Assembly (NCBI GenBank): GCA_903918755.1
Contig: CAIXFN010000030.1
Location: 62,001-126,000 of the forward strand
Reading direction: 5' to 3'
DNA from: an uncultured Pedosphaera sp.
GTDB lineage: Bacteria > Verrucomicrobiota > Verrucomicrobiia > Limisphaerales > Pedosphaeraceae
Length of the DNA: 64,000 nt
Made by a program: the position numbers and the translations under genes. The notes under the pieces were generated by a model. That model saw only the letters and a program-made list of their open reading frames with translations, made no database searches and was not told where the DNA came from. Every line of letters begins with the position of its first letter. Position 1 is the stretch's first letter. Below are positions 1 to 64,000 of the stretch, one piece after another.

Positions 1-8
1 TCTTCAGG

Positions 9-1337
9 TCAATGAGCGAACCATCCCAGGGCTTCCCGCCGGGTGTGGTATAACACCCCCAGGACCCGCATTTGCACCGTGAGGAAGTACATGGCCGCAA
101 ACCCCTGCAAGAGGGTCGGAAGGATCGGAATACCCCAGGCGGCGAAAACGTTGTTCAGCGCATAACGGGCGGCCAGGACCAACCCGAGGAAGGCGCAAAC
201 CACGGCATATTCCCGGTAGACCCGGAAGATGGAAGGCAGCACGAGCCGCGGGTCCAGCGCCCCCAGATTGTCGAACATGGCCACCGCCAGAAACGCCATC
301 GGCAGGTACCCCGCTCCGAGCAGCAGGCCCGTGACCAAGCCGTAAACCCGAACCGTGCCTTCGGCGAACACCCCGAAAAGGATCGCGGGCAGAAAGCACG
401 CGAACAATGTTCCCATCCCCATCAGGAACGGCCCGACGACATCGGACCAATCCGAAAAGTCCGGCCAATCGGGCAAATGGCTCTCCCCGGCGGCCGTCGC
501 CGTGACGATGCTGTTCAGGTAAGCCAGCAAATACCCGGTGCCAAAGATGCCCAGGATCAGGCTGGCCCCGGCGGCCAGACCGCCCACCCCGAAACCCCGG
601 AGGTTGATCAAGCAGTAAAACAGGGTGCCGGCGACCAGGAGGATGACGCCATCGCCCTGCAAGGGGTAGCGGAAACTTCCGACCATGGCCGCGAAGAAAC
701 CCGGTTCCCGGGGTTGGCGCGCCTTGACCGGGGTTTGCAAACGGAAGCATTCACCGCCGCAAAGCGGACATAACCGCATGCTGGTGCCAGCCACCGGCGT
801 CGGCGGGAGCAGGCAGGCTTCACAATACCCGGAATGGCAGTCACGGCACTCGAGTCGGGCGATGATTTGGGGGTGGTTGCGGCAAATCCTGGATCGCGAA
901 ACCGGCACGGGAGGGGCGAGCGGAGGCTCCAACCGGGCGGCAACTGGTACCGGTGGGGGAAGGGGCGGGGAAAAGAGCGGCGGCAACTCCCGGGGGAGCG
1001 GAATCGTCGACGGTTCGGGAGTTACCGCGCGGGGGGAAGCGGCGGCGGGGGCCTCCGCGCAAAACAACAATTCCACCGCGCCGAGGCGCACGATCTGGCC
1101 ATCCCGCAGGACGGTTTCCTTGACGGGTTGCAGGTCGATGGAGGTTCCCTTTCCGGAACCGAGATCACGGAGTCGGGCGGTACCGTCAGTGAGCGCGATC
1201 CGGCAGTGCTGGTGGGCCACCGACTCGTGGTGGAGCGGAATATCGTTGGCATCGTCCCGCCCCAGGGAGTTCTCCCCGGGATGGAGTTCAACCTCCCAGG
1301 CTTCGGACGTCCCATGATTAACCAGCAAGCTTGGCAT
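9..1337 (-). CDS. FHA-domain, B-box-like zinc-binding, multi-pass membrane protein
   Basis: The N-terminal 90 or so residues form a forkhead-associated (FHA, phosphothreonine-binding) domain, with GRDDAND and a GSGKGT turn. A proline-rich linker follows (about 100-150), then a Cys/His cluster of B-box type (CRNH, CRDC, YCEAC, CPLCGGEC). The C-terminal half has about five hydrophobic segments resembling Yip1/DUF4013 membrane domains. FHA plus membrane domain suggests a membrane-anchored reader of Ser/Thr phosphorylation, which would fit the kinase at 41658. I chose the ATG at 1337 because the FHA fold starts right after it; an in-frame TTG lies 36 nt upstream. The specific role is unknown. Confidence 0.8.
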   Translation of the reverse strand: MPSLLVNHGTSEAWEVELHPGENSLGRDDANDIPLHHESVAHQHCRIALTDGTARLRDLGSGKGTSIDLQPVKETVLRDGQIVRLGAVELLFCAEAPAAASPRAVTPEPSTIPLPRELPPLFSPPLPPPVPVAARLEPPLAPPVPVSRSRICRNHPQIIARLECRDCHSGYCEACLLPPTPVAGTSMRLCPLCGGECFRLQTPVKARQPREPGFFAAMVGSFRYPLQGDGVILLVAGTLFYCLINLRGFGVGGLAAGASLILGIFGTGYLLAYLNSIVTATAAGESHLPDWPDFSDWSDVVGPFLMGMGTLFACFLPAILFGVFAEGTVRVYGLVTGLLLGAGYLPMAFLAVAMFDNLGALDPRLVLPSIFRVYREYAVVCAFLGLVLAARYALNNVFAAWGIPILPTLLQGFAAMYFLTVQMRVLGVLYHTRREALGWFAH

Positions 1338-1417
1338 AAGGAGCCGTTTCCCGGCCCGCGAACCGCGAAACAACTGGAGGCGTTTCCTGATCCGGTAGTC
1401 CGGGGCGGGGCGGTGAC

Positions 1418-4405
1418 CTATTTTCGGGCTTCGGGAACTACCGTGACCGAGACCCGCTCCCCGTTGCGGAGAACCACCACCAGCACCGGTTGGCCGATTT
1501 TGACCGCGTCCATGGCATAGGTGTAATCGTAAATATTGGTGATTTTGGTGGCGCCAAATTCCACAATGACATCCCCGCCCTTGAGCCCGGCTTTCTCCGC
1601 CGGACCGCCGGCGCGGACACCGCTGAGTTTCACGCCCTGAACCTCGCTGGCGTAGTCCGGAATGGTGCCCAAATAGGCGCGCAGGGTTTCCCGGCTGCCT
1701 CCGCCTTCATCTTTGCGGGCGACTTGCGCGTACGCCGGCCGGGTTCCGGCCTCCAATTCCACCACAATTCCCCGGGCGAACTTGGCCACCCGTTCGGTTC
1801 CCGGATAATTCAAGGTTTCGGGCCGATCGGCGGGCCGATGGTATTCTTCGTGGGAGCCGGTAAAGAAGGCGAGCACCGGGACGCCTTTGGGATAAAGCGA
1901 GGTGGTGTCCGTGGGGAGGTAGGGATCCTCCTGCAAAGTCAGATCGAAACCCGCGGCCACGTTGCGCTTCTCGATCACCTTGGGCCAGACGGGCGAGGAG
2001 CCGACACCCTGCAGGGTGAGTTTATTGTCGCGCAGCCGGCCGACCATGTCGAAGTTGAGATAGGCCGCGACATTGGTCAAAGGCAACGCGGGATGTTCGG
2101 CAAACCAGGAGGAACCGATCAAGCCGATTTCCTCCCCGGACCAGAGCGCGAAAACAATGCCGCGTCGGAAGGCGGCCGGGTTGGCCGCCCGCTCAGCCGC
2201 CAGGGCGTCGGCAATTTCCAGAACCGTGGCCACGCCCGAGGCGTTATCATCGGCCCCCGGGTGGATTTGTCCCTCCTCACCCGCGCGATTCATGGCGCCG
2301 GTTTCCCCATGGCCCAGATGGTCGAAATGCGCGCCGAGCATGAGATACTCCGGGGCGGTTCCGGCGACCCCGGGGATTCCGGCCGGCAATAAGCCGAGGA
2401 CGTTGCGGTCCGTGCGGCGGATGTTTTCCACCGAGGTGGCGAGCCGGACCCGGACATTGGTCAATTCCAGACTGGTTTCCGCGTGGGGGTTCTCCGTATC
2501 CAAACCTGTTTGCAAGGCGGCCAGATCCTTGCCGGAACCGGCGAAAAGTCGCGCGACTACGTTGCTGCTGATGGAGGCAATGGGGATGCCCGAGCCGGCC
2601 AGGGCGCTGTCCGAGGACAAATTGAGCAACTCCCCGGCATTGGGGGAGTTCGGCCCGGTGACGACCAACATTCCGCGGGCGCCGTGGGAGCGGGCGATCG
2701 TGGCCTTGTAACGAACCCCGGCGTAACGGTTCAGCTCGGCCCGGCGCTTGGCGTCCACCTGTTCGGGCACATAACGCAGCACCAGGACGATCTTGTTGGA
2801 GACGTTGAGTCCGGCGTAGGAATCAAATCCCTCGCCGGCCTTTCCGGGCGCGGCCAGCCCGTAACCCGCGAAGACGACGGGGCCTTCCACATCCGCGTTC
2901 GCGCTGAATTCCAGGGGGCGGAAATCCCGCTCCACCAGAAAATCGGCCGGGGAGCCGGACGGCGGGGTGATGGTGAGATGGTTCTCATTGGTGTTCACGC
3001 GGGCTCCGGCCTTGAATTCGTACGGCTGGAAATACGAATCACCAGTCACCGGAACCAGCCCGATGCGTTTCATCTGGGCGGCAAGGTAATCCGCCGCCTG
3101 CCGGTTTCCGGGGGAACCCGACATCCGGCCGGCCAGTTCGGGAGAGGCCAGGTAAGACACGATGGCATGGAGATCGTCGGCTTTGATCGCGGGGGTGAAC
3201 TGGGAGAGGTCGGGGATTACGCTGGGTGCCGCCGGGGCGCTGGCCGGAGCGGCGGCGGCGCCCCGCCGGGGAGCTTTTTCCAAGGCGGCCCGGGCGGCGC
3301 CATCATTCCAATCGGCCAGGAAGATCTGCGATTTGCCATCGGCCGTCCGACTGGAGGTCCAGGCCAGCTTGGTGCCGTCCGGGGAAAAGACCGGCAACCC
3401 ATCGAAGCCATCGGTGTAAGTGACCCGCACGGGTTCCCGGCTCCCTTCGGCGTCCACCAGGAACAGTTCGAAATTGGCAAAACCGAGTTTGTTGGCGGTG
3501 AAAATCACGTATTTTCCGGAGGGATGAAAATACGGGGCCCAGGACATCGCGCCGAAATCGGTCAGCCGGCGCGCGTCCGAGCCGTCCAGTTTCATGGTGT
3601 AAACATCCGCCGTGTCGCCCCGCTCGCTGAAGCGGCGCCAGATGATGCGCTGCCCGTCCGGCGAGAAGAATGGCCCTCCGTCGTAACCGGGCGTATGGGT
3701 CAATCGCCGTTGGTTGGAGCCATCGGCGTTCATTAAATAGATTTCGCCAAACCAGGAAGGATCCGTCGCGAGGTGGCGGTGTTCCTCCGCGGAGAGACGG
3801 TTGGTGGGAAACGCGTCGCGCAGGGAACAAAAGGCGATCAATTTGCCATCCGGTGAGAAGGATCCTTCCGCATCGTAACCTGGGGCCGTCGTCAATTGGC
3901 GGATATTCGAGCCGTCCCGCCGGGCGACGAAGAGATCCATGTTTTCGTCATAGTCCCAGGAATAGCGTCGCTCCTTGCCCGAAGCGCGGAAGTCGAGTTC
4001 GGCATTTTGCTTGGCCGCGGCCTCCGGATCCCGGTGGGTGGAGGAGAACAAGACCTCATCGGAATCCGGACGGAAGAAGGAGCAGGTGGTCTTGCCCAAA
4101 CCCGGCGAAACCCGGTGACTGTCCCCTGATTCCAGATCGAGCAAGTAAATCTGGTAAAAGGGGTTGGCCGGATCACGTTCGCTTTGAAAAATCAGGGACT
4201 TGCCATCGGGCGAGAAATAGCCTTCACCGCTGCGTCGGCCCTCATAGATCAATTGTCGCGGGCGGGAGAGGAAGCTGCTTTCGGCCGGCGCGGGAGTTTC
4301 CACACTTCCGGCGGTGAAGGAGCAAGACAGGGCCCCGGCCATCAGGCAGGACGGAAGACGATGAAGAAAGGATTTCGTTTTCAAGCGTTTTGATTTCAGG
4401 GACAT
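1418..4405 (-). CDS. Secreted M28 family zinc peptidase with TolB-like propeller and PDZ domain
   Basis: About 995 residues with an N-terminal export signal (basic start, then a hydrophobic stretch ending near ALSC, possibly a lipobox). Residues about 50-375 carry repeated FSPDGK-type PD40 blades of a TolB-like beta-propeller. A PA-like insert and an M28 aminopeptidase domain follow, with zinc ligands visible in HFDHLGHG, GADDNASG, WSGEEIG, NFDMVG and the closing GSHEEYH. A PDZ domain (GGPAEKAGLKGGDVI) ends the protein. It probably degrades peptides outside the cytoplasmic membrane, with propeller and PDZ for substrate binding. The ATG at 4405 starts the signal peptide; the longer reading begins with TTG. 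Propeller, peptidase and PDZ in one chain is a known but uncommon arrangement. Confidence 0.88.
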   Translation of the reverse strand: MSLKSKRLKTKSFLHRLPSCLMAGALSCSFTAGSVETPAPAESSFLSRPRQLIYEGRRSGEGYFSPDGKSLIFQSERDPANPFYQIYLLDLESGDSHRVSPGLGKTTCSFFRPDSDEVLFSSTHRDPEAAAKQNAELDFRASGKERRYSWDYDENMDLFVARRDGSNIRQLTTAPGYDAEGSFSPDGKLIAFCSLRDAFPTNRLSAEEHRHLATDPSWFGEIYLMNADGSNQRRLTHTPGYDGGPFFSPDGQRIIWRRFSERGDTADVYTMKLDGSDARRLTDFGAMSWAPYFHPSGKYVIFTANKLGFANFELFLVDAEGSREPVRVTYTDGFDGLPVFSPDGTKLAWTSSRTADGKSQIFLADWNDGAARAALEKAPRRGAAAAPASAPAAPSVIPDLSQFTPAIKADDLHAIVSYLASPELAGRMSGSPGNRQAADYLAAQMKRIGLVPVTGDSYFQPYEFKAGARVNTNENHLTITPPSGSPADFLVERDFRPLEFSANADVEGPVVFAGYGLAAPGKAGEGFDSYAGLNVSNKIVLVLRYVPEQVDAKRRAELNRYAGVRYKATIARSHGARGMLVVTGPNSPNAGELLNLSSDSALAGSGIPIASISSNVVARLFAGSGKDLAALQTGLDTENPHAETSLELTNVRVRLATSVENIRRTDRNVLGLLPAGIPGVAGTAPEYLMLGAHFDHLGHGETGAMNRAGEEGQIHPGADDNASGVATVLEIADALAAERAANPAAFRRGIVFALWSGEEIGLIGSSWFAEHPALPLTNVAAYLNFDMVGRLRDNKLTLQGVGSSPVWPKVIEKRNVAAGFDLTLQEDPYLPTDTTSLYPKGVPVLAFFTGSHEEYHRPADRPETLNYPGTERVAKFARGIVVELEAGTRPAYAQVARKDEGGGSRETLRAYLGTIPDYASEVQGVKLSGVRAGGPAEKAGLKGGDVIVEFGATKITNIYDYTYAMDAVKIGQPVLVVVLRNGERVSVTVVPEARK

Positions 4406-4522
4406 TGGACCGTTGTCATGCGGAATCCAAGCTTTGTTCCGGCAGTCTGATCGTAGTGCGCACCCGCCGACGGTCAACCCCGGATTTTGGGAATTGGAGA
4501 GCCGGAGCCAGGTGTTGGCCGA

Positions 4523-5401
4523 TCAAACCGGGACGCTGGTGAGCCAATATTGTCCGCCGAAATGGGAACGAAAACGCTCCATCATTCCTTCCGCGTGGGC
4601 TTGGTCGGTGGCGAGGGCGAACGTGGTGGAACCACTGCCGGACATTAAAGTGGCTGGGGCGCCCTCACCGCGAAAGAACTCCTGGAAAAGGACGAGGAGG
4701 GGGAATTTTTCCAACGCCGGCGCTTCCAGGGAATTGTAGAACTCCGCCCCCGCCGCCGGGAGATCCGTGGCTTGCAGCCTGGTCACCAGTTTGGCCGCCC
4801 GGCCGGGTTGGCCATTCAGGGCGGCGGGAAATCGCGCCAGATTCTGGTAGGACCAGGGGGTTGAAATCCCGAAGCCGGGATGAACCAGCACAAAAACGGA
4901 CCCACGCATCGCCGGGAACTCGGGCAGCGGGGAGATTATCTCACCCCGCCCCGTGGCGAGAGCCGGACCGGTCTGGAGAAAAAAGGGAATGTCTGATCCC
5001 AGAGAGCTGGCAATTGCGCTCAGCCGGTCGGCAGACAAGGGGTGGTCAAACAACTCATTCAACCCAAGCAGAGTCGTGGCGGCGTTGCCGCTGCCGCCGC
5101 CCAATCCAGCCGCCAGGGGGATCCGCTTTTCGAGATGAATCCGGATGCCGACACTCAGGCCGGCGGCGGTCAGGAACGCCGTGGTCGCGCGGTGGACCAG
5201 GTTGCCGGAGTCAACCGGGAGCGTGCGATCGCTGCAAGTGAGTTTGACTCCTTCTCCCGTCCGCTCGAACTCCAGGTCATCGTACAGCGCGACCGGATGC
5301 ATGATGGTTTCGAGTTCATGAAACCCATCCGGGCGTCGGCCGAGGATGTTCAGCAGGAGGTTTACCTTGCAGGGAGATTTCAGGGCGAGGGTCGGGGGCA
5401 T
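4523..5401 (-). CDS. ispE: 4-diphosphocytidyl-2-C-methyl-D-erythritol kinase
   Basis: A 292-residue GHMP kinase of the non-mevalonate (MEP) isoprenoid pathway, phosphorylating the 2-hydroxyl of CDP-methylerythritol. The ATP loop PLAAGLGGGSGNAA, the N-terminal SPCKVNLLLN and the C-terminal MSGSGST motif are intact, and the length is normal. No other in-frame start fits, because the first conserved motif begins at about residue 9. The start codon lies directly after the T-tract of the upstream terminator (5402-5433), so the gene has no ordinary leader; see findings. No other MEP genes are in the window. Confidence 0.95.
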   Translation of the reverse strand: MPPTLALKSPCKVNLLLNILGRRPDGFHELETIMHPVALYDDLEFERTGEGVKLTCSDRTLPVDSGNLVHRATTAFLTAAGLSVGIRIHLEKRIPLAAGLGGGSGNAATTLLGLNELFDHPLSADRLSAIASSLGSDIPFFLQTGPALATGRGEIISPLPEFPAMRGSVFVLVHPGFGISTPWSYQNLARFPAALNGQPGRAAKLVTRLQATDLPAAGAEFYNSLEAPALEKFPLLVLFQEFFRGEGAPATLMSGSGSTTFALATDQAHAEGMMERFRSHFGGQYWLTSVPV

Positions 5402-5433
5402 AAAAAACGCGCCAACACCGAAATGTTGGCGCG
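5402..5433 (-). terminator. Rho-independent terminator of the 5452-5892 gene, abutting ispE
   Basis: On the minus strand a perfect 10-bp stem (arms 5424-5433 and 5408-5417, CGCGCCAACA) with a 6-nt loop is followed at once by six T residues (5402-5407). The next three bases are the ATG of ispE. It sits 18 bp past the end of the TIGR04073 gene. Confidence 0.85.
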
Positions 5434-5451
5434 CAAAATGGGAGTCAATTA

Positions 5452-5892
5452 TTAGTTGTCAAACACGCGAAAGCGGCTGCCGAAAAACCACGGGGCGACA
5501 TCGCCGCCGCTGAAGCCGAGATAATGATCCGTATCGGTGACCCCGATGGACCAGCTCCGGGGAACGTAGGAATCCGGATGCTGCGGACGGGCCGGCAGAT
5601 AGCTGGTCCAGATGGGACCGTAAGGGGGGAGGGGGAAGGTGACGACTTCGTAGAGTCCCAGTCCGGTGCGGGCGAAGGTGCGGTTCACGCCGCCGACAAT
5701 GCCGGTGCTAAAGCCGTTGTCAATGCCGCCGAAAAATTCACCCTGTTCAACGGAGCGTTCGAATTCACCACCCCGCACGATTTCCGCGGTGTTGGAAAAT
5801 CCCCGGCCCAGTTTTTGTTCAGGGCCAGCGCAACCCACGGCAAGGAGCGCGACCATGGCTGCGGTTCCCAAGAGAGAAAATGTTTTACGCAT
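5452..5892 (-). CDS. Exosortase system-associated lipoprotein, TIGR04073 family
   Basis: A 146-residue exported protein with a lipoprotein signal (LLAVGC, Cys at about residue 21). The body carries the family pattern as I know it: KLGRGFSN near the mature N terminus, a central GIVGGVNRTFARTGLGLYEVVTFPLP, and a Pro/Tyr-rich tail. TIGR04073 proteins co-occur with exosortase/PEP-CTERM sorting in Verrucomicrobiota and some Proteobacteria, but their function is not known. No exosortase or PEP-CTERM protein is visible in this window. The gene has its own terminator and diverges from the fusion gene at 6078. Confidence 0.75.
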   Translation of the reverse strand: MRKTFSLLGTAAMVALLAVGCAGPEQKLGRGFSNTAEIVRGGEFERSVEQGEFFGGIDNGFSTGIVGGVNRTFARTGLGLYEVVTFPLPPYGPIWTSYLPARPQHPDSYVPRSWSIGVTDTDHYLGFSGGDVAPWFFGSRFRVFDN

Positions 5893-5962
5893 AATTGATT
5901 GAACTGTTGCGTCAATTTAGACCGGGAACCCGCCGTGTGTAAAGAGCTTTTCTGCAATTCCA

Positions 5963-5992
5963 TTGACAGATTGTCAACCGGGGGATTAGAAA
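5963..5992 (+). promoter_or_regulatory. Putative promoter with palindromic -35 region, for the 6078 gene
   Basis: TTGACAGATTGTCAA (5963-5977) is an inverted repeat, TTGACA/TGTCAA around a 3-nt centre, whose left arm is a consensus -35. An 18-bp spacer leads to TAGAAA (5987-5992, 4 of 6 to TATAAT). The arms could be an operator. Transcription would start near 6000 and leave a leader of about 78 nt that can fold: arms 6002-6008/6045-6051 enclose a hairpin at 6025-6041. Confidence 0.4.
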
Positions 5993-6077
5993 CGCCCCGA
6001 ACCGGCGATCCGATGCTTAGGGCAGGCCGGAAGGTCCGGCCAAGTCGCCGGCCTAGACCTGAGAATCCTTCCAACTT

Positions 6078-8582
6078 ATGTATTGTGTAGTCGGATCCGG
6101 CCCGGCGGGCATTGCCTGCGCCCAGGCATTGTTGCGGCAGGGGCATGACGTCCGCCTGTTGGACGCGGGCATCGAGTTGGATCCGGCGCGGGCGAGCGTG
6201 GTGCGGGAAATGAGCCGGCAGGAGCCCGCGGAGTGGGGGACGAAAGCCCGGGACATGATCAAGGAGGGAATGGCTTCCAACGCCAAAGGGGTCCCCCTCA
6301 AACTGGTTTACGGATCGGACTTTCCCTACCGTGAGGTGGAGCGGTTTTTCCCGGGTGAGGCCGCGGGAATCGGTCTCAAAGCGTCCCTGGCCCAGGGTGG
6401 TTTTAGTAATGTGTGGGGCGGCGCCATGATGCCGTACATTGACCGGGACCTGGCGGCCTGGCCGATTCATGCCGCGCGCCTGGCTCCTCATTATGCCGCC
6501 GTGCTGGAATTTACCGGGGTCGCCGCCCGGAACGATGACCTCGCCGAGTTCTTCCCGCTGCATACCGTGCGGCCCGGCCAGCTCGAACTCAGCCGGCAGG
6601 GCGGAAAACTACTGGACCGATGGGGACGAAACCGGGCGGGATTGGCCGCGGACGGAGTCCATTTTGGAGCCTCGCGAGTGGCCATTAAAACCCGGAGGGC
6701 AGGGGAGGACAACGGCTGTGTTTACTGCGGGCAATGCATGTACGGCTGCCCCTATGGTTACATTTACAACAGTGCGGCTACCCTTCGTGATTTGCAGCAG
6801 AATCCCCGGTTTCACTATGAGCCGGACACCGTGGTGCTGACCCTGAGCGAGACGGCAGCGGGAGTTGAGATTAAGGCGGTGGACCGGCGGAGTGGCACGA
6901 ATAGGGCGGTGGCCGCCGAAAGGGTTTTTCTCGCGGCGGGAGTGCTGCCCACGACCCAAATCCTGCTCGAATCGCGGGAACTCTACGGGCAAACCGTCTG
7001 GCTCAAAGACAGTCAGTACTTCCTGATACCCCTGCTCACGACCGGGCGGACGCGCGGCGTGCGGGATGAGGCCTTGCAGACCCTCAGCCAGCTTTTTGTG
7101 GAGATTTTTGATGAGAAACTGAGTGCCAACACCATCCATCTGCAGATTTACTCCTACAACGACCTGATTTCCGGGGCCTTGCGGGAAACTTTTGGCAAAC
7201 TGCGATTAAATTTTGATATCCTAGTCCGGCAGATGGAAGAACGCCTGATGGTGGCCCAGGGGTATTTGCACTCCGACCTTTCCGCGCGGATCTCCGCGAC
7301 TCTGGAACGGGGCGTTGAAGGAGGGCGCTCCCGACTGGTATTGAAACCGGAAATCAATCCCCGGACCAAACGCGCGGTGCAGGGAGTGGTGCGCAAGTTG
7401 CTGCGGAAATCGCCAAAACTCGGCGTGCTCCCGTTGCTGCCGATGGTGCAAATCACCGAACCGGGACGAGGGTTCCATACCGGGGGCACCTTTCCCATGC
7501 GCCAGCATCCCGGGCCATTCGAGGCGGACATTCTGGGGCGCCCGCACGGTTGGACCCGGGTGCACGCGGTGGATGCCACGGTCCTGCCGAGCATTCCGGC
7601 CACCACCATCACTTTTTCCGTAATGGCCAATGCGCATCGGATTGCAACCGAGGCCGCCAAATTGGATGCCGAACTGGAGGGAGGGGGCATGGTGGAGGTA
7701 ACCACCGCGCGACCGCAGACCTGCTTTATCACCGGTGCCCGCGGTTATTTGGGCGGGTGCGTCGCCGCGAAATTCAAAGCCGAAGGGTGGAACGTGGTGG
7801 AATTGATCCGCCGTCCCGGCGCGGAGGAATTACGCTCCGGCCGCGCCCTCCATTTCGAGTTGGGCAGGGATATCAATCCGGAATCCTTCCGCGGCGGGGA
7901 CGCACTGGTGCATTGTGCCTATGATTTTTCCGGCCGGACCTGGGAAGCGATTGAAAAGACCAATGTTCAGGGCACCCACAAACTGCTGGCTGCCGCCCGG
8001 GCCGGCGGGGTGAAATCCCTGGTGTTTATCTCGACGATGAGCGCCTTCACCGGTTGCCAGTCCCTTTATGGGAAGGCCAAACTGGCGATTGAACAATTGG
8101 TGCCGCCGGGGACCCTCATCTTGCGACCAGGGTTGATCTATGGTGATTCACCGCGGGGAATGTTCGGTAACCTGGTGGGCCAAGTAAAAAAATCCAACCG
8201 CGTGCCGGTGTTCGGGGACGGGGGGCAGATCCTTTACCTGGCCCACCAGGTTGACCTGTGCGGGGCGATTTATGGGTTCGCCAGCCGGGGAGTTCCCGCC
8301 GGGAAGGAGCCGGTGACCGCGGCGCACGGTCAAGGGTGGAGTTTCCGGCAGATATTGGAGGAAATTGCGCGGGCGCGCGGCAAACGCATCGGGTTTTTGA
8401 AACTGCCCTGGCGGTTCGTCTGGCTGGCGATCAAGAGCTTCGAGGTGGCCGGGATCCCGCTGGATTTCCGCAGTGACAGCCTCGTGAGCCTGATGAACCA
8501 GGATTTGCATCCATCATTTGCCGCCACCCATGCGGCGGGTTATGCATTCCGGCGTTTTGATGCCGCCAAGCTCAAGCTTTAG
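6078..8582 (+). CDS. Fusion protein: GMC-type FAD oxidoreductase plus NAD-dependent epimerase/dehydratase
   Basis: 834 residues in two enzymes. Residues 1-535 are a GMC-like flavoprotein: the FAD-binding GSGPAG at the N terminus, a four-cysteine motif at C214, C217, C220 and C224 (CVYCGQCMYGC, ferredoxin-like spacing), and a C-terminal block with FHTGGTF and ATVLPSIPATTITF that carries the usual active-site His region. From about residue 538 an extended SDR (epimerase) domain begins, with TGARGYLGG and a Y664-x3-K668 catalytic pair. The oxidised substrate is unknown; polyol, sugar or sterol chemistry is possible. A conserved Met at residue 538 sits exactly at the junction and could allow internal initiation. 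The stop overlaps the convergent glycosyltransferase stop by 4 nt. Confidence 0.85.
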   Translation: MYCVVGSGPAGIACAQALLRQGHDVRLLDAGIELDPARASVVREMSRQEPAEWGTKARDMIKEGMASNAKGVPLKLVYGSDFPYREVERFFPGEAAGIGLKASLAQGGFSNVWGGAMMPYIDRDLAAWPIHAARLAPHYAAVLEFTGVAARNDDLAEFFPLHTVRPGQLELSRQGGKLLDRWGRNRAGLAADGVHFGASRVAIKTRRAGEDNGCVYCGQCMYGCPYGYIYNSAATLRDLQQNPRFHYEPDTVVLTLSETAAGVEIKAVDRRSGTNRAVAAERVFLAAGVLPTTQILLESRELYGQTVWLKDSQYFLIPLLTTGRTRGVRDEALQTLSQLFVEIFDEKLSANTIHLQIYSYNDLISGALRETFGKLRLNFDILVRQMEERLMVAQGYLHSDLSARISATLERGVEGGRSRLVLKPEINPRTKRAVQGVVRKLLRKSPKLGVLPLLPMVQITEPGRGFHTGGTFPMRQHPGPFEADILGRPHGWTRVHAVDATVLPSIPATTITFSVMANAHRIATEAAKLDAELEGGGMVEVTTARPQTCFITGARGYLGGCVAAKFKAEGWNVVELIRRPGAEELRSGRALHFELGRDINPESFRGGDALVHCAYDFSGRTWEAIEKTNVQGTHKLLAAARAGGVKSLVFISTMSAFTGCQSLYGKAKLAIEQLVPPGTLILRPGLIYGDSPRGMFGNLVGQVKKSNRVPVFGDGGQILYLAHQVDLCGAIYGFASRGVPAGKEPVTAAHGQGWSFRQILEEIARARGKRIGFLKLPWRFVWLAIKSFEVAGIPLDFRSDSLVSLMNQDLHPSFAATHAAGYAFRRFDAAKLKL

Positions 8583-9766
8583 GTCGTGCCCGGCGGCTGG
8601 CGTCGAACCGTTTTTAGGCCCAGAACACTCATGAAAAAACTCGCCGCGACGGTTTGGATGCCCACCACGATCAGGGTGGCGGCGGGGATCAAGAGGCGCA
8701 AATTGTCCGAGTAAGAGATGATGCCGTAATCGGCTGCCCGCCAAACCCACAGGGCGCGCAGGAGGATCGCCACGCCAGCCAGCAGCACACCCAAGCCCAG
8801 GCAGAGCCCCTTTTCCAGCGTGAAGGATTTCAGCCATCGGCCGAGCCGGGGGTCCTCCGGCAGGAGTCCCTCCGCAATGGCAAACACCTTGGTGAAAAAG
8901 GCAAAAGCCACAAACTGTTGGCCGATGATGACACACATGCACGCCATCATGAGCGTGCCGGCGTCAAACTTCAGCGCTCCGATGCTTCGCGGCGCTAGAA
9001 AAATCCAGGCAGCCAGCAGGCCTCCAGCCAGACCGAGGCATAATCCCGGCATAAGAAACAGCCAGCGCGGGGAGTAGATCAGCATGAACCGCAGATGACG
9101 CCAGCCATCCCGCCAGGGTTTCAAATGCGGGGGACGGGAACGGCCATCCTTGTGGAGGGTGATCGGCGTTTCGGTAATCCGCATGGATTTGAGGGTCGCT
9201 TTGATCACCATTTCCGAGGCGAATTCCATGCCGGTGGTCTTGAGTTCCATCCGGTCGTATGCCTCCCGGGTGAAGGCGCGCAAGCCGCAATGAAAATCCT
9301 GGGCGGGGCTATGAAAAAAGAGTCGGCCCAGATTCGACAGGACCGGATTGCCGATATGCCGGTTTTTCCAGGGCATGGCGCCGGGCATGATCGTGCCGCC
9401 GCCGCGGGGCAGGCGGCAACCCATGACGAGCTCAAAACCTTCGCGGAGCTTTTTGACAAAACCCTCGAGGTTGGAAAAATCATAGCTGTCATCGGAATCA
9501 CCCATGACAATCCACTTTCCCAAGGCCGCCTGGATGCCGAAGCGCAGGGCATTGCCGTAGCCCTTTTCCTTTACGTGCACCACGCGGGCGCCGAGGCGTT
9601 CGGCGATGGCGATGGATTGGTCCTTGCTGCCGTTGTCAGCGATCAGGATTTCACCCCGGACACCGGCGCGTTCAATCCCCAGGCGGGCCTTGCGGATGCA
9701 CGACTCCAGCGTCTCCTCCTCATTGAGGCAGGGCATCACGATGGTCAGTTCGATGGATGAGGACAT
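8579..9766 (-). CDS. Family 2 glycosyltransferase, dolichyl-phosphate mannose synthase-like, with membrane tail
   Basis: 395 residues. The N-terminal 230 form a GT-A fold of the DPM1/GtrB type: VMPCLNEEETL, ADNGSKD and the acidic metal-binding GDSDDSYD. The C-terminal part has about four transmembrane helices, as in polyisoprenyl-phosphate glycosyltransferases that face the cytoplasm and charge a lipid carrier for export of sugars. The MPGLCLGLAGGLL segment starts the membrane part. The neighbouring fusion oxidoreductase/epimerase is convergent, so a shared pathway is not implied by operon structure. Confidence 0.85.
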   Translation of the reverse strand: MSSSIELTIVMPCLNEEETLESCIRKARLGIERAGVRGEILIADNGSKDQSIAIAERLGARVVHVKEKGYGNALRFGIQAALGKWIVMGDSDDSYDFSNLEGFVKKLREGFELVMGCRLPRGGGTIMPGAMPWKNRHIGNPVLSNLGRLFFHSPAQDFHCGLRAFTREAYDRMELKTTGMEFASEMVIKATLKSMRITETPITLHKDGRSRPPHLKPWRDGWRHLRFMLIYSPRWLFLMPGLCLGLAGGLLAAWIFLAPRSIGALKFDAGTLMMACMCVIIGQQFVAFAFFTKVFAIAEGLLPEDPRLGRWLKSFTLEKGLCLGLGVLLAGVAILLRALWVWRAADYGIISYSDNLRLLIPAATLIVVGIQTVAASFFMSVLGLKTVRRQPPGTT

Positions 9767-9847
9767 GATCGTTGATTCAACGGTTTTTGAACACCGGCGT
9801 AATTAACTGATTCCCCGCCGCCGGGTCAAGGTGGTTAACCTGCCGGA

Positions 9848-10885
9848 CTATTCCGTGTCTTCACCAGCGGCTTGGGCGCGCTTGCGCTCCTGACGCTCCC
9901 AATACCAGGCGATCCAGACGCTGATCTCGTACAAAATCTGGAGGGGGACAGCCATGAGGACCTGGGTGAGGACTTCGGGAGTGGTCAGGACGGCCCCAAG
10001 CACCAGGTTGATCACAATCATGTAACGCCGGGCCTTGGAGAGGATGGCGTAGTTCAACACGCCCAATTTGACCAACACCAGGATGACGACCGGCATTTCA
10101 AAACCCAAGCCCATGCCCAGCATGAACTTGCACACGAAACTGATGTACTCCTCCGCGCGCCAGATGTCCGCCGAGAATCCGAGCCAGGTGGAATATAATT
10201 GGGAGGCGGCCAACGCCACGGGCATAAGCAGGAAATAGCAAAAACAAACGCCGCAAACAAAGAGGGGAATCGCGAAGGCCAGGCCGCGATAGACATACTT
10301 CTTTTCCTTCCACTTCAGGGCCGGGAAGACGAACTGGGCGATGAAATAGAAAATGAAGGGGGAGGAAATCGCCAGACCGGCATAGAAGGCCACTTGAAAA
10401 GCCACCATGAACCCCCCCGCGGGACTCAGGGTGCTGAGATCGACTTTCATCTGCTCCGCCAGCCCTTTAGCGTTCACCTCAGCATCAGCCCGGACTGCCA
10501 AGACCACGTTGGTGCCGATGGCCACCGGTTCAATCCGGACGGCGAGGTAGCGATTGGTGGGGAGCTGAAAACTTTCGCGTTGCAGTTCGGTGAGTCGGAG
10601 CGTCTGGAGCCGATTGGTGCCCAACAGGACGACCGCGACTTGATCCTTGCCGGGGTAATTAACCTTGGCCTTTTCGAGGGGGCGTTTGATGACGCCGACC
10701 ACGTAATTGCCCCCGATGAGGCAGACGAACATGGCGACGGCCACGGTCACCGAGGACTTGATCAGAACCCAGCGGAGGTCTTCGAGATGCTCCAGAAAGG
10801 ATTTGACCGGGCCGCCTTCGTCAATATCGACAACATCCGGGTCAGCGTCATAGGGACGCTCGGCATCAGGCTCCTCAATGGCCAT
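9848..10885 (-). CDS. tatC: Sec-independent protein translocase TatC with enlarged first periplasmic loop
   Basis: 345 residues against about 250 in E. coli. The N-terminal SFLEHLEDLRWVLI is the cytoplasmic signal-peptide-binding motif of TatC, and six hydrophobic segments follow. The extra length is an acidic N-terminal extension (about 25 residues) and a large insert between the first and second helices (about residues 75-165, beginning near KAKVNYPGKDQ). It is the last gene of a tatA-tatA-tatC unit read leftward, 35 nt after the second tatA. It forms the twin-arginine receptor that exports folded proteins. Confidence 0.92.
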   Translation of the reverse strand: MAIEEPDAERPYDADPDVVDIDEGGPVKSFLEHLEDLRWVLIKSSVTVAVAMFVCLIGGNYVVGVIKRPLEKAKVNYPGKDQVAVVLLGTNRLQTLRLTELQRESFQLPTNRYLAVRIEPVAIGTNVVLAVRADAEVNAKGLAEQMKVDLSTLSPAGGFMVAFQVAFYAGLAISSPFIFYFIAQFVFPALKWKEKKYVYRGLAFAIPLFVCGVCFCYFLLMPVALAASQLYSTWLGFSADIWRAEEYISFVCKFMLGMGLGFEMPVVILVLVKLGVLNYAILSKARRYMIVINLVLGAVLTTPEVLTQVLMAVPLQILYEISVWIAWYWERQERKRAQAAGEDTE

Positions 10886-10920
10886 GGCAAATGGGCGCTA
10901 ACGAGAACGGCGGGACGGGC

Positions 10921-11208
10921 TCAGGCTTTGTGACTGGGCGTGGTCTCGGGAACAGTGGTGTGGGAGGGTTCCGTGGCGACCGTGGCGGGCGGCAATTTGC
11001 GAGGGGCGGGGGTGTGGCTGCTGTTGTCGTTCACCGCCGTGCTAATTTCCTCGGACACTTCGCGGGTGGCTTTCTTGAATTCCTTGATTCCCTGACCGAG
11101 ACCCTTGGCCAATTCCGGCAGTTTCTTGGAGCCGAAGAGAACGAGCACAACCGCCAGGATGAGAACCATTTCCCAACCGCCAATGAATCCAGCTAACATG
11201 ATGTTCAT
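10921..11208 (-). CDS. tatA: Sec-independent translocase protein TatA (long-tail paralog)
   Basis: 95 residues: a single N-terminal membrane helix, the [14 protein letters not shown] hinge with the conserved FG, then an amphipathic helix and a polar Ser/Thr/Pro-rich tail. TatA oligomers form the passage for folded proteins recruited by TatC. It lies 20 nt after the other tatA and 35 nt before tatC. The N-terminal half is almost the same as in the upstream paralog while the tail is longer, so one of the two may have taken the TatB role. Confidence 0.92.
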
Positions 11209-11228
11209 AAAATCGTTAAAAAGTTTTA

Positions 11229-11408
11229 CTATTTGCCGTGCGTTATCTCATCCACGGCGTCACGGGAGGCCCGTTTGAATTCTTTGATGCCCTGACCCAG
11301 GCCTTTCGCCAATTCGGGCAGTTTCTTGGAGCCGAACAAGAGCAGGACGACGGCCAGAATGAGAATCAATTCCCATCCACCGATGAATCCAGCGAGCATA
11401 AAATTCAT
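11229..11408 (-). CDS. tatA: Sec-independent translocase protein TatA/TatE (short paralog)
   Basis: 59 residues from the ATG at 11408, with the same [10 protein letters not shown] start, membrane helix and [14 protein letters not shown] hinge as its neighbour, but ending soon after the amphipathic helix. I chose ATG 11408 because it aligns with the start of the paralog; an in-frame TTG at 11426 falls inside the T-tract of the upstream terminator and is unlikely. First gene of tatA-tatA-tatC. Confidence 0.9.
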
Positions 11409-11424
11409 AAATTTGCGATCTGCC

Positions 11425-11481
11425 AAAAAAATACGCCAGGGGGCGGCATTAGTAAAGCGGTAAAATACCGCGCCCTGGCGT
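11425..11481 (-). terminator. Rho-independent terminator ending the tol-pal operon
   Basis: On the minus strand a 9-bp stem (arms 11473-11481 and 11433-11441, ACGCCAGGG/CCCTGGCGT) encloses a 31-nt loop that itself can fold, and is followed by A and seven T residues (11425-11431). It lies 25 bp beyond the pal stop codon and separates the tol-pal genes from the tat genes. Confidence 0.85.
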
Positions 11482-11506
11482 TGCGTCCGCGATCGGTTTG
11501 TGCGGA

Positions 11507-12259
11507 TTATGGCTTGGGAGCCGTCAAGATGATGAAGTCGTCGCGGCGGTTCTTGGCCCAGGCGGCATCGTTATGACCGGTATCCGCCGGGTGGGTTTCG
11601 CCCCAGGTAATGTTGTCGATGCGGGCGCCATCAATGCCGAGCTTGATCAGGTATTCGCGACCGGCCAAGGCCCGGCGTTCACCGAGCGAGAGGTTGTAGC
11701 CCGACGTACCCCGTTCATCGCAGTTGCCTTCCACGCGGACCGCCACGGTTGGGTTGCTGCGCAGATAATCCGCCACGGCGGCCAATTTGGATTGTTCGCT
11801 GGACTGGATGGCCGACTTGTCGAACTCAAACAAGATCGATTGATCTTTCAATATATCGGAGTTGGCGTTCCAACCGTCGTGCGTGCCCAAGGGGTTAGGG
11901 GCCGTGCCGTTGCCGAACTCAATGGGGGCGGCATTGGTGGTTGGCGGAGCCGCGACAATGGGGGTGGATTCCACCAAGGGCTTGGAGTTGCCGCCGTCGC
12001 CGCCGGGGATTTTCGAACCGTTATCCAGCGGTTGCACCGTTCCGCCATTGCCAAGTCCGTTCGGGTTACGGCCAGGGTTCGGATTCGGCAAAGGGGTGGT
12101 ATTCTTGACGTCTTCTTGAAACGCGCCCGGGGGTTTAATCGGGCCCTTGGCCGGATCCGGCAGGTACGTCACATTGGGCGGCTTGGTTTTGCAGCCGTTT
12201 ACCGTCATGGCCAAGGTGGCCCCCAACAAAAACAGGTTCGAGAATTTCGTAAGTTTCAT
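11507..12259 (-). CDS. pal: Peptidoglycan-associated OmpA-family lipoprotein Pal
   Basis: 250 residues with a lipoprotein signal peptide (TVNGC, Cys near residue 23), a long Pro/Asn/Gly-rich linker (about 25-130), and a C-terminal OmpA-like peptidoglycan-binding domain ([34 protein letters not shown]). The last motif region includes the Asp and Arg that bind meso-diaminopimelate in this family. Pal anchors the outer membrane to the wall and cycles with TolB during division. It is the last gene of tolQ-tolR-tonB/tolA-tolB-pal. The linker is longer than in E. coli Pal. Confidence 0.93.
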
Positions 12260-12282
12260 TGCGTGTAGGATTCAGGGAATAT

Positions 12283-13497
12283 TTATCTGGCCCAGCTAGG
12301 TTGTGAGTTGCTCGATTCTCTTCCCGAAAGCCGGGTGACATCCTTTACTTGTTTCGTCGGAACGTCAAGTAAAGAGAGAACACGATTACCATTGCTGCGT
12401 TTGACGAAAATGACGTTGCGCGAATTCGGTGCCCAGGAAGGATCTTCTCCGGACACCAGCGCGACGGCGGCGCCGCCGGCCGCCGGAACCACACAAATAT
12501 CGAAATTACCCCCGTGTTGCGAAGTGAAAACGATCCATTTGCCGTCCGGTGACCAGTCGGGTTCGGACGGGCTGCCCATGGCTGTCTCCAGGGGGCGGAT
12601 CGGTCCGCCGTTGGCGGAAACCTTGCACAGGGCGCGGCGTTCTTTGACCTTGCCGGCGAAGCAGATCCATTGGCCGTCCGGGGACCAGCACGGGGAGGAC
12701 TCATCTTCGCGGGTGGGGGTGAGATCCTTCAGGTTTGAACCGTCAGCGTCGCAGACAAACACGTCCGGGCTGCCAGTTTTGCTCAGGATCATGGCCACGC
12801 GGCGACCATCGCGGGAAACGGCGGCAGCGCTGTTCATGCCGCCGTAATGGGCGAAATTGCGGCGCTCACCGGTGGAGAGGTTATGATAAAAAATACTGGG
12901 GCCGCCCAGTTTGTAAGAGGTGTAATAGAGGGCCATGCGACCCGGGACCCAGCAGGGAGCGGCGACATCACTGTGGTCGTGGGTTACTTCCTGGGCATTG
13001 TGGCCATCAAAATCGGCGATGTAAATTTCGCTGGTCCGCCCGCTGCCGGATTTGTAGGCAATGTGGGTTTCCGCGATACCGTTGATGCCCGTGACTTTGA
13101 GGACCACATCATCCGCCAACCGGTGGGCCAGGGCACGGGCATTCGGGCCGGTGTAGATCTGGGCCAGGAGGGAAGCCGGCCGGCCGGCCGCGCCAGCTCC
13201 GCCCCCGCCGCGGGTAAAACGCAATTCGGCTTTGACGTCACCGTTATTGCTGCCAGAAAGCTCATACAGGGCGTTCTCCGAAGTCTCCTCTTTAAAACCC
13301 ATCACATAAAGATCAAATTTCAAGACTTCGGCGACCTCACCCGTGAACCCGGACAGATGAATCAGGATTGGTTTGCGGGTGCCACTAAAACTGGCGGTTC
13401 CGCCGATTTCAATGGGCTGCTCCTGCGCCTGCAGGGGGAGGGACCCGGAGGCAGCCAAACTGGCGGCGATGAGGGCAAAATAAAATAGCTTTTTCAC
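12283..13497 (-). CDS. tolB: Tol-Pal system beta-propeller protein TolB
   Basis: About 404 residues from the GTG at 13497, which opens a signal peptide (KKLFYFALIAASLAASG, cleavage near LQAQ). An N-terminal alpha/beta domain (about 25-165) is followed by a six-bladed propeller of PD40 repeats (YIADFDGHN, VSRDGRR, WSPDGQW, WSPDGKW). TolB is the periplasmic partner of Pal and of the TolA-like protein. An alternative TTG at 13542 overlaps the upstream stop codon (TTGA) and would allow translational coupling but gives an odd 15-residue extension before the signal. Pal follows after 23 nt. Confidence 0.9.
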   Translation of the reverse strand: MKKLFYFALIAASLAASGSLPLQAQEQPIEIGGTASFSGTRKPILIHLSGFTGEVAEVLKFDLYVMGFKEETSENALYELSGSNNGDVKAELRFTRGGGGAGAAGRPASLLAQIYTGPNARALAHRLADDVVLKVTGINGIAETHIAYKSGSGRTSEIYIADFDGHNAQEVTHDHSDVAAPCWVPGRMALYYTSYKLGGPSIFYHNLSTGERRNFAHYGGMNSAAAVSRDGRRVAMILSKTGSPDVFVCDADGSNLKDLTPTREDESSPCWSPDGQWICFAGKVKERRALCKVSANGGPIRPLETAMGSPSEPDWSPDGKWIVFTSQHGGNFDICVVPAAGGAAVALVSGEDPSWAPNSRNVIFVKRSNGNRVLSLLDVPTKQVKDVTRLSGRESSNSQPSWAR

Positions 13498-13538
13498 GGG
13501 AGATGGATAGATATGCGGCAAGTTGGGTGGCAGCCGGA

Positions 13539-14579
13539 TCAACCGGCGGCGCGCTTGGTTAGGAGATTGAAATTGATCAAATAGGTCCGCGCATGGGCAC
13601 CGGCCCCGGCGGGAAAGGGCTCAATAAAGGTCACCTTGTTGAGGGTGGCCTGGATGGACCGGTCCATCATCCGATTGTTGGAAGGGCGGACAATCCGGCG
13701 TTCGATGACCCGGCCATCCGGCGCCACGGTGATGGTGACCTGCGTGGTGGCCCGGCTGTCCTCCAATTCCGCCGGTGGCTCCCAGGCCGCATTGTATTTG
13801 CTAAACACCAGGTCGCGATAATTGGTCTGCTCCTGACCGCCGTCGCCTCCAGTGGAGAGCGGGATGTCCACCGGGGTAATGGGGGCGGAAGAATTATGGC
13901 CGATCGCGGTCATCGCCGTTTGAATGGCTTCGTGGCGTCTTTTTTCCCAGAGTTCCACCGGGTCGGGGCTGGGAGGGGTTGCTGGCGCGGTCGGGCGGGT
14001 AATCTCTTCGGAGTGCTTTTCCGGCTTAGTCTTCGTGTTCGGCTTCGAGGTGGGCTTGATGGTCGTCGTATGGGTCACCGGTTTGAGATCGTCATCACTA
14101 AGGGTCTCCTTGACGGCGGGTTTGACTTTGGGTTCCGGCTTGGGTTCCGGCTTGACCTTGTCCACCGGCACTTTGGCGAGTCGTTTGTTCGGGTTTGGCT
14201 TGACTGGCGTGACTTCCGGGGGCTTGGGCGTACGGTGTTCGACTTTGGGCGGAGTCGGTTTAACGGGTTGGGGCGGTTCGGGAGCCGGTTTTACCAACGG
14301 TTCATCCGGCTGCTTGGGCGCCGGATGGGAGACAACCTCCGGTACGGGCGGCGGTGGGGTGGCGGAAGGGGGACGGGTGGGCGGAACGGCATTGACGAGT
14401 GGACTGCCGCCACTCTGCAGCAGCATGGAAAGTTTCTTGGGATCGTACACTTTGACCAACTTGGCGTTCTCCGGCTTATCCCGGCTGGTGAGAAACGCCG
14501 AACCAAATATGACCACCACGACCAGCAGGAAATGCAAGCCGAAGGAGGCGTAAAAGCACTTTTTTCCGATTTGGCTCAT
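13539..14579 (-). CDS. TonB/TolA-family energy-transducing protein of the Tol-Pal system
   Basis: 346 residues: one N-terminal membrane helix (about 12-30), a very long Pro/Lys/Thr-rich region (about 75-215) able to span the periplasm, and a C-terminal TonB-like domain (about 255-340) with VTITVAPDGRVIE. Placed between tolR and tolB it most likely does the job of TolA, passing proton-motive force from TolQ-TolR to TolB-Pal, although the C-terminal fold is of TonB type. Its ATG overlaps the tolR stop by 4 nt (ATGA), and its own stop overlaps a possible TTG start of tolB. Confidence 0.88.
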   Translation of the reverse strand: MSQIGKKCFYASFGLHFLLVVVVIFGSAFLTSRDKPENAKLVKVYDPKKLSMLLQSGGSPLVNAVPPTRPPSATPPPPVPEVVSHPAPKQPDEPLVKPAPEPPQPVKPTPPKVEHRTPKPPEVTPVKPNPNKRLAKVPVDKVKPEPKPEPKVKPAVKETLSDDDLKPVTHTTTIKPTSKPNTKTKPEKHSEEITRPTAPATPPSPDPVELWEKRRHEAIQTAMTAIGHNSSAPITPVDIPLSTGGDGGQEQTNYRDLVFSKYNAAWEPPAELEDSRATTQVTITVAPDGRVIERRIVRPSNNRMMDRSIQATLNKVTFIEPFPAGAGAHARTYLINFNLLTKRAAG

Positions 14580-15004
14580 TTGGGTAAAGCGGATCCGGCC
14601 TCCCCGCGAATGGAGACGGCGTTGATTCCGGCTTTGGTGCAGAGGTCCAGGGCGTTGGCCAGTAGTTGGATCCGGCCACCGTTATCCGCCCGGATAAAAA
14701 CCACCAGATTCGGATTATTCTGAAAATCACTCGAAAGCTTGCGAAGAATCCCATTCGGGAGCATGAGCTGGCCTTGCAGGTAATAGTTGCCGCTCGCAGT
14801 GACTTCCAGCGTGCGGATATCCTCTTTCTTGGTTTTGACGTCCGGTTGACCCACCCCGGTGGGGAGTTGCAAGGGCAAACCCTTCTCCAGCAAAGGTGTG
14901 GTGATGATGAAGATGATCAACAGCACGAACGCCAGGTCCAACAGGGGGGTGATGTTGATATCGCTCAGCGTCACCAGCGAATTGCGTTGAGAAAAGCGTC
15001 TCAT
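14576..15004 (-). CDS. tolR: ExbD/TolR family protein
   Basis: 142 residues with a single membrane helix in which the family Asp is visible (ITPLLDLAFVLLIIF; this Asp takes part in proton flow), followed by a periplasmic domain ending in ALDLCTKAGINAVSIRG. The N-terminal VTLSDINITPLLD is typical. It forms the ion-driven motor with the product of the upstream gene, and overlaps both neighbours by 4 nt, so the three are surely one transcript. Confidence 0.93.
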   Translation of the reverse strand: MRRFSQRNSLVTLSDINITPLLDLAFVLLIIFIITTPLLEKGLPLQLPTGVGQPDVKTKKEDIRTLEVTASGNYYLQGQLMLPNGILRKLSSDFQNNPNLVVFIRADNGGRIQLLANALDLCTKAGINAVSIRGEAGSALPK

Positions 15005-15726
15005 TTTTCCTCCAGATACTCGGTTTCGATTTTCGAGACGAGTTCCTGGGCGAAATTATCCAGCTCCACGGTCAGCACGCGCAGGTTATGCACGAGCCAA
15101 TTGTAGCCGAACATGGAAGGAATGGCCACCAACAGGCCGGCGACTGTCGTAACGAGAGCGGCCGAAACGCCGGGGGCCATGGCCAACAGGCTGGCATTAT
15201 TTTGTTGGGCGATATGGCCGAACGTGCTCATGACGCCCCACACCGTGCCGAGCAAACCGAGGAACGGGGCGCCGCTTACCGCGATGGCCAGCAGGATGAG
15301 ACCGGACTCCAGCTTGAGCGATTGCTGGGCGACGGTGTTTTCCAAAGTGCGTTTGACATGTTCCATGCCTTTAAGTGAGACGAATTTTTTGCGCGCTTCA
15401 CCCGAAGTATTTTTCAAACGCGCGTCCAATTCGAAACTCCCGGCCTGATAAACCATGAACATGGGGCAACCCTCGACCGCAAGGCGGCGATCAAAGATGC
15501 CGAGCACGTGGGATTGGGTTTTGAACTCCGCGGCGAAGTAGAGGTTGAGCTTCTTGGCCCGCCGCATCTCCAAGGCCTTCTGGATCATGACCGTCCACGC
15601 CACGAGTGAAAACAGGAACAGGCAAACGATGATGACTTTGCCTTCCGGAGTGGCGTTACTGATAACGTAAAGCAACTCCGCCTGATTACGCTGGCCCGCT
15701 TCTGCTAGAAAAAAAGGTACATTCAT
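15001..15726 (-). CDS. tolQ: MotA/TolQ/ExbB family proton channel protein
   Basis: 241 residues with three membrane helices: one near residues 30-50, and the conserved pair around 145-215 with LLGTVWGVMSTFGHIA and PGVSAALVTTVAGLLVAIPSMFGYN. It is the first gene of the tol-pal operon. A TTTAAT -10-like element lies at 15736-15741, only 9 nt before the ATG, but I found no good -35. Tol rather than Exb naming rests on the tolB and pal genes downstream. Confidence 0.93.
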   Translation of the reverse strand: MNVPFFLAEAGQRNQAELLYVISNATPEGKVIIVCLFLFSLVAWTVMIQKALEMRRAKKLNLYFAAEFKTQSHVLGIFDRRLAVEGCPMFMVYQAGSFELDARLKNTSGEARKKFVSLKGMEHVKRTLENTVAQQSLKLESGLILLAIAVSGAPFLGLLGTVWGVMSTFGHIAQQNNASLLAMAPGVSAALVTTVAGLLVAIPSMFGYNWLVHNLRVLTVELDNFAQELVSKIETEYLEEK

Positions 15727-15877
15727 TCCGTCACGATTAAACCACGTTTACTTGGTCGTGAGGAATTTATTTGCGCCCAAGCGGTCTTTGGTCAACGTCA
15801 AAAAAATACTTACCCGAAAGTGCGGGAAATGCAACCAAAATTTTGCAAAAAAATCGCGATTATTTGTGACTGCCCGT

Positions 15878-15906
15878 TTGAACCCCGGCGGGGGGCTTGT
15901 TAGACT
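15878..15906 (+). promoter_or_regulatory. Sigma-70-type promoter of the ABC permease gene
   Basis: TTGAAC (15878-15883), a 17-bp spacer and TAGACT (15901-15906). Both hexamers match 4 of 6 consensus bases. The ATG at 15919 lies 12 nt past the -10, so the predicted transcript begins about 5-6 nt before the start codon. Confidence 0.5.
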
Positions 15907-15918
15907 CGGCTTCGTCAC

Positions 15919-17049
15919 ATGAGTTCATCCGCCAGCCCGGCCAAAATTCGCCGTCCCCTCCTGCGCTTGCAGGAAGGCGGTTTGCTCCTCGTTATTTTCA
16001 CCCTGGGTTTGTTGCTCACCGTCTTCGGGGGCACGGTGACGCTGCCGGTGACCCGGGAGAATGCCGCCGGGGAGCGGGAAATTGTGTTTCGCACCAATGC
16101 GGCCGGGGAACGGGAACCGGTACGGGTGGAGCAAAACAAGTTCCTGAACGCCAAGAACCTGGCCCAGGTGGCCAAAGACACCAGTTTCATCGCCATCATG
16201 GCGGTGGGCGCGACTTTTATCATTATTTCCGGGGGGATTGATCTCTCCGTAGGCTCCATCTACGCCCTGGCGGCGGTTTTGGGTGCGATCGTTTTCCGCC
16301 ATTTCGGGCCCGAGGGGCCGGGCGGCGGCAACTCCTGGGCGGGCGTCTTGCTGGGGATGGGGGCGTGCGTCGGCACCGCGACCTTTTGCGGTTTTCTCAA
16401 TGGGGGAATGATTGTGGCGCTGCGGGTGCATCCGTTCATCATTACCCTGGGGACGATGGCCATTTTCCGGGGACTGGCGTTCGTGATCACCCAGGGGCAA
16501 TCGGTGGGGGGATTTCCGGCGGCCTTCCGTCACCTGGTCCGCTGGGAAGTGGGGGATGGGCTCAGCCTGGTGCCGCTGGGGGTGATGCTGGTGGTGGCGG
16601 TGCTGGGGGCGACCTATTTGAGTCGATTGGCCGCCGGCCGGCGGATTTACGCCATCGGTGGGAATGAACTGGCCAGCACGTACAGCGGAATTCGCGTCAA
16701 CCGGGTGAAATTGAGCGTTTTCATCTTCTCGGGCTTGAGCGCCGGCATTGCGGCCTTGTTATCGCTGGGGTACTACGGCTCGGCGTCCTCGGGGGATGCG
16801 CAGGGGTATGAGCTGAACGTAATCGCGGCGGCGGTGGTGGGGGGAGCCAGCCTCTCCGGGGGCAAAGGGACGGCGCTCGGGGCATTGCTGGGCGCCCTGG
16901 TGATCCAACTCATCAGCACCGGAATCGTGATCCTGGACATCAACCAGAACTACAGCCAGATCATCATTGGCTCGGTGGTGATCGTGGCGGTGGTACTGGA
17001 CCAGTTGAACAACTGGCTGGCGAAACGGCGGCTGCTGCGCGCCCGGTAA
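15919..17049 (+). CDS. ABC transporter permease, ribose/sugar (RbsC-like) type
   Basis: 376 residues with 8-10 hydrophobic segments. The stretch FIIISGGIDLSVGSIYALAAVLGAI and the later GGASLSGGKGTALGALLGAL are hallmarks of the RbsC/XylH branch of BPD_transp_2 permeases, which import ribose, xylose and similar sugars. A soluble insert between helices 1 and 2 (about residues 38-75) is larger than usual. No ATPase and no sugar-binding protein are next to it, so it is an orphan here; partners may be elsewhere. It diverges from tolQ. Confidence 0.85.
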   Translation: MSSSASPAKIRRPLLRLQEGGLLLVIFTLGLLLTVFGGTVTLPVTRENAAGEREIVFRTNAAGEREPVRVEQNKFLNAKNLAQVAKDTSFIAIMAVGATFIIISGGIDLSVGSIYALAAVLGAIVFRHFGPEGPGGGNSWAGVLLGMGACVGTATFCGFLNGGMIVALRVHPFIITLGTMAIFRGLAFVITQGQSVGGFPAAFRHLVRWEVGDGLSLVPLGVMLVVAVLGATYLSRLAAGRRIYAIGGNELASTYSGIRVNRVKLSVFIFSGLSAGIAALLSLGYYGSASSGDAQGYELNVIAAAVVGGASLSGGKGTALGALLGALVIQLISTGIVILDINQNYSQIIIGSVVIVAVVLDQLNNWLAKRRLLRAR

Positions 17050-17679
17050 GCCAAGCCCCGGCGGGCTGGGCCGGCGGGGGACTGTTCTTGGGCCGCAGGC
17101 TGCTTCCGAGTTGTTCGCCCCGATGCGAACGATCGACCGCGGCGACCTGCGCCGTCTGCAACTGAAATTCATCCGGGCTAATCCCAAGATCCGAGGCTTC
17201 GGCCTCATGGCGGCGTGCTTGGCGAGGTCGAAACTGGATTAAGTGTCCGGAGGTTGGACTCGGCGAGGGCACTTCAGAGATCGATGGGCCGCAAAACGCA
17301 AAAATGCCAAAAGGAAGTGATTTCAAGATGAGCGAAGCAGGCGGCTTGCATCCCACCCGAAACAAACTCAAAACTGGATTAAGTGTGTGCAACCTGGACT
17401 GGTAGGGGGCCGCCAAAGAGGGCGTCCAACTTGGCGGTTTCTCCCAAAGCGATAAAGAGATGGGTTTATCGATAACGCCATTAGGTCGAGGTTTGGATGA
17501 ATTGGCGGTGCGGCCGGCAACGTGGCGCCTTCCTTTTGCGACGGCTTGCGGCGAGAAGGATCCTCTGGGGTTTGCTCCGCGTCGTCGCGCCAGACGGATG
17601 CGGATAGCCGGCCTGCGGCCACCTCCCGGGCGGGTTGGCCCGCCGGGGGAGGGAACTAAAGTCCGCAGGCCCGAGGCAC
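17050..17679. other. 630-bp intergenic region with a short direct repeat and tiny ORFs
   Basis: Between the permease and recA stop codons I see no convincing gene. Two tiny rightward ORFs (39 codons at 17123-17242, 33 codons at 17304-17405) each run into a copy of the repeat at 17231/17371. A GC-rich imperfect hairpin at about 17623-17654, just past the recA stop on the minus strand, could act as the recA terminator but has no T-tract. Confidence 0.5.
17231..17400. repeat. Pair of 30-bp direct repeats spaced 140 bp
   Basis: Positions 17231-17260 and 17371-17400 match at 24 of 30 bases: the first 16 (AAACTGGATTAAGTGT) and the last six (TGGACT) are the same, while the eight bases between differ. 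The period is exactly 140 bp. No inverted copy or transposase is present, so it may be an extragenic repeat family of this genome. Confidence 0.55.
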
Positions 17680-18792
17680 TTAGGCAGCCGCTGCGGCGGC
17701 CGCGATGCCGGCGCGTTTGGCGAGGATGGCGTCCACAATCTTTTTGGCCAGCTCCGGCTTTTCGGCCAGCGCCTTTTGGGCCGCATCCTTGCCCTGACCG
17801 ATCAGTTCGCCTTCGAACTGGATCCAGGCACCCTTTTTGTCCACGGCTCCGGCTTCGATGCCCACATCAAGGATGTTGCCTTCCTTGTTGATGCCGTGGT
17901 TATAAATGATGTCAAATTCCGTTTCGGCAAAGGGCGGCGCCACCTTGTTCTTGACCACCTTCACCTTGACGTGATTGCCCATGGCGTTGCCGGCGGCATC
18001 CTTCAGGGTGTCCTTGCGGCGGATATCCAGGCGCACGCTGGCGTAAAACTTCAAAGCTTTGCCGCCGGGGGTGGTTTCCGGGTTGCCGAACATGACGCCG
18101 ACTTTTTCACGCAACTGGTTGGTGAAGATGCAGGTCGTCTTGGATTTGTTGAGGATGGCGGTGAGTTTGCGCAGCGCCTGGCTCATGAGGCGGGCCTGCA
18201 TCCCCATGGTGGCCATGCCCATCTCGCCTTCCAGTTCCGCCTTCGGGACGAGGGCGGCGACGGAATCCACCACGATGACGTCCAGGGCGTTGGACCGGGC
18301 AAGGGTTTCGCAGATCGTCAGTGCTTCTTCGCCGCTGTCGGGCTGGGAGACGAGCAGGTCGTCCAGATTCACGCCCAGTTTCTTGGCATACGCCGGGTCC
18401 AAGGCATGTTCGGCATCGATGAAGGCCGCCAGGCCCCCCATTTTTTGGGCGTTCGCAATGACGTGCAGCATCAACGTCGTCTTGCCGGAGGATTCCGGCC
18501 CGAAGATTTCCACCACGCGACCGCGGGGCAGGCCGCCGACTCCGAGCGCCAAATCCAAGCCGAGAGCGCCGGTGGGAATGACTTCGATCGCCACGCGGGA
18601 ACGGGCGTCCCCCAGGCGCATGATGCTGCCGTCACCGAATGCCTTGGTGATGGTGGAGATGGCGGCGTCCAGGTCCCGTTGGCGGGTGGGGGAGATAACC
18701 CGGGCGGCGGCCGGGTCTGCCGCGGCGGCGGTGGTGTCGGTCGTGCGGGGCTCGGTGGCCGCTTTGGCGGCTTTTTCAGTTTTCGGTGCCAT
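17680..18792 (-). CDS. recA: Recombinase RecA
   Basis: 370 residues. Walker [12 protein letters not shown], Walker [16 protein letters not shown], and the DNA-binding loop 2 region ([20 protein letters not shown]) are complete. It drives homologous strand exchange and, in bacteria with LexA, induces the SOS response. The N terminus has an unusual Ala/Thr-rich extension of about 35 residues before the usual start, and the C terminus ends in an Ala run rather than an acidic tail. Downstream of parC on the same strand, but with 293 bp between, so it is probably transcribed alone. Confidence 0.98.
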
Positions 18793-18845
18793 AATCTTGA
18801 ATTGGTAAATTAAATTGGAGAGTCTTGGTACGAGTCGGTCAATGG

Positions 18846-18874
18846 ATGATTCCCGACCGGCTAAAAATAGTCAA
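18846..18874 (-). promoter_or_regulatory. Possible recA promoter
   Basis: On the minus strand TTGACT (18869-18874) is followed after 17 bp by AATCAT (18846-18851), 5 of 6 and 4 of 6 to consensus. The leader to the recA ATG would be about 47 nt. I found no palindrome that I would call a LexA box. Confidence 0.35.
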
Positions 18875-19037
18875 CGCCAAGGGATAAGTAATCCCGGGAG
18901 CGGAGGTCGGGCGGGTAGGATTCCGGCGCAAATTGGGAGCGGCCATGCGATTTATCATTGGCCTACTATTACCCGGGAGCCTGGACATCCGCTGACCAAG
19001 GCCAAATTTTCTGCAAATTTGCTTTTTGGGGAGCCCA

Positions 19038-19075
19038 GTGGTCGCCCCCCAACGCGAAGCGCGGAAGGCGACCAC
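19038..19075 (-). terminator. Hairpin downstream of parC
   Basis: A perfect 9-bp inverted repeat (19038-19046 GTGGTCGCC and 19067-19075) with a 20-nt loop containing a smaller hairpin, starting 10 bp past the parC stop. There is no clear T-tract, so termination is plausible but not certain. Confidence 0.4.
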
Positions 19076-19085
19076 CAGCCAGCCA

Positions 19086-21128
19086 TCAGGCAAAATGCAC
19101 CTTGGTGGTCGTGGCCTCCGCATCCCAGCCGCGGGTCGGGCGACTGGTGATGGAGGCAATTTCCTTGATGGTCAGCTGGTTGCCCACGGCTTTGACGCCT
19201 TTGACCGCGACCTCTTCCGGCTTGCAGGTTTGCTGGTTGATCTTCTGATGTGGCGCGGGTTTGTAGCGGATGAACAATTCCGCCGGGGTATCCGGCTCGA
19301 AGAACAGGATCCGGGATTTTTCCGGAACGCAGTTGTATTCCTTGTTCAGGATGGTGCCGCCAAAAGTGAATCGTTTCAAACAGGCCGCTTCGCGGTTTGT
19401 GTACACCAGGGTCATGATCCGGTCCCGCTCGGGCAGCGCGCAAAAGAGGACGTCCGGCCCCACGAACAACTTCTCGGGCAGTTCGATGACCTTGTAATGG
19501 CCGTCTTTGAAGAGGAGGAGCAGTTTGTCAAACTTGGTGCACTCCAACTTGAATTCGTCCCCGGACACCTTGTAACCCACGTAGCCGGATTCGCGGTCGT
19601 AAGCGACCTTGAAAGCCTTGAAAGCCACTTCCTTGGCGTCCACTTCGTCATAGCGGCTGCTGCGGGTGAGGCGGGGGTATTGCGGGCCATATTTGGCGAG
19701 CAATCCTTCCAGGTGGCCGATGACGTACTTGGTGAGGTTTTTGAGGTGTTTGCGCGTTTCGGCGAGATCCGCCTTCACTTTTTCCATCTCCGCGCGATGC
19801 TGATTGATGTCGAAAAGGGAGATTCGGCGGATCCGCACCTGGAGGAGGCGCTCGATGTCAGCGAGGATCAGCGGGCGGACCAATTCCAGGGAGAAAGGCT
19901 TGAACCCGTCTTCCACCGCGGTGACCACCGCTTCATTGGTTTTGCATTGCTCGATCTTTTTGTAAATCCGTTCCTCGATGAAAATCCGCTCCAGGGTGCG
20001 GTAATGCAATTCATCCTGCAATTTGCCTTCCTTAAGTTCCAATTCCCGCTTGAGGAGGCCGACCAATTGCTCGGTGTTGTGCCGCAACACCTCGCTGACG
20101 GTCATTTCCACCGGGCGGTTCTCGCGGATGACGATCAAGCGGCTGGAAATGGAAACTTCGCAGTCGGTGAACGCGAACAAGGCGTCAATCAGTTGATCCG
20201 CACTGACGCCATGCGGTGCCTTGATCTCGATTTCCGGGGCCTCGGCGGTGAAATCGCTGATCGATTTGACCTTGATCTTGCCCTTTTGCGCCGCATCCTC
20301 GATGGACTCGACGAGGGATTCGGTGGTGGTGGTCGGCGGGATTTCCGAAATCACGACGGTCGATTCATCCCGCGCCTTGATCTTGGCCCGGACTTTGATG
20401 GTGCCTTTGCCGTCACGATACTCGCGGGCATCCATCAACCCGCCGGTGGGGAAATCCGGGAGGCATTTGAACGGCTGATCTTTGAGGATGGCAATCTGGG
20501 CCTGCAGCAACTCCGGGAAGTTGTGCGGCAGAATGCTGCAGGACATGCCGACTGCGATCCCCTGGGTGCCCAGCATTAACAGCACGGGCAATTTGGCGGG
20601 GAGCGCGACGGGTTCCTGGTTGCGTCCGTCGTAGCTGGGCACGAACTCCGTCAGGTCACGGTTGAACAACTCCGCCCGGGCCAGTTCCGTAAGGCGACAT
20701 TCGATATACCGGGGGGCGGCTGCGGGGTCGCCGGTATAAATATTGCCGAAATTACCCTGCCGCTCGAGGAAGTAGCGTTTGTTCGCCAGGACCACGAGGG
20801 CGTCATTGATGGCGGCCTCGCCGTGCGGGTGGTACTGCGCGCAATGGCCGGAAATGGTGGCCACCTTGATGAAGCGGCCGTCGTCCTTCTCATGGAGCGA
20901 CCAGAGGATCCGGCGTTGGACGGGTTTGAGCCCGTCCTGGAGCCGGGGAATGGCGCGATCCCGGATGACATAGGAGGCGTAGTCGAGAAAACTCGTGTTG
21001 ACGCGTTTGTGCAGGGCAAGGTCTTGTTTGCCGGGCACGAAGGGGGCCGGCGGAATGACCTCGACCTTTTCGAGTTCAACGTGGGGCGGGGGATTCCCGT
21101 TATTGGGGTCACCAGATGTTTCAACCAT
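19086..21128 (-). CDS. parC: DNA topoisomerase IV (gyrase-like) subunit A
   Basis: 680 residues. The breakage-reunion core is complete: LHKRVNTSFLDYASYVI, RRILWSLHE, GNFGNIYTGDPAAAPRYIECRLT with the catalytic Tyr after PR, and a coiled-coil region near 380-450. The C-terminal domain (about 510-650) is short and lacks the GyrA box, which favours a decatenating topoisomerase IV over gyrase. It follows the B subunit by 33 nt, so the two are a transcription unit. Calling it ParC rather than GyrA rests on the short C-terminal domain and the order B-A. Confidence 0.9.
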   Translation of the reverse strand: MVETSGDPNNGNPPPHVELEKVEVIPPAPFVPGKQDLALHKRVNTSFLDYASYVIRDRAIPRLQDGLKPVQRRILWSLHEKDDGRFIKVATISGHCAQYHPHGEAAINDALVVLANKRYFLERQGNFGNIYTGDPAAAPRYIECRLTELARAELFNRDLTEFVPSYDGRNQEPVALPAKLPVLLMLGTQGIAVGMSCSILPHNFPELLQAQIAILKDQPFKCLPDFPTGGLMDAREYRDGKGTIKVRAKIKARDESTVVISEIPPTTTTESLVESIEDAAQKGKIKVKSISDFTAEAPEIEIKAPHGVSADQLIDALFAFTDCEVSISSRLIVIRENRPVEMTVSEVLRHNTEQLVGLLKRELELKEGKLQDELHYRTLERIFIEERIYKKIEQCKTNEAVVTAVEDGFKPFSLELVRPLILADIERLLQVRIRRISLFDINQHRAEMEKVKADLAETRKHLKNLTKYVIGHLEGLLAKYGPQYPRLTRSSRYDEVDAKEVAFKAFKVAYDRESGYVGYKVSGDEFKLECTKFDKLLLLFKDGHYKVIELPEKLFVGPDVLFCALPERDRIMTLVYTNREAACLKRFTFGGTILNKEYNCVPEKSRILFFEPDTPAELFIRYKPAPHQKINQQTCKPEEVAVKGVKAVGNQLTIKEIASITSRPTRGWDAEATTTKVHFA

Positions 21129-21161
21129 GGCAGTAATTAAATGGGGGACGGATGGCGGACC

Positions 21162-23000
21162 TTATTCCTCAACGGGGACGACCAGATTTTCCATGATGTA
21201 ATCTTTGCGTTCCGGAGTGTTCTTGCCCATGTAAAAGCTGAGAATGCCCTGCACCTCGGGCTTGGTGGCGTGTTCCACCTGGCTGAGCCGCATATCCGGC
21301 CCGATGAATTGTTTGAACTCGGCCGGGGAGATTTCGCCCAGGCCCTTGAATCGGGTGATCTCGCAGTTCTTCCCGAGTTTTTGGGAACTCGCATCCCGTT
21401 CCGCTTCGGAGTAGCAGTACACGGTAGTCTGCTTGTTGCGCACGCGGAAGAGCGGGGTCTCCAGGACGTACAGGTGGCCGTCGTGCACCAATTGCTCGAA
21501 AAAGCGGAAGAAGTAGGTGATCAGCAAATTCCGGATGTGCAGGCCGTCCACGTCGGCGTCGGTCGCCAGGATCACCTTGTCAAAGCGCAACCGGTCGATG
21601 GTGTCCTCGATGTCCAGGCTGCGCATGAGGTTGTACATCTCGTCGTTTTTGTAAACGATGTCGCGCTTGAGATCCCAGACGTTGAGGGGCTTGCCCTTGA
21701 GCACGAAGATGGCCTGCATGTTCACGTCGCGGCAGCTCACAATAGAGCCGGCGGCGGACTGACCTTCCGTCAGGAAGACCATGGAGCCCTTGCCTTTGCC
21801 CTTGGCCTTGTCGAGGTGAACTTTGCAATCCTTGAGTTGGGGAATGCGGAAGGTGATGGCCTTGGCCCGTTCGCGGGCCAGTTTCTTGACCTCCTGCAAT
21901 TCCTTGCGCAACTGCTGGGTGTCTTCGACCTTGGCGATCAGCTTCTCGGCGACCTCCTTGTTCCGATTGAAGAAATGGAGCAATTCCTCGCGGACCTGGT
22001 TGACCAGTTCCGAACGAATTTCCGTATTCCCCAGTTTGTTTTTGGTCTGCGATTCGAAGACGGGATCCTTCAGGCGGATCGCGACCGCTCCCACCATGCA
22101 TTCGCGGACGTCATCGCCCTCGTATTTGGCTTTGGCATATTCATTAACCGCCTTCAGCAGGCCTTCGCGGAAGGCACTCAAGTGGGTGCCGCCATCCGAG
22201 GTGAACTGGCCGTTGACGAAGGAGTAAAAAGCTTCGCCGTAGCGGCTGTTGGTGTGGGTGAAGCAAAATTCCAGCGTCTTGCCGGAAAAATGCAGCGGGG
22301 GGTAGATGGGTTCGCTGTTGTCCCCCCGCAAATCGTCCATCACCAAATCCAGCAGTCCGTGCCGGGATTGGAAGGTCTGGCCGTTGAAGATGAGCTTGAG
22401 GCCGGTGTTCAGGTAGCTGTAATGCCGCAGCCGTTTCTCCACTAATTCGGTCCGGAATTCCACCGTTTTGAAAATCTCCGGATCCGGCTCAAACCGGATC
22501 AGGGTGCCGTCCGGTTCTTTGGGGGTTTCGATCTTGCCGGTTTTGTTGGTCTTCAGCTTGCCCTGTTTGAAACTGGCTTCCGCAAAATCGCCGGCCCGAT
22601 GGCTGCGAACGAAGAAATCCCGCGAGAGCGCATTGACCGCCTTGGTGCCGACGCCATTAAGGCCGACGCTGAACTGGAAAACCTCGTCGTTGTACTTGGC
22701 GCCCGTGTTGATCTGGGACACGCATTCGATCACCTTGCCGAGCGGAATGCCCCGGCCGTAATCCCGGACGGTTACCTTGCTCCCTTCGATGGCAATCTCG
22801 ACTTCCTTGCCATAGCCCATGATGAACTCGTCGATGGCGTTGTCGATGACCTCCTTGAGCAGGACGTAAATGCCGTCATCGGCGTTGGAGCCGTCGCCAA
22901 TCCGGCCGATGTACATGCCCGTGCGCAACCGGATGTGTTCCAGCGAGGAAAGCGTCTTGATCTTGCTTTCGTCGTAAACGTGTTTCTTACCTTCAGCCAT
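21162..23000 (-). CDS. parE: DNA topoisomerase IV (gyrase-like) subunit B
   Basis: 612 residues. GHKL ATPase motifs are clear (KEVIDNAIDEF, DYGRGIPLG, VGLNGVGTKAVNALS), as is the transducer, then the TOPRIM domain with EGQSAAGSI and the metal-binding DADVDGLHI. It provides ATP-driven strand passage together with the product of the next gene (start 33 nt downstream). Length is typical of ParE and shorter than enterobacterial GyrB. The ATG at 23000 opens the gene and no Shine-Dalgarno sequence is visible. Confidence 0.92.
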   Translation of the reverse strand: MAEGKKHVYDESKIKTLSSLEHIRLRTGMYIGRIGDGSNADDGIYVLLKEVIDNAIDEFIMGYGKEVEIAIEGSKVTVRDYGRGIPLGKVIECVSQINTGAKYNDEVFQFSVGLNGVGTKAVNALSRDFFVRSHRAGDFAEASFKQGKLKTNKTGKIETPKEPDGTLIRFEPDPEIFKTVEFRTELVEKRLRHYSYLNTGLKLIFNGQTFQSRHGLLDLVMDDLRGDNSEPIYPPLHFSGKTLEFCFTHTNSRYGEAFYSFVNGQFTSDGGTHLSAFREGLLKAVNEYAKAKYEGDDVRECMVGAVAIRLKDPVFESQTKNKLGNTEIRSELVNQVREELLHFFNRNKEVAEKLIAKVEDTQQLRKELQEVKKLARERAKAITFRIPQLKDCKVHLDKAKGKGKGSMVFLTEGQSAAGSIVSCRDVNMQAIFVLKGKPLNVWDLKRDIVYKNDEMYNLMRSLDIEDTIDRLRFDKVILATDADVDGLHIRNLLITYFFRFFEQLVHDGHLYVLETPLFRVRNKQTTVYCYSEAERDASSQKLGKNCEITRFKGLGEISPAEFKQFIGPDMRLSQVEHATKPEVQGILSFYMGKNTPERKDYIMENLVVPVEE

Positions 23001-23235
23001 ATTTTTTCAAAGCCGCACAATATTCAGCGGAACGGCGCCCTTGCCAATGGGGAAAATGCATCCCGGCGCGAGTTTTTCACTTGCTTCCGGGGCCGCGGTG
23101 GGTGCGGACCCCCCGCCGGTGGCGGCTGGACATGGTCCCGCGGCCGGTTTAGGCTGCAAGGACGGCGGGCAACGGCCGTGCATTTGTGGTCAGGCATATC
23201 CCAACATGGCGAAGCGGGCTGGGGCCCGGGCGCGT

Positions 23236-23883
23236 ATGACGTTACTGGAGTACATCCTGCTGGCGGCGAGTTCCCTCTTCGTGATCATCGATCCCCTGGC
23301 GACCATTCCGGCGTTCATCGCCATGACGCCCAATGACACGCCGGAGGAGCGCACCCGCATGGCGGCGCTGGCGTGCTGGGTAACCGGAGGAATCCTGATC
23401 GTGTTTGCCATGGGTGGGCAGCTCATCTTTAAAGTCCTGGGCATCACGATCCCGGCGTTTCAACTGGCGGCGAGCATCCTGTTGCTCCTGGTGGCGCTGG
23501 ACATGTTACGGGCCCAGCGTTCGCGCGTGCAGGAGACCCATGAGGAAACCACGGCCGGCGCGCAGAAGACCGACATCGCGATCACTCCGCTGGCCGTGCC
23601 CATGCTGGCGGGGCCGGGGGCGATTTCCACCGCCATTCTCCTCGAACACCAGGCCCAGGGCTGGCTACAGCATCTGGCCCTGTATGGGTGTATTGCGGTG
23701 GTGGCCTATGTCAGCTATTGGGTGCTGCGGTTGTCCGCCCGGGGCGCGAAATGGCTGAGTCCGATCGCCATGAGCATTGCCGTGCGCATCATGGGGATGC
23801 TCCTGGCGGCCGTGGCGATGCAATTTCTGGTCAATGCCCTCAAGGCCCTGCGGGTGGATCTCTTTGGGGCGCCGCCGATTTGA
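23236..23883 (+). CDS. MarC family integral membrane protein
   Basis: 215 residues with six hydrophobic segments, including FVIIDPLATIPAFIAMT at the N terminus, the signature of the MarC/UPF0056 family, and PLAVPMLAGPGAIST at mid-protein. The family resembles LysE-type exporters, but its substrate is not established; early links to multiple antibiotic resistance were not confirmed. I placed the start at ATG 23236 because the family begins there; the reading frame stays open for 195 nt upstream, without family similarity. Confidence 0.85.
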   Translation: MTLLEYILLAASSLFVIIDPLATIPAFIAMTPNDTPEERTRMAALACWVTGGILIVFAMGGQLIFKVLGITIPAFQLAASILLLLVALDMLRAQRSRVQETHEETTAGAQKTDIAITPLAVPMLAGPGAISTAILLEHQAQGWLQHLALYGCIAVVAYVSYWVLRLSARGAKWLSPIAMSIAVRIMGMLLAAVAMQFLVNALKALRVDLFGAPPI

Positions 23884-23906
23884 GCCGGTCGGGCCGGATT
23901 ATCGGC

Positions 23907-25415
23907 CTAATCTACTTTCAAGGAATAAGCCGCGGTCTGGACCTGGCCGGCCAGCTTGGTTTGCAACCAGACACGATAGACCCCGGGTTGCGGAAAGGCA
24001 TAAGGAAAAGAAAGCACGGCGGCGGCGGGGGAGCACAGCAGATCCAGCGGCTGATTAGCCAGATAACCGGCCTGCTCCCGCTCGGCAAAGCGCTTTTGGG
24101 AGGCCATCGAAATGGATCCCAGCGGGTGCAAGTGGGTGAAGACCGAGCCATCCTCCCGCTCAATGATCAGGTGGCCGTACATGCCGAGGTACGGTTCCAG
24201 CGGCGCGGGGGTGCCGTTGCTGGTGGTCAGGTCAAACCGCAGGGTGGTGTCTTGTTTGGCCCGGAACGGCCCGGTGTTCACCGGGGTGAGCCGGTAATCC
24301 CCGGCCAGGGTGGTGGGGCCGAAAGCTTTCACCGGAGCGAGCGTGAGCGTATCGTCGGCATCCGGGGTTGGGCGGACGGAATTGGTGGCGACGGCGTCCA
24401 GATGCAGGGTGTTGGTGAGTGTTTCCGTCAAGCCGCTTTCATGGGTGATGTCCGCGTAGAGCTGGTAATCGCCCGCGGGCAGCTCGGGGAGCGTGACGGT
24501 GTAATGGGGTGATCCTTTCCCGGATTGTTCGCGGACGGGATGCAGGTGGGCGAACACGTCTGCCGCCGGCTTGCGGACGAGGAAGAGGTGGACCAGATGT
24601 CCGTGATCGGCGACCAGGGGGGTGTGATCGGCCCGGCCGTAAGCGCTCTCAAAACTCATTTGCAGCCGGCGTAGTCCGTTGGTCTGAGTCTGGGGTTCCA
24701 GTTGCAACCGGGAAGCCTGGTAAAGCCGGTTGTGCATGAAGTCATTGTCCACGCGATTCCACCAGTTGTAGCCAATCCCAAGCAGGCTCAGGGCGGCGAC
24801 GGCGCTCAGGACCATGCCGGCTCCGGCGAGACGGCGGCGTCCCGGGGTGGGTTCCGTGCCGACTGGTAAACCGGACTCCCGGATCGCGGAGCCGACCACG
24901 GAAATCAACAGGGCGAGCAGCAGAGTGCCGAGCCCGGCAAAAACGAAAGTCATCCAGCGGGGCATGCCGAGGCGCTGGAGAGAGAGCGAATTGACGGGGA
25001 CGATGGCGGTGCCATGGCCCTCCGGGCCGCGCACATCCACGAAAACGCTGTACGCTCCGGAATTCATCAACCAGAGTTGGGCGTGGTAAAGGTTGGTTTC
25101 CCCCGAGACCAGGCGGGCGGGATCGGCCGGCGGGGCACCCTTGGTTCCGGCATCCCAGCGGACCGGCAGCACGGTAACGCTTTCGGGGCGGCCGGAGAGC
25201 ACGCGGACATTGATTTGGGCTAGGCCGGGCACCACGACGGGGGTTTCGATGGTCACCCGGACCGGGAAGGGGCCGGCGGGGCCTTCAAAGAAAACATTCG
25301 GACTCCCCAGATGCGCCCGGGCGGCGACGGGGAAGAGCAGGGCGAAGAGCACCGCTGTCAGCGCGCGCCACCAAAGGGAGGCGGTGCTGACGGATCCGCG
25401 AATGGGAGCGCTCAT
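23907..25415 (-). CDS. Exported protein with two FixH/YtkA-like domains and HLHP motifs
   Basis: 502 residues: a signal peptide (about 15-35), an Ig-like extracytoplasmic domain, two membrane helices (about 165-185 and 205-225), then two beta-rich domains. Each of these has a Phe-x-HLHP motif (VFAHLHPV near residue 293, VFTHLHPLG near 425). I know similar motifs in periplasmic FixH/YtkA-like domains near copper proteins, but I do not recognise the whole protein. Its start overlaps the stop of the upstream membrane protein by 4 nt (25412-25415). Paired His residues suggest metal binding. Confidence 0.65.
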   Translation of the reverse strand: MSAPIRGSVSTASLWWRALTAVLFALLFPVAARAHLGSPNVFFEGPAGPFPVRVTIETPVVVPGLAQINVRVLSGRPESVTVLPVRWDAGTKGAPPADPARLVSGETNLYHAQLWLMNSGAYSVFVDVRGPEGHGTAIVPVNSLSLQRLGMPRWMTFVFAGLGTLLLALLISVVGSAIRESGLPVGTEPTPGRRRLAGAGMVLSAVAALSLLGIGYNWWNRVDNDFMHNRLYQASRLQLEPQTQTNGLRRLQMSFESAYGRADHTPLVADHGHLVHLFLVRKPAADVFAHLHPVREQSGKGSPHYTVTLPELPAGDYQLYADITHESGLTETLTNTLHLDAVATNSVRPTPDADDTLTLAPVKAFGPTTLAGDYRLTPVNTGPFRAKQDTTLRFDLTTSNGTPAPLEPYLGMYGHLIIEREDGSVFTHLHPLGSISMASQKRFAEREQAGYLANQPLDLLCSPAAAVLSFPYAFPQPGVYRVWLQTKLAGQVQTAAYSLKVD

Positions 25416-26608
25416 CGCTTAACGGTGGCCAGCCAGTTGCCGAACCAAAGGGCCAGCCGGCATTGGATGGCCGCGAACAGGATGGCGATTCCGGCGGCGG
25501 TGAAAGTGAGGGTGTTATGATCGCGTTCCCAGAATTGGGTGGTCCATTCCCCAAGTTTGGCGCCATACGACCATACGGCATCGCCGCCAAACACGGGGTT
25601 GCGAGCCGCCGGCGAGAGGAGGAAGGAGGCGAAGGGCCACTGCACGGCCAGCAGCACGAGGAAAAATGCCGCTCCCAAGACCAAGGCCAGGCCGGTATCC
25701 CGCCAGAAGCCGCGACCGCGCCCCAGCCAACGGAGGATGAGATCCATGGCGATGGCGGGGAAGATCACCAACAGGGGAAAGGGTTCCGGGACCATGTGGG
25801 TGACCGGGTTATAGATGGGTCCCAGCATGGGGTGCGCCGGGAACAGCGGCAGGATCCACAGCATCAACAACCCGATGGCGGTATAGGCCGCGGCCGCCCA
25901 GGTGGCCGCCCAGCAGAGTCCGGAGGCACGGGCGGCCGCCACGAGATAAAGCGGTACCATCAGGCAGACGACCCGGTAAAACTCCGCCCCGTGTTGGGCG
26001 TTCGGAAAGGTCATTTCCATGATGATCACGGTAACCATGGTGACAAGGGTGCCACAGGAAAGCAGGAACAGGCGGTTGGCAGCCGGGCGTTGGGCCTCCG
26101 TCGCGCGATTGCGCCAGGAGAGGATCAGGATCATCGCCCCCATCGCCACGCCATACATTCCCAGGGCCAGCAGGGAATGGGGTGGGCTGAGAATTTGGAC
26201 ATCCAGACCGTAGGCGTCATGCCACCAATTGTCGAAGGGCGCGGAGACGAGCATGGCCAGGGATCCCCAGATAGTGACCCAGGCCCCCAGCGGACCGCGG
26301 AAGCCCCACAACCGGACGACCGCCGCTACGGGATCGGCCGCCGGGCGGAAGGTATGCTGGAGAACGATCCAGCCGCAGAGCATTCCCGGGAAAGCTCCCC
26401 CAAAATAAATCATGATATGGGCCGGGGTCCAAAAAGTGTCCCGGCCAATCGTTTCATGCCACGAGATGTCCCACAGGGTACCGATGGGAATGCACATCGC
26501 CGCCAGCACCACGATATGACAGTACCAAGGCAACCGGGCTGACCGGATGGCGGTGGCGCCGGAGGTGGGCACCGAGGCCGCCGGGTAAGGATGAGTAATC
26601 GCCGACAT
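25412..26608 (-). CDS. Polytopic membrane protein with conserved Trp/His loops
   Basis: 398 residues with about ten hydrophobic segments. Two polar loops stand out: WDISWHETIGRDTFWTPAH after the first helix, and DNWWHDAYGLDVQILSPPH after the third. Their dense Trp, His and Asp residues at membrane borders could bind a metal or cofactor. I do not recognise the family. It overlaps the next gene (HLHP protein) by 4 nt, so the two are co-translated, and it follows the DUF3347 and Cys-rich genes on the same strand. Confidence 0.6.
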   Translation of the reverse strand: MSAITHPYPAASVPTSGATAIRSARLPWYCHIVVLAAMCIPIGTLWDISWHETIGRDTFWTPAHIMIYFGGAFPGMLCGWIVLQHTFRPAADPVAAVVRLWGFRGPLGAWVTIWGSLAMLVSAPFDNWWHDAYGLDVQILSPPHSLLALGMYGVAMGAMILILSWRNRATEAQRPAANRLFLLSCGTLVTMVTVIIMEMTFPNAQHGAEFYRVVCLMVPLYLVAAARASGLCWAATWAAAAYTAIGLLMLWILPLFPAHPMLGPIYNPVTHMVPEPFPLLVIFPAIAMDLILRWLGRGRGFWRDTGLALVLGAAFFLVLLAVQWPFASFLLSPAARNPVFGGDAVWSYGAKLGEWTTQFWERDHNTLTFTAAGIAILFAAIQCRLALWFGNWLATVKR

Positions 26609-26718
26609 GCGGGAAGATTACCGTGCCTTCAGTGCCAACGCAAGATTCCCTCCCGGGAAGAAATCGGCGCCCGGATAGGTGCTAAACCAGCGAGTCCCGC
26701 ACGATCCCGATTCAAGAA

Positions 26719-26795
26719 ACCCTGCCGGCGAAACCGCTTCCCGCGCTCGGCTGCCAGTGGTCGCTGTGCCCACCCAGACGGTGTGCCGGCAGGGT
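26719..26795. repeat. Inverted repeat of 11 bp with 55-bp centre
   Basis: ACCCTGCCGGC (26719-26729) and its exact complement (26785-26795) flank a GC-rich 55-bp segment, just beyond the stop of the DUF3347 gene. It may be a transcript-end structure or an extragenic palindromic element. No T-tract follows on either strand. Confidence 0.45.
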
Positions 26796-26806
26796 CTCGT
26801 CCAACC

Positions 26807-27274
26807 TTATTTCAACTCACCGCAAGTCAGCATCTCTTTGCCGAAATAGGGGTTTCTGATTTTCTTGCCTTCCTGGAGCCAGCCCGCTTTGGCCATGGGG
26901 CAATACACTTCCTGATAAGCCTCTTTGCCGGCCTTATGGTTGGCGAGGTTTTTGATGAGGGATGCGCTAAGCGGTTTGAAGGCGGCCCGGGCAGCCTTCA
27001 AATCGGGGGCTTTCGCCAGGATTTCGGCCTGACCGGCCAGGGCGGCGGGAAGCGTCTTCGCGGCATCCGCCTGGCTGGCTTTGGCGATGGCCGTGGCTTC
27101 CGCTTCCACGCCTTTCAGGGAATCCTTGGCGAGTTCGGTTTGAATTTTCAAATAATGGTCATAAACCGATTTGGCCGGTTCCCCCAACGCGGCGGTATCG
27201 GCCGCGTGGGCGGTGGCGCCCAAGAAGAGACCGGCGGTGGCGAGGACAAGGCTCGCGAACAATTTGATTTTCAT
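26807..27274 (-). CDS. DUF3347 domain periplasmic protein
   Basis: 155 residues from ATG 27274. A signal peptide (KIKLFASLVLATAGLFLGATAHA) is followed by a helical DUF3347 domain: VYDHYLKIQTELAKDS, DLKAARAAFKPLSASL, and the C-terminal CPMAKAGWLQEGKKIRNPYFGKEMLTCGE. DUF3347 is often found in or beside CusB-type copper and silver efflux adaptors; the CPM and MLTCGE ends could bind copper. A TATCAT -10-like element lies 6 nt before the ATG. The neighbours on the same strand support a role in metal handling. Confidence 0.8.
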   Translation of the reverse strand: MKIKLFASLVLATAGLFLGATAHAADTAALGEPAKSVYDHYLKIQTELAKDSLKGVEAEATAIAKASQADAAKTLPAALAGQAEILAKAPDLKAARAAFKPLSASLIKNLANHKAGKEAYQEVYCPMAKAGWLQEGKKIRNPYFGKEMLTCGELK

Positions 27275-27419
27275 ATTTTTATGATAACGGAGGCGGGTCA
27301 GGTTAGGGATTTTGGACCGACCGCTTCGATCTGTCCGGACAGCAGGAAACTGTCGCGGGCTGGCTGCGGACAAATCAGTCACGGTTGGACCCTACTCTTA
27401 ATACGCCGCAGAAAGCGGA

Positions 27420-27452
27420 ACCCCGCCAGAATTTATCAAATTCTGGCGGGGT
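27420..27452 (-). terminator. Perfect 15-bp hairpin with 3-nt loop
   Basis: Arms 27420-27434 and 27438-27452 (ACCCCGCCAGAATTT) pair without mismatch around ATC. It sits 66 bp past the stop of the Cys-rich protein and 145 bp before the DUF3347 start, so it probably ends the former's transcript. A run of T is lacking, though the inner stem is AT-rich. Confidence 0.5.
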
Positions 27453-27518
27453 CCCGGAATTGATTTGATGTCGGCTTCCCCGGGCGGTCAGCTTTGGCGC
27501 CTTCCGCCCGATACCGGA

Positions 27519-27971
27519 TTACTTCTTCTCCATGCCCGGAGTTGCCCCGGCACCCGGCTTGGTCGCGCAGCAAAACACCGACTCGGGGCCGCACTTTTCG
27601 CACGTATGCGTGACGACATCATTCTTGCCCTTGCCAGCGCCGACGACCGTGATCGTGCTGTTACAGCCCGGGCAGAGATGCTTTTCGCCCACCGTCATCG
27701 TCTTGATATGACCTTTTTCGGTGGTGACCGTGTGGACCATGACGGATTTGCACATGGTGCAAACCATCGCCACGGAATCACCCGGTTTGAGTTCCCCCAT
27801 CATGGCGCAAGTGTCAACGTGATGGAGCATCATCATGTGCTCGGCGCCTTTCATGGGCTTCATTGGCGGCTCCTCCGCCCGCGCCACGGCCGGCAGCGAA
27901 GCCAGCATTGCCAGGGCGAACACTGCGCCGAGGCCGAACATTGATTGGAATCCCGTCAGGTATGTTTTCAT
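27519..27971 (-). CDS. Exported Cys/His/Met-rich probable metal-binding protein
   Basis: 150 residues. A signal peptide (cleavage near ARAEE) is followed by a Met/His stretch (MKPMKGAEHMMMLHH), then CTMC, CPGC, CEKC and a CC pair, i.e. four close cysteine sites. This composition suggests soft-metal (copper, silver, zinc) binding or sensing in the periplasm. I do not recognise a named family. It is the first of four leftward genes of similar theme, but has its own hairpin downstream. The 276 bp upstream to modA hold no gene that I can see. Confidence 0.7.
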   Translation of the reverse strand: MKTYLTGFQSMFGLGAVFALAMLASLPAVARAEEPPMKPMKGAEHMMMLHHVDTCAMMGELKPGDSVAMVCTMCKSVMVHTVTTEKGHIKTMTVGEKHLCPGCNSTITVVGAGKGKNDVVTHTCEKCGPESVFCCATKPGAGATPGMEKK

Positions 27972-28247
27972 TGTTTTTTCTTTAGTCGAACGGTTGGTTT
28001 TGTGGATTGTTTGGAAGTCAACTCACAGTCGGTCCCGGATCCAACGCGATCTGCGAATCATCGACGGAAACCGGGGCTAAAATCATCTTGCACCCCGGAA
28101 GGCCAATTTCCTATTGGGGGTATCCCCCTGCCATTTCAACGGCGGACCAGGCCGGGCGAAATTTTGGAACGCGGAGAATTGGCGGGTTCAAAAAACGCCG
28201 GCTCTGGGATGAGTTCGGACTGGTTTGCCGCCCCCAGCCGAGGACGA

Positions 28248-29018
28248 TCAAAGGGACTTTGGCGGCGGAAATAGAAAACCGAATTTCTTAAAGACAGCGC
28301 GGGCCGATGGCGAGGCGAGGTATTCGACAAAACGGGTGGCGGCGGCGGATTGCCGGGAATCTTTTAGGACTGCCACCGGGTAGCTGATTGGCGGTCCATC
28401 GCCTGGAGCGATCTCGAAGGCGATCTTGACCTGCGGCGAGATGGCGGCGTCAGTCTTGTAAACCAGGCCGGCCTCGACGTTTCCGGAAGCCACCGCCGCC
28501 AGGGCGCCACGGACGTTTTCCGTGGGAACCACTTTTGGGGCAATGGTGGTCCAAAGCTTGCGCTGCTCAAAATACTGCCGCGCGTAAATGCCAGCGGGCA
28601 CGGACTTGGGATCGGCGAGCGCCAGATGTTTGAATTTGGCGTCGGCGAGATCCGCCGGAGCCCGGACGGTGAGCGGGCTATCGCTCGGCACCACGATGAC
28701 CAAGGAATTGGACAGGAGGCTGTGCCGGCTGGCGCGAAGGATGAGTCCCTGCTGATCCAGTTTGTCCAACTGAGCTTCGTCGGCGGAGAAGAAGACATCG
28801 CCGGGAGCTCCTTCCTGGAGCTGCCGGGCGAGCAGGCCGGACGAGCCAAAGTTGAAAACAATTTTGTCGCCGCCGCCGAGTTCGTACCCGGAGGCGATTT
28901 CCTTCAAGGCGTCGGTCAGGCTCGCGGCCGCGAACACCGTAAGGGTGGCGGCCGCCATCGGCAGTCCACCCGCCAGCCAGAGCAACAGGATTACCAGCGT
29001 TCGCAAGATTGCTTGCAC
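28248..29018 (-). CDS. modA: Molybdate ABC transporter substrate-binding protein
   Basis: 256 residues with a signal peptide and the ModA fold: VFAAASLTDALKEIA, FNFGSSGLLARQLQEGAPGDVFFSA, and the hinge KTDAAISPQV. Ser and Ala residues of the first motif line the oxyanion pocket in this family; it captures molybdate or tungstate in the periplasm. No modB or modC is adjacent, so the permease and ATPase must lie elsewhere. It begins 10 nt after the metH stop on the same strand, so co-transcription with metH is possible but functionally puzzling. Confidence 0.9.
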   Translation of the reverse strand: MQAILRTLVILLLWLAGGLPMAAATLTVFAAASLTDALKEIASGYELGGGDKIVFNFGSSGLLARQLQEGAPGDVFFSADEAQLDKLDQQGLILRASRHSLLSNSLVIVVPSDSPLTVRAPADLADAKFKHLALADPKSVPAGIYARQYFEQRKLWTTIAPKVVPTENVRGALAAVASGNVEAGLVYKTDAAISPQVKIAFEIAPGDGPPISYPVAVLKDSRQSAAATRFVEYLASPSARAVFKKFGFLFPPPKSL

Positions 29019-29028
29019 GCGGATGCCG

Positions 29029-32000
29029 TTACGGGCCGGTCACCGGGTGCGGCACCCCGCAAGCACACACAATCGTGGGATTCCGCGATTGTTCTGGGGC
29101 GGGTGCGGGGTCGTAGTTCAGGTTGGGACCAAGCCAGCGTTCCACCGTGGCCAGATCCATGTTTTTCCGCAGGTGATATTCCGCAACCTGGTCGCGGTCG
29201 ATCTTACCGACGCCAAAATATTTGGCTTCCGGGTGGGCGAAATACAGACCGCTGACGGAACTGGCGGGCCACATGGCGAAACTCTCCGTGAGTTTGATGC
29301 CAGTGCGGTTTTCGGCGTCGAGTAATTCCCAAAGCAGTCCTTTTTCCGTGTGATCCGGGGAGGCGGGATAGCCGGCGGCGGGGCGAATGCCGCGATAGCG
29401 TTCGCGAATGATGTCCTCAATGGAGAGATTTTCCTCCTGGCCGTAACCCCACTCCCGGCGGACCCGGGCATGGAGGCATTCGGCGAAGGCTTCAGCCAGG
29501 CGGTCCGCCAGGGCTTTGGTCATGATGGAATTGTAGTCATCATGATCCTTTTCAAAATGGCGGGCTAATTCGTCCGTGCCATGGCCGCTGGTGACCGCGA
29601 AGGCGCCCAGGTAATCCGGCAGGCCCGTGGATTTGGGGGCGATGAAGTCCGCGAGGGCGTGATTGAACTGGCCGGTGGGCTTGTCCATCTGTTGGCGCAG
29701 GGTGTGGAACGTGGTGAGCACCTTGGTCCGGGTCTCATCCGTATAAAGTTCGATGTCATCCCCGACGCTGTTGGCCGGGAAGAAGCCGTACACCGCGCGC
29801 GCGGTGAGCAGATTTTCGGCGACAATCCGCGTGAGCAACTTTTGGGCGTCCGCAAACAGTTCGGCCGCTTTGGGATCGGATAAAATATCCGGGTAACGGC
29901 CGCGCAACTCCCAGGTATGAAAAAAGGGCGACCAGTCGATGAAGGGCACCAATTCTGCCAGCGGGAAGGGATCCAGCACGCGCACCCCCGTAAACGTGGG
30001 GTGGGGGAGATCCTCGGCGCGCCAGACAATGGGCGTGCGGCGTTCGCGGGCGCGGGCGAGCGACAGGAGCGGTTTGCCGTCCTTTTGGGCCGCGTGCTCG
30101 GTCCGGAGCCGCTGCTGTTCGGTGCGGTTGGCCTGGACGAAGGCGGGTTGCAAATCCGGGTTGAGCAACTGGCCCACCACCCCGACGGCGCGGGAAGCGT
30201 CCAGCACGTGGACCACGGGATGGCTGTAAGATTGCGCGATTTTCACCGCGGTATGCGCGCGACTGGTGGTGGCCCCGCCGATCAGCAGCGGCACGGAGAA
30301 CCCCTGCCGTTCCATTTCCCGGGCGACGTGCGCCATTTCATCGAGGGAAGGCGTGATGAGGCCGCTCAAGCCGATGGCATCCGCCTTGATTTCACGGGCG
30401 GTGGTGAGAATTTTTTCAGCCGACACCATGACGCCGAGATCAATGACCTCGTAGTTATTGCAACCCAGGACGACGCCGACAATGTTCTTGCCGATGTCAT
30501 GCACGTCCCCCTTGACGGTGGCCATAAGGATCTTGCCCTGGGCCCGACCGCCGCCGGATTTCCGCTTTTCCTCCTCCATGAAGGGGAGGAGATAGGCGAC
30601 CGATTTCTTCATGACCCGGGCGCTCTTGACCACCTGGGGGAGGAACATTTTGCCGGAACCGAAAAGGTCGCCGACGATGTTCATGCCCTCCATGAGCGGG
30701 CCTTCAATGACTAGGAGCGGTCGGGCGTATTTCTGGCGTGCCTCCTCGGTATCCTGGTCGATGAACTCCACAATGCCTTTGACGAGGGCATGGCTCAGGC
30801 GCTCTTCGACGGTGCCTTGCCGCCAGGCATCCTCGACCACCGCGACCTTGCCCTTTTGTTTGACCGATTCGGCAAATTTGATGAGTCGTTCCGTGGCGTC
30901 GGACCGGCGGTTGAGGAGAACGTCCTCGACCAGTTCGAGCAAGTCCTTGGGGATTTCCTCGTAAACCTCCAGCATGCCCGCATTGACGATGCCCATATCC
31001 AGGCCGGCCTTGACCGCGTGGTACAGGAACGCCGAGTGCATGGCTTCGCGGACTGCGTTGTTGCCGCGGAAGGAGAAGGAAATATTGCTGACGCCGCCGC
31101 TGACTTTAGCGAAGGGCAGGTTCTCCTTGATCCAACGGGTGGCCGCGATGAAGTCCACCGCGTAGTTGTTGTGCTCCTCCATCCCCGTGGCGACGGTGAG
31201 AATGTTGGGATCAAAAATGATGTCCTGCGGCGGAAAGCCGACTTCGCGCACCAGGATATCATAGGCGCGTTGGCAGATTTCGATCCGGCGCGCGAGGTTG
31301 TCCGCCTGGCCTTTTTCGTCGAAGGCCATCACCACCACGGCGGCGCCGTAACGGCGCACGAGGGCGGCTTGCTGGCGAAACTTTTCTTCGCCTTCTTTCA
31401 GGCTGATGGAATTCACCACGCCCTTGCCCTGGATGCATTTCAGCCCGGCCTCAATCACGGACCACTTCGAGCTGTCGATCATGATCGGGACCCGGGCGAT
31501 GTCCGGTTCCGAGGCGATCAGGTTGAGAAAATGGGTCATGGCCTGCTCGGAGTCGAGCATGCCTTCGTCCATGTTGACGTCGATGATTTGCGCGCCGTTT
31601 TCGACTTGCTGCCGGGCGATGGCCAGGGCTTCCTCGTAGTTGCCGCCGAGAATCAGTTTGGCGAATTTGGGCGAGCCGGTGACGTTGGTGCGTTCCCCGA
31701 CGTTGACGAAATTGGCGTCCGGGCGGATCGTCACCGCATCCAGACCGCTCAGGCGGGTGAAGGGTTCCACGACCGGCGGAACGCGGCGGGCCAGGCCTTT
31801 GACGGCGGCCGAGATGCGCGCGATATGCGGGGCCGTGGTGCCGCAGCAACCCCCCACAATATTGAGCCAACCGTTCGCCACCCATTCGGCCAATTGCGGG
31901 GCCAGGGTTTCGGGGGTTTCCGGAAAGCCGGTGGGCAACAGCGGATTGGGCAGGCCGGCGTTGGGGTAGCAACTAACGGGAATCGGCGCCAGGGCGGCCA

Positions 32001-32862
32001 ATTCCTCGATCAGCGGCCGCATCTCGACCGGGCCCAGGGCGCAGTTCATACCCACACTCAAAAGGGGCACGTGCGAAATGGAGTTCCAGAACGCCTCCAC
32101 CGTCTGGCCGGTGACGCCGCGATTGCTGCCCTTTTGGATAAAGGTGACCGAGGCCATGATCGGGACCTGCGGGCGCCCGTTTGCGGGTTGCCCGGTCAAT
32201 CCTTCCGGTCGATAGGGCACCGGATCAATGCCCCGTTCAGCGAAGAGCTTCTGGATGGCAAAAAAGGCTGCCTTGGCGTTCAGCGTGTCAAAAATTGTCT
32301 CTACCAAAAGCACATCCACGCCCCCGTCCAGCAAGCCCTGCGCCTGTTCATAATAGGCCGCCACGAGAGCGTCATAAGTCGTGCCGCGGGCGGCGGAACT
32401 ATTGACATCCGTGGAAATGGAGGAGGTCCGGGTGGTTGGGCCCATGGCCCCGGCCACGAAGCAGACCCGGCCGGGTTCGGCGGCCATGACGCCATCGGCC
32501 GCACGGCGGGCAACTTGCGCGGCGGCGACATTCAATTCATACGCCAACGACTCCATGCCATAATCGGCGAGGGAAATGGTTTGCGAATTGAAGGTGTTGG
32601 TTTCAATGATGTCGGCGCCCGCTTCGAGATATTGGCGGTGAATCGATTCAATGACTTCCGGGCGCGTGAGGTTCAGCAGGTCGTTGTTGCCCTTCAAATC
32701 CCGGGGCCAGTCCTTGAACCTCTCCCCGCGAAAGGCGGCCTCCTCCAGCTTGAAAGTCTGGATCATGGTGCCCATCGCGCCGTCAATGATGACAACACGT
32801 TCCTGCAGCAGTCGCGCCAATTGCGCGCCGCGACCCGTTGGAATGGAAAGATTCGGATTCAC
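29029..32862 (-). CDS. metH: Cobalamin-dependent methionine synthase
   Basis: 1277 residues, full length. Domains in order: homocysteine-binding barrel with zinc Cys in GMNCALGP and [10 protein letters not shown]; pterin-binding barrel ([15 protein letters not shown]); B12-binding cap and domain with the cobalt-ligand motif DVHDIGKN; and a C-terminal AdoMet reactivation domain ([17 protein letters not shown]). It transfers methyl from methyl-tetrahydrofolate to homocysteine. The start is GTG at 32862. No B12 or SAM riboswitch is visible upstream; instead a near-palindrome lies at 32915-32930. Confidence 0.97.
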
Positions 32863-32914
32863 GCCCGAGCAGAATAACCCATCAATCCAACAATGAAAAG
32901 GAAAAAATCAATGC

Positions 32915-32930
32915 ATCTTGATATGAAGAT
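32915..32930. promoter_or_regulatory. Near-palindromic putative operator upstream of metH
   Basis: ATCTTGATATGAAGAT has 5-bp arms (ATCTT/AAGAT) and a central ATAT, one mismatched pair in all. It lies 52 bp upstream of the metH GTG within an AT-rich stretch. The form suits a dimeric regulator of ArsR/SahR type, which control methionine-cycle genes in other bacteria; that assignment is inference. Confidence 0.4.
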
Positions 32931-32983
32931 ATGTTCCTTTTCTCGGCAACCATATTCCCGGACCGGTGGCTGCGTGGGCGGGC

Positions 32984-33496
32984 TTACCGGGAGTCCAATT
33001 GACGCCAGGCAGCCAGCGAAAGCCCGATGTGCAGCATGGCGGCTGTCCATTGGACGGTTGCGAAGCCCAGATAGACGGTGTGCAGGTCCGTAAAATGGCC
33101 GATATGGTGAATCTTGAACCCCGGGGATTCCAGCAGGCGATCCATCAGCCCATGAGTGATGAAAAGGCCCGGAGACATGGCGACCATGACAATCCAACTG
33201 GTGGCCAGCCACCGGCGGAGTGGTCCGGTGAGGCCGGACCAATCGCGGAGCATGTTCCAGGCAAAGTAGGCGAGGCACGCCAGACCGATCAGGTTAAGCC
33301 AGAAAGTGACCTTTTGGGTGATAAACCCAACCTCGCGCTCGCCGCCAAGGACCAGGCCGGCGGTGGGGATGACGATGAGCGCGTAGAACGTGAAACCACC
33401 CATCCAGGCCCCCATGAGCGAAAAGTAACCCAGGCGGCGCAACAGGGCTGTTCCAAAGGCACTGAGTAATGCCAGTCGATTGGATGAATTGGGCAT
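32984..33496 (-). CDS. Hypothetical four-helix membrane protein
   Basis: 170 residues from ATG 33496. Four hydrophobic segments are visible, with WMGGFTFYALIVIPTAG near the N terminus, GLFITHGLMDRLL in the middle and HIGHFTDLHTVYLGFATVQW near the end. His residues at several helix ends resemble small heme- or copper-related membrane proteins, but I cannot name the family. The frame is open upstream to 33610, but the Ala/Arg-rich extension looks non-coding. It is on the same strand as metH, 121 bp before it. Confidence 0.6.
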   Translation of the reverse strand: MPNSSNRLALLSAFGTALLRRLGYFSLMGAWMGGFTFYALIVIPTAGLVLGGEREVGFITQKVTFWLNLIGLACLAYFAWNMLRDWSGLTGPLRRWLATSWIVMVAMSPGLFITHGLMDRLLESPGFKIHHIGHFTDLHTVYLGFATVQWTAAMLHIGLSLAAWRQLDSR

Positions 33497-33558
33497 GGGG
33501 CTGGCCGGTCTGCGGCTGGAGGCCGCGGCGCGCTCGGCCGCCGCCGGGGGAGCGCCGG

Positions 33559-34110
33559 TCAGGATTGCAATCCGAGTTTTTGCAATTTGGGCCGGATGAC
33601 CGCCTGGCAATACGGATTGCGGTTCTTGTTCAGTCGATAATAGTCCTGATGATAATTTTCCGCGGGATAAAAGGTCGCAGCCGGCGTGATTTCGGTCACA
33701 ATCGGAGCCGGGAAATCCCGGCTGGCGGCCGTCCGCGAAGCCTCGGCCACGGCGCGCTGAGCCGACGAATTATAGAAAATGGCCGAGCGATATTGCGGTC
33801 CCACATCTCCGCCCTGGCGGTTGAGCGTGGTCGGATCGTGCGCGTGCCAGAACTGCTGCAGCACCTGTTCAAGCGTGATTTTTTGCGGATCAAAGACGAC
33901 CTGCGAGACTTCGGCGTGACCGGTTTTGCCGGTGCAGACTTGTTCGTAGGTTGGATTGGGGAGCTGGCCGCCCATATAACCCGAGGTCACCGAGATAACT
34001 CCCGGCAGTTGGAGAAACACGGCGTCGGTGCACCAAAAGCAACCGGCGCCGAGCGTGATGGACTCGGCACCGGGCGGTACAGCTGGGAGGGGAGCGGAAG
34101 TGGTGGGCAT
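33559..34110 (-). CDS. msrA: Peptide-methionine (S)-S-oxide reductase MsrA
   Basis: 183 residues with the catalytic GCFWC motif (nucleophilic first Cys at about residue 24), SGYMGG, and HAEVSQVVFDP with the substrate-binding Glu. Reduces methionine-S-sulfoxide in proteins, repairing oxidative damage. A resolving Cys may be the one in NPYCQAV near the C terminus. The length is usual. No MsrB domain is fused or adjacent. Confidence 0.95.
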   Translation of the reverse strand: MPTTSAPLPAVPPGAESITLGAGCFWCTDAVFLQLPGVISVTSGYMGGQLPNPTYEQVCTGKTGHAEVSQVVFDPQKITLEQVLQQFWHAHDPTTLNRQGGDVGPQYRSAIFYNSSAQRAVAEASRTAASRDFPAPIVTEITPAATFYPAENYHQDYYRLNKNRNPYCQAVIRPKLQKLGLQS

Positions 34111-34149
34111 GGATATAGTTAGGGCTGTTGATTAAGCGGGTGGGCGTTG

Positions 34150-35925
34150 TCAGAGTCGGGCGACCAGCAGTTCACGCTGGAAGATGAGTTCCTTGGGCAG
34201 GTGGGAGTAAAGTTTCATGAACAATTCATCCTGTTGGAGCAATTCGCGGCGCCATTCGGGATAATCAATGCTTTGAACTTGTTCAAATTTGGCGTTGGTA
34301 TAACCCGGCAATTCACCGAGGTCGAAATGGCCGCCGCTGGGAACCCAGCCCAGCGGGGTCTCATCGGCGTTAGCCCGGCCGTTGCAACGGTCGGCGATCC
34401 ACTTGAGCACGCGCATATTCTCGCCGAACCCGGGCCAGAGGAATTCACCGGCGGCGCTCTTGCGGAACCAGTTGACGTGGAAAATGCGGGGGGGCCGGCG
34501 GATGAGTTTCCGCATGGTGATCCAATGCCGGAAATACTCGCCCATATTATAGCCGCAGAAAGGCAGCATGGCCATGGGATCGCGCCGGACGTTGCCGACT
34601 GTGCCCGCGGCGGCGGCGGTGGTTTCCGAACCCATCGTGGCGCCGATGTAAACGCCATGGATCCAATTGAACGCCTGGTAAACCAAGGGCATGGTGTCCG
34701 CCCGACGCCCGCCGAAGATGATGGCGCTAATGGGGACGCCGTTGGGGTCCGAGGCCTCGGGAGCCAGCATCGGGTTATTGGTCATGGGAGCGGCGAAGCG
34801 GCTGTTGGGATGCGCCGCCTTTTCCTTGGACTCCGGAGTCCACGGCTGCCCCTTCCAGTCCAGGCATTCCGCCGGAGGCGGGCCATCCTTGCCTTCCCAC
34901 CAGACATCCAGATCCGGTGTCAGCGCCACGTTGGTGTAAATCGTGTCCCGCTGGATGCTGTTCATCGCGTTGGGATTGGACTTGTAGTTCGTGCCTGGCA
35001 CGACGCCGAAATAACCGGCCTCTGGATTGATCGCGTAGAGCCGGCCATCGGGCCCGGGTTTCATCCAGGCGATGTCATCGCCGATGGTCCACACCTTCCA
35101 CCCTTTGTAATGGGGGGGCGGGATGAGCATGGCAAAGTTGGTTTTGCCGCAGGCGCTCGGGAAGGCGGCGGCGACGTAGGTCTTCTCCCCGGTGGGCGAC
35201 TCAAGCCCGAGAATCAACATGTGCTCGGCCAGCCAGCCCTGACGGCGGGCCAGGTAGGAACCAATGCGCAGGGCGAAACACTTCTTGCCCAGCAAGGCGT
35301 TGCCTCCATATGCGGAGCCGACGGAGATGATGGTGTTGTCCTGGGGAAAGTGGCAGATGTAGCGGCGGTCCGGATTCACATCCAGCATGCAGTGCAGCCC
35401 GCGATTGAAATCGGAGCTGTCGCCGAGGTGGTCGAGCGCGACGCGGCCCATGCGGGTCATGATCCGCATGCTGAGGACCACGTAAATGGAGTCGGTTAAT
35501 TCAAACCCCACCTTGGTCATGGGGGATCCGGGCGGCCCCATGAGATAAGGGATGACGTACATCGTGCGGCCATGCATGGAACCCCGGGCCAGACCTTGCA
35601 ACTTGGTGTACATTTCCCCGGGAGGGGCCCAATTGTTCGTGGGACCGGCCTCTTCTTCAAATTCCGTGCAGATAAAAGTGCATTGCTCGACCCGGGCGAC
35701 GTCATTGGGGTTCGAGCGGTGGTAATAGCACCCGGGTAGTTTTTCCTGGTTCAACTGGATGAGCACGCCGGCGGCGACGGCCTGGGCCGTGAGGGCATCC
35801 TTCTCGGCGGTCGAGCCATCGCACCAATATACCTGGTCGGGTTCACAGAGGCGGGCCTGGTCCGCGACCCACGCGGTGACGGCCGGGTTGGTTGTGTTGC
35901 AGCTTCCCAAGTTACTAGTTTCCAT
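34150..35925 (-). CDS. pckG: Phosphoenolpyruvate carboxykinase (GTP)
   Basis: 591 residues of the GTP-dependent class. The kinase loop [15 protein letters not shown] holds the reactive Cys typical of this class; the metal-binding region ([21 protein letters not shown]) and [14 protein letters not shown] are also clear. It interconverts oxaloacetate and phosphoenolpyruvate at the head of gluconeogenesis. The ATG at 35925 opens the usual N terminus; a 63-residue in-frame extension upstream has no family similarity. Confidence 0.96.
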
Positions 35926-36301
35926 AAAAACAAAGACGGTTTTACGCGGCGCGGCTTGCGCCACTGGTCTGGTCCCAAACTCGGCCAAGGCGGCCCATCC
36001 GGCACGCCCGATTTTGCCAAAGACACAACCTGCGGACGCGGGGTTGGGCGGTCGGACCGACCCACTCATCGCGGGGGCAAAATAGCGGCTGACCCCCGGC
36101 GCGGCAAGTGACAAAGGGAAAAACCGCCGGCCAGCGCTTCTGAATACAACGCTGGCGGCAGGCTTTGCCAGATAGTGGGGGCAACACTGGTTAGAGCAGG
36201 TTTACAAACATTTACCGGTGGCCCGACGTTTGCTTTTTGGGAGGGGGAAATTCCTTATTCGACCGGGAACGCGCCATCGGCTAAGCTGGAAGCGTGGAAT
36301 T
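35926..36301. other. Intergenic region between divergent pckG and copA
   Basis: 376 bp without a supported gene. An inverted repeat of 7 bp (36130-36136 and 36150-36156) is present. I looked for the MerR-type promoter with a 19-bp spacer common before copper ATPases and did not find a convincing one. Confidence 0.4.
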
Positions 36302-38614
36302 ATGACAGCCAGCTCTCAAATCGAAGCGGTTCCGGCCCCCGACAAGCCGCTGACGGAACTCGCGGTGAGTGGAATGACCTGCGGCAATTGTGCCCGGCAC
36401 GTGACCGAAGCGATTCAAAGCGTGCGGGGAGTGGAGAGCGCCCAGGTGCGTTTGGAGACCGGACGCGCGAAGGTGCGCTGGACGACGCTGGAAACCAATC
36501 TCCCGGCGGTTTTCGCCGCACTGGCCCGGGCCGGATATGAAGGGCGGGCCGTTGGGGCGGCCAAAGCCGTGGACGGCAAGCCCGCACCCGTAACTGCGTG
36601 GTCGCCACTGACGGGTTGGCGATTCAATGTGGTTGTGGGCCTGATCGCCACGCCGCCGCTGATGATCGGAGAATGGGGCTTCGGCCTGGGCATGACACCC
36701 TGGTTTCGCTGGCTGGCTCTGGCCTTGGCTTTGCCAGTGCAAGTGTTCTGCGGGGCGCGGTTTTATGTCGGTGCCTGGCGCCAATTGCGCCGGGGGAATT
36801 CCAACATGGACACCCTGGTGGCACTGGGATCCAGCACCGCGTTTGGTTACAGCCTCGTGGCCCTGTTGGCCGGTGGCCACGCGCACCTCTATTTCATGGA
36901 ATCGGCGGCCATCATTACTTTGATCAGTGTGGGGCATTGGCTGGAAGCGCAGACGGGCGATCGGGCGGAGTCCACCCTGAAAGGATTGCTCCAACTGGCG
37001 CCGCCGCAGGCGCGCCGGCTGAATCCGGATGGAACCGAAACGGAGGTGGCGGTGCGGGAATTGCGGCTGAAGCAGAAATTCGTCCTTCGACCCGGGGACC
37101 AGGTGCCGACCGATGGCGAGGTGGTGGCCGGGGAGTCCACGGTGGAGGAGGCCATGCTCACGGGGGAGTCCCGGCCGGTAGACAAAAAGCCGGGAATGCC
37201 AGTTTACGGCGGGACCTTGAACGGCAACGGCCGGTTGGAGGTGCGGGTGACCGCCACCGGGGATGCCACGGCGCTCGCCCAGGTGATTGCGGCGGTGGCG
37301 CGGGCGCAGTCCAGCCGCGCCGAAATCCAGCGCCTGGGTGATCGCGTGAGCGCGGTCTTCGTGCCGGTGGTGGTGGCGATTGCGGTGGCCACGGGGTTGT
37401 GGTGGGGGCTGGCGCCGGAACAGGCGCAGCGGTTGAGCGCCGCGCTGGCCCCGCACTGGTGGCCGGCGGTGGCCGCGGAGAGTGTATTGGCGGCGGCATT
37501 CATGCACGCGGCCGCCGTGCTGGTGGTGGCCTGCCCTTGTGCCATGGGACTGGCAACACCGGCCGCCATCATGGCGGGTGCCAATGCGGCGGCCCGGCGG
37601 GGGATCCTCATCCGGGACGGAGTGGCGCTGGAGAAGGCCGGCAAGCTCACCACCGTGGTTTTCGACAAGACGGGCACCCTCACCCGGGGACATCCGGTGG
37701 TGGCCCGCAGCGAATGGCTGGGTGCGGCCGGTCCGGACACGGCCAAGTTGGCGGCGGCGCTCGCGCGCCCCTCCAACCATCCGTTGAGCCAGGCCGTGGC
37801 GAAAATCGCCCCGGCTGAGGCGCTCTTGACGGAATGGCGGGAAGTCCCCGGGGCCGGGGTGCAGGCGCGGGTGCGGTGGAACGGGGCGACCGTTCCCGGA
37901 GTTGCCCGGCTGGGTTCCGGCCGCTGGCTGCGGGAAATGGGGGTGGACCTGGGGCCGGGGGCGAAATGGCTGGCGGAAAGTGAAGCCCGCGGTGGCTCCG
38001 TGCTGGGGTTGGCATGGGAGCAGACCCTGCTTGGCTTGCTGGCCGTAGAGGACGAGATGAAACCGGGAGCGGTGGGCGTGGTGCGGGAATTGCAAGCGGC
38101 CGGTTTGCAAGTTTACCTGCTCACGGGTGACAATACCGCCACCGCCCAGACCGTGGGACAGGCGGTGGGCATCGCCGCGGATCACGTGACCGCCGAAGTA
38201 CGACCGGTCGAGAAGGCGCAGTTTATTGCCCGATTGCGGGAGCAGGGGCAACGGGTGGCGTTCGTGGGGGACGGAATCAATGACGCGCCGGCGCTGGCGG
38301 CGGCGGATTTGGGAATCGCCGTGAGCCGGGCGAGCGACGTGGCCCGGGCGGCGGCGGACATTATTTTGCTCAAGTCGGAAATCGCCGCCGTGCCGGAAGC
38401 CATTGGGCTGGCCCGGGCGACCTTGCGGACGATCAAACAAAACCTCTTCTGGGCTTTCTTTTACAATTGCGTGGGCATTCCGCTGGCGGCATTGGGATTC
38501 ATGAGCCCCATCCTGTGCGCGGCGGCGATGGGCCTGTCGGATTTGATTGTCATCGGGAACGCGTTGCGGTTGCTGCGCTGGCAGCCCCGGACCGCGGCGC
38601 AACCGCCGACTTGA
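36302..38614 (+). CDS. copA: Copper-translocating P-type ATPase
   Basis: 770 residues. One N-terminal heavy-metal-associated domain (GMTCGNCARHV), eight membrane helices with the metal-coordinating CPC in VVACPCAMGLATP, the phosphorylation site DKTGTLTRG, the actuator TGES motif, and the hinge GDGINDAPAL. These define a P1B ATPase; the CPC motif with a Cys-x2-Cys domain favours Cu(I) export. I chose ATG 36302 as the start. The stop is 8 nt before the next gene, which suggests co-transcription with a sterol-desaturase-family protein. Confidence 0.95.
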   Translation: MTASSQIEAVPAPDKPLTELAVSGMTCGNCARHVTEAIQSVRGVESAQVRLETGRAKVRWTTLETNLPAVFAALARAGYEGRAVGAAKAVDGKPAPVTAWSPLTGWRFNVVVGLIATPPLMIGEWGFGLGMTPWFRWLALALALPVQVFCGARFYVGAWRQLRRGNSNMDTLVALGSSTAFGYSLVALLAGGHAHLYFMESAAIITLISVGHWLEAQTGDRAESTLKGLLQLAPPQARRLNPDGTETEVAVRELRLKQKFVLRPGDQVPTDGEVVAGESTVEEAMLTGESRPVDKKPGMPVYGGTLNGNGRLEVRVTATGDATALAQVIAAVARAQSSRAEIQRLGDRVSAVFVPVVVAIAVATGLWWGLAPEQAQRLSAALAPHWWPAVAAESVLAAAFMHAAAVLVVACPCAMGLATPAAIMAGANAAARRGILIRDGVALEKAGKLTTVVFDKTGTLTRGHPVVARSEWLGAAGPDTAKLAAALARPSNHPLSQAVAKIAPAEALLTEWREVPGAGVQARVRWNGATVPGVARLGSGRWLREMGVDLGPGAKWLAESEARGGSVLGLAWEQTLLGLLAVEDEMKPGAVGVVRELQAAGLQVYLLTGDNTATAQTVGQAVGIAADHVTAEVRPVEKAQFIARLREQGQRVAFVGDGINDAPALAAADLGIAVSRASDVARAAADIILLKSEIAAVPEAIGLARATLRTIKQNLFWAFFYNCVGIPLAALGFMSPILCAAAMGLSDLIVIGNALRLLRWQPRTAAQPPT

Positions 38615-38622
38615 GCGACGCC

Positions 38623-39483
38623 ATGCCGGTTCTCCCCCACGAACAACTGCAGGCCTTGGCCGGGACGCGTGTCGGCCTGGCGACAGCGGGCATGGTTGCC
38701 TTGCTGACATGGGAGACCGCGGCGCCCTTCTTCGTGAGTTTACCCGCAGCGGCCCGGATGCGGCACGCCGGGCGCAACCTGACCCTGGGGATGGTAAATG
38801 CCGTGGTGGTGGGGGCGGGGTTGGCCTGGCTTTGGCGTTTGACGGCCGAGTGCGCCGAGCGGGCGCAGTTCGGGCTTTTGCATTGGACCGGGTGGGTGGG
38901 GCTGATCCGCCTGCTGGCGGCTGTGCTGTTATTGGATGCATGGATGTATGCCTGGCACCGGTTGAACCACCAGATTCCGTGGCTCTGGCGGTTTCACCGG
39001 ACGCACCATTCGGACCCGAACATGGATGTGACCACTGCCAGCCGATTTCATGGCGGCGAGATACTCCTGGCGGCGCTACTCCGGCTGCCGGTGATCTTTC
39101 TCGGCGGACTGCGGCTGGAGGAATTGCTGATTTATGAAATCGCAATGCAGTTGGTCGTGCAATTGCAGCATGCCAACATTGCATTGCCACGGGGATGCGA
39201 GGCCGGGCTGCGCTGGCTCATCGTAACTCCGAATATGCACAAAGTGCACCACTCCCGGATCCCCGCCGAGACGGATTCGAATTACAGTTCGCTCTTTTCG
39301 ATCTGGGACCGGCTGTTGGGCAGCTACCGGTTGCGACCGGATCTGAAAAATATTCAGTTTGGTTTGGCCGGGTTCGACGGTCTGGAGCGGCAGTCCCTGA
39401 GCGGATTACTCAAAACTCCATGGGGAGGCCAAAGTGCACGACCGGGATTACCAACCAACCTGACCTCCCCGCCGGGGCGGTAA
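38623..39483 (+). CDS. Sterol desaturase/fatty acid hydroxylase family membrane protein
   Basis: 286 residues with four hydrophobic segments and the three histidine boxes of the di-iron membrane hydroxylases: HRLNH, HRTHH and the late HKVHH, with a further His before LPRG. Enzymes of this family hydroxylate or desaturate lipids using oxygen. The substrate cannot be told from sequence. It starts 8 nt after copA, perhaps because the iron/copper status of the envelope matters to both, or by chance. Confidence 0.85.
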   Translation: MPVLPHEQLQALAGTRVGLATAGMVALLTWETAAPFFVSLPAAARMRHAGRNLTLGMVNAVVVGAGLAWLWRLTAECAERAQFGLLHWTGWVGLIRLLAAVLLLDAWMYAWHRLNHQIPWLWRFHRTHHSDPNMDVTTASRFHGGEILLAALLRLPVIFLGGLRLEELLIYEIAMQLVVQLQHANIALPRGCEAGLRWLIVTPNMHKVHHSRIPAETDSNYSSLFSIWDRLLGSYRLRPDLKNIQFGLAGFDGLERQSLSGLLKTPWGGQSARPGLPTNLTSPPGR

Positions 39484-39507
39484 TCGGCGTGGCGACCAAT
39501 CCCGGGA

Positions 39508-40227
39508 TCACCAAAGCCAGGTGATGAGAGGAGCCGCAACAATCCCGGGAAGGTAATCGCCCAGCCGTACTTTCTTAATTTCGAGAAGGATAAGAGCCAC
39601 GCAAAAAATGAGCATTCCCAGCACCGCATTGGTGGCGTCCACCAAGCCGTGTGTTTCGAGGAAGGGATGCAGGCGTAACGCCACCAAAGTGAGGGTGGTC
39701 TGCATGGCGGCTACGGGTACGGCGGAAAGCATCGCTCCCCAGCCAAACATGCGGGTCAGACCCATGACGGCGAGGCCGTCCATGACGGCTTTCAGAGCCA
39801 GGGGCGGCCAATAACCGCCCAACCCTTCGGCGACCGCCCCGAGCGGTCCGAGGGGCCCGGCGCAAAAGAGCACGGAGCAAATCCAGAACCCCTCACTAAA
39901 GCGATGGGGATCGGTGGGGGTCGCGGCCGCAAATCGCCGGCTGGTGGATTCACCCAGCCGGTTCAATCCGGCTTGGAGCCGCAGGAGCCGGCCGATCACA
40001 CGTCCCACCATCAAAGCGAGAACCAAAGTGACAACTTGTTTGAAGCCCTGATAGAGGCTGCCATTCACACTGGCCCAGGTGAGGTGCAAACCAGTATAGA
40101 CAGTAACGAATCCCAACAAGCTGCGCAGCGCGATCTGCGTGGGCGGAGAAAGCTGACGACCCAAAATGAGTCCCAGCAAGCCGCCAAATAATATCCCCAG
40201 AGCATTGAGGATCGTTCCAGTGAACAT
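39508..40227 (-). CDS. DUF554 family membrane protein (YdfK-like)
   Basis: 239 residues with six to seven membrane segments. The opening GTILNALGILFGGLLGLILG and the FCAGPLGPLGAV and LKAVMDGLAVMGL motifs are typical of DUF554. Function is unknown in all members known to me. Start at ATG 40227; a TTG four codons upstream is less likely. Convergent with the sterol-desaturase-family gene, 24 bp apart. Confidence 0.88.
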   Translation of the reverse strand: MFTGTILNALGILFGGLLGLILGRQLSPPTQIALRSLLGFVTVYTGLHLTWASVNGSLYQGFKQVVTLVLALMVGRVIGRLLRLQAGLNRLGESTSRRFAAATPTDPHRFSEGFWICSVLFCAGPLGPLGAVAEGLGGYWPPLALKAVMDGLAVMGLTRMFGWGAMLSAVPVAAMQTTLTLVALRLHPFLETHGLVDATNAVLGMLIFCVALILLEIKKVRLGDYLPGIVAAPLITWLW

Positions 40228-40343
40228 GGGAAGACTCAAACACGGCAGGAACCAAGTTCAAAGGGCAAAATGAGGCACCCCCCGACCGGCGAATCCCACA
40301 AAGGGCGACCAATTGGATCCAGATGGCGGGGTTGGATTTGGCT

Positions 40344-40359
40344 TGGCATACCGCTTGCT
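40344..40359 (+). promoter_or_regulatory. Sigma-54-type promoter (-24/-12)
   Basis: TGGCAT-N5-TTGCT fits the sigma-54 pattern TGGCAY-N5-TTGCW, with the essential GG (40345-40346) and GC (40357-40358) at the right spacing. Transcription would begin near 40370, about 5 nt before the ATG of the small gene at 40375. No enhancer-binding protein gene is in the window. Confidence 0.6.
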
Positions 40360-40374
40360 ATACTTTTTTCAGAA

Positions 40375-40635
40375 ATGCAACGCCGGATTATGACGAAGAA
40401 AGCGCAACGGATTGTTACGGGACCCGAGTTGGTTTCCTGGGTACGTCCGGTGACGCGTCCGGGTTTGTTTTACCTCTTGGAATTGCGTTCGCGCGTGGCC
40501 GCGAACCGGACTAAGAAACAAACGTGGCGGATCAAACTGGAACCGGTCAATCCGGATGCCGAGCGTTCGTGGAAGGTGCCCATCTTGCAAAGAAAACCAA
40601 CTTCGCGACTAGAGCATCGGCGCAGCCGCCAATGA
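40375..40635 (+). CDS. Small basic hypothetical protein downstream of a sigma-54 promoter
   Basis: 86 residues, rich in Arg and Lys, with TGPELVSWVRPVTRPGLFYLLELRSR in the middle. No known family. I accept it as a gene mainly because a good sigma-54 promoter ends just upstream; ATG 40375 and ATG 40390 are both possible starts. The C-terminal RHRRSRQ-like end looks random, so the true product could differ. Confidence 0.35.
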   Translation: MQRRIMTKKAQRIVTGPELVSWVRPVTRPGLFYLLELRSRVAANRTKKQTWRIKLEPVNPDAERSWKVPILQRKPTSRLEHRRSRQ

Positions 40636-40985
40636 ATCCGGCTATGGGGGATTACCCCCACAGTGCAATGCTTGGTTGGTGGCCCGGAGCAGATTCCACA
40701 AATTACCGTCAAATGATCCGTTGCTCTCCGTGGGAAGGCCGGGCTGGCGGTATTCTCCAAGCCGATTTGCCGGCGACTATCGCAATCGAGGCGGTTAGCA
40801 AAGGGATATTGTCGTGCCGCCGCTTGAAATTGGGGCACCGTTGTGGCTGGATAATGCAACTGGTGGCGACTGTAAAATGTACCTTGTATAAAATTTCCGA
40901 CCGGAAATGAGCCTCATGACTTATGCTAATAGGGGATCGCAATGGTCGGTAAGGTAGAGAGACGGGAATAATTGACGAAGAAAGT
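40636..40985. other. Intergenic stretch, increasingly AT-rich
   Basis: 350 bp with no supported gene. The first half is GC-rich like the rest of the window; the second half (from about 40850) is clearly richer in A and T and leads into the promoter at 40986. Confidence 0.5.
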
Positions 40986-41014
40986 TTGACATAACAATAG
41001 AAGCAACATAGAAT
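40986..41014 (+). promoter_or_regulatory. Near-consensus sigma-70 promoter
   Basis: TTGACA (40986-40991, perfect), a 17-bp spacer, and TAGAAT (41009-41014, 5 of 6). It is the best promoter in the window. The ATG at 41025 is 10 nt past the -10, so the transcript should start 3-5 nt before the start codon. Confidence 0.75.
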
Positions 41015-41024
41015 CGAGCGATTA

Positions 41025-41438
41025 ATGATAACCATTCAAAATCTAACAGTAGAGCAGTTAAAAAACGTAATCCGTATTCGGGAACAAATTGAAGCCCTGC
41101 AGGCTGAACTGAGCCAGGTGCTGGGCGGTGTGTCCGCCACTCCGGCCCCGGTTGTTCCGGCCTCCCTCGTCGCCGCGGTCGCGGCTGTGGCCACCCCGGT
41201 GGTCAAGGAAGCCAAGGAAAAATCGGGCAAACGCAACATGTCAGCCGCTGGTCGCGCTGCCATCGCCGCGGCGCAACGCGCCCGTTGGGCGAAGACCCGG
41301 GGCAGCCAGCCCGTGAGCAAGGCCGAAACGAACGGCAGCCCCAAACGGAAAATGAGTCCGGCCGGCCGGGCGGCCATCTCCGCCGCTGCGAAGCTGCGCT
41401 GGAAGAAAGCCCGCGCGGAAGGCAAATCCACCCTTTAA
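41025..41438 (+). CDS. Small basic protein with two Ala/Arg-rich repeats
   Basis: 137 residues. A short N-terminal coiled coil (TVEQLKNVIRIREQIEALQAEL), an Ala/Val/Pro linker, then two copies of a 20-odd residue motif: K-R-x-M-S-x-A-G-R-A-A-I-x-A-A-x-x-x-R-W, at about residues 68-90 and 104-126. The strong positive charge and repeats suggest nucleic-acid binding, perhaps a histone-like role. I have seen such repeats in Verrucomicrobiota proteins of unknown function. It stands alone with a strong promoter and terminator, so it should be highly expressed. Confidence 0.75.
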   Translation: MITIQNLTVEQLKNVIRIREQIEALQAELSQVLGGVSATPAPVVPASLVAAVAAVATPVVKEAKEKSGKRNMSAAGRAAIAAAQRARWAKTRGSQPVSKAETNGSPKRKMSPAGRAAISAAAKLRWKKARAEGKSTL

Positions 41439-41489
41439 GCAAGGCCCGCGTTGGAACGCGGCCAATCTGTTTCCGTTGCCGGAAGCAGG

Positions 41490-41528
41490 AAACATCCAGA
41501 TGGTCATGCCATCTGGATGTTTGCTTTT
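41490..41528 (+). terminator. Rho-independent terminator after the small basic protein gene
   Basis: A perfect 14-bp stem (41490-41503 and 41509-41522, AAACATCCAGATGG) with a 5-nt loop is followed by GCTTTT. It begins 51 bp past the stop codon. Confidence 0.85.
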
Positions 41529-41657
41529 CAGTTGCGGGTGCCAAGCCCGGTGGCCCAGCGCCGGGGTGGAGGATTGGCGGGGCAGGCGAGACGACCCGCA
41601 GGGACGCCACAATTCCCGGTGGCGGAACAACTGCAGCCGTGCTAAATAATCGGCGGC

Positions 41658-42518
41658 ATGTTTTTTGGATTCAAAAAGAAGAGCGCTGACCAAGGCGGGC
41701 CACCGCAGCCCGGTCTGTTTGGCGATTTCCATCTCCGGGAATTGATCAACAGCGGCGGAATGGCGGATATCTGGCTGGCCACGGACAAGGAAAACCACAC
41801 CTTTGCCTTGCGCCGGTTGCATGACAATTTGCGGTTCGATTTCACGGCCCGCAAACGGTTTTTGCGGGGTTGCGAGATTCTCTCCAAGATTCATGACCAT
41901 GACTGCGTGATTGGGTATTTCGGGCACGGCAAGATCGATGGTGCGCTGTATCTCCTGATGGAATATGTGGAAGGTTCCAACCTGAAACTCATGTACGCGG
42001 AGCATGATCCCGTGTTGTTGGAGAATGTCGGCAATATCATCATCGACATGGCCACTGGTCTGGAACACGTGCATGAAAGCGGTTTCATGCACCTGGATTT
42101 CAAGCCTGAAAATGTGTTGGTGACCCGGAATGCCAGCGTGCGGGTGGCGGACTTTGACCTGGCGCTGCCGATTCCCGCGAAGCCGGAGAAACTCGCGAAG
42201 AATCCCGGCACCCCGGCCTACATGGCTCCGGAGCAGTTACTGCGGGAGCCCGTGGATCATCGGGCGGACATCTTCGCGTTCGGCGTGGCGGCTTATGAGT
42301 TGCTCACCAATTACAAACCGTTCCCGGGGGAACAGCCGGCGGAGATTCTGGCGAACCAACTGAATCGCGCGCTTTTCATTTCACCCCGGCAGCATAATCC
42401 GGACTTGCCGGCGGCATTGGAGCGGGTGATCCTGCGCTGTTTGGAACGGGAGCCGAACGCGCGTTATGCCTTCATGAGCCTGGTGGTGCAGGATTTGAAA
42501 GCGGCACTTTACGTTTAA
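41658..42518 (+). CDS. Atypical Ser/Thr protein kinase-like protein
   Basis: 286 residues with the Hanks-type kinase fold and no extra domain: glycine-rich INSGGMADIW, MEYVEGSNL hinge, catalytic-loop DFKPEN (D147, K149, N152), GTPAYMAPEQ, and DIFAFGVAAYELL. Three key residues are changed: the ATP-anchoring Lys is Arg52 (FALRRL), HRD is HLD (145-147) and DFG is DFD (165-167). The catalytic Asp and metal-binding Asn and Asp remain, so weak or unusual activity is possible. It could feed phosphothreonine to the FHA protein at 9-1337. The response regulator is convergent. Confidence 0.85.
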   Translation: MFFGFKKKSADQGGPPQPGLFGDFHLRELINSGGMADIWLATDKENHTFALRRLHDNLRFDFTARKRFLRGCEILSKIHDHDCVIGYFGHGKIDGALYLLMEYVEGSNLKLMYAEHDPVLLENVGNIIIDMATGLEHVHESGFMHLDFKPENVLVTRNASVRVADFDLALPIPAKPEKLAKNPGTPAYMAPEQLLREPVDHRADIFAFGVAAYELLTNYKPFPGEQPAEILANQLNRALFISPRQHNPDLPAALERVILRCLEREPNARYAFMSLVVQDLKAALYV

Positions 42519-42551
42519 CCGCCGGGCCGGTCGGCCAGCCGGCGTGGGGGC

Positions 42552-43010
42552 TTACGCTTCCGGAAAAAAGTCCAGTGCGGCGGCGTTGGTCGGGGAGGCC
42601 AGGGAAAAATAATCGAGGTCGCGGATGAGGTCGCGCAACTCGGCCAGGTCCACGGATTTGACGAGGCAGGCGTTGGCTCCCAGCGCATACGCTTTTTCGA
42701 AATCCGCGCGGTTTTTGGTGCCGCTGAGCACCACCACCGGCAGGGTTCGGAGCTCCGATTCCGTCCGGATCCATTCGAGGAGCAACAGGCCGGCCATGCC
42801 GGGAAGGTAAAGATCCAGCAGCACCACGATGGGCAGGGGATGCTGGTCGCGGTTGACAAAGGCACCGGCGCCGGTGAGGTAATCCTTCGCCCGCTGGCCG
42901 TCGGTCACCACGCAAACAGGGTTGGTCACCCCCCAATGTTTGAAGGAGTGCAGCAAAAGATCGGCATCCGGCTCACAATCTTCCACCAGCAATACGAGAT
43001 TTTCACTCAT
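42552..43010 (-). CDS. Single-domain response regulator (Rcp1/CheY-like)
   Basis: 152 residues forming one receiver domain and no output domain: acidic pocket VEDCEPD, phosphoacceptor Asp66 in VVLLDLYLPG, switch residue in VVLSGT, and Lys in CLVKSVD. The YLPG and the long loop before beta-3 resemble phytochrome-type Rcp1 regulators, which relay signals from histidine kinases by protein contact. No histidine kinase is adjacent. ATG 43010 chosen; the upstream 16-residue extension is not family-like. Confidence 0.9.
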   Translation of the reverse strand: MSENLVLLVEDCEPDADLLLHSFKHWGVTNPVCVVTDGQRAKDYLTGAGAFVNRDQHPLPIVVLLDLYLPGMAGLLLLEWIRTESELRTLPVVVLSGTKNRADFEKAYALGANACLVKSVDLAELRDLIRDLDYFSLASPTNAAALDFFPEA

Positions 43011-43145
43011 GGCAATTTGCCGCGACGGGCGCCGGAGCGCAGATCCATAACCATACAACTATGACGCATTTCCAATCTCTGAAGTTACGCCCGGAAGCGC
43101 CGAAAGCAATCAATATTCCCGCCTGGACCCGGTCCAGTCCACTGA

Positions 43146-44084
43146 CTAGCGGGAAACCGGGAGCGAGTTGAACAGCACTTCCAGGCTGTTGAGAGCGTCC
43201 TCCTTTTTCGGGTTCAGGTGTTGTTTCAAATAAACCACGGCGTCCGGGATACTTTTAATGGCGCGGGGCAGGGTGGCGCCGCAGGCATTGGCGTGACCGC
43301 CGCCCTGCAATTGCTCCGCGATTTTCAACGCTTCCCCGTTCCGACTGCGCAGGCTCGCGATGACCAGCCCATTGGTGCGGCGAAAAAGGGTCAGCAGCAC
43401 GGGAAAGCGCGTGCCGGCGGTTTCCAGCAATTGATGGACGATCAGATTGTTGTTGCCGATAATGGTGTCCACGTAACCCACCTGGGGGCTCAACTCGACG
43501 ACATTTTCCCGGCTCCAGGCAAAACCGAGCGGGTTTTCCACCCGCCGCTTCACGGCCATGACCTCGAGCAGGGGATGATCCAGCAGACGTTCCAATTCCC
43601 CCTGGAGCAGGGTGTGCAAATTCCAAAACTGATACACCTTCACCAGGTTGGCGTAGTCATTGGCCAGTTCGAACAGCGGATCCTCGGACAAAAACAGGTC
43701 GGAAACATTGTTCAAGTGGACCAGCCGGTCCAGTTCCGGCGAGCCCAGGCCGTGCTGCTGGCAGAGTTCGTAGCAAAGCAGGCCGGCGGATTTCGTGACA
43801 TCGTGAATCAGGCGGGCCTGCCGGGCCGGTGCTTCCGTGGCGTGGTGATCGACGATGACCCAGTCCGGTTTGTCCAGCCGGGCTTCAAAACTCAGATCGG
43901 TCACCCAGGCGGCCCGCTCCCGGAGTTCGCGCTGCTTCCAACTGTTATAGTGGTGGGCCTCCAGGCGGACGGTTACGCCGAAGAGCTTCCGGGCCAGACG
44001 TTGCAACAGGACCCCCGCCAGCAAACCATCGAGGTCGCTTTCGTGGGTCAATATCACATCCGGTTTGGGCAATGGATCCATCAT
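43146..44084 (-). CDS. DHH/DHHA1 family phosphoesterase
   Basis: 312 residues. The N-terminal DHH domain shows THESDLDG (the metal-binding Asp pair) and VDHHAT; the C-terminal DHHA1 domain shows QGGGHANACGATLP. Family members include RecJ, the nanoRNA/pAp phosphatase NrnA and cyclic di-AMP phosphodiesterases; length and the GGGHANACGA motif fit an NrnA-like enzyme, but the substrate is not certain. ATG 44084 (or the next codon, also ATG) opens the domain. Confidence 0.82.
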   Translation of the reverse strand: MMDPLPKPDVILTHESDLDGLLAGVLLQRLARKLFGVTVRLEAHHYNSWKQRELRERAAWVTDLSFEARLDKPDWVIVDHHATEAPARQARLIHDVTKSAGLLCYELCQQHGLGSPELDRLVHLNNVSDLFLSEDPLFELANDYANLVKVYQFWNLHTLLQGELERLLDHPLLEVMAVKRRVENPLGFAWSRENVVELSPQVGYVDTIIGNNNLIVHQLLETAGTRFPVLLTLFRRTNGLVIASLRSRNGEALKIAEQLQGGGHANACGATLPRAIKSIPDAVVYLKQHLNPKKEDALNSLEVLFNSLPVSR

Positions 44085-44220
44085 CGGCCGCCATCCTAAG
44101 CCAGGGGGCGGAGACTGGCCAGCCGCGATTTGGGGAAAAGTGGAGCCGGTGGCGGCAAGGGCGGGGAGGGCAGCATTCGGCATTGCCAGCAGCCTTGCGT
44201 ATCCGCTATTTACAGGGAAT

Positions 44221-44724
44221 ATGGCAACCGTTGCGGAACAACTTTTACTGGCGCGTGAGTCGAAGAGTCTCACCATCTACCAGGTTGCCGAGGTCACCAA
44301 GATTCGCACCGACCACATCCGGGCGCTGGAATCGGGGGATTTTGACGCCTTTTCGGCGCCGGTTTACATCCGTGGGTTTGTGCGCAATTACGCGGGGATG
44401 TTGAAGCTGGATGTCGCCGCGGTGATGGCGACGCTCGACGCGGAGCTTTCGCAGACCAAGAAATTCCGGCAGCCGCCTTCCCTTTTGGGACGACGTCGGG
44501 GCGTGCTGGATTTTCTGACCCTGCAACTCTCGAAGCTTAACTGGCGGGTAGCGCGCGTGGGGTTGATTGTGCTGGGGGTCCTGGCGCTTGGTTTGGGCGT
44601 GGCTTTTATCTTGCGGCACCGCCAGAAGGTCGATCCGATCGCCCATCTGCCGCCCAGTGTGTACAAACCCACCCAGCCGGGCACCGGCCAGACCCTGCCC
44701 GTCCCGGCGCCGCGCAAGCCCTGA
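44221..44724 (+). CDS. RodZ-like helix-turn-helix membrane protein
   Basis: 167 residues: an N-terminal RodZ-type HTH (LLLARESKSLTIYQVAEVTKIRTDHIRALESGDFDAF, then VYIRGFVRNYAGML), a basic linker, one membrane helix (about 115-138) and a short Pro-rich periplasmic tail. RodZ links MreB to the wall-elongation machinery; this protein lacks the large periplasmic domain of E. coli RodZ. Divergent from the DHH phosphoesterase gene. No mre genes are in the window. Confidence 0.85.
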   Translation: MATVAEQLLLARESKSLTIYQVAEVTKIRTDHIRALESGDFDAFSAPVYIRGFVRNYAGMLKLDVAAVMATLDAELSQTKKFRQPPSLLGRRRGVLDFLTLQLSKLNWRVARVGLIVLGVLALGLGVAFILRHRQKVDPIAHLPPSVYKPTQPGTGQTLPVPAPRKP

Positions 44725-44761
44725 GTTTCGCCGGGGGCAACCCGGCGATGGGTTATTGCCG

Positions 44762-46012
44762 TCAGGCGTGGGCGACCGGTTCCGTGACCGGGGTTTTCTC
44801 CCGCTGCGTGCGAATCGCCAGCACGAGCCAGAAGCCCGCGGCCACCAGCAACGCAACCGGGAGTATCAGGACCGCTTTTTGCAGACTGTGCCAAAGATCC
44901 GAGAGGTGGCCGACAATTTCCGAGGACCAGAGATCTCCGAATAGGTGGATCATGAAAATCGAAACCGCCATGGCGCTGGCGTGGAGGTTGGCCGGGACCG
45001 CTTCCAAGGTGATGGTGTTGACCGGCCCCGTCGAAAACCAGAGGAAAAACATGGCCACGGCCATGCATGCCTGCGCAGCCAATTGATTGGGCAGGGTGAA
45101 ACTCAGGACCACCAAGGGCACTGAAATTAGAACCGAAAGGGCGATGGTCCAGGCGTATCCGGCCCGGTTGTATTTCTGCCAAACCCCGGCGAGGTAACCG
45201 CCGATGAAGGTGCCAAGGAGTCCGGTGATCACCGTCATGGTGCCGAAAAAAGTGGAAGCCGGTGTCAGGGCCATGCCATGCACCCGCACAAAAAAGGTGG
45301 GCCCCCAGGTGCCGAAAGCTCCCAGGGCAAAGGTGTAGGCCGTATAGCCCAGCACCACCAGCATGAACTTGGGCAGCCAGAAGAGTTTGACCACATCGGC
45401 GAGGGAGGGCTTGATCCGGTCCGCGGCGCGGGTGCCATCGGCCGCCCCGCGTTCGGTCTCTTTGAACGGTAACAGCACCAGGGCCAAAATCAGCCCGGGG
45501 GCGCCGGTCCAGATAAAGGCGTGGCGCCAGGAATAGTGTTCGGCGATCAGTCCGCCAAAAATATTTCCCAACGCGGCCCCCACAGGGATGGCGACATAGA
45601 AAACCGTCAGGGCGAAATTGCGTTTCGTAGCGGCGAAGTTATCCGAGATCAGGCTGGGACTGGTCGTGGCATAGCTGGCCTCACCCAGGCCGACCAGCGC
45701 GCGAAAGGCGAGCAGGATACCCAGGGTGGGGGCAAACCCGGTCAGGACGGTGCCCAGGCTCCAGACGAAAATGCCCACCGCGATCAACCATTTGCGAGGC
45801 ATGCGGTCTCCCAGATAACCAAAGATGGGCGAGGTGACGAAGTAGCCGATCATGAACGCCGTGGCGATCCGTCCCACCTGGCCGTCGCTGATCTTCAGTT
45901 CCTCCTTGAGCGGCGTCAGGACCGCGGAGAGGACAAAGCGGTCGATGTAGTTAAACAAGTTGAGGCCCGTCAGGATGGCCAGGGTCCAGGCGGGGCTTAG
46001 GCGGCGGTTCAT
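44762..46012 (-). CDS. MFS transporter, spinster-like family
   Basis: 416 residues with twelve predicted membrane helices. LNLFNYIDRFVLSAVLTPLKEEL at helix 1, GYLGDRMPRKW at loop 2-3 (MFS signature) and GLGEASYATTSPSLISD in helix 4 match the spinster-like group. Eukaryotic spinsters carry lysophospholipids or sphingosine phosphate; bacterial members are mostly uncharacterised. The start overlaps the stop of the Lgt-like gene by 4 nt, making it the last gene of the leftward 51-44.8 kb train. Confidence 0.88.
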   Translation of the reverse strand: MNRRLSPAWTLAILTGLNLFNYIDRFVLSAVLTPLKEELKISDGQVGRIATAFMIGYFVTSPIFGYLGDRMPRKWLIAVGIFVWSLGTVLTGFAPTLGILLAFRALVGLGEASYATTSPSLISDNFAATKRNFALTVFYVAIPVGAALGNIFGGLIAEHYSWRHAFIWTGAPGLILALVLLPFKETERGAADGTRAADRIKPSLADVVKLFWLPKFMLVVLGYTAYTFALGAFGTWGPTFFVRVHGMALTPASTFFGTMTVITGLLGTFIGGYLAGVWQKYNRAGYAWTIALSVLISVPLVVLSFTLPNQLAAQACMAVAMFFLWFSTGPVNTITLEAVPANLHASAMAVSIFMIHLFGDLWSSEIVGHLSDLWHSLQKAVLILPVALLVAAGFWLVLAIRTQREKTPVTEPVAHA

Positions 46013-46749
46013 GGGGTGGTGATTGGACGGCAGGGCGGTTGGTTCGTCAATGGCGGAATCGGGACGCGTTGGCGGTGCCGGAAGCCTCCGGCGCCCAGTG
46101 CGAATACGGCGAGGGCGGCCAATTGGTAGCCGCTGAAAGGACCGAGGATATGGGGTGTCTCGCGCACAAATTCATGGGCGAAACGAAAAACGCCATAGGC
46201 CATCAAGTAAAGGTGGAAATGCTGCCCGAGGAGGCTGTGACTTCGGCGGAGGACGAAGAAAACCAACAACGCGGTCCCATTGAACAGGATTTCAACCGGC
46301 ACGGCGGGCCAGCGCGTCACACCTTGGCCATCGGTGAGCGAGTACCAGGCCGGGGAGCAGGCCACGCCGAGGCAACAACCATGCAGCAGACAGCCAAAGC
46401 GGCCAATGATGATTCCCACCGGAGTGATGGCGGCGAACCAATCGCCGGTGACCCCGCGAAAGCCCACGGCGCGCTTGGCGATTTCCACTGCCAGGTAACC
46501 GCCGAGCAGGGCGCCCAGGATCGATTTGCCCGTGGCCCATTGTCGCCACATGTCCGGTGTCCCGAAGTGCCGCCAACCTTCGGCCGCCAGATAGACGATC
46601 TTGGCGCCCAGAAACGCCCCCAGCAGCGCGGCCACATACACGGTGAGCAGCCGATCATCCCGGCGGGCCAGGCGCGACCAAAGCCAGACGGTGACCAGGA
46701 TGCCGCCCAGCATCAGCCAACCATAGGGGGACTGGGTCGGTTGGGGCAT
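46009..46749 (-). CDS. Prolipoprotein diacylglyceryl transferase (Lgt) paralog
   Basis: 246 residues, about seven membrane segments. The Lgt signature is recognisable but altered: where Lgt has G-R-x-G-N-x-x-N-G-E, this protein has GRFGCLLHGCC. The C-terminal FRFAHEFVRETP matches the Lgt Arg-Glu region. True Lgt moves diacylglycerol from phosphatidylglycerol to lipoprotein cysteines; the changed site suggests another acceptor or role. Its ATG overlaps the stop of the radical SAM gene (TAATG), and its stop overlaps the MFS start, so all three are translated together. Confidence 0.78.
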   Translation of the reverse strand: MPQPTQSPYGWLMLGGILVTVWLWSRLARRDDRLLTVYVAALLGAFLGAKIVYLAAEGWRHFGTPDMWRQWATGKSILGALLGGYLAVEIAKRAVGFRGVTGDWFAAITPVGIIIGRFGCLLHGCCLGVACSPAWYSLTDGQGVTRWPAVPVEILFNGTALLVFFVLRRSHSLLGQHFHLYLMAYGVFRFAHEFVRETPHILGPFSGYQLAALAVFALGAGGFRHRQRVPIPPLTNQPPCRPITTP

Positions 46750-48200
46750 TATGGCGCGGGTTGAATGTCCGGGAAGCCGGAGTAGTACCGGCAGAAGGAA
46801 TCCAGTTTGCCGTCGGGCCGGATCACATGCGTGCAACAACGGTCCACGCGGTCCTCGTCCCAACTCCCGGCGTCCATGAAGGGTTTGATAAACAAGCGAA
46901 ACGTATTGGATTCATCCAATTCGAACTGCTTCAGCAGGTCGGCCAACGGTTCGGATTCGCAACCACATTTCATCAGGTCCTCGAGGCGGTAACGCACTTT
47001 GTCCTGCAGAAATCCCTGCACTGCCGTGAAGTCGATGAAGTCACTCACGGAGCGGGTGGTGCCGTTGATTTTCAGGAGATAACCGATCGTGGCGCAATTG
47101 GGATCACCACAGGGCAGGGGAGTAAAATCGTCGAACCGGAGCCGGCCGGCCGATTGGCCCACTGCGGCGAGAATGATGTCGGCGGTGTTCAGGCGGGCGG
47201 TCATTGTGCCGGAGGCGGATCCGGGTCGGCGCCCGCTGGCGAAAAAGGGTTGGAAAGCGATGCCACGAACCGATGGAAACCGCAGTCCAAACTCGATGGC
47301 CTCCCATAAATGCGGGAGATTGTCCGGAGTAACCGTCATCGCCAGGGTGACGGGCAGATTCATGGCGGTGCAACGCTCGAGGGCGCGTTCGCGGAGGGCC
47401 CGCAGATCCGCGCCGCGCAGGCTTTGCTGGCCGGCCAATTGCGGACCGTCAAATTGGAGATAGATTTGGAGGTGGCGCCGCCGGGCGGCGTCCGCCAGGC
47501 GGCCCGCGAATTCCTCGTCCTGGGCGATTCGAACCCCGTTGGTGTTGACCACCAGGTAATCGATGTTGGGATGGGCCTGGATCCATTCCACCAACGCGAA
47601 GAACTCCGGGTGCAGGGTGGGTTCGCCGCCGGAAAGCTGGAGGATTTCAATGCCGCCTTTGCGGTCGATGACGCCTTGAATCCGCTGCTGCAAATTCGCC
47701 AAGGGAACGGCGTCCACTTTGGCCCCCACCCCCACCGGGGAGTCCGCATAACAAGTGGGGCAGGCGAGATTGCAGGAATTGACGATTTCGATCAGCGCCA
47801 GGCAGGTGGAAAGTTTTTCAAACGGTCCGGTTCCCTTGCCGGCCGCATTGCGTCCCAGAGTGCCGGCAGGGGAGAAATTCGCCGCCGAAAGCGCCTGTCG
47901 TGAAGGCGGGGTGCCACTAGTGAAGGAAAGTGGAGTCGAGGGACGGCAACTTCCTTTGCCACCCGGGCAACAAGCGTTTTGGGGATCCCCCTGGGCCACC
48001 CAGTAAAAGCGGGCATCGGAGGCGATGCAGGCTTCCGCCGTTCCATGGATCGCGCAAGTACGCCGCAAGTTCACGCGGGCGGGCGTGCCGGGAATGCGCC
48101 AGACTTCGGCGGAGCAAGCGGTCAGGCACACCGGGCAACGACTGGTAGTGCGCTTGAGTAGTTCGGCGGCCGGAATTACCGGTGGAGAAAAGGAGTTCAT
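46749..48200 (-). CDS. Radical SAM protein resembling the MJ0619/tetraether lipid synthase (Tes) family
   Basis: 483 residues from ATG 48200. N-terminal rubredoxin-like metal site C22-x2-C25 and C49-x2-HG; radical SAM cluster C143-x3-C147-x2-C150; LSGGEPTLHP; LQFDGPQ; a later Cys pair PLPCGDPNCATIGYLL; and a closing CCTHVIRPDGKLDSFCRYY. This set of extra cysteine motifs is what I know from the MJ0619 group, which includes the archaeal enzyme that joins lipid tails into membrane-spanning tetraethers. Bacterial homologs are suspected in branched tetraether synthesis. Co-translated with an Lgt paralog. Family resemblance is from memory and not checked. Confidence 0.75.
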   Translation of the reverse strand: MNSFSPPVIPAAELLKRTTSRCPVCLTACSAEVWRIPGTPARVNLRRTCAIHGTAEACIASDARFYWVAQGDPQNACCPGGKGSCRPSTPLSFTSGTPPSRQALSAANFSPAGTLGRNAAGKGTGPFEKLSTCLALIEIVNSCNLACPTCYADSPVGVGAKVDAVPLANLQQRIQGVIDRKGGIEILQLSGGEPTLHPEFFALVEWIQAHPNIDYLVVNTNGVRIAQDEEFAGRLADAARRRHLQIYLQFDGPQLAGQQSLRGADLRALRERALERCTAMNLPVTLAMTVTPDNLPHLWEAIEFGLRFPSVRGIAFQPFFASGRRPGSASGTMTARLNTADIILAAVGQSAGRLRFDDFTPLPCGDPNCATIGYLLKINGTTRSVSDFIDFTAVQGFLQDKVRYRLEDLMKCGCESEPLADLLKQFELDESNTFRLFIKPFMDAGSWDEDRVDRCCTHVIRPDGKLDSFCRYYSGFPDIQPAP

Positions 48201-48211
48201 GTTGAGGTTAC

Positions 48212-48625
48212 CTACTGACTCAGGATGGTACAGCCGACCGCACCAATGGTAATGTTCAGGATGGCCAGGCCGATGGCCATGATCACTATAAATGCGATTC
48301 TGGCGGACAAGTCCATCACTTGGTGCTGGCTGAGCCGCCATGCGCAATAAATGCAGGAAAAAGGCAGGAGCACGCAGCCGACCATGTAAACCCCGGCACC
48401 ATAGTCCGGGTATACCATCCTGGCTAACGCAGCCCCAACCACCAACAGAAAGGCGGGCATGAGAAATCCAACCAGAAAAGAAAGGTTCCGCCCCCGACTG
48501 ACCCGCGGCGGTTGCGGTTCCGCCGACAGCGCCCGGCCGCAGTCCGGGCACGGCGCGCCCGGTCCTTCCGCGGGCGCAGCCGCTTGGCCGTGGCACCGTG
48601 GGCACAGGTTGGCTGGTTCACTCAT
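48212..48625 (-). CDS. Small zinc-ribbon membrane protein (array member a)
   Basis: 137 residues. N-terminal zinc ribbon (CPRC near residue 8, CPDC near 27), a short polar linker, then four hydrophobic helices. It is the last of five tandem small genes and lies 11 nt before the radical SAM gene. Its first residues (MSEPAN) match those of the gene at 49044 (MSEPTN), but the membrane part has diverged. The membrane part contains CIYCAWRL. Family unknown. Confidence 0.7.
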   Translation of the reverse strand: MSEPANLCPRCHGQAAAPAEGPGAPCPDCGRALSAEPQPPRVSRGRNLSFLVGFLMPAFLLVVGAALARMVYPDYGAGVYMVGCVLLPFSCIYCAWRLSQHQVMDLSARIAFIVIMAIGLAILNITIGAVGCTILSQ

Positions 48626-48629
48626 GGCT

Positions 48630-49037
48630 TCAATGAATCAGGCGGACGCAGCCCACCCAAACAAGCGAGATCTGAAAACCAGCAATCGGGATTGCCAGCA
48701 GGAGGGTGATGAGGACCCGGAGGAGGGGCCGGCGCGTCCCTAGGGAGGCCAAAAACCAGCCGCAAAAAAGCGCGCAAACCGGGATGGCAATCAGCGAACA
48801 AAACAGGGAAAGCATCGCGCCACTGCCATCCCCGTGAGATGGTTTCAAGCTGCCCAAGGCCCCGATCACGAAAATGAGTCCTGGCGGGGTCAGCATTAAA
48901 ATCAGGAAAATAATCCAAGCTTTCCAACTTGGCCGGATCGCAGGGGGACCACAGCGAGGGCAGTATTGCGACTCTCCGGCAATGGGATCTGGCAACCGGA
49001 AGCCACAGTGGGGGCACGAAGTGGGGAAGGTAGTCAT
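48630..49037 (-). CDS. Small zinc-ribbon membrane protein (array member b)
   Basis: 135 residues: zinc ribbon CPHC...CPRC, then KAWIIFLILMLTPPG and three more hydrophobic helices, with CGWFLASLGTRRPLLR between the third and fourth. It aligns without gaps to the gene at 49363 (78 of 135 residues the same by my count), so the two are recent duplicates. Spacing to neighbours is 4 and 6 nt. Function unknown. Confidence 0.72.
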   Translation of the reverse strand: MTTFPTSCPHCGFRLPDPIAGESQYCPRCGPPAIRPSWKAWIIFLILMLTPPGLIFVIGALGSLKPSHGDGSGAMLSLFCSLIAIPVCALFCGWFLASLGTRRPLLRVLITLLLAIPIAGFQISLVWVGCVRLIH

Positions 49038-49043
49038 CGCGGA

Positions 49044-49358
49044 TTATTGTATATGCGAGCCGAACAAGGCCCATACGACTATAAGGCCAAGATAGATCAC
49101 TGCGACACCGAGCCAGCAGGCGATGCCCAGGGAAAGCTGCTTGTTCGGATTTCGCGTAATCAATCCGGCGAGCAAGAAGCCGGCGGCGATACTACCCCAG
49201 CCGGCAAGGATCAACGTCAAGATCGGATGCAGGTATACCGCCCCGACCGCAAGGAATGGAGTCCCCAAAAATACCAACCAGAACTGCCACCATCGGCGGA
49301 TCCGCTTGGAGGAATTCGCCGTCGGACGTCTGGTAACGGTATTCGTTGGTTCACTCAT
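49044..49358 (-). CDS. Small membrane protein that has lost its zinc ribbon (array member c)
   Basis: 104 residues, the shortest of the array. It opens MSEPTNTVTRRPT, with no cysteines where the zinc ribbon should be, and continues with VFLGTPF and GFLLAGLITRN segments that align without gaps to the gene at 49777. It therefore looks like a duplicate whose metal site was lost. Four hydrophobic helices remain. Function unknown. Confidence 0.65.
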   Translation of the reverse strand: MSEPTNTVTRRPTANSSKRIRRWWQFWLVFLGTPFLAVGAVYLHPILTLILAGWGSIAAGFLLAGLITRNPNKQLSLGIACWLGVAVIYLGLIVVWALFGSHIQ

Positions 49359-49362
49359 GGCG

Positions 49363-49770
49363 TTAGCGCATCAGCAAGGCGCAGCCCGCCCAAACGAGCG
49401 AGAGTTGAAAACCGGCAATCACGAGCGCCAATCCGATAGCCATGAAGAAGCGGAGCAGGGGGCGTCGCGTGCCGATTACAGCCAAAAACCAGCCGCAATA
49501 AAGCGAACAAACCGGGATGGCGGCCAGAGAGAGGAATAGAAAAATCATGGAGCCAGTGCCATTCCCATATGGCGGATTCACTCTGGCGAAGCCGTCAGTC
49601 ACGAGACTGAGCCCGGGCGGGGTCAGCAGTAGCACGAGGAAAATGGTCCACGCTTTCCGCGAGGGCCCGATTTTGGCGGGGCCACAACGAGGGCAGATGA
49701 CAGACTCGTCTGTCCCAGGAGCCGGCAACTTGGAACCACAATGCGGGCAGGTGGTGGAAGAGATATTCAT
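49363..49770 (-). CDS. Small zinc-ribbon membrane protein (array member d)
   Basis: 135 residues, paralog of array member b: zinc ribbon CPHCGSKLP...CPRCG, KAWTIFLVLLLTPPG, CGWFLAVIGTRRPLLR and a last helix FQLSLVWAGC. Located 6 nt after member e and 4 nt before member c, the same spacings as around member b. Function unknown. Confidence 0.72.
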   Translation of the reverse strand: MNISSTTCPHCGSKLPAPGTDESVICPRCGPAKIGPSRKAWTIFLVLLLTPPGLSLVTDGFARVNPPYGNGTGSMIFLFLSLAAIPVCSLYCGWFLAVIGTRRPLLRFFMAIGLALVIAGFQLSLVWAGCALLMR

Positions 49771-49776
49771 GGCGGA

Positions 49777-50157
49777 TCAGTGCATGCCCGAGATGGCGAT
49801 CATGCACCCCACAAAACCAAGGCCCAGATAAACCACGGCGACGCCCAGCGAGCAGGCGATGCCAAGGGGAATTCGTTGGTTCAGGTTTTGCGTGATTGAC
49901 CCGGCCAGCAGGAAACCAGCGGAGAGGCTGCACAAGCCCGCGAGAACCAACATGAAGCCGTAATTGAGTTGGGCGGCGGCGAAAGCAATGAATGGCGTGC
50001 CGAGGAACACCCACCAGAACAGTCGTCGCTGGCGGTTTCGTCCGGCGGAATTAGTTTTTTGGAGGCTCGCGCAAGCCGGGCATACCGCGGCGCCTTCCGG
50101 TGGCGGTTCGGCCAACATGGCACCGCATCCCGCGCAGATGTTTGGTTCCCTTTCCAT
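49777..50157 (-). CDS. Small zinc-ribbon membrane protein (array member e)
   Basis: 126 residues, first gene of the array. Zinc ribbon CAGCGAML...CPAC, a basic linker, then VFLGTPFIAF and GFLLAGSITQN helices shared with member c. It follows the OlsB-like acyltransferase after 70 bp on the same strand, with no strong terminator between, so the acyltransferase may belong to the same transcript. Function unknown. Confidence 0.7.
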   Translation of the reverse strand: MEREPNICAGCGAMLAEPPPEGAAVCPACASLQKTNSAGRNRQRRLFWWVFLGTPFIAFAAAQLNYGFMLVLAGLCSLSAGFLLAGSITQNLNQRIPLGIACSLGVAVVYLGLGFVGCMIAISGMH

Positions 50158-50227
50158 GTTCAGGTCGCGGACTTGGGTTTTAGCTTAATCCGGCCAGCGG
50201 CTAATCGTAAACTCAATTCCGCCGTCC

Positions 50228-50992
50228 TCACGATACGCCCCAAAAATGTTCCACGGCGGCCGGCGGCAGCGCCTGGAAGTCCAGGAGAGTAAGGAAATCG
50301 ATCGACCCGAATTCCTGATCGAGGGCCGGGGGACCGCAAATCCGGGCGCCTAGTGAGAGGTAGGCGGCCAGCAGCCGGGGGACTTTGACCGGCGACTCCG
50401 CAAGTTTGTCCAAGGCGCAAGCGTAAGCAGGGTGGGGGCGGGTTTGCCAGGCGGGCGGTGCGAGGTACTGTTTTCGCAGTTCCTGAAAGGCGGTGGCGCC
50501 CACGGCCGGGTCGCGTGAAGTCAGGGAACTGCACCCGATCAGGTAGCGGGAGTTCTGGGCCCGCGCATACGCCGCAATGCCGCGCCAAAGCAGTCCCAGC
50601 ACCAGCCGATTGCGATGGTCACGATGGACGCAGGCACGGCCCAGTTCAATGATCTGGGAGCGGAGTGGGGCGAAGGGGGTGAAATCGAATTCTCGTTCGC
50701 TGTAGTAACCCCGGGTGGCTTGGGCGTTCTCCCCCGTTTGCAGGCGGTAAGCCCCCACGATCCGGCCGGTGGCGGTTTCCTCCACCACCAGGTGATCAAA
50801 CACCGTGTCGAATTCGTCGGCATCCAACCCCTGGTCGTAGGCGCTGGCCAGGCCTTCCCGCATTTCAAGGTTGAACACGGCAAACCGCAACGCCTGGGTG
50901 GCGCGGAGCGTGGCGGCGTCGGTCGCCAGGCGGGCCACGTAGGTGGCGGGCAAGGGCCGTTTGACGGGTGGCTCGGAAATCGCGGCATTCAT
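50228..50992 (-). CDS. OlsB-like N-acyltransferase (GNAT fold)
   Basis: 254 residues with the pattern of ornithine N-acyltransferases (OlsB, Acetyltransf_5): ALRFAVFNLEM, DEFDTVFDHLVV, GAYRLQTGE, IELGRACVHRDHRN, and a GCSSLTS block. OlsB joins a 3-hydroxyacyl chain to ornithine, the first step of phosphate-free ornithine lipids. Similar acyltransferases occur with exosortase systems. I chose ATG 50992; the ORF opens at 51055, which would leave only 12 bp to the divergent LysR gene. No olsA is adjacent. Confidence 0.8.
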   Translation of the reverse strand: MNAAISEPPVKRPLPATYVARLATDAATLRATQALRFAVFNLEMREGLASAYDQGLDADEFDTVFDHLVVEETATGRIVGAYRLQTGENAQATRGYYSEREFDFTPFAPLRSQIIELGRACVHRDHRNRLVLGLLWRGIAAYARAQNSRYLIGCSSLTSRDPAVGATAFQELRKQYLAPPAWQTRPHPAYACALDKLAESPVKVPRLLAAYLSLGARICGPPALDQEFGSIDFLTLLDFQALPPAAVEHFWGVS

Positions 50993-51067
50993 AATAGGAT
51001 GGATAACACGACTTGCGTCCGCCGGGTTAATCGATAAAACTGGCTCCATCATCACTTATTTCGATGT

Positions 51068-51958
51068 ATGAACATCCATCACCTGGAGCTTTTCTATTAT
51101 GTGGCCCGACACGGGGGGATTAGCGAGGCGGTGCGGAACATCCCGTATGGCATCCAGCAACCCGCGGTGAGTGGCCAAATCGGTCAATTGGAGGAATATC
51201 TCGGGACCACCTTGTTCCAACGGCGGCCCTTCTCCTTGACCCCGCCGGGGGAGAAATTGTACGCGCATATCCACCCGTTTTTTTCCAAACTCGACGCGGT
51301 GGCCGCGGAATTGCAAGGCGGCGTCACCCACCAGGTGCGCATCGGTTCCTCGGACATTGTGCTACGGGACCACCTGCCCGAATTGCTCCAGGCGGCGCGG
51401 AAGAAAGTCCCGGGCTTGAAGATCACCATGCGGGACGGTTACCAGCCCGACCTGGAAAATCTGCTGCTCCGCCAGGAAATTGATCTGGCGGTGACTTTGA
51501 TCGAGAAAAAATCCCCGCCCGGGATCCGTTCGATCCCCCTGCTTGAACTGCCCCTCGTGCTCCTCGTTCAGAAAGACAGTCCCGTATCCTGCGCCGAGGA
51601 ACTGTGGGCGCGGGACAAGATTGCCGACCCGCTGATCTGCCTCCCGGTGAGCGAAACTTTGTGCAAATACTTTCAGCAGGGCTTGCGCCGGCTGCGGGTG
51701 GATTGGTTTCCCGGCATCGAAGTGACCTCGCTGGAAGTCATTGATGCCTACGTGCGCAGCGGTTTTGGCATTGGTCTCACCGTGGCCATTCCGGGCACCA
51801 AACCGCCGGTCGGGCTGCGGGTATTGCCGCTGGCGGGGTTTGATCCGGTGGTGATGGGGGCCTTGTGGCGGGGCAAACCCGGTCCAGCGGTCCAAGTGCT
51901 GCTCACCGAAATGCAGGCCCGGGCGAAACGGTTCACCGCCGCGGGCGCCGGTGCTTGA
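51068..51958 (+). CDS. LysR-family transcriptional regulator
   Basis: 296 residues. N-terminal winged HTH ([19 protein letters not shown], then [16 protein letters not shown]), and a C-terminal effector-binding domain ([28 protein letters not shown]). It diverges from the OlsB-like gene by about 75 bp, the usual layout for a LysR regulator and its target, so it may control the 50992-44762 gene train. Effector unknown. The next gene, thiG, begins 52 bp downstream on the same strand. Confidence 0.88.
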
Positions 51959-52010
51959 CCCCCAAGCTTCCTCCTCGCCATGGGCGCGGCGATGGCCTAG
52001 GTTTCCGCCC

Positions 52011-52799
52011 ATGCAATTGGTGAACCAACCTTTGATCATCGCGGGACGGGAATTCCGTTCCCGCCTCATTCTCGGTACCGGCAAGTTCGCTTCCCCGGAG
52101 GCGATGCGGGACGGGTTGGCGGCGAGTGGCGCGGAAATGGTGACGGTGGCGCTCCGCCGCGCCGACCTGAGCGGACGGCACGATCCGTTTGCGAACATCC
52201 TGGAATTCATCGATCCGGCGAAATACCTGCTCCTCCCGAATACCAGCGGCGCCATGAACGCGGAAGAAGCCGTCCGTCTCGCCCGGTTGGCGGTGGCCGC
52301 CGGGCTGCCGAAGTGGGTGAAATTGGAGATTCATCCCGACCCCCGTTACCTCCTCCCGGACCCGGTGGAAACCTTTTTGGCGGCCCAAATCCTGGTCCGC
52401 GAAGGCTTCGTGGTGCTTCCCTACATCAATGCCGACCCCGTGCTCGCGAAGCGCTTGCAGGAGGTGGGAGTGGCCACGGTCATGCCCCTGGGTTCCCCGA
52501 TTGGCTCAAACCGCGGTCTCCAGACCCGCGACCAGCTCCGCATCATCATTGAACAAGCCACCGTGCCGGTCGTGGTGGATGCCGGGATCGGCGCGCCCAG
52601 TCAGGCGGCTGAAGCCATGGAAATGGGCGCCGATGCCGTCCTGGTGAACACCGCCATCGCCGTGGCCCGCGATCCGAACCGGATGGCGAGGGCGTTTCAA
52701 ATGGCGGTGGCCGCCGGCCGCGCCGCCTATGAAACCGGCCTCGCCGCCCCGCAAGTCACCGCCAGTCCCACGAGTCCCTTGACCGCTTTTCTGGGGTAG
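52011..52799 (+). CDS. thiG: Thiazole synthase
   Basis: 262 residues. Motifs [12 protein letters not shown] at the N terminus, the Schiff-base Lys in [22 protein letters not shown] and [30 protein letters not shown], all typical of ThiG. It forms the thiazole phosphate of thiamine from deoxyxylulose phosphate, dehydroglycine and ThiS-thiocarboxylate. thiS, thiF, thiH and thiO are not adjacent, and no TPP riboswitch is seen, so it is an isolated pathway gene here. ATG 52011 fits the family start. Confidence 0.95.
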
Positions 52800-52804
52800 C
52801 CATC

Positions 52805-53593
52805 TCAGCGCTTCGGCGGCGCGATAAACCGCCCCGAAATCCGCAGGATCAGCCAAGTCGGCAGGATTTTGGCGATGAGAATCACCAAGTGATTCAGCAG
52901 CCCGGAAGTCACCCGGGGCCGGCCCGCCATGAGCGCCCGATAGGCGATCTCGGCGACCCGGTCGGCCCCCATCATTTTCTGAAGGAATCCCCCCACCCGG
53001 TTTTGCCCGGCTCGCGCGTGAAATTGCGTAGCCGTCAGTCCCGGGCAAAGCGTGGTGACGGTCACCCCCGAACCGGCTAATTCCCGTCCCACCGCGTTCG
53101 AGAACGAATAAACAAAGGCCTTGCTGGCGTAGTAAAGCGCCATGTACGGACCCGGCAGAAACGCTGCGGTGGAGGCCACGTTCAAAATCCGTCCCGCGCC
53201 GCGCTCGCGCATACCCGGCAAAAACAGTCGGGTGAGTTCCATTAAGGCGACGATATTCACCTGCACCAGGTCCAATTCCTGCTGCCAATCCTGTTCCACA
53301 AAAGCGCCTTGAAACCCGAACCCCGCATTGTTGACGAGGACATTAACGACGATTCTTTCCCGCTGCACCGCTGCGAAAATTAATTGTCCGGCCCCCGGGA
53401 CCGTCAGATCCTGCGGCAGGACCATTACCGAGAGGGCCTTACCCGACTTTTGGCGCAACTCCTCCGCCACCACGCCCAGGCGCGCCGCATCCCGCGCGAC
53501 GAGTATGACATTCCAGCCCTCGGCGGCAAATAATCGCGCCAACGCGCACCCAATGCCCTGCGAGGCCCCCGTGATCAGCGCCCATTGATTCAT
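52805..53593 (-). CDS. Short-chain dehydrogenase/reductase
   Basis: 262 residues with the classical SDR signature: cofactor loop TGASQGIG, NNAG, catalytic Ser in VASTAAF and YASKAF (Tyr-x3-Lys). The C-terminal tail (SGLLNHLVILIAKILPTW) is hydrophobic, as in the DltE/YqjQ type. Substrate unknown. The ATG at 53593 directly precedes the NAD-binding fold; the open frame continues for 300 codons upstream, but this is a GC-rich artefact that overlaps the TetR gene. Convergent with thiG, 5 bp apart. Confidence 0.9.
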   Translation of the reverse strand: MNQWALITGASQGIGCALARLFAAEGWNVILVARDAARLGVVAEELRQKSGKALSVMVLPQDLTVPGAGQLIFAAVQRERIVVNVLVNNAGFGFQGAFVEQDWQQELDLVQVNIVALMELTRLFLPGMRERGAGRILNVASTAAFLPGPYMALYYASKAFVYSFSNAVGRELAGSGVTVTTLCPGLTATQFHARAGQNRVGGFLQKMMGADRVAEIAYRALMAGRPRVTSGLLNHLVILIAKILPTWLILRISGRFIAPPKR

Positions 53594-53717
53594 TTGCGGT
53601 GAAACTACCACAAATGGCGGGAAACGGAACGGATTTGGGGCCAGTTCGGCCATCTTGCAAAGAAACTCCTGCTCCCCGACTTGGAGGAGGGGACTCCCAT
53701 CCGCCAACGATTTGCTT

Positions 53718-53746
53718 TTGACAAAGTGGTTAGTGCGCACTAACTT
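53718..53746 (+). promoter_or_regulatory. TetR promoter with operator palindrome
   Basis: TTGACA (53718-53723), a 17-bp spacer and TAACTT (53741-53746). A perfect 16-bp palindrome, GTTAGTGCGCACTAAC (53729-53744), fills the spacer and overlaps the -10, an ideal place for repression. Transcription would start at about 53753, the first base of the GTG start codon. Confidence 0.75.
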
Positions 53747-53752
53747 CGCGCT

Positions 53753-54448
53753 GTGGATAAACGCCGCATGCCTGCGTCGGATCGCAAGGCCGCCATTGTC
53801 AAGGCGGCCCTGCCGTTGTTTGCCCGGCAGGGGTTTGCGCGCACCACCACCAAGGATCTGGCACGGGCGGCCGGGGTATCGGAGCCGCTGTTGTACCGGC
53901 ATTTTCCGAGCAAGGAGGCGCTGTATCTGGAGATTCAGAATCATACCTGCCGGGACACCGACACAATTTCCCGTCAGCTCGCCGAGTTGCCGCCTTCGAC
54001 GGCCACGCTGGTGCATTTGGTCTATTATCTCGTGCGCGCGCTGCTGCTCGGGCAGCCGACCGGGCCGATCGATTGGGATACCCGGCATCGGCTGATGGTG
54101 ACGAGTTTCCTGGAGGACGGCGAGTTTGCACGGCTGCTTTACCGCAACCGGTTTGATGACTATTGTTTGCGGATCGAGGCGTGCCTGGAAGTGGCTACGG
54201 CGAGCGGCGATGCGGTGGCCAGCCCGGTGAGCGCGGCGAATCGTGCCCGGTTGGCGCATCACGCGGCCGCGTACGTGGCGCTGGCGCAGTTGCCGGACAA
54301 GGCCGTGGTGGAATACCAAGCCGAACCGCGGGAACTCCTGGACCAGACCATGTGGTTTGTGCTCCGGGGGATGGGATTGACCGATCGGACCATCCGACGG
54401 CATTACCGGCCGGCGCAACTGGAGAAATTTTTTGCCGACGCGCCATGA
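53753..54448 (+). CDS. TetR-family repressor of the RND efflux operon
   Basis: 231 residues (GTG start; ATG five codons later is also possible). N-terminal HTH: IVKAALPLFARQGFARTTTKDLARAAGVSEPLLYRHFPSKEALY. The C-terminal ligand-binding domain is helical and not closely conserved. It opens a rightward set with an efflux adaptor, an RND pump and an outer-membrane factor (gaps 42, 35 and 10 nt), so it should control them and itself through the palindrome at 53729-53744. The inducing compound is unknown. Confidence 0.92.
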   Translation: MDKRRMPASDRKAAIVKAALPLFARQGFARTTTKDLARAAGVSEPLLYRHFPSKEALYLEIQNHTCRDTDTISRQLAELPPSTATLVHLVYYLVRALLLGQPTGPIDWDTRHRLMVTSFLEDGEFARLLYRNRFDDYCLRIEACLEVATASGDAVASPVSAANRARLAHHAAAYVALAQLPDKAVVEYQAEPRELLDQTMWFVLRGMGLTDRTIRRHYRPAQLEKFFADAP

Positions 54449-54490
54449 AACAACGGGCGAAGCAGGGGGGACGGAACTGAAATCAACTAT

Positions 54491-55687
54491 ATGCAACGAC
54501 GAATTTCTTATCTGACGTTAAGCGGGCTACTCACGGTGTTCTTGCTGGGCGCCGGTTGCGGCAAACCCCCGGCCGGGGCCGGGGCGGCGGGTGCCCGTCC
54601 CCCCGGGGCAGTGACGGTTAACCAACCGGCCCAACGCGAAGTAGTGGAATGGGACACGTACCCGGGACGGCTGGACGCCGTGGAATCCGTGGAAGTGCGG
54701 GCGCGCGTGAGCGGGTATTTGCAGTCCATCAATTTCAAGGACGGCGCCGAGGTGAAGAAGGGGGATTTGCTGTTCGTGATCGATCCCCGCCAATACCAGG
54801 CGGAACTCGAGCATTCCGAGGCGGAATTGCGGATGGCGCTGACCCGGTTTGAACTGGCCAGCAATGATCTCAGCCGGGCGGAGCGCCTGTTGAAATCCAA
54901 AGCCATCTCGGAGGAGGAAGCGGACTCCCGGAGCAAGGCCCAGCGCGAAGCGGCGGCGGCCATCCAGTCGGCCACCGCCATGACCCAGATGGCCAAGCTC
55001 AATTCTGAATATACCCGGATTACGGCTCCGATCGACGGGCGAATCGGGCGCAAATTGATCACCGAGGGCAACCTCGTGAATGGCAACCAAGGCCAGGCCA
55101 CCCTGCTTACGACCATTGTGTCCGTGGACCCCGTGTATTGCTATTTTGACGCGGACGAGACTTCGGTCCTGAAGTACCAGCAATTGGCCCGGGAAGGGCG
55201 GCGCGAGAGTTTGCGGGATGGCAAGGTCGTTTGCGAATTGGAATTGGCGAACGAGACGGGCTTTCCGCACAAAGGGGTCATGGACTTTGTGGACAATCGC
55301 ATTGATCCGGCGACGGGCACGCTGCGGGTGCGCGGGGTCTTCGACAATCCGGGGCCGGGACGGGTGTTACAACCCGGTTTCTTCGCCCGGGTCCGCGTGC
55401 CGGGCAGCGGCAAATACCCGGCGCTGCTGGTGCCGGATCTGGCGGTGGGCACCGACCAGGGCCAAAAATTTGTGTACGTGGTCGATGAGAAAAACACCGT
55501 GGAATACCGTTCCGTGAAACTGGGGCCGATCATTGACGGGTTGCGGGTAGTGCGGGAGGGTTTGAAAACCAACGACTGGGTGATCGTGAACGGGTTGATG
55601 AGTGTGCGGCCGGGAGTGCCCGTCAATCCCACGCGGGCGGTGATCGGGGAAAGCGCTCCGCCGGCGGCGCCAGCCGGCAAGCCATAA
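54491..55687 (+). CDS. RND efflux periplasmic adaptor (AcrA/MexE-like lipoprotein)
   Basis: 398 residues. Lipoprotein signal (LLGAGC, Cys near residue 23), barrel-sandwich/lipoyl halves (SVEVRARVSGYLQSINFKDGAEVKKGD and YTRITAPIDGRIGRKLITEGNLV), a coiled-coil hairpin between them (about 95-160), and the beta-barrel and membrane-proximal domains. It joins the inner-membrane pump to the outer-membrane factor. FDADETSVLKYQ is typical of the MexE branch. Confidence 0.93.
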   Translation: MQRRISYLTLSGLLTVFLLGAGCGKPPAGAGAAGARPPGAVTVNQPAQREVVEWDTYPGRLDAVESVEVRARVSGYLQSINFKDGAEVKKGDLLFVIDPRQYQAELEHSEAELRMALTRFELASNDLSRAERLLKSKAISEEEADSRSKAQREAAAAIQSATAMTQMAKLNSEYTRITAPIDGRIGRKLITEGNLVNGNQGQATLLTTIVSVDPVYCYFDADETSVLKYQQLAREGRRESLRDGKVVCELELANETGFPHKGVMDFVDNRIDPATGTLRVRGVFDNPGPGRVLQPGFFARVRVPGSGKYPALLVPDLAVGTDQGQKFVYVVDEKNTVEYRSVKLGPIIDGLRVVREGLKTNDWVIVNGLMSVRPGVPVNPTRAVIGESAPPAAPAGKP

Positions 55688-55722
55688 CGGCGGACAGGAA
55701 ACCCCTGTTGCATTGACCCAAT

Positions 55723-58700
55723 ATGAAATTCTCCCATTTTTTCATCGACCGGCCGATCTTCGCTACGGTGCTGTCGATTGTGATTGTGATCGTCGGCGGG
55801 CTGGCGTTGACCGTGCTGCCGATTGCCCAATTTCCCGACATCGTGCCGCCCACCGTGGTCGTCACGGCCCGGTATCCCGGGGCGAATCCCCAGGTGCTGG
55901 CCGATACCGTGGCCTCCCCGATCGAACAGGAGGTCAATGGTGTGGAAAACATGCTGTATATGTCGGCCCAGTGCGCGGGCGACGGCAGTATGACTTTGAC
56001 TGTCACCTTCAAACTGGGCACCGACATCGACAAGGCCCAGGTGCTGGTGCAGAACCGGGTGGCCGTGGCCGAGCCGCGGTTGCCCGAGGAAGTGCGCCGG
56101 GTGGGCATCACCACCGCCAAGCGCTCCCCGGACATCACCCTGATCGTCAATTTGATTTCCCCGAGCGGGCGGTATGACAAGTTGTATATCGACAATTATG
56201 CCTACCTGCAGGTCAAGGACGCCCTGGCGCGGTTGCCGGGGGTGGGCCTCGTCACCGTGTTCGGGGCGCGCGATTACAGCATGCGAATCTGGCTCGATCC
56301 GCAGAAAATCGCTTCCCGCGGCTTGACGGCGAACGACGTCGTGGCGGCCATCCGGGAACAGAATGTGCAGGTGGCGGCGGGCGTCCTGGGGGCGGAGCCG
56401 ATGAGCCAGAGTGTGCCGTTCCAATTGACCGTGAACGCGCAGGGCCGGTTGGTGGATGAACAACAATTCGGGGACATCGTGCTCAAAAGCGGGGCGGACG
56501 GCCAGGTGACCCGGGTGCGCGATGTGGCGCGGGTGGAACTCGCGGCGCGGGATTACAGCATGGACAGCAAACTGGATGGCCAGCCCAATGCCACCCTGGG
56601 CATTTTTCAATTGCCCGGTTCCAACTCGATTGAAACCTCCGACGCGGTGCACGCCTTGATGGAAAAACTCAAGTTGCGGTTTCCTCCGGGCCTGGAGTAC
56701 CGGATTGTGTTCGATACCACGCTGTTTACGCGGGAATCCATCAAGGCCGTGCTGCACACGCTGGTGGAAGCGATGCTGCTGGTGGTGCTGGTGGTGGTGG
56801 TCTTTCTGCAAAGCTGGCGGGCCTCGATTATTCCGCTGCTGGCGGTGCCCGTTTCCCTGATTGGCACCTTCGCGGCCATGGCGGCGATGGGATTTTCGCT
56901 GAACAATTTGTCCCTGTTCGGGTTGGTGCTGGCCATTGGGATCGTGGTCGATGACGCGATCGTCGTGGTGGAAAATGTGGAGCGCAATATTGCGCTCGGC
57001 CTGGCCCCACGCGACGCCACGCGGAAGGCGATGGACGAAGTGAGCGGGGCGGTGATCGCGGTTGGGCTGGTCCTGAGCGCGGTGTTCATTCCCACGGCAT
57101 TCATCAGCGGGATCACTGGGCAGTTTTACCGGCAATTCGCCCTGACCATCGCGGTCTCCACGATTATCTCGACCTTCAATTCCCTCACCCTGAGTCCCGC
57201 CTTGTGCGCGATCCTGCTCAAGCCGCACGGCGCGCGGCCCGATTGGTTCACCCGGCTGATGAATGCGGTATTAGGCTGGTTCTTCCGTTTGTTCAACCGG
57301 GCTTTTGGGCAGAGCATGGCGGCGTACAGTTGGGTGGTCACCCGACTGATCCGGTTTGCGGTGGCCGCGCTGGTGGTGTACCTCGGCTTGCTGGGGCTCA
57401 CTTATTTTGGTTTCACCCATACCTCCACGGGATTCATACCGCCGCAGGACAAGGGGTATATCGCCATGATGGCGCTGCTGCCCGATTCGGCCTCGCTGGC
57501 GCGCACCGAGGAAGTGGTGGATCGCATCAGCAAAATCGCCCGCAGCACACCGGGAGTGAAAGCCACGATTGATCTGGCCGGATTGTCGCCGATCAGTTTG
57601 ACCGCCAGTCCGAACGCCGGGACCATTTTCGTCATTTTGGATGATTTTGACGAGCGCCTTAAAAAGGGACTGACCGGCAATGTCGTGCTGGGGAACCTCC
57701 GCCAGCGGTGCGCCGGCATCCAGGAGGCGTTTGTGGGCGTGTTTCCGCCCCCGGCGGTCAACGGGTTGGGGATCGTGGGTGGGTTTAAAATGCAGGTGCA
57801 GGACCGGGCGGGCGCCGGGCTGGATGCCTTGCAGGCCGCCACCTTCCAATTGATGGGCGCCGCCAACAAGTCCACCAACCTGCAGGGCGTGATCACCTCG
57901 TTCCGCTCCGGCGTGCCGCAGCTTATGGTGGACGTGGACCGCACCAAGGCCAAAACCATGGGCGTGCCGCTCAGTGAGATCTTTGATACCCTACAGATCT
58001 ATCTGGGCTCGCTCTACGTCAATGACTTCAACCTGTTTGGTCGCACCTACCAGGTGACGGCCCAGGCGGATGCACCCTTCCGCCGGGAGCCCCGGGACAT
58101 CGGCGATCTGAAGACCCGCAATCGGGCCGGACAAATGTTGCCTCTCAGTGCGGTGGTGACCGTGAAGGCCAGTGCCGGGCCGGACAAAATTGTGCGCTAT
58201 AACATGTATCCGTCCGCGGAATTGACCGGCAATCCCGGTCCGGGAGTGAGTTCCGGCCAATCCATCGCCTTGATGGAACAATTGGCGCGCGACACCCTGC
58301 CGCCCAGCATGGGTTTTGAATGGACGGAACTGACCTTGCAGGAAACCCTGGCGGGCAACACCACGGTTTACATTTTTGCCCTGTGTGTTCTGTTTGTCTT
58401 CCTGACTCTGGCGGCGCAATATGAAAGTTGGTCCCTGCCGTTGGCCATCATCCTGATTGTGCCGATGTGCCTCTTGAGCGCCCTCGTCGGCATCCGGTTG
58501 CGTGGATTGGATAACAATATTTTCACCCAGATCGGGTTCGTGGTGCTCGTTGGGTTGGCGTGTAAGAACGCTATTCTCATCGTGGAATTCGCGAAGCAAA
58601 AGCAGGATGCCGGCCTCTCGCGGGTGGCGGCGGCCGTGGAGGCCAGCAGCCTGCGACTGCGCCCGATCCTGATGACTTCCCTGGCCTTTATTCTTGGGGT

Positions 58701-58896
58701 GATGCCCCTGGTGTTCGCCAAGGGTGCGGGTGCCGAAATGCGCGAAGCCCTGGGCACTGCGGTTTTCAGCGGCATGATGGGGGTGACGCTCTTCGGCATC
58801 CTGCTGACGCCGGTCTTTTACGTGGCCATCCGCTGGTGTGCGGAACGTTTCCACCGGCCCGCACCCGTAGTGGCCGCCGCCCACCAATCCCATTGA
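55723..58896 (+). CDS. RND efflux pump, HAE1 family (MexF/AcrB-like)
   Basis: 1057 residues, twelve membrane helices and two large periplasmic loops. The N-terminal FFIDRPIFATVLSIVIVIVG and the helix 4 motif GIVVDDAIVVVENVERN, with paired Asp residues of the proton relay, are clear, as is GLACKNAILIVEFAKQ in the second half. It exports hydrophobic compounds through the tripartite channel using the proton gradient. MexF-like similarity suggests drugs or solvents, but substrates cannot be predicted. Single gene, pump subunit of the operon. Confidence 0.95.
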   Translation: MKFSHFFIDRPIFATVLSIVIVIVGGLALTVLPIAQFPDIVPPTVVVTARYPGANPQVLADTVASPIEQEVNGVENMLYMSAQCAGDGSMTLTVTFKLGTDIDKAQVLVQNRVAVAEPRLPEEVRRVGITTAKRSPDITLIVNLISPSGRYDKLYIDNYAYLQVKDALARLPGVGLVTVFGARDYSMRIWLDPQKIASRGLTANDVVAAIREQNVQVAAGVLGAEPMSQSVPFQLTVNAQGRLVDEQQFGDIVLKSGADGQVTRVRDVARVELAARDYSMDSKLDGQPNATLGIFQLPGSNSIETSDAVHALMEKLKLRFPPGLEYRIVFDTTLFTRESIKAVLHTLVEAMLLVVLVVVVFLQSWRASIIPLLAVPVSLIGTFAAMAAMGFSLNNLSLFGLVLAIGIVVDDAIVVVENVERNIALGLAPRDATRKAMDEVSGAVIAVGLVLSAVFIPTAFISGITGQFYRQFALTIAVSTIISTFNSLTLSPALCAILLKPHGARPDWFTRLMNAVLGWFFRLFNRAFGQSMAAYSWVVTRLIRFAVAALVVYLGLLGLTYFGFTHTSTGFIPPQDKGYIAMMALLPDSASLARTEEVVDRISKIARSTPGVKATIDLAGLSPISLTASPNAGTIFVILDDFDERLKKGLTGNVVLGNLRQRCAGIQEAFVGVFPPPAVNGLGIVGGFKMQVQDRAGAGLDALQAATFQLMGAANKSTNLQGVITSFRSGVPQLMVDVDRTKAKTMGVPLSEIFDTLQIYLGSLYVNDFNLFGRTYQVTAQADAPFRREPRDIGDLKTRNRAGQMLPLSAVVTVKASAGPDKIVRYNMYPSAELTGNPGPGVSSGQSIALMEQLARDTLPPSMGFEWTELTLQETLAGNTTVYIFALCVLFVFLTLAAQYESWSLPLAIILIVPMCLLSALVGIRLRGLDNNIFTQIGFVVLVGLACKNAILIVEFAKQKQDAGLSRVAAAVEASSLRLRPILMTSLAFILGVMPLVFAKGAGAEMREALGTAVFSGMMGVTLFGILLTPVFYVAIRWCAERFHRPAPVVAAAHQSH

Positions 58897-58906
58897 TCTC
58901 CCGCCC

Positions 58907-60343
58907 ATGAATTCATCCTCCTTAGACCGTCCCCTCGCGGTGCTGGCGCTGCTCACCCTGGCGGGTTGTGCCGCCGGCCCCGACTACCACGCTCCCAAAA
59001 CGCCGGTGCCGCCCGCTTTTGCCAACGCGGGCCAGACCAATGCCATCGACGAACCAGACGTCGCCACCTGGTGGCGGAGCTTTGGCGATCCCGAACTGAA
59101 TCAACTGACCGAACAGGCGCTGGCCGGCAACCTGGATTTGCGGATCGCCACCGCGAACTTGCGCGAGGCGCGGGCCCTGCGCCGGCAGAGCGAGGCGGAC
59201 TGGCTGCCGGCCCCCCGGGCCACCGCCGGCTACACGCGGACACTTTCGAGCCAGTCGGCCTTGCCGGGAGTGCCGCGGGCGAGCCGGGAGATCGGTTTGT
59301 ATGATGCGGGTTTTGACGCCACCTGGGAATTGGATTTGTTCGGCCACGTGCGGCGCTCCGTGCAAGCGGCGCGGGCGGAAGCGCAAGCGGTCGAGGCCAG
59401 TCGCCGGGATGTCCAAGTGACCCTGGTGAGTGAAACGGGGCGGAATTACTTCGAATTGCGCGGTTTGCAGAACGAGCTCGCCGTCGCGCGTCGCAATGCC
59501 GAAAACCAGCAGGAGACGGTCAAGATCACCCAGGCACGCCTCGAAGGCGGGCGGGGAACCCAGCTCGATGTGGCGCGCGCCCAGGCCCAATTGAGTTCCA
59601 CCCGGGCCAGTATCCCTCCGCTGGAAGCGGCGGTGTCCCACGCGATGCACCGGCTGTCTGTGCTTACCGGAAAAGCCCCCACCGAACTGGTGGCAAAGCT
59701 TCGGGAAGCCAAGCCGCTGCCGGCCACGCCCGGTTTGACCGCCATCGGCACCCCTGAAGCCCTGCTGCGACGCCGGCCGGATATCCGGATGGCGGAGCGT
59801 GAACTGGCCGCCGTGACCGCCCGGGTGGGCATTGCCACCTCCGAGCTCTTCCCTCGCGTGACCTTCAATGGCCGGGTGGGGCTGGAAGCCTCCACGCTGG
59901 CCGGTTTGACGAAGTCGGGGGGCGACACCTGGTCCTTTGGTCCCAGCATCACCTGGGCGGCGCTGGATTACGGCCACGTCCGGGCCCGCATCCAGGCCGC
60001 CGGGGCCCGGGCGGAAGCCTCGCTGGCCGTCTATGAGCGGACGGTTTTGACTGCGTTGGAGGAAACGGAAAATTCGCTGGTGGACTTTGGCCGCGAACAA
60101 ACCCGCCGGGATCATTTGCAGGAAGCGGTCACTGCCAGCGAATTGGCGGCGAGTCTCGCCCGGCAACGCTATGAAAACGGGGCGACGGATTTTCTGACGG
60201 TGTTGGATTCCGAGCGGGTGTTGCTGGAAGCGCAAGTGCAACTCGCCCAGAGTCAGACCCGGGTGGCGACGGCCCTGGTCGCAGTCTATAAGAGTTTGGG
60301 CGGCGGCTGGGAAGCGCCCGTCCCCGCGAGCGGGAAACCTTGA
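58907..60343 (+). CDS. Efflux outer-membrane factor, NodT family lipoprotein
   Basis: 478 residues with a lipoprotein signal (LLTLAGC) and the two TolC/OprM repeats: WWRSFGDPELNQLTEQAL, YDAGFDATWELDLFGHVRRSV, and the second half with LLRRRPDIRMAERELAAVTARVG and VLDSERVLLEAQ. Forms the outer-membrane trimer channel of the pump encoded just upstream (10 nt gap). Last gene of the tetR-adaptor-pump-channel operon. Confidence 0.94.
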   Translation: MNSSSLDRPLAVLALLTLAGCAAGPDYHAPKTPVPPAFANAGQTNAIDEPDVATWWRSFGDPELNQLTEQALAGNLDLRIATANLREARALRRQSEADWLPAPRATAGYTRTLSSQSALPGVPRASREIGLYDAGFDATWELDLFGHVRRSVQAARAEAQAVEASRRDVQVTLVSETGRNYFELRGLQNELAVARRNAENQQETVKITQARLEGGRGTQLDVARAQAQLSSTRASIPPLEAAVSHAMHRLSVLTGKAPTELVAKLREAKPLPATPGLTAIGTPEALLRRRPDIRMAERELAAVTARVGIATSELFPRVTFNGRVGLEASTLAGLTKSGGDTWSFGPSITWAALDYGHVRARIQAAGARAEASLAVYERTVLTALEETENSLVDFGREQTRRDHLQEAVTASELAASLARQRYENGATDFLTVLDSERVLLEAQVQLAQSQTRVATALVAVYKSLGGGWEAPVPASGKP

Positions 60344-60507
60344 AATCGATCCGGCGAACCGGCCGGATGGGGAAGGGGAGCCTTGGAAAATGGGCTGCCA
60401 ACGGGGAGCTTCTGGTCGAACCAGGCCGATTTCCGCCGAATTCGGCGTTCGGACTGCATTTCGAGCTTGCGTTTTTGCGGCGTGGGCGAAACATTTCACC
60501 CCCTAAT

Positions 60508-61338
60508 ATGGATTCTGAAGCAACACAGTCGGCGGATGTCTTTCGGTTGGTGACCTGGGCGTTGAAAAACCAGAAGCTTTTGCTCACCGGAGCAGGCGTG
60601 GTCGGGGTGGTCGGTTTTGGCGCCTGGCTCTATAGCTGGAACGCCAGCCACCATCAAGCGGTGGCCAGCGAGGCGCTTTCGGAATTGCGCCCGACCGCCG
60701 GCCAGGCCGAGAACCGGGCAATTCCCGCGGATGCATTTGCCAAGGTGTCGGACACCTATCCCGGCACGGCGGCCGCCGGACGGGCCGTGTTACTTGCGGC
60801 CGGTGCGCTTTTTGACAGCGGTAAGTACGCCGAGGCTCAGGCTCAATTTGAGCGCTTTCTCCGGGATTACGGCGATTCCCCGTGGCGCACCGAGGCCCAG
60901 ATTGGTGTGGCCTCCAGTTTGGAAGCCGCCGGAAAGGTGGATCTGGCTCTGACGAAGTTCAAGGAAATCCTGGACCGTCGGCCCACCGACGCCACCTCGC
61001 CGCAGGTCAAGTCCGCGCTGGCCCGCCTATATCTGGCCCAGAACAAGCCGGATCAAGCACTTCGCTTATACGAAGATCTGGCCAAGGCCCGCAATAATGA
61101 TTCCTGGAGTTCGGAAGCGGAAATGCAGGCCCGCGAGTTGCTGCTCAAGCATCCCGAGCTCAAGCCCCCCGCGCCCGCTCCCGTCCCGGCTCCGACCCCG
61201 GTTCCCATGACGCCGACCCCCGCGGCCGCGGCGAAACCCACAGCGATTACCGTCACGCCGGGAGCGGCCCCCGCCGCAACCACGGCCCCCGCGCCGGCCA
61301 CCGCCCCGGTCGCTCCGGCAGCAGCCCCGAAGCCCTGA
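60508..61338 (+). CDS. Membrane-anchored TPR protein with Pro/Ala tail
   Basis: 276 residues from ATG 60508. One membrane helix (about 20-40, LLLTGAGVVGVVGFGAWLY), then four or so tetratricopeptide repeats (AVLLAAGALFDSGKYAEAQAQFERFLRDY, IGVASSLEAAGKVDLALTKFKEI, ALARLYLAQNKPDQALRLYEDL), and a 55-residue Pro/Ala/Thr-rich tail. The layout resembles YfgM, a helper of the SecYEG translocon and periplasmic chaperones, but the tail is unusual. Not clearly in the efflux operon: 164 bp separate it. Confidence 0.75.
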   Translation: MDSEATQSADVFRLVTWALKNQKLLLTGAGVVGVVGFGAWLYSWNASHHQAVASEALSELRPTAGQAENRAIPADAFAKVSDTYPGTAAAGRAVLLAAGALFDSGKYAEAQAQFERFLRDYGDSPWRTEAQIGVASSLEAAGKVDLALTKFKEILDRRPTDATSPQVKSALARLYLAQNKPDQALRLYEDLAKARNNDSWSSEAEMQARELLLKHPELKPPAPAPVPAPTPVPMTPTPAAAAKPTAITVTPGAAPAATTAPAPATAPVAPAAAPKP

Positions 61339-61394
61339 TCAAATCCTGACCCCTGCCGCCGGAATGGGCGGCATTGATTGCTCTCTTTGCAACT

Positions 61395-62684
61395 GTGAAA
61401 TTGACTATTATCGGCACCGGCTACGTCGGGCTTGTCACCGGAACATGTTTTGCGGAAGTGGGACACCAAGTGGTTTGCGTGGATCGCGACCAGCAAAAGG
61501 TCGACCTCTTGCTGGCTGGCGGTATGCCCATCTATGAACCGGGTCTGGACGAGATGGTGGCCCGAAACGTGGCGGCGGGTCGGTTAAGTTTTACCAGCTC
61601 CACCCGCGAGGGCGTGGAGAAATCCGACGTCATTTTCATTGCCGTGCCCACTCCGCCCCTGCCGGACGGCTCGGTGGATTTGAGTTTCATTGAACTGGTC
61701 GCCCGGGAAATCGCCGGAGCCATGACCAGCTACAAGATCATCGTGGACAAGAGCACGGTGCCGGTCAACACGGGCGAGCGGGTGGCGGAGACCATCAAGC
61801 GGTATTGCAAGGCCAAGGTCGAATTCGATGTGGCGAGCAATCCGGAGTTTTTGCGCGAAGGTTTTGCGGTGGAGGATCTGATGCGGCCCGACCGCGTGGT
61901 CGTCGGCGTCCGGTCGCCGCGTCCCGTGGCGGCGATGAAGGAGATTTACGCGCCCTTCAACGCGCCAATCATTGTCACGGACATCAATTCCGCGGAATTA
62001 ATCAAACACGCTGCCAATTCCTTTCTCGCTTTGAAGATCTCGTATATCAACGCGATTTCCATCCTCTGTGAAGCCACGGGGGCCAATGTGCAGGAAGTGG
62101 CCAATGGCATGGGCATGGATATCCGCATCGGCCGCCGGTTTCTGGACGCCTCGCTGGGGTTTGGCGGCAGTTGTTTTCCGAAGGATTTGAGCGCCTTCAT
62201 CAAGATTTCCGAGCAATTGGGTTATGATTTCCGCCTGCTGAAGGAAGTCCAGACCATCAATGCCAATCAAATGGATCGCTTCGTAAAGAAGATCAACGAT
62301 ACGATGTGGGTCCTGAAGGGCAAGCGGATCGGGGTGCTGGGGTTGGCGTTCAAACAAAACACCGACGATGTGCGCATGTCCCCGGCGATTGATCTCTGTC
62401 ACCGGTTGCTGCACGAGGGCGCCATCCTGCGGGTCCATGATCCCAAGGCCATGGAAAAGGCCAAGCCGATCCTGCAAGGCGTGACCTACGTGGACGATAT
62501 GAACGATGTGGCGGAAGGTTGCGATGCTCTGGTGATCGCGACTGAATGGCCGCAGTTCAAACAGTTGGACCTCGAAAAAACGCGGAAATGCCTCACGCAC
62601 CCCATTCTCTTTGACGGGCGCAATCTTTTTGACGTCAAGGAAATGGAGGAGCTCGGATTTATTTACAAGAGCATCGGTCGTTGA
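61395..62684 (+). CDS. UDP-glucose 6-dehydrogenase
   Basis: 429 residues from GTG 61395. NAD-binding GTGYVGLVTG at the N terminus, the central STVPVNTGE and NPEFLREGFAV, catalytic Cys in FGGSCFPKD, and GLAFKQNTDDVRMSP in the UDP-binding domain. It oxidises UDP-glucose twice to UDP-glucuronate, a precursor of exopolysaccharide, lipopolysaccharide or capsule sugars. The GTG start gives the usual family N terminus; the alternative TTG at 61374 adds seven residues. No other polysaccharide genes are adjacent. Confidence 0.94.
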   Translation: MKLTIIGTGYVGLVTGTCFAEVGHQVVCVDRDQQKVDLLLAGGMPIYEPGLDEMVARNVAAGRLSFTSSTREGVEKSDVIFIAVPTPPLPDGSVDLSFIELVAREIAGAMTSYKIIVDKSTVPVNTGERVAETIKRYCKAKVEFDVASNPEFLREGFAVEDLMRPDRVVVGVRSPRPVAAMKEIYAPFNAPIIVTDINSAELIKHAANSFLALKISYINAISILCEATGANVQEVANGMGMDIRIGRRFLDASLGFGGSCFPKDLSAFIKISEQLGYDFRLLKEVQTINANQMDRFVKKINDTMWVLKGKRIGVLGLAFKQNTDDVRMSPAIDLCHRLLHEGAILRVHDPKAMEKAKPILQGVTYVDDMNDVAEGCDALVIATEWPQFKQLDLEKTRKCLTHPILFDGRNLFDVKEMEELGFIYKSIGR

Positions 62685-62732
62685 CCACCGTACGCCGGTG
62701 CCGGATCCCCTTACGGTCCGGCGAATTGAAAA

Positions 62733-63182
62733 GTGCAAACCGGGACTACAGCGGACAGCGGTGAGCCTGGACCAAAGATCGAAGTGGCCGCCGGACTGGT
62801 TTTCCGTTCCGGCCGGTTGCTGATCACTCAGCGCAGGGAAGGGGATCATCTCGGTGGGCTCTGGGAGTTTCCTGGGGGAAAGCGGGATCCTGACGAATCT
62901 TTTGAGGAATGCCTCCACCGTGAATTAGTGGAGGAACTGGGGATCAAAGTCGCCGTGGAATGCTGCCTCGAGACGATTGATCACTACTATCCCGGTCGCC
63001 GGGTTCATCTGCGATTCTTCCGTTGCCGGTGGCTCGAGCACGAACCCCAACCGCTGGAATGCCAGGCCTTCGCCTGGGTGAGCCAGGCCGAACTGCAACA
63101 ATACACCTTTCCCGCCGCCGATGAGCAACTGCTGGTCCGCCTCACGCAATCGCGGGATTGGTGGGAAACGGCCGCCAAATAA
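62733..63182 (+). CDS. Nudix hydrolase, MutT-like
   Basis: 149 residues from GTG 62733. The Nudix box is complete (GGKRDPDESFEECLHRELVEELGI: Gly, the REVEE-like Glu cluster for metal), preceded by GLWEFPGGK and followed by a helix with W-W near the end. Likely removes 8-oxo-dGTP from the nucleotide pool, preventing transversions, though other nucleotides cannot be excluded. An ATG is not found near the start. Followed by a shared bidirectional terminator. Confidence 0.88.
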   Translation: MQTGTTADSGEPGPKIEVAAGLVFRSGRLLITQRREGDHLGGLWEFPGGKRDPDESFEECLHRELVEELGIKVAVECCLETIDHYYPGRRVHLRFFRCRWLEHEPQPLECQAFAWVSQAELQQYTFPAADEQLLVRLTQSRDWWETAAK

Positions 63183-63183
63183 A

Positions 63184-63209
63184 ACGCCGCCAGCCGAAGC
63201 TGGCGGCGT
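63184..63209. terminator. Bidirectional terminator between mutT-like and ndk genes
   Basis: Perfect 11-bp stem (63184-63194 and 63199-63209, ACGCCGCCAGC) with a CGAA loop. On the plus strand GGCTATTTT follows; on the minus strand the T-rich TTTATTT follows. It serves the two convergent genes. Confidence 0.85.
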
Positions 63210-63247
63210 GGCTATTTTGCGAAATAATCCCGCCCGACTTCCGCGGT

Positions 63248-64000
63248 TCAGATCTTGCCGTAGAATTGTTCCACGACGCGGCGGAAATTGTTGTCGGCCA
63301 CGCGGATGATGCCCAGCTCGCGTTGGGCGTTTTCCTCGGAATCGCTGGCGTGTGCGGCATTGACCATGATGGTCTGGCCGAACTCGCGCCGGATGGATCC
63401 CGGGGGTGCCTTGGAAGGATCGGTGGGCCCGAGGACGTCACGGATCTTCCGCACTGCTTCGACGCCTTCGTAAACCAAGGCAATGCACTTTTCCGTTCCG
63501 GGTTGGGTCAATTGTTCGGGCGTGCACTCCGAGGGGGCGCGTCCGGCCATGAAGCGGACGATGTTCTCAAACTGGTTGTCCCCGAAGATGGGTCCGAGGA
63601 TGTCACCCAGTTGCTTTTCCTCGGCGGCCGGCACCTTGAATCCCAGTTCCTTTTCGATGGCCACCCTGGCCTTGCCCGCGACGACATCTTTCAGCCGCGT
63701 GCGCAGCACTTCCTTGACGGGGCCGTAAAACTCGCAGGCTTCCGCCACACTCATCTGGTGCACTTTGATCCCGACAATATAGAGTCCGGTCCGGGAGAAG
63801 AAATCGATCACATTGCCGGGGCGACCCGTGGGGAATCGGAAATTATCCGGCTTGATCAGGACCAGCGTGCGTTGCGGCCGCTCACCAGCGGGATACACCA
63901 GGGTATCTTCCACAATGCCGCCGTCCGCATCGGAATAGCTGGCCCAAAGGCGACCCTTGAGTTCGGCCTCCTCGACATTCGGAGCGGCCAGAACGGCGGG
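63248..64000 (-). CDS. ndk: Nucleoside diphosphate kinase, long form (5' end outside the window)
   Basis: The reading frame is open to the right edge without a stop, so the gene is partial; at least 250 residues are seen. The NDK domain carries TLVLIKPDNF at its start, the nucleotide-binding RKIRDVLGPTDPSKAPPGSIRREF and catalytic His in NAAHASDS. It balances NTP pools. The GTG at 63913 could be read as a start, but the upstream codons (AELKGRLWASYSDADGG) look like protein, so I treat them as coding. The domain holds an insert of about 50 residues after GIKVHQMS relative to common 140-residue enzymes. Confidence 0.88.
   Translation of the reverse strand, partial: PAVLAAPNVEEAELKGRLWASYSDADGGIVEDTLVYPAGERPQRTLVLIKPDNFRFPTGRPGNVIDFFSRTGLYIVGIKVHQMSVAEACEFYGPVKEVLRTRLKDVVAGKARVAIEKELGFKVPAAEEKQLGDILGPIFGDNQFENIVRFMAGRAPSECTPEQLTQPGTEKCIALVYEGVEAVRKIRDVLGPTDPSKAPPGSIRREFGQTIMVNAAHASDSEENAQRELGIIRVADNNFRRVVEQFYGKI

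Follow-up and report, generated by a model that had tools for sequence, protein, structure and literature searches.

In bacterial proteins, Lgt-type lipidation is known to take place on an N-terminal cysteine. Proteins of the MYXO-CTERM/myxosortase system carry a C-terminal signature that includes an invariant cysteine, which reportedly precedes a helix (PMC11980579). Radical or reductive enzymes have been proposed for the membrane-spanning brGDGTs, namely Mss/Ger and putative bacterial Tes homologues, and the accessible sections of these accounts mention neither an Lgt partner nor small proteins (PMC8941075, PMC11868695). Here we describe a module from an uncultured Pedosphaera sp. whose conserved core combines a Tes-like radical SAM enzyme and an Lgt paralogue with a set of small membrane proteins. 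In contrast to MYXO-CTERM, the tail cysteine of its small proteins follows the last helix and no sorting protease was noticed, and the module suggests an undescribed route for attaching unusual lipids to membrane proteins. Among the matches listed in a search of the open-licence literature, no title or abstract opening names the Lgt/radical SAM pair.

The window, that is, the whole stretch of 64,000 nucleotides that was analysed, contains nine minus-strand genes at 50992-44762, in the order acyltransferase, five small proteins, radical SAM enzyme, Lgt-like protein and MFS carrier (Table 1). The intergenic gaps from the acyltransferase to the radical SAM gene are, in order, 70, 6, 4, 6, 4 and 11 nt, the radical SAM gene shares 1 nt with the Lgt-like gene, and the latter 4 nt with the MFS gene; this agrees with the original prediction of nine leftward genes, separated by 70 nt or less, of which the last three overlap. 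Its four family guesses (acyltransferase, radical SAM, Lgt-like and spinster) hold at the superfamily level by Pfam, profile and PDB comparison. Open reading frames were taken as open frames or chosen with a home-made codon score, not with a gene finder, and Rfam and tRNA scans of the whole window gave no match.

Table 1. Features of the gene train and its divergent neighbour (positions are those of the window)
Feature	Position	Strand	Remarks
LysR regulator	51068..51958	+	divergent
OlsB-like GNAT acyltransferase, 254 aa	50228..50992	-	ATG at 50992; 70 nt upstream, same strand
Small membrane protein, 126 aa	49777..50157	-	zinc-ribbon-like N-terminus; tail FVGCMIAISGMH
Tail-cysteine codon, 126-aa protein	49804..49806	-	read from sequence
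Small membrane protein, 135 aa	49363..49770	-	zinc-ribbon-like N-terminus; tail WAGCALLMR
Tail-cysteine codon, 135-aa protein of 49363-49770	49381..49383	-	read from sequence
Small membrane protein, 104 aa	49044..49358	-	without zinc ribbon; tail LFGSHIQ, without tail cysteine (sole exception in the window)
Small membrane protein, 135 aa	48630..49037	-	zinc-ribbon-like N-terminus; tail WVGCVRLIH
Tail-cysteine codon, 135-aa protein of 48630-49037	48648..48650	-	read from sequence
Small membrane protein, 137 aa	48212..48625	-	zinc-ribbon-like N-terminus; tail AVGCTILSQ
Tail-cysteine codon, 137-aa protein	48230..48232	-	read from sequence
Radical SAM enzyme, Tes/TrsS-like, 483 aa	46749..48200	-	rubredoxin-type CxxC..CxxH, CxxxCxxC, C-terminal RCCTH..FC
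Lgt-like paralogue (PF01790), 246 aa	46009..46749	-	
Spinster-like MFS carrier	44762..46012	-	occasional accessory

The central pair of enzymes is closely linked. Of the 76 related loci with sufficient room, 66 have an Lgt-like gene downstream of the radical SAM gene and in the same orientation at a distance of at most 1.5 kb, and 71 have one within 5 kb; L060, whose Lgt-like gene is cut at the contig end and was missed by the profile, is counted as linked. The five loci without such a gene are L101, L102, L114, L120 and L121, three of which (L101, L114 and L120) have 4.8-8 kb of downstream room. Within the order, 15 of 58 genomes contain both genes, a single genome (57% complete) has the Lgt-like gene alone and another has a fragment of the radical SAM gene alone at a contig end. 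In the tree of radical SAM proteins the Lgt-linked rows form a single branch (support 86/82). Beyond the phylum, the pair together with tail-cysteine proteins is found in records from Persicobacter (Bacteroidota) and from Nonomuraea and M. branderi (Actinomycetota), and as Chthoniobacter flavus, Luteolibacter marinus, Roseibacillus and Verrucomicrobium carry the radical SAM gene with an Lgt-like gene nearby, the module is directly testable in named strains. Departures from the arrangement are G334 and G375, where the two genes are unlinked and no small protein is seen beside either, G412 (L161), where the small neighbours are without the cysteine, and G400, with two radical SAM matches and no Lgt-like match. 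A set of 80 loci, the best 80 of 186 relatives, is used below; several of these are contigs also present among the genome-survey loci, and the loci of related species do not count as independent observations. At L039 the pair lies beside an OlsE-like hydroxylase, which at 93 bits misses its cut-off, and a protein that looks ferritin-like by eye.

The strongest signal at these loci lies in the small membrane proteins, which the original prediction had listed as unknown members of the train. When candidates were selected by helix number and length, both fixed before cysteines were counted (17 of the 80 loci yielded no upstream candidate), the nearest-upstream small protein was found to have a tail cysteine in 62 of 63 cases, in the form [GAST]C in 59, at a mean identity of 19%. 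Control proteins have a [GAST]C tail in 1/25 and 0/47 and any tail cysteine in 9/25 and 9/47. One to three tail-cysteine proteins are present in 69 of the best 80 of 186 loci; in four of the other 11 (L049, L058, L060 and L066) the tail-cysteine protein is longer or cut, and a clear one is absent in seven of the 80. Like the 104-aa protein of the window, L082_u1 is a small protein without the tail cysteine.

The typical tail motif is F-x-G-C past the last helix, with Phe at -3 in 52 of 108 proteins, Gly at -1 in 74 and Gly, Ala, Ser or Thr at -1 in 94 (where there were several tail cysteines, one following such a residue was preferred). The cysteine lies near the C-terminus, which is mostly 5-12 residues beyond, and not at the end of an N-terminal signal peptide; topology prediction places the C-terminus outside in 75 of 77 three-helix proteins. 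The tails are highly variable in the Verrucomicrobiota loci, and the lipobox-like order of basic region, hydrophobic helix and small residue followed by Cys is seen in four of the five window proteins. The near-invariance of the cysteine in proteins that otherwise diverge points to substrates and not helpers. Of the zinc-ribbon array originally predicted, paired CxxC motifs can be read from the sequence in four of the five window proteins, the exception being the 104-aa protein, and none of the five passes a curated zinc-ribbon cut-off.

The Lgt paralogue meets the Pfam gathering score of PF01790 (90.6 vs 24.9 bits) and misses the cut-off of the Lgt equivalog TIGR00544 (48.8 vs 118.9 bits). 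Its fold matches that of E. coli Lgt (5azb) with a VIA-align Z of 13.4, lower-ranking rows (Z <=6) being taken as chance; a PDB sequence search with the protein alone found nothing at E 1, while its profile did find 5azb. The resemblance extends to the GRxG signature, to a site that by kinship would face the periplasm, to a cysteine as presumed acceptor and to six residues, R117, E153, Y185, R189, E193 and R196, which correspond to R143, E202, Y235, R239, E243 and R246 of E. coli Lgt and are kept in 60 of 60 paralogues. In the E. coli enzyme these residues bind phospholipid (phosphate/glycerol). The paralogue differs from Lgt in that its presumed acceptor sits at a helix's C-terminal end, in its usual radical SAM partner and in the absence of His103: that position in the HGGL motif is L, T, M, V or I in 60/60 paralogues and Tyr in the genome's other Lgt. 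As His103 is essential in E. coli, its replacement by aliphatic residues or Thr means that diacylglyceryl transfer may be lost. In place of GG-x-x-F-[HY]-GG the window paralogue has GKS-I-L-GA, the group form being [KR][ST]xxG[AG] (some rows by eye), and the Lgt-like protein of L131 is a 519-aa frame with GKT. The source genome has a separate second Lgt, and three Lgts from outside the module group together in the Lgt tree (100/99; the L131 row and the rooting are discounted). The motif GRxGCxxxGCC was considered as a mark of new chemistry and rejected, because the genome's other Lgt shares it; it is ordinary here. Likewise, the positions of Asn146 and Glu151 are both Cys in the paralogue, which is not diagnostic since the other Lgt has the same cysteines.

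For the radical SAM enzyme, the comparison with archaeal Tes (GDGT-MAS, MJ0619) that had been proposed was carried out and Tes, 7tol, is the nearest fold (Foldseek E 1.1e-28, TM 0.70). By profile the best match is the TrsS radical SAM (seleno)protein (NF045646; 202.5 bits vs a cut-off of 490), followed by Tes (NF045702; 136.1 vs 450), so that both cut-offs are missed; that of NF045646 is not reached in any of the 387 genomes searched in the phylum. The enzyme is nearest to TrsS and Tes and not to a peptide or haem family, and the pair co-occurs, so that the result named with the original prediction as its refutation did not arise. In common with Tes it has a rubredoxin-type site, in which C22, C25, C49 and H52 are invariant in 61 rows and align to C9, C12, C33 and H36 of MjTes, a CxxxCxxC motif (C143, C147 and C150, invariant in the same number of rows) and a C-terminal RCCTH...FC segment that aligns to MjTes and is a candidate counterpart of its C-terminal auxiliary cluster. 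It differs in that the N-terminal auxiliary cluster of Tes (C73, C77, C80 and a His) is gone in this clade, CxxxCxxCxxH being missing at that place in 14 aligned clade rows, whereas the motif is present in the relatives L131, L132 and L155 (by eye), and in that an Lgt-like gene and small proteins usually adjoin. TrsS-like relatives from Mycolicibacterium and two haloarchaeal records are set apart on a separate branch, with a methyltransferase following them and no Lgt match; two of the three methyltransferases tested match the DVU_1556 model just under cut-off. The TGA reported for G334, which relates to the idea of a selenoprotein, may be the terminal stop. Of the lipid link originally proposed for the train, the Tes fold, the phospholipid-binding Lgt residues and the co-occurrence of the pair speak in favour, and its extension to all nine genes does not hold, as they are not one conserved unit. 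The original idea is thus borne out in part, and the membrane-spanning lipid that it envisaged is hypothetical.

Collectively, these features lead us to propose, tentatively and as a plausible reading that falls short of probable, that the core is a protein-lipidation module, in which a lipid would be placed on the tail cysteine by the Lgt paralogue and tailored by the radical SAM enzyme. The small proteins would be the substrates, comprising helices, a basic loop and a final helix whose outer end carries F-x-G-C and a short tail, a site that would be lipobox-like but C-terminal instead of N-terminal. The Lgt paralogue, presumed from kinship to face the periplasm, would transfer a phospholipid-derived diacylglyceryl group onto the tail cysteine, and an invariant lysine may replace the missing His103. 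The lipid chains would be modified before or after transfer by the Tes-like enzyme, for example by carbon-carbon coupling to give a macrocyclic or membrane-spanning anchor. The tail cysteine is predicted to be outside, the side where Lgt acts. Against the lipidation model stand the loss of His103, the missing N-terminal auxiliary cluster, the loci and proteins that depart from the pattern and the control proteins with a tail cysteine, all described above. In addition, the radical SAM enzyme belongs to a cytosolic family, whereas the tail cysteine is predicted to lie outside, and the -3 residue is mostly Phe, which is unlike the consensus of a usual lipobox.

If protein lipidation is the correct reading, the module points to a second lipidation site, located where a C-terminal helix reaches the outer face, with a dedicated Lgt paralogue and a link to a tetraether-family radical enzyme. 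This would give a role to a conserved Lgt paralogue, provide a Tes-like bacterial enzyme with a defined protein target and extend the known membrane anchors by a new type, present in three or more phyla. A methyltransferase matching ICMT/PEMT models is found at L132, and also at L158 and L159, hence in all three loci of one branch; such an enzyme is also encoded in L161 and in one of the best 80 of 186 loci (L058). In its fullest form, which we regard as rather unlikely, the proposal would amount to a novel class of protein lipidation in bacteria, in which the Lgt paralogue loads an outward C-terminal cysteine, the radical SAM enzyme couples the tails into macrocyclic or membrane-spanning protein-bound anchors, and one branch adds the ICMT-type methyltransferase as a convergent analogue of eukaryotic C-terminal CaaX processing.

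It is also conceivable, if on balance unlikely, that, in line with the original prediction, the product of the two enzymes is an unusual free lipid, such as a coupled or macrocyclic phospholipid, and that the small proteins serve as anchors or chaperones that keep the radical SAM enzyme membrane-bound, with the tail cysteine as a redox or metal ligand. The accessible part of its description has Tes, the nearest fold, acting on free lipids (PMC9433317), binding of the enzyme could fall to the zinc-ribbon-like N-termini, recognised by motif in 16 of 104 tail-cysteine proteins, and the neighbours of the L039 pair would fit. However, in a helper one would expect conservation from end to end, whereas the small proteins share the low average identity given above and the enzymes 50-63%, and a single outward cysteine without a conserved partner ligand would make a poor metal site. 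Quite improbable, in our view, is a RiPP-like lipopeptide, for which the small proteins would be precursors, the radical SAM enzyme would modify the tail, the Lgt paralogue would lipidate the cysteine and signal peptidase II would release a C-terminal lipopeptide signal or toxin. The occurrence of hypervariable small genes beside the radical SAM gene, with one to three tail-cysteine members at most loci, is compatible with this, as are the short tails and the lipobox-like order of basic loop, helix and GC. Against it stand the wide tail variation in the Verrucomicrobiota loci, a fold much nearer to Tes than to SkfB, the best RiPP maturase by fold (4.3e-10), the need for a cytosolic enzyme to act prior to membrane insertion and the absence of a signal peptidase from the nine train genes by Pfam.

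Very unlikely, too, is that no modification takes place, the tail cysteine serving packing or sorting in a family of small membrane regulators and the Lgt paralogue being a lipid-binding remnant. The loss of His103, the cysteine-less copy in the window and the unlinked genes of G334 and G375 would accord with such a remnant, but the paralogue co-occurs with the radical SAM gene, its lipid-binding residues are invariant and the same tail cysteine is found across three phyla. Finally, a single ornithine-lipid-like operon, in which an acyl-amino-acid lipid would be made by the acyltransferase, decorated by the radical SAM and Lgt-like enzymes and moved by the spinster-like carrier, draws on the gene order and overlaps, on matches to the OlsB models NF052554 and NF052555 (147.4 and 134.3 bits) and on spinster proteins as the nearest solved carriers, but is highly improbable given that those scores are far under the cut-offs of 350 and 320, that the acyltransferase is unmatched in the searched loci and that the MFS orthologue is rare.

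The edges of the train are not conserved. At E 1e-5 the acyltransferase has no match in the best 80 of 186 loci, in 20 order-level loci or in 25 further loci, nor has it a solved relative at E 10, and the nine-gene operon was dropped as a unit because this gene is not conserved beside the core. Orthologues of the MFS carrier (identity >50%) and of LysR each occur in 4 of the best 80 of 186 loci, so that the predicted gene order recurs in other genomes for the radical SAM/Lgt-like pair and only rarely for these two flanking genes. The divergent LysR is a possible switch of the train. The best solved match of the MFS carrier is SPNS1 (9boi; E 2.9e-49), which by sequence kinship makes it a spinster (SPNS) relative with a putative role in lysolipid or sphingolipid transport.

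In the window, nine genes run leftward, separated by 4 to 70 nt or, at two junctions, overlapping, with a LysR gene divergent from them; the assembly spans 7.19 Mb, and the gene arrangement is as the original prediction described it. The further proposal that all nine genes act as a unit did not extend to other genomes, as no match to the acyltransferase turned up in the loci searched and orthologues of the MFS carrier and of the LysR gene were each present in 4 of 80 loci. A smaller module, comprising a Tes-like radical SAM gene, an Lgt-like paralogue and small membrane proteins with a cysteine near the C-terminus (the tail cysteine), is near certain to be real.

A scan of genome contigs returned 186 relatives of the window radical SAM gene, those with titles being nearly all from Verrucomicrobiota, and the best 80 were compared as loci. 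Among the 76 with room downstream, an Lgt-like gene follows on the same strand within 1.5 kb in 66 and within 5 kb in five more; none was found downstream in five. Three of these five (L101, L114 and L120) have a radical SAM orthologue with 4.8-8 kb of downstream sequence and no Lgt-like gene there. Across 58 genomes of the order, window genome included, 16 have a strong Lgt-like paralogue, and the 15 with a strong radical SAM orthologue are all among them; the odd cases are an Lgt-like gene alone in a 57%-complete genome and a radical SAM gene alone as a contig-end fragment. A draw of 387 genomes from the phylum gave strong, long radical SAM family matches in 13, of which 12 also match A3, the 60-row profile of module Lgt-like proteins (genome G400 has no Lgt-like match to A3). 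A3 matches 54 of the 387 genomes in all, and the seven matches of at least 288 bits are all in radical SAM genomes. Because matches at 75-134 bits take in other Lgts, the Lgt-like assignment in genomes G107, G148, G216, G365 and G412 rests on gene position next to the radical SAM gene. G334 and G375 have both genes, unlinked.

Features of the module and of related loci
Feature	Record	Coordinates	Content
Radical SAM gene	Window	46749-48200	
Lgt-like gene	Window	46009-46749	
Small protein	Window	49044-49358	Without tail cysteine
L039	G002:C5	5096-9943	Second, diverged copy of the radical SAM/Lgt-like pair (30% and 41% identity, respectively)
L043	G000:C43	784-10851	Window genome's next-best radical SAM relative
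Persicobacter psychrovividus (Bacteroidota)			Lgt-like, radical SAM, 59-aa protein ending GTGICGSLLS
Nonomuraea gerenzanensis			368-aa protein ending SAGICTGINPSLYG, Lgt-like, radical SAM
Mycobacterium branderi			Lgt family, two proline-rich proteins ending SGGLCTGLNPADYAG and TVGVCTGLNPAMYTGA, radical SAM

The small-protein genes sit either immediately upstream of the radical SAM gene or in the interval separating it from the Lgt-like gene. One to three tail-cysteine proteins are encoded in 69 of the 80 loci, and no clear example was found in seven, even after a relaxed look. Four of the five small proteins in the window have a tail cysteine, and none of the five scored above the cut-off of a curated family in profile searches. 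Of 127 candidates (122 picked on helices and length only, plus the window's five), 108 carry a cysteine that is 2-18 residues away from the end, preceded by G, A, S or T in 94, a count in which a cysteine after one of these residues was preferred where there were several. For the nearest upstream small protein of each locus the values are 62/63 for the tail cysteine and 59/63 for [GAST]C (57/58 and 54/58 in a non-redundant set), the next best columns being proline (56/63), glycine (50/63) and tryptophan (43/63). These proteins share a mean pairwise identity of 19%, compared with 63% for the radical SAM and 50% for the Lgt-like proteins. In two control sets from outside the module any tail cysteine occurs in 9/25 and 9/47, and [GAST]C in 1/25 and 0/47. 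The positive-inside rule places the tail cysteine of 77 three-helix proteins outside in 75 cases and inside in one, with one undecided.

Both enzymes fall within known superfamilies, yet each scores under the curated cut-off of its nearest named family. The radical SAM protein matches PF04055 and the HMPTM zinc-ribbon model, with TrsS (202 bits) and then Tes (136 bits) as best curated models, both far under their cut-offs. The predicted likeness to Tes holds at the level of fold: the model (mean pLDDT 83, with weak stretches at 77-99 and 413-418) has Tes (7tol/7tom) as its closest structural match, and RiPP maturases follow a long way behind. Its rubredoxin-type and radical SAM sites show no variation across 61 rows, and the N-terminal auxiliary cluster motif is absent from its clade. 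The Lgt-like protein is indeed a member of PF01790 (90.6 bits) but falls under the Lgt equivalog cut-off, and it is a paralogue, since a separate Lgt (228 bits) is also encoded in the genome. Likewise, the acyltransferase resembles OlsB without reaching OlsB cut-offs; the carrier has spinster proteins as nearest relatives, as predicted.

Foldseek gave a single significant match for the Lgt-like model (pLDDT 93), namely E. coli Lgt (E 4.8e-8; Z 13.4, 4.6 A over 220 residues). The residues with which E. coli Lgt holds phosphoglycerol are conserved in 60/60 rows, K75 and K50 are invariant, and the position of His103, mutants of which are inactive in E. coli (PMC4728403), is aliphatic or Thr. The motif [KR][ST]xxG[AG] is present in 60/60 A3 rows and, by eye, in L131, L155, L157 and L170; three Lgts that do not belong to the module, one of them from the window genome and two from genomes lacking a radical SAM match, have GGxxF[HY]GG at the corresponding place.

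A near-invariant cysteine in otherwise drifting small proteins, beside two enzymes and on the predicted Lgt-active side, has the look of a modification site, and the tail cysteine is likely to be one. Residues, topology and motif suggest that the Lgt paralogue would lipidate it. Kinship with Tes, which couples lipid chain ends via a carbon bound to cluster sulfur (PMC9433317), is the one basis for proposing that the radical SAM enzyme would reshape the lipid. This is the simplest chain of events, to which we give slightly less than an even chance; its main rival is the original reading, a free, membrane-spanning lipid. We know of no system combining these three parts. The module is absent from titles and abstract openings in the part of the literature scanned, and a partial earlier description in the paper naming TrsS is possible. 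We rate the system as categorically new in composition, its lipidation mechanism being a proposal.

Records from a plasmid collection carry the set beyond the phylum (see table), as do distant Verrucomicrobiota (L131, L132, L158) within it. L132, L158 and L159 form one branch, in which, as in L161, a methyltransferase homologue accompanies the radical SAM and Lgt-like genes; that of L132 matches ICMT and PEMT models, has a homologue in one of the 80 loci (L058), and makes the arrangement reminiscent of CaaX processing. A 29-row radical SAM tree unites the 21 Lgt-linked rows (support 86/82) apart from methyltransferase-linked and SDR/ACP-linked relatives, with one change in 87% of bootstrap trees; support is moderate, and the long branches of L039 and L161 make details unsure.

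The L039 pair adjoins a di-iron protein, ferritin-like by eye, and an OlsE-like hydroxylase that scores 93 bits (under cut-off), and is possibly a module variant tied to lipid hydroxylation. Further Tes/TrsS-like radical SAM genes in this order (L040, L041, L042) fall on branches separate from the Lgt-linked ones, and their products may act on fatty acids. By eye, L040 and L042 have SDR and acyl-carrier-like genes in the neighbourhood; L040 and L041 have an additional radical SAM protein. A different pairing is seen in Mycolicibacterium and haloarchaeal records (L153, L154, L156), where a radical SAM relative is followed by a methyltransferase (DVU_1556-type in both cases tested); some of these relatives have thiol-redox genes nearby. 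L043 includes polyprenyl synthase and cyclase-like genes and, by eye, probably serves hopanoid or terpenoid metabolism. Finally, L025, L028 and L036 have in common a TRAP-type-transporter-like pair (by eye, a membrane protein of about 626 aa and a binding protein) within 7 kb of the radical SAM gene on its upstream side, adjoining the module in L028 and L036 and 4-7 kb off in L025.
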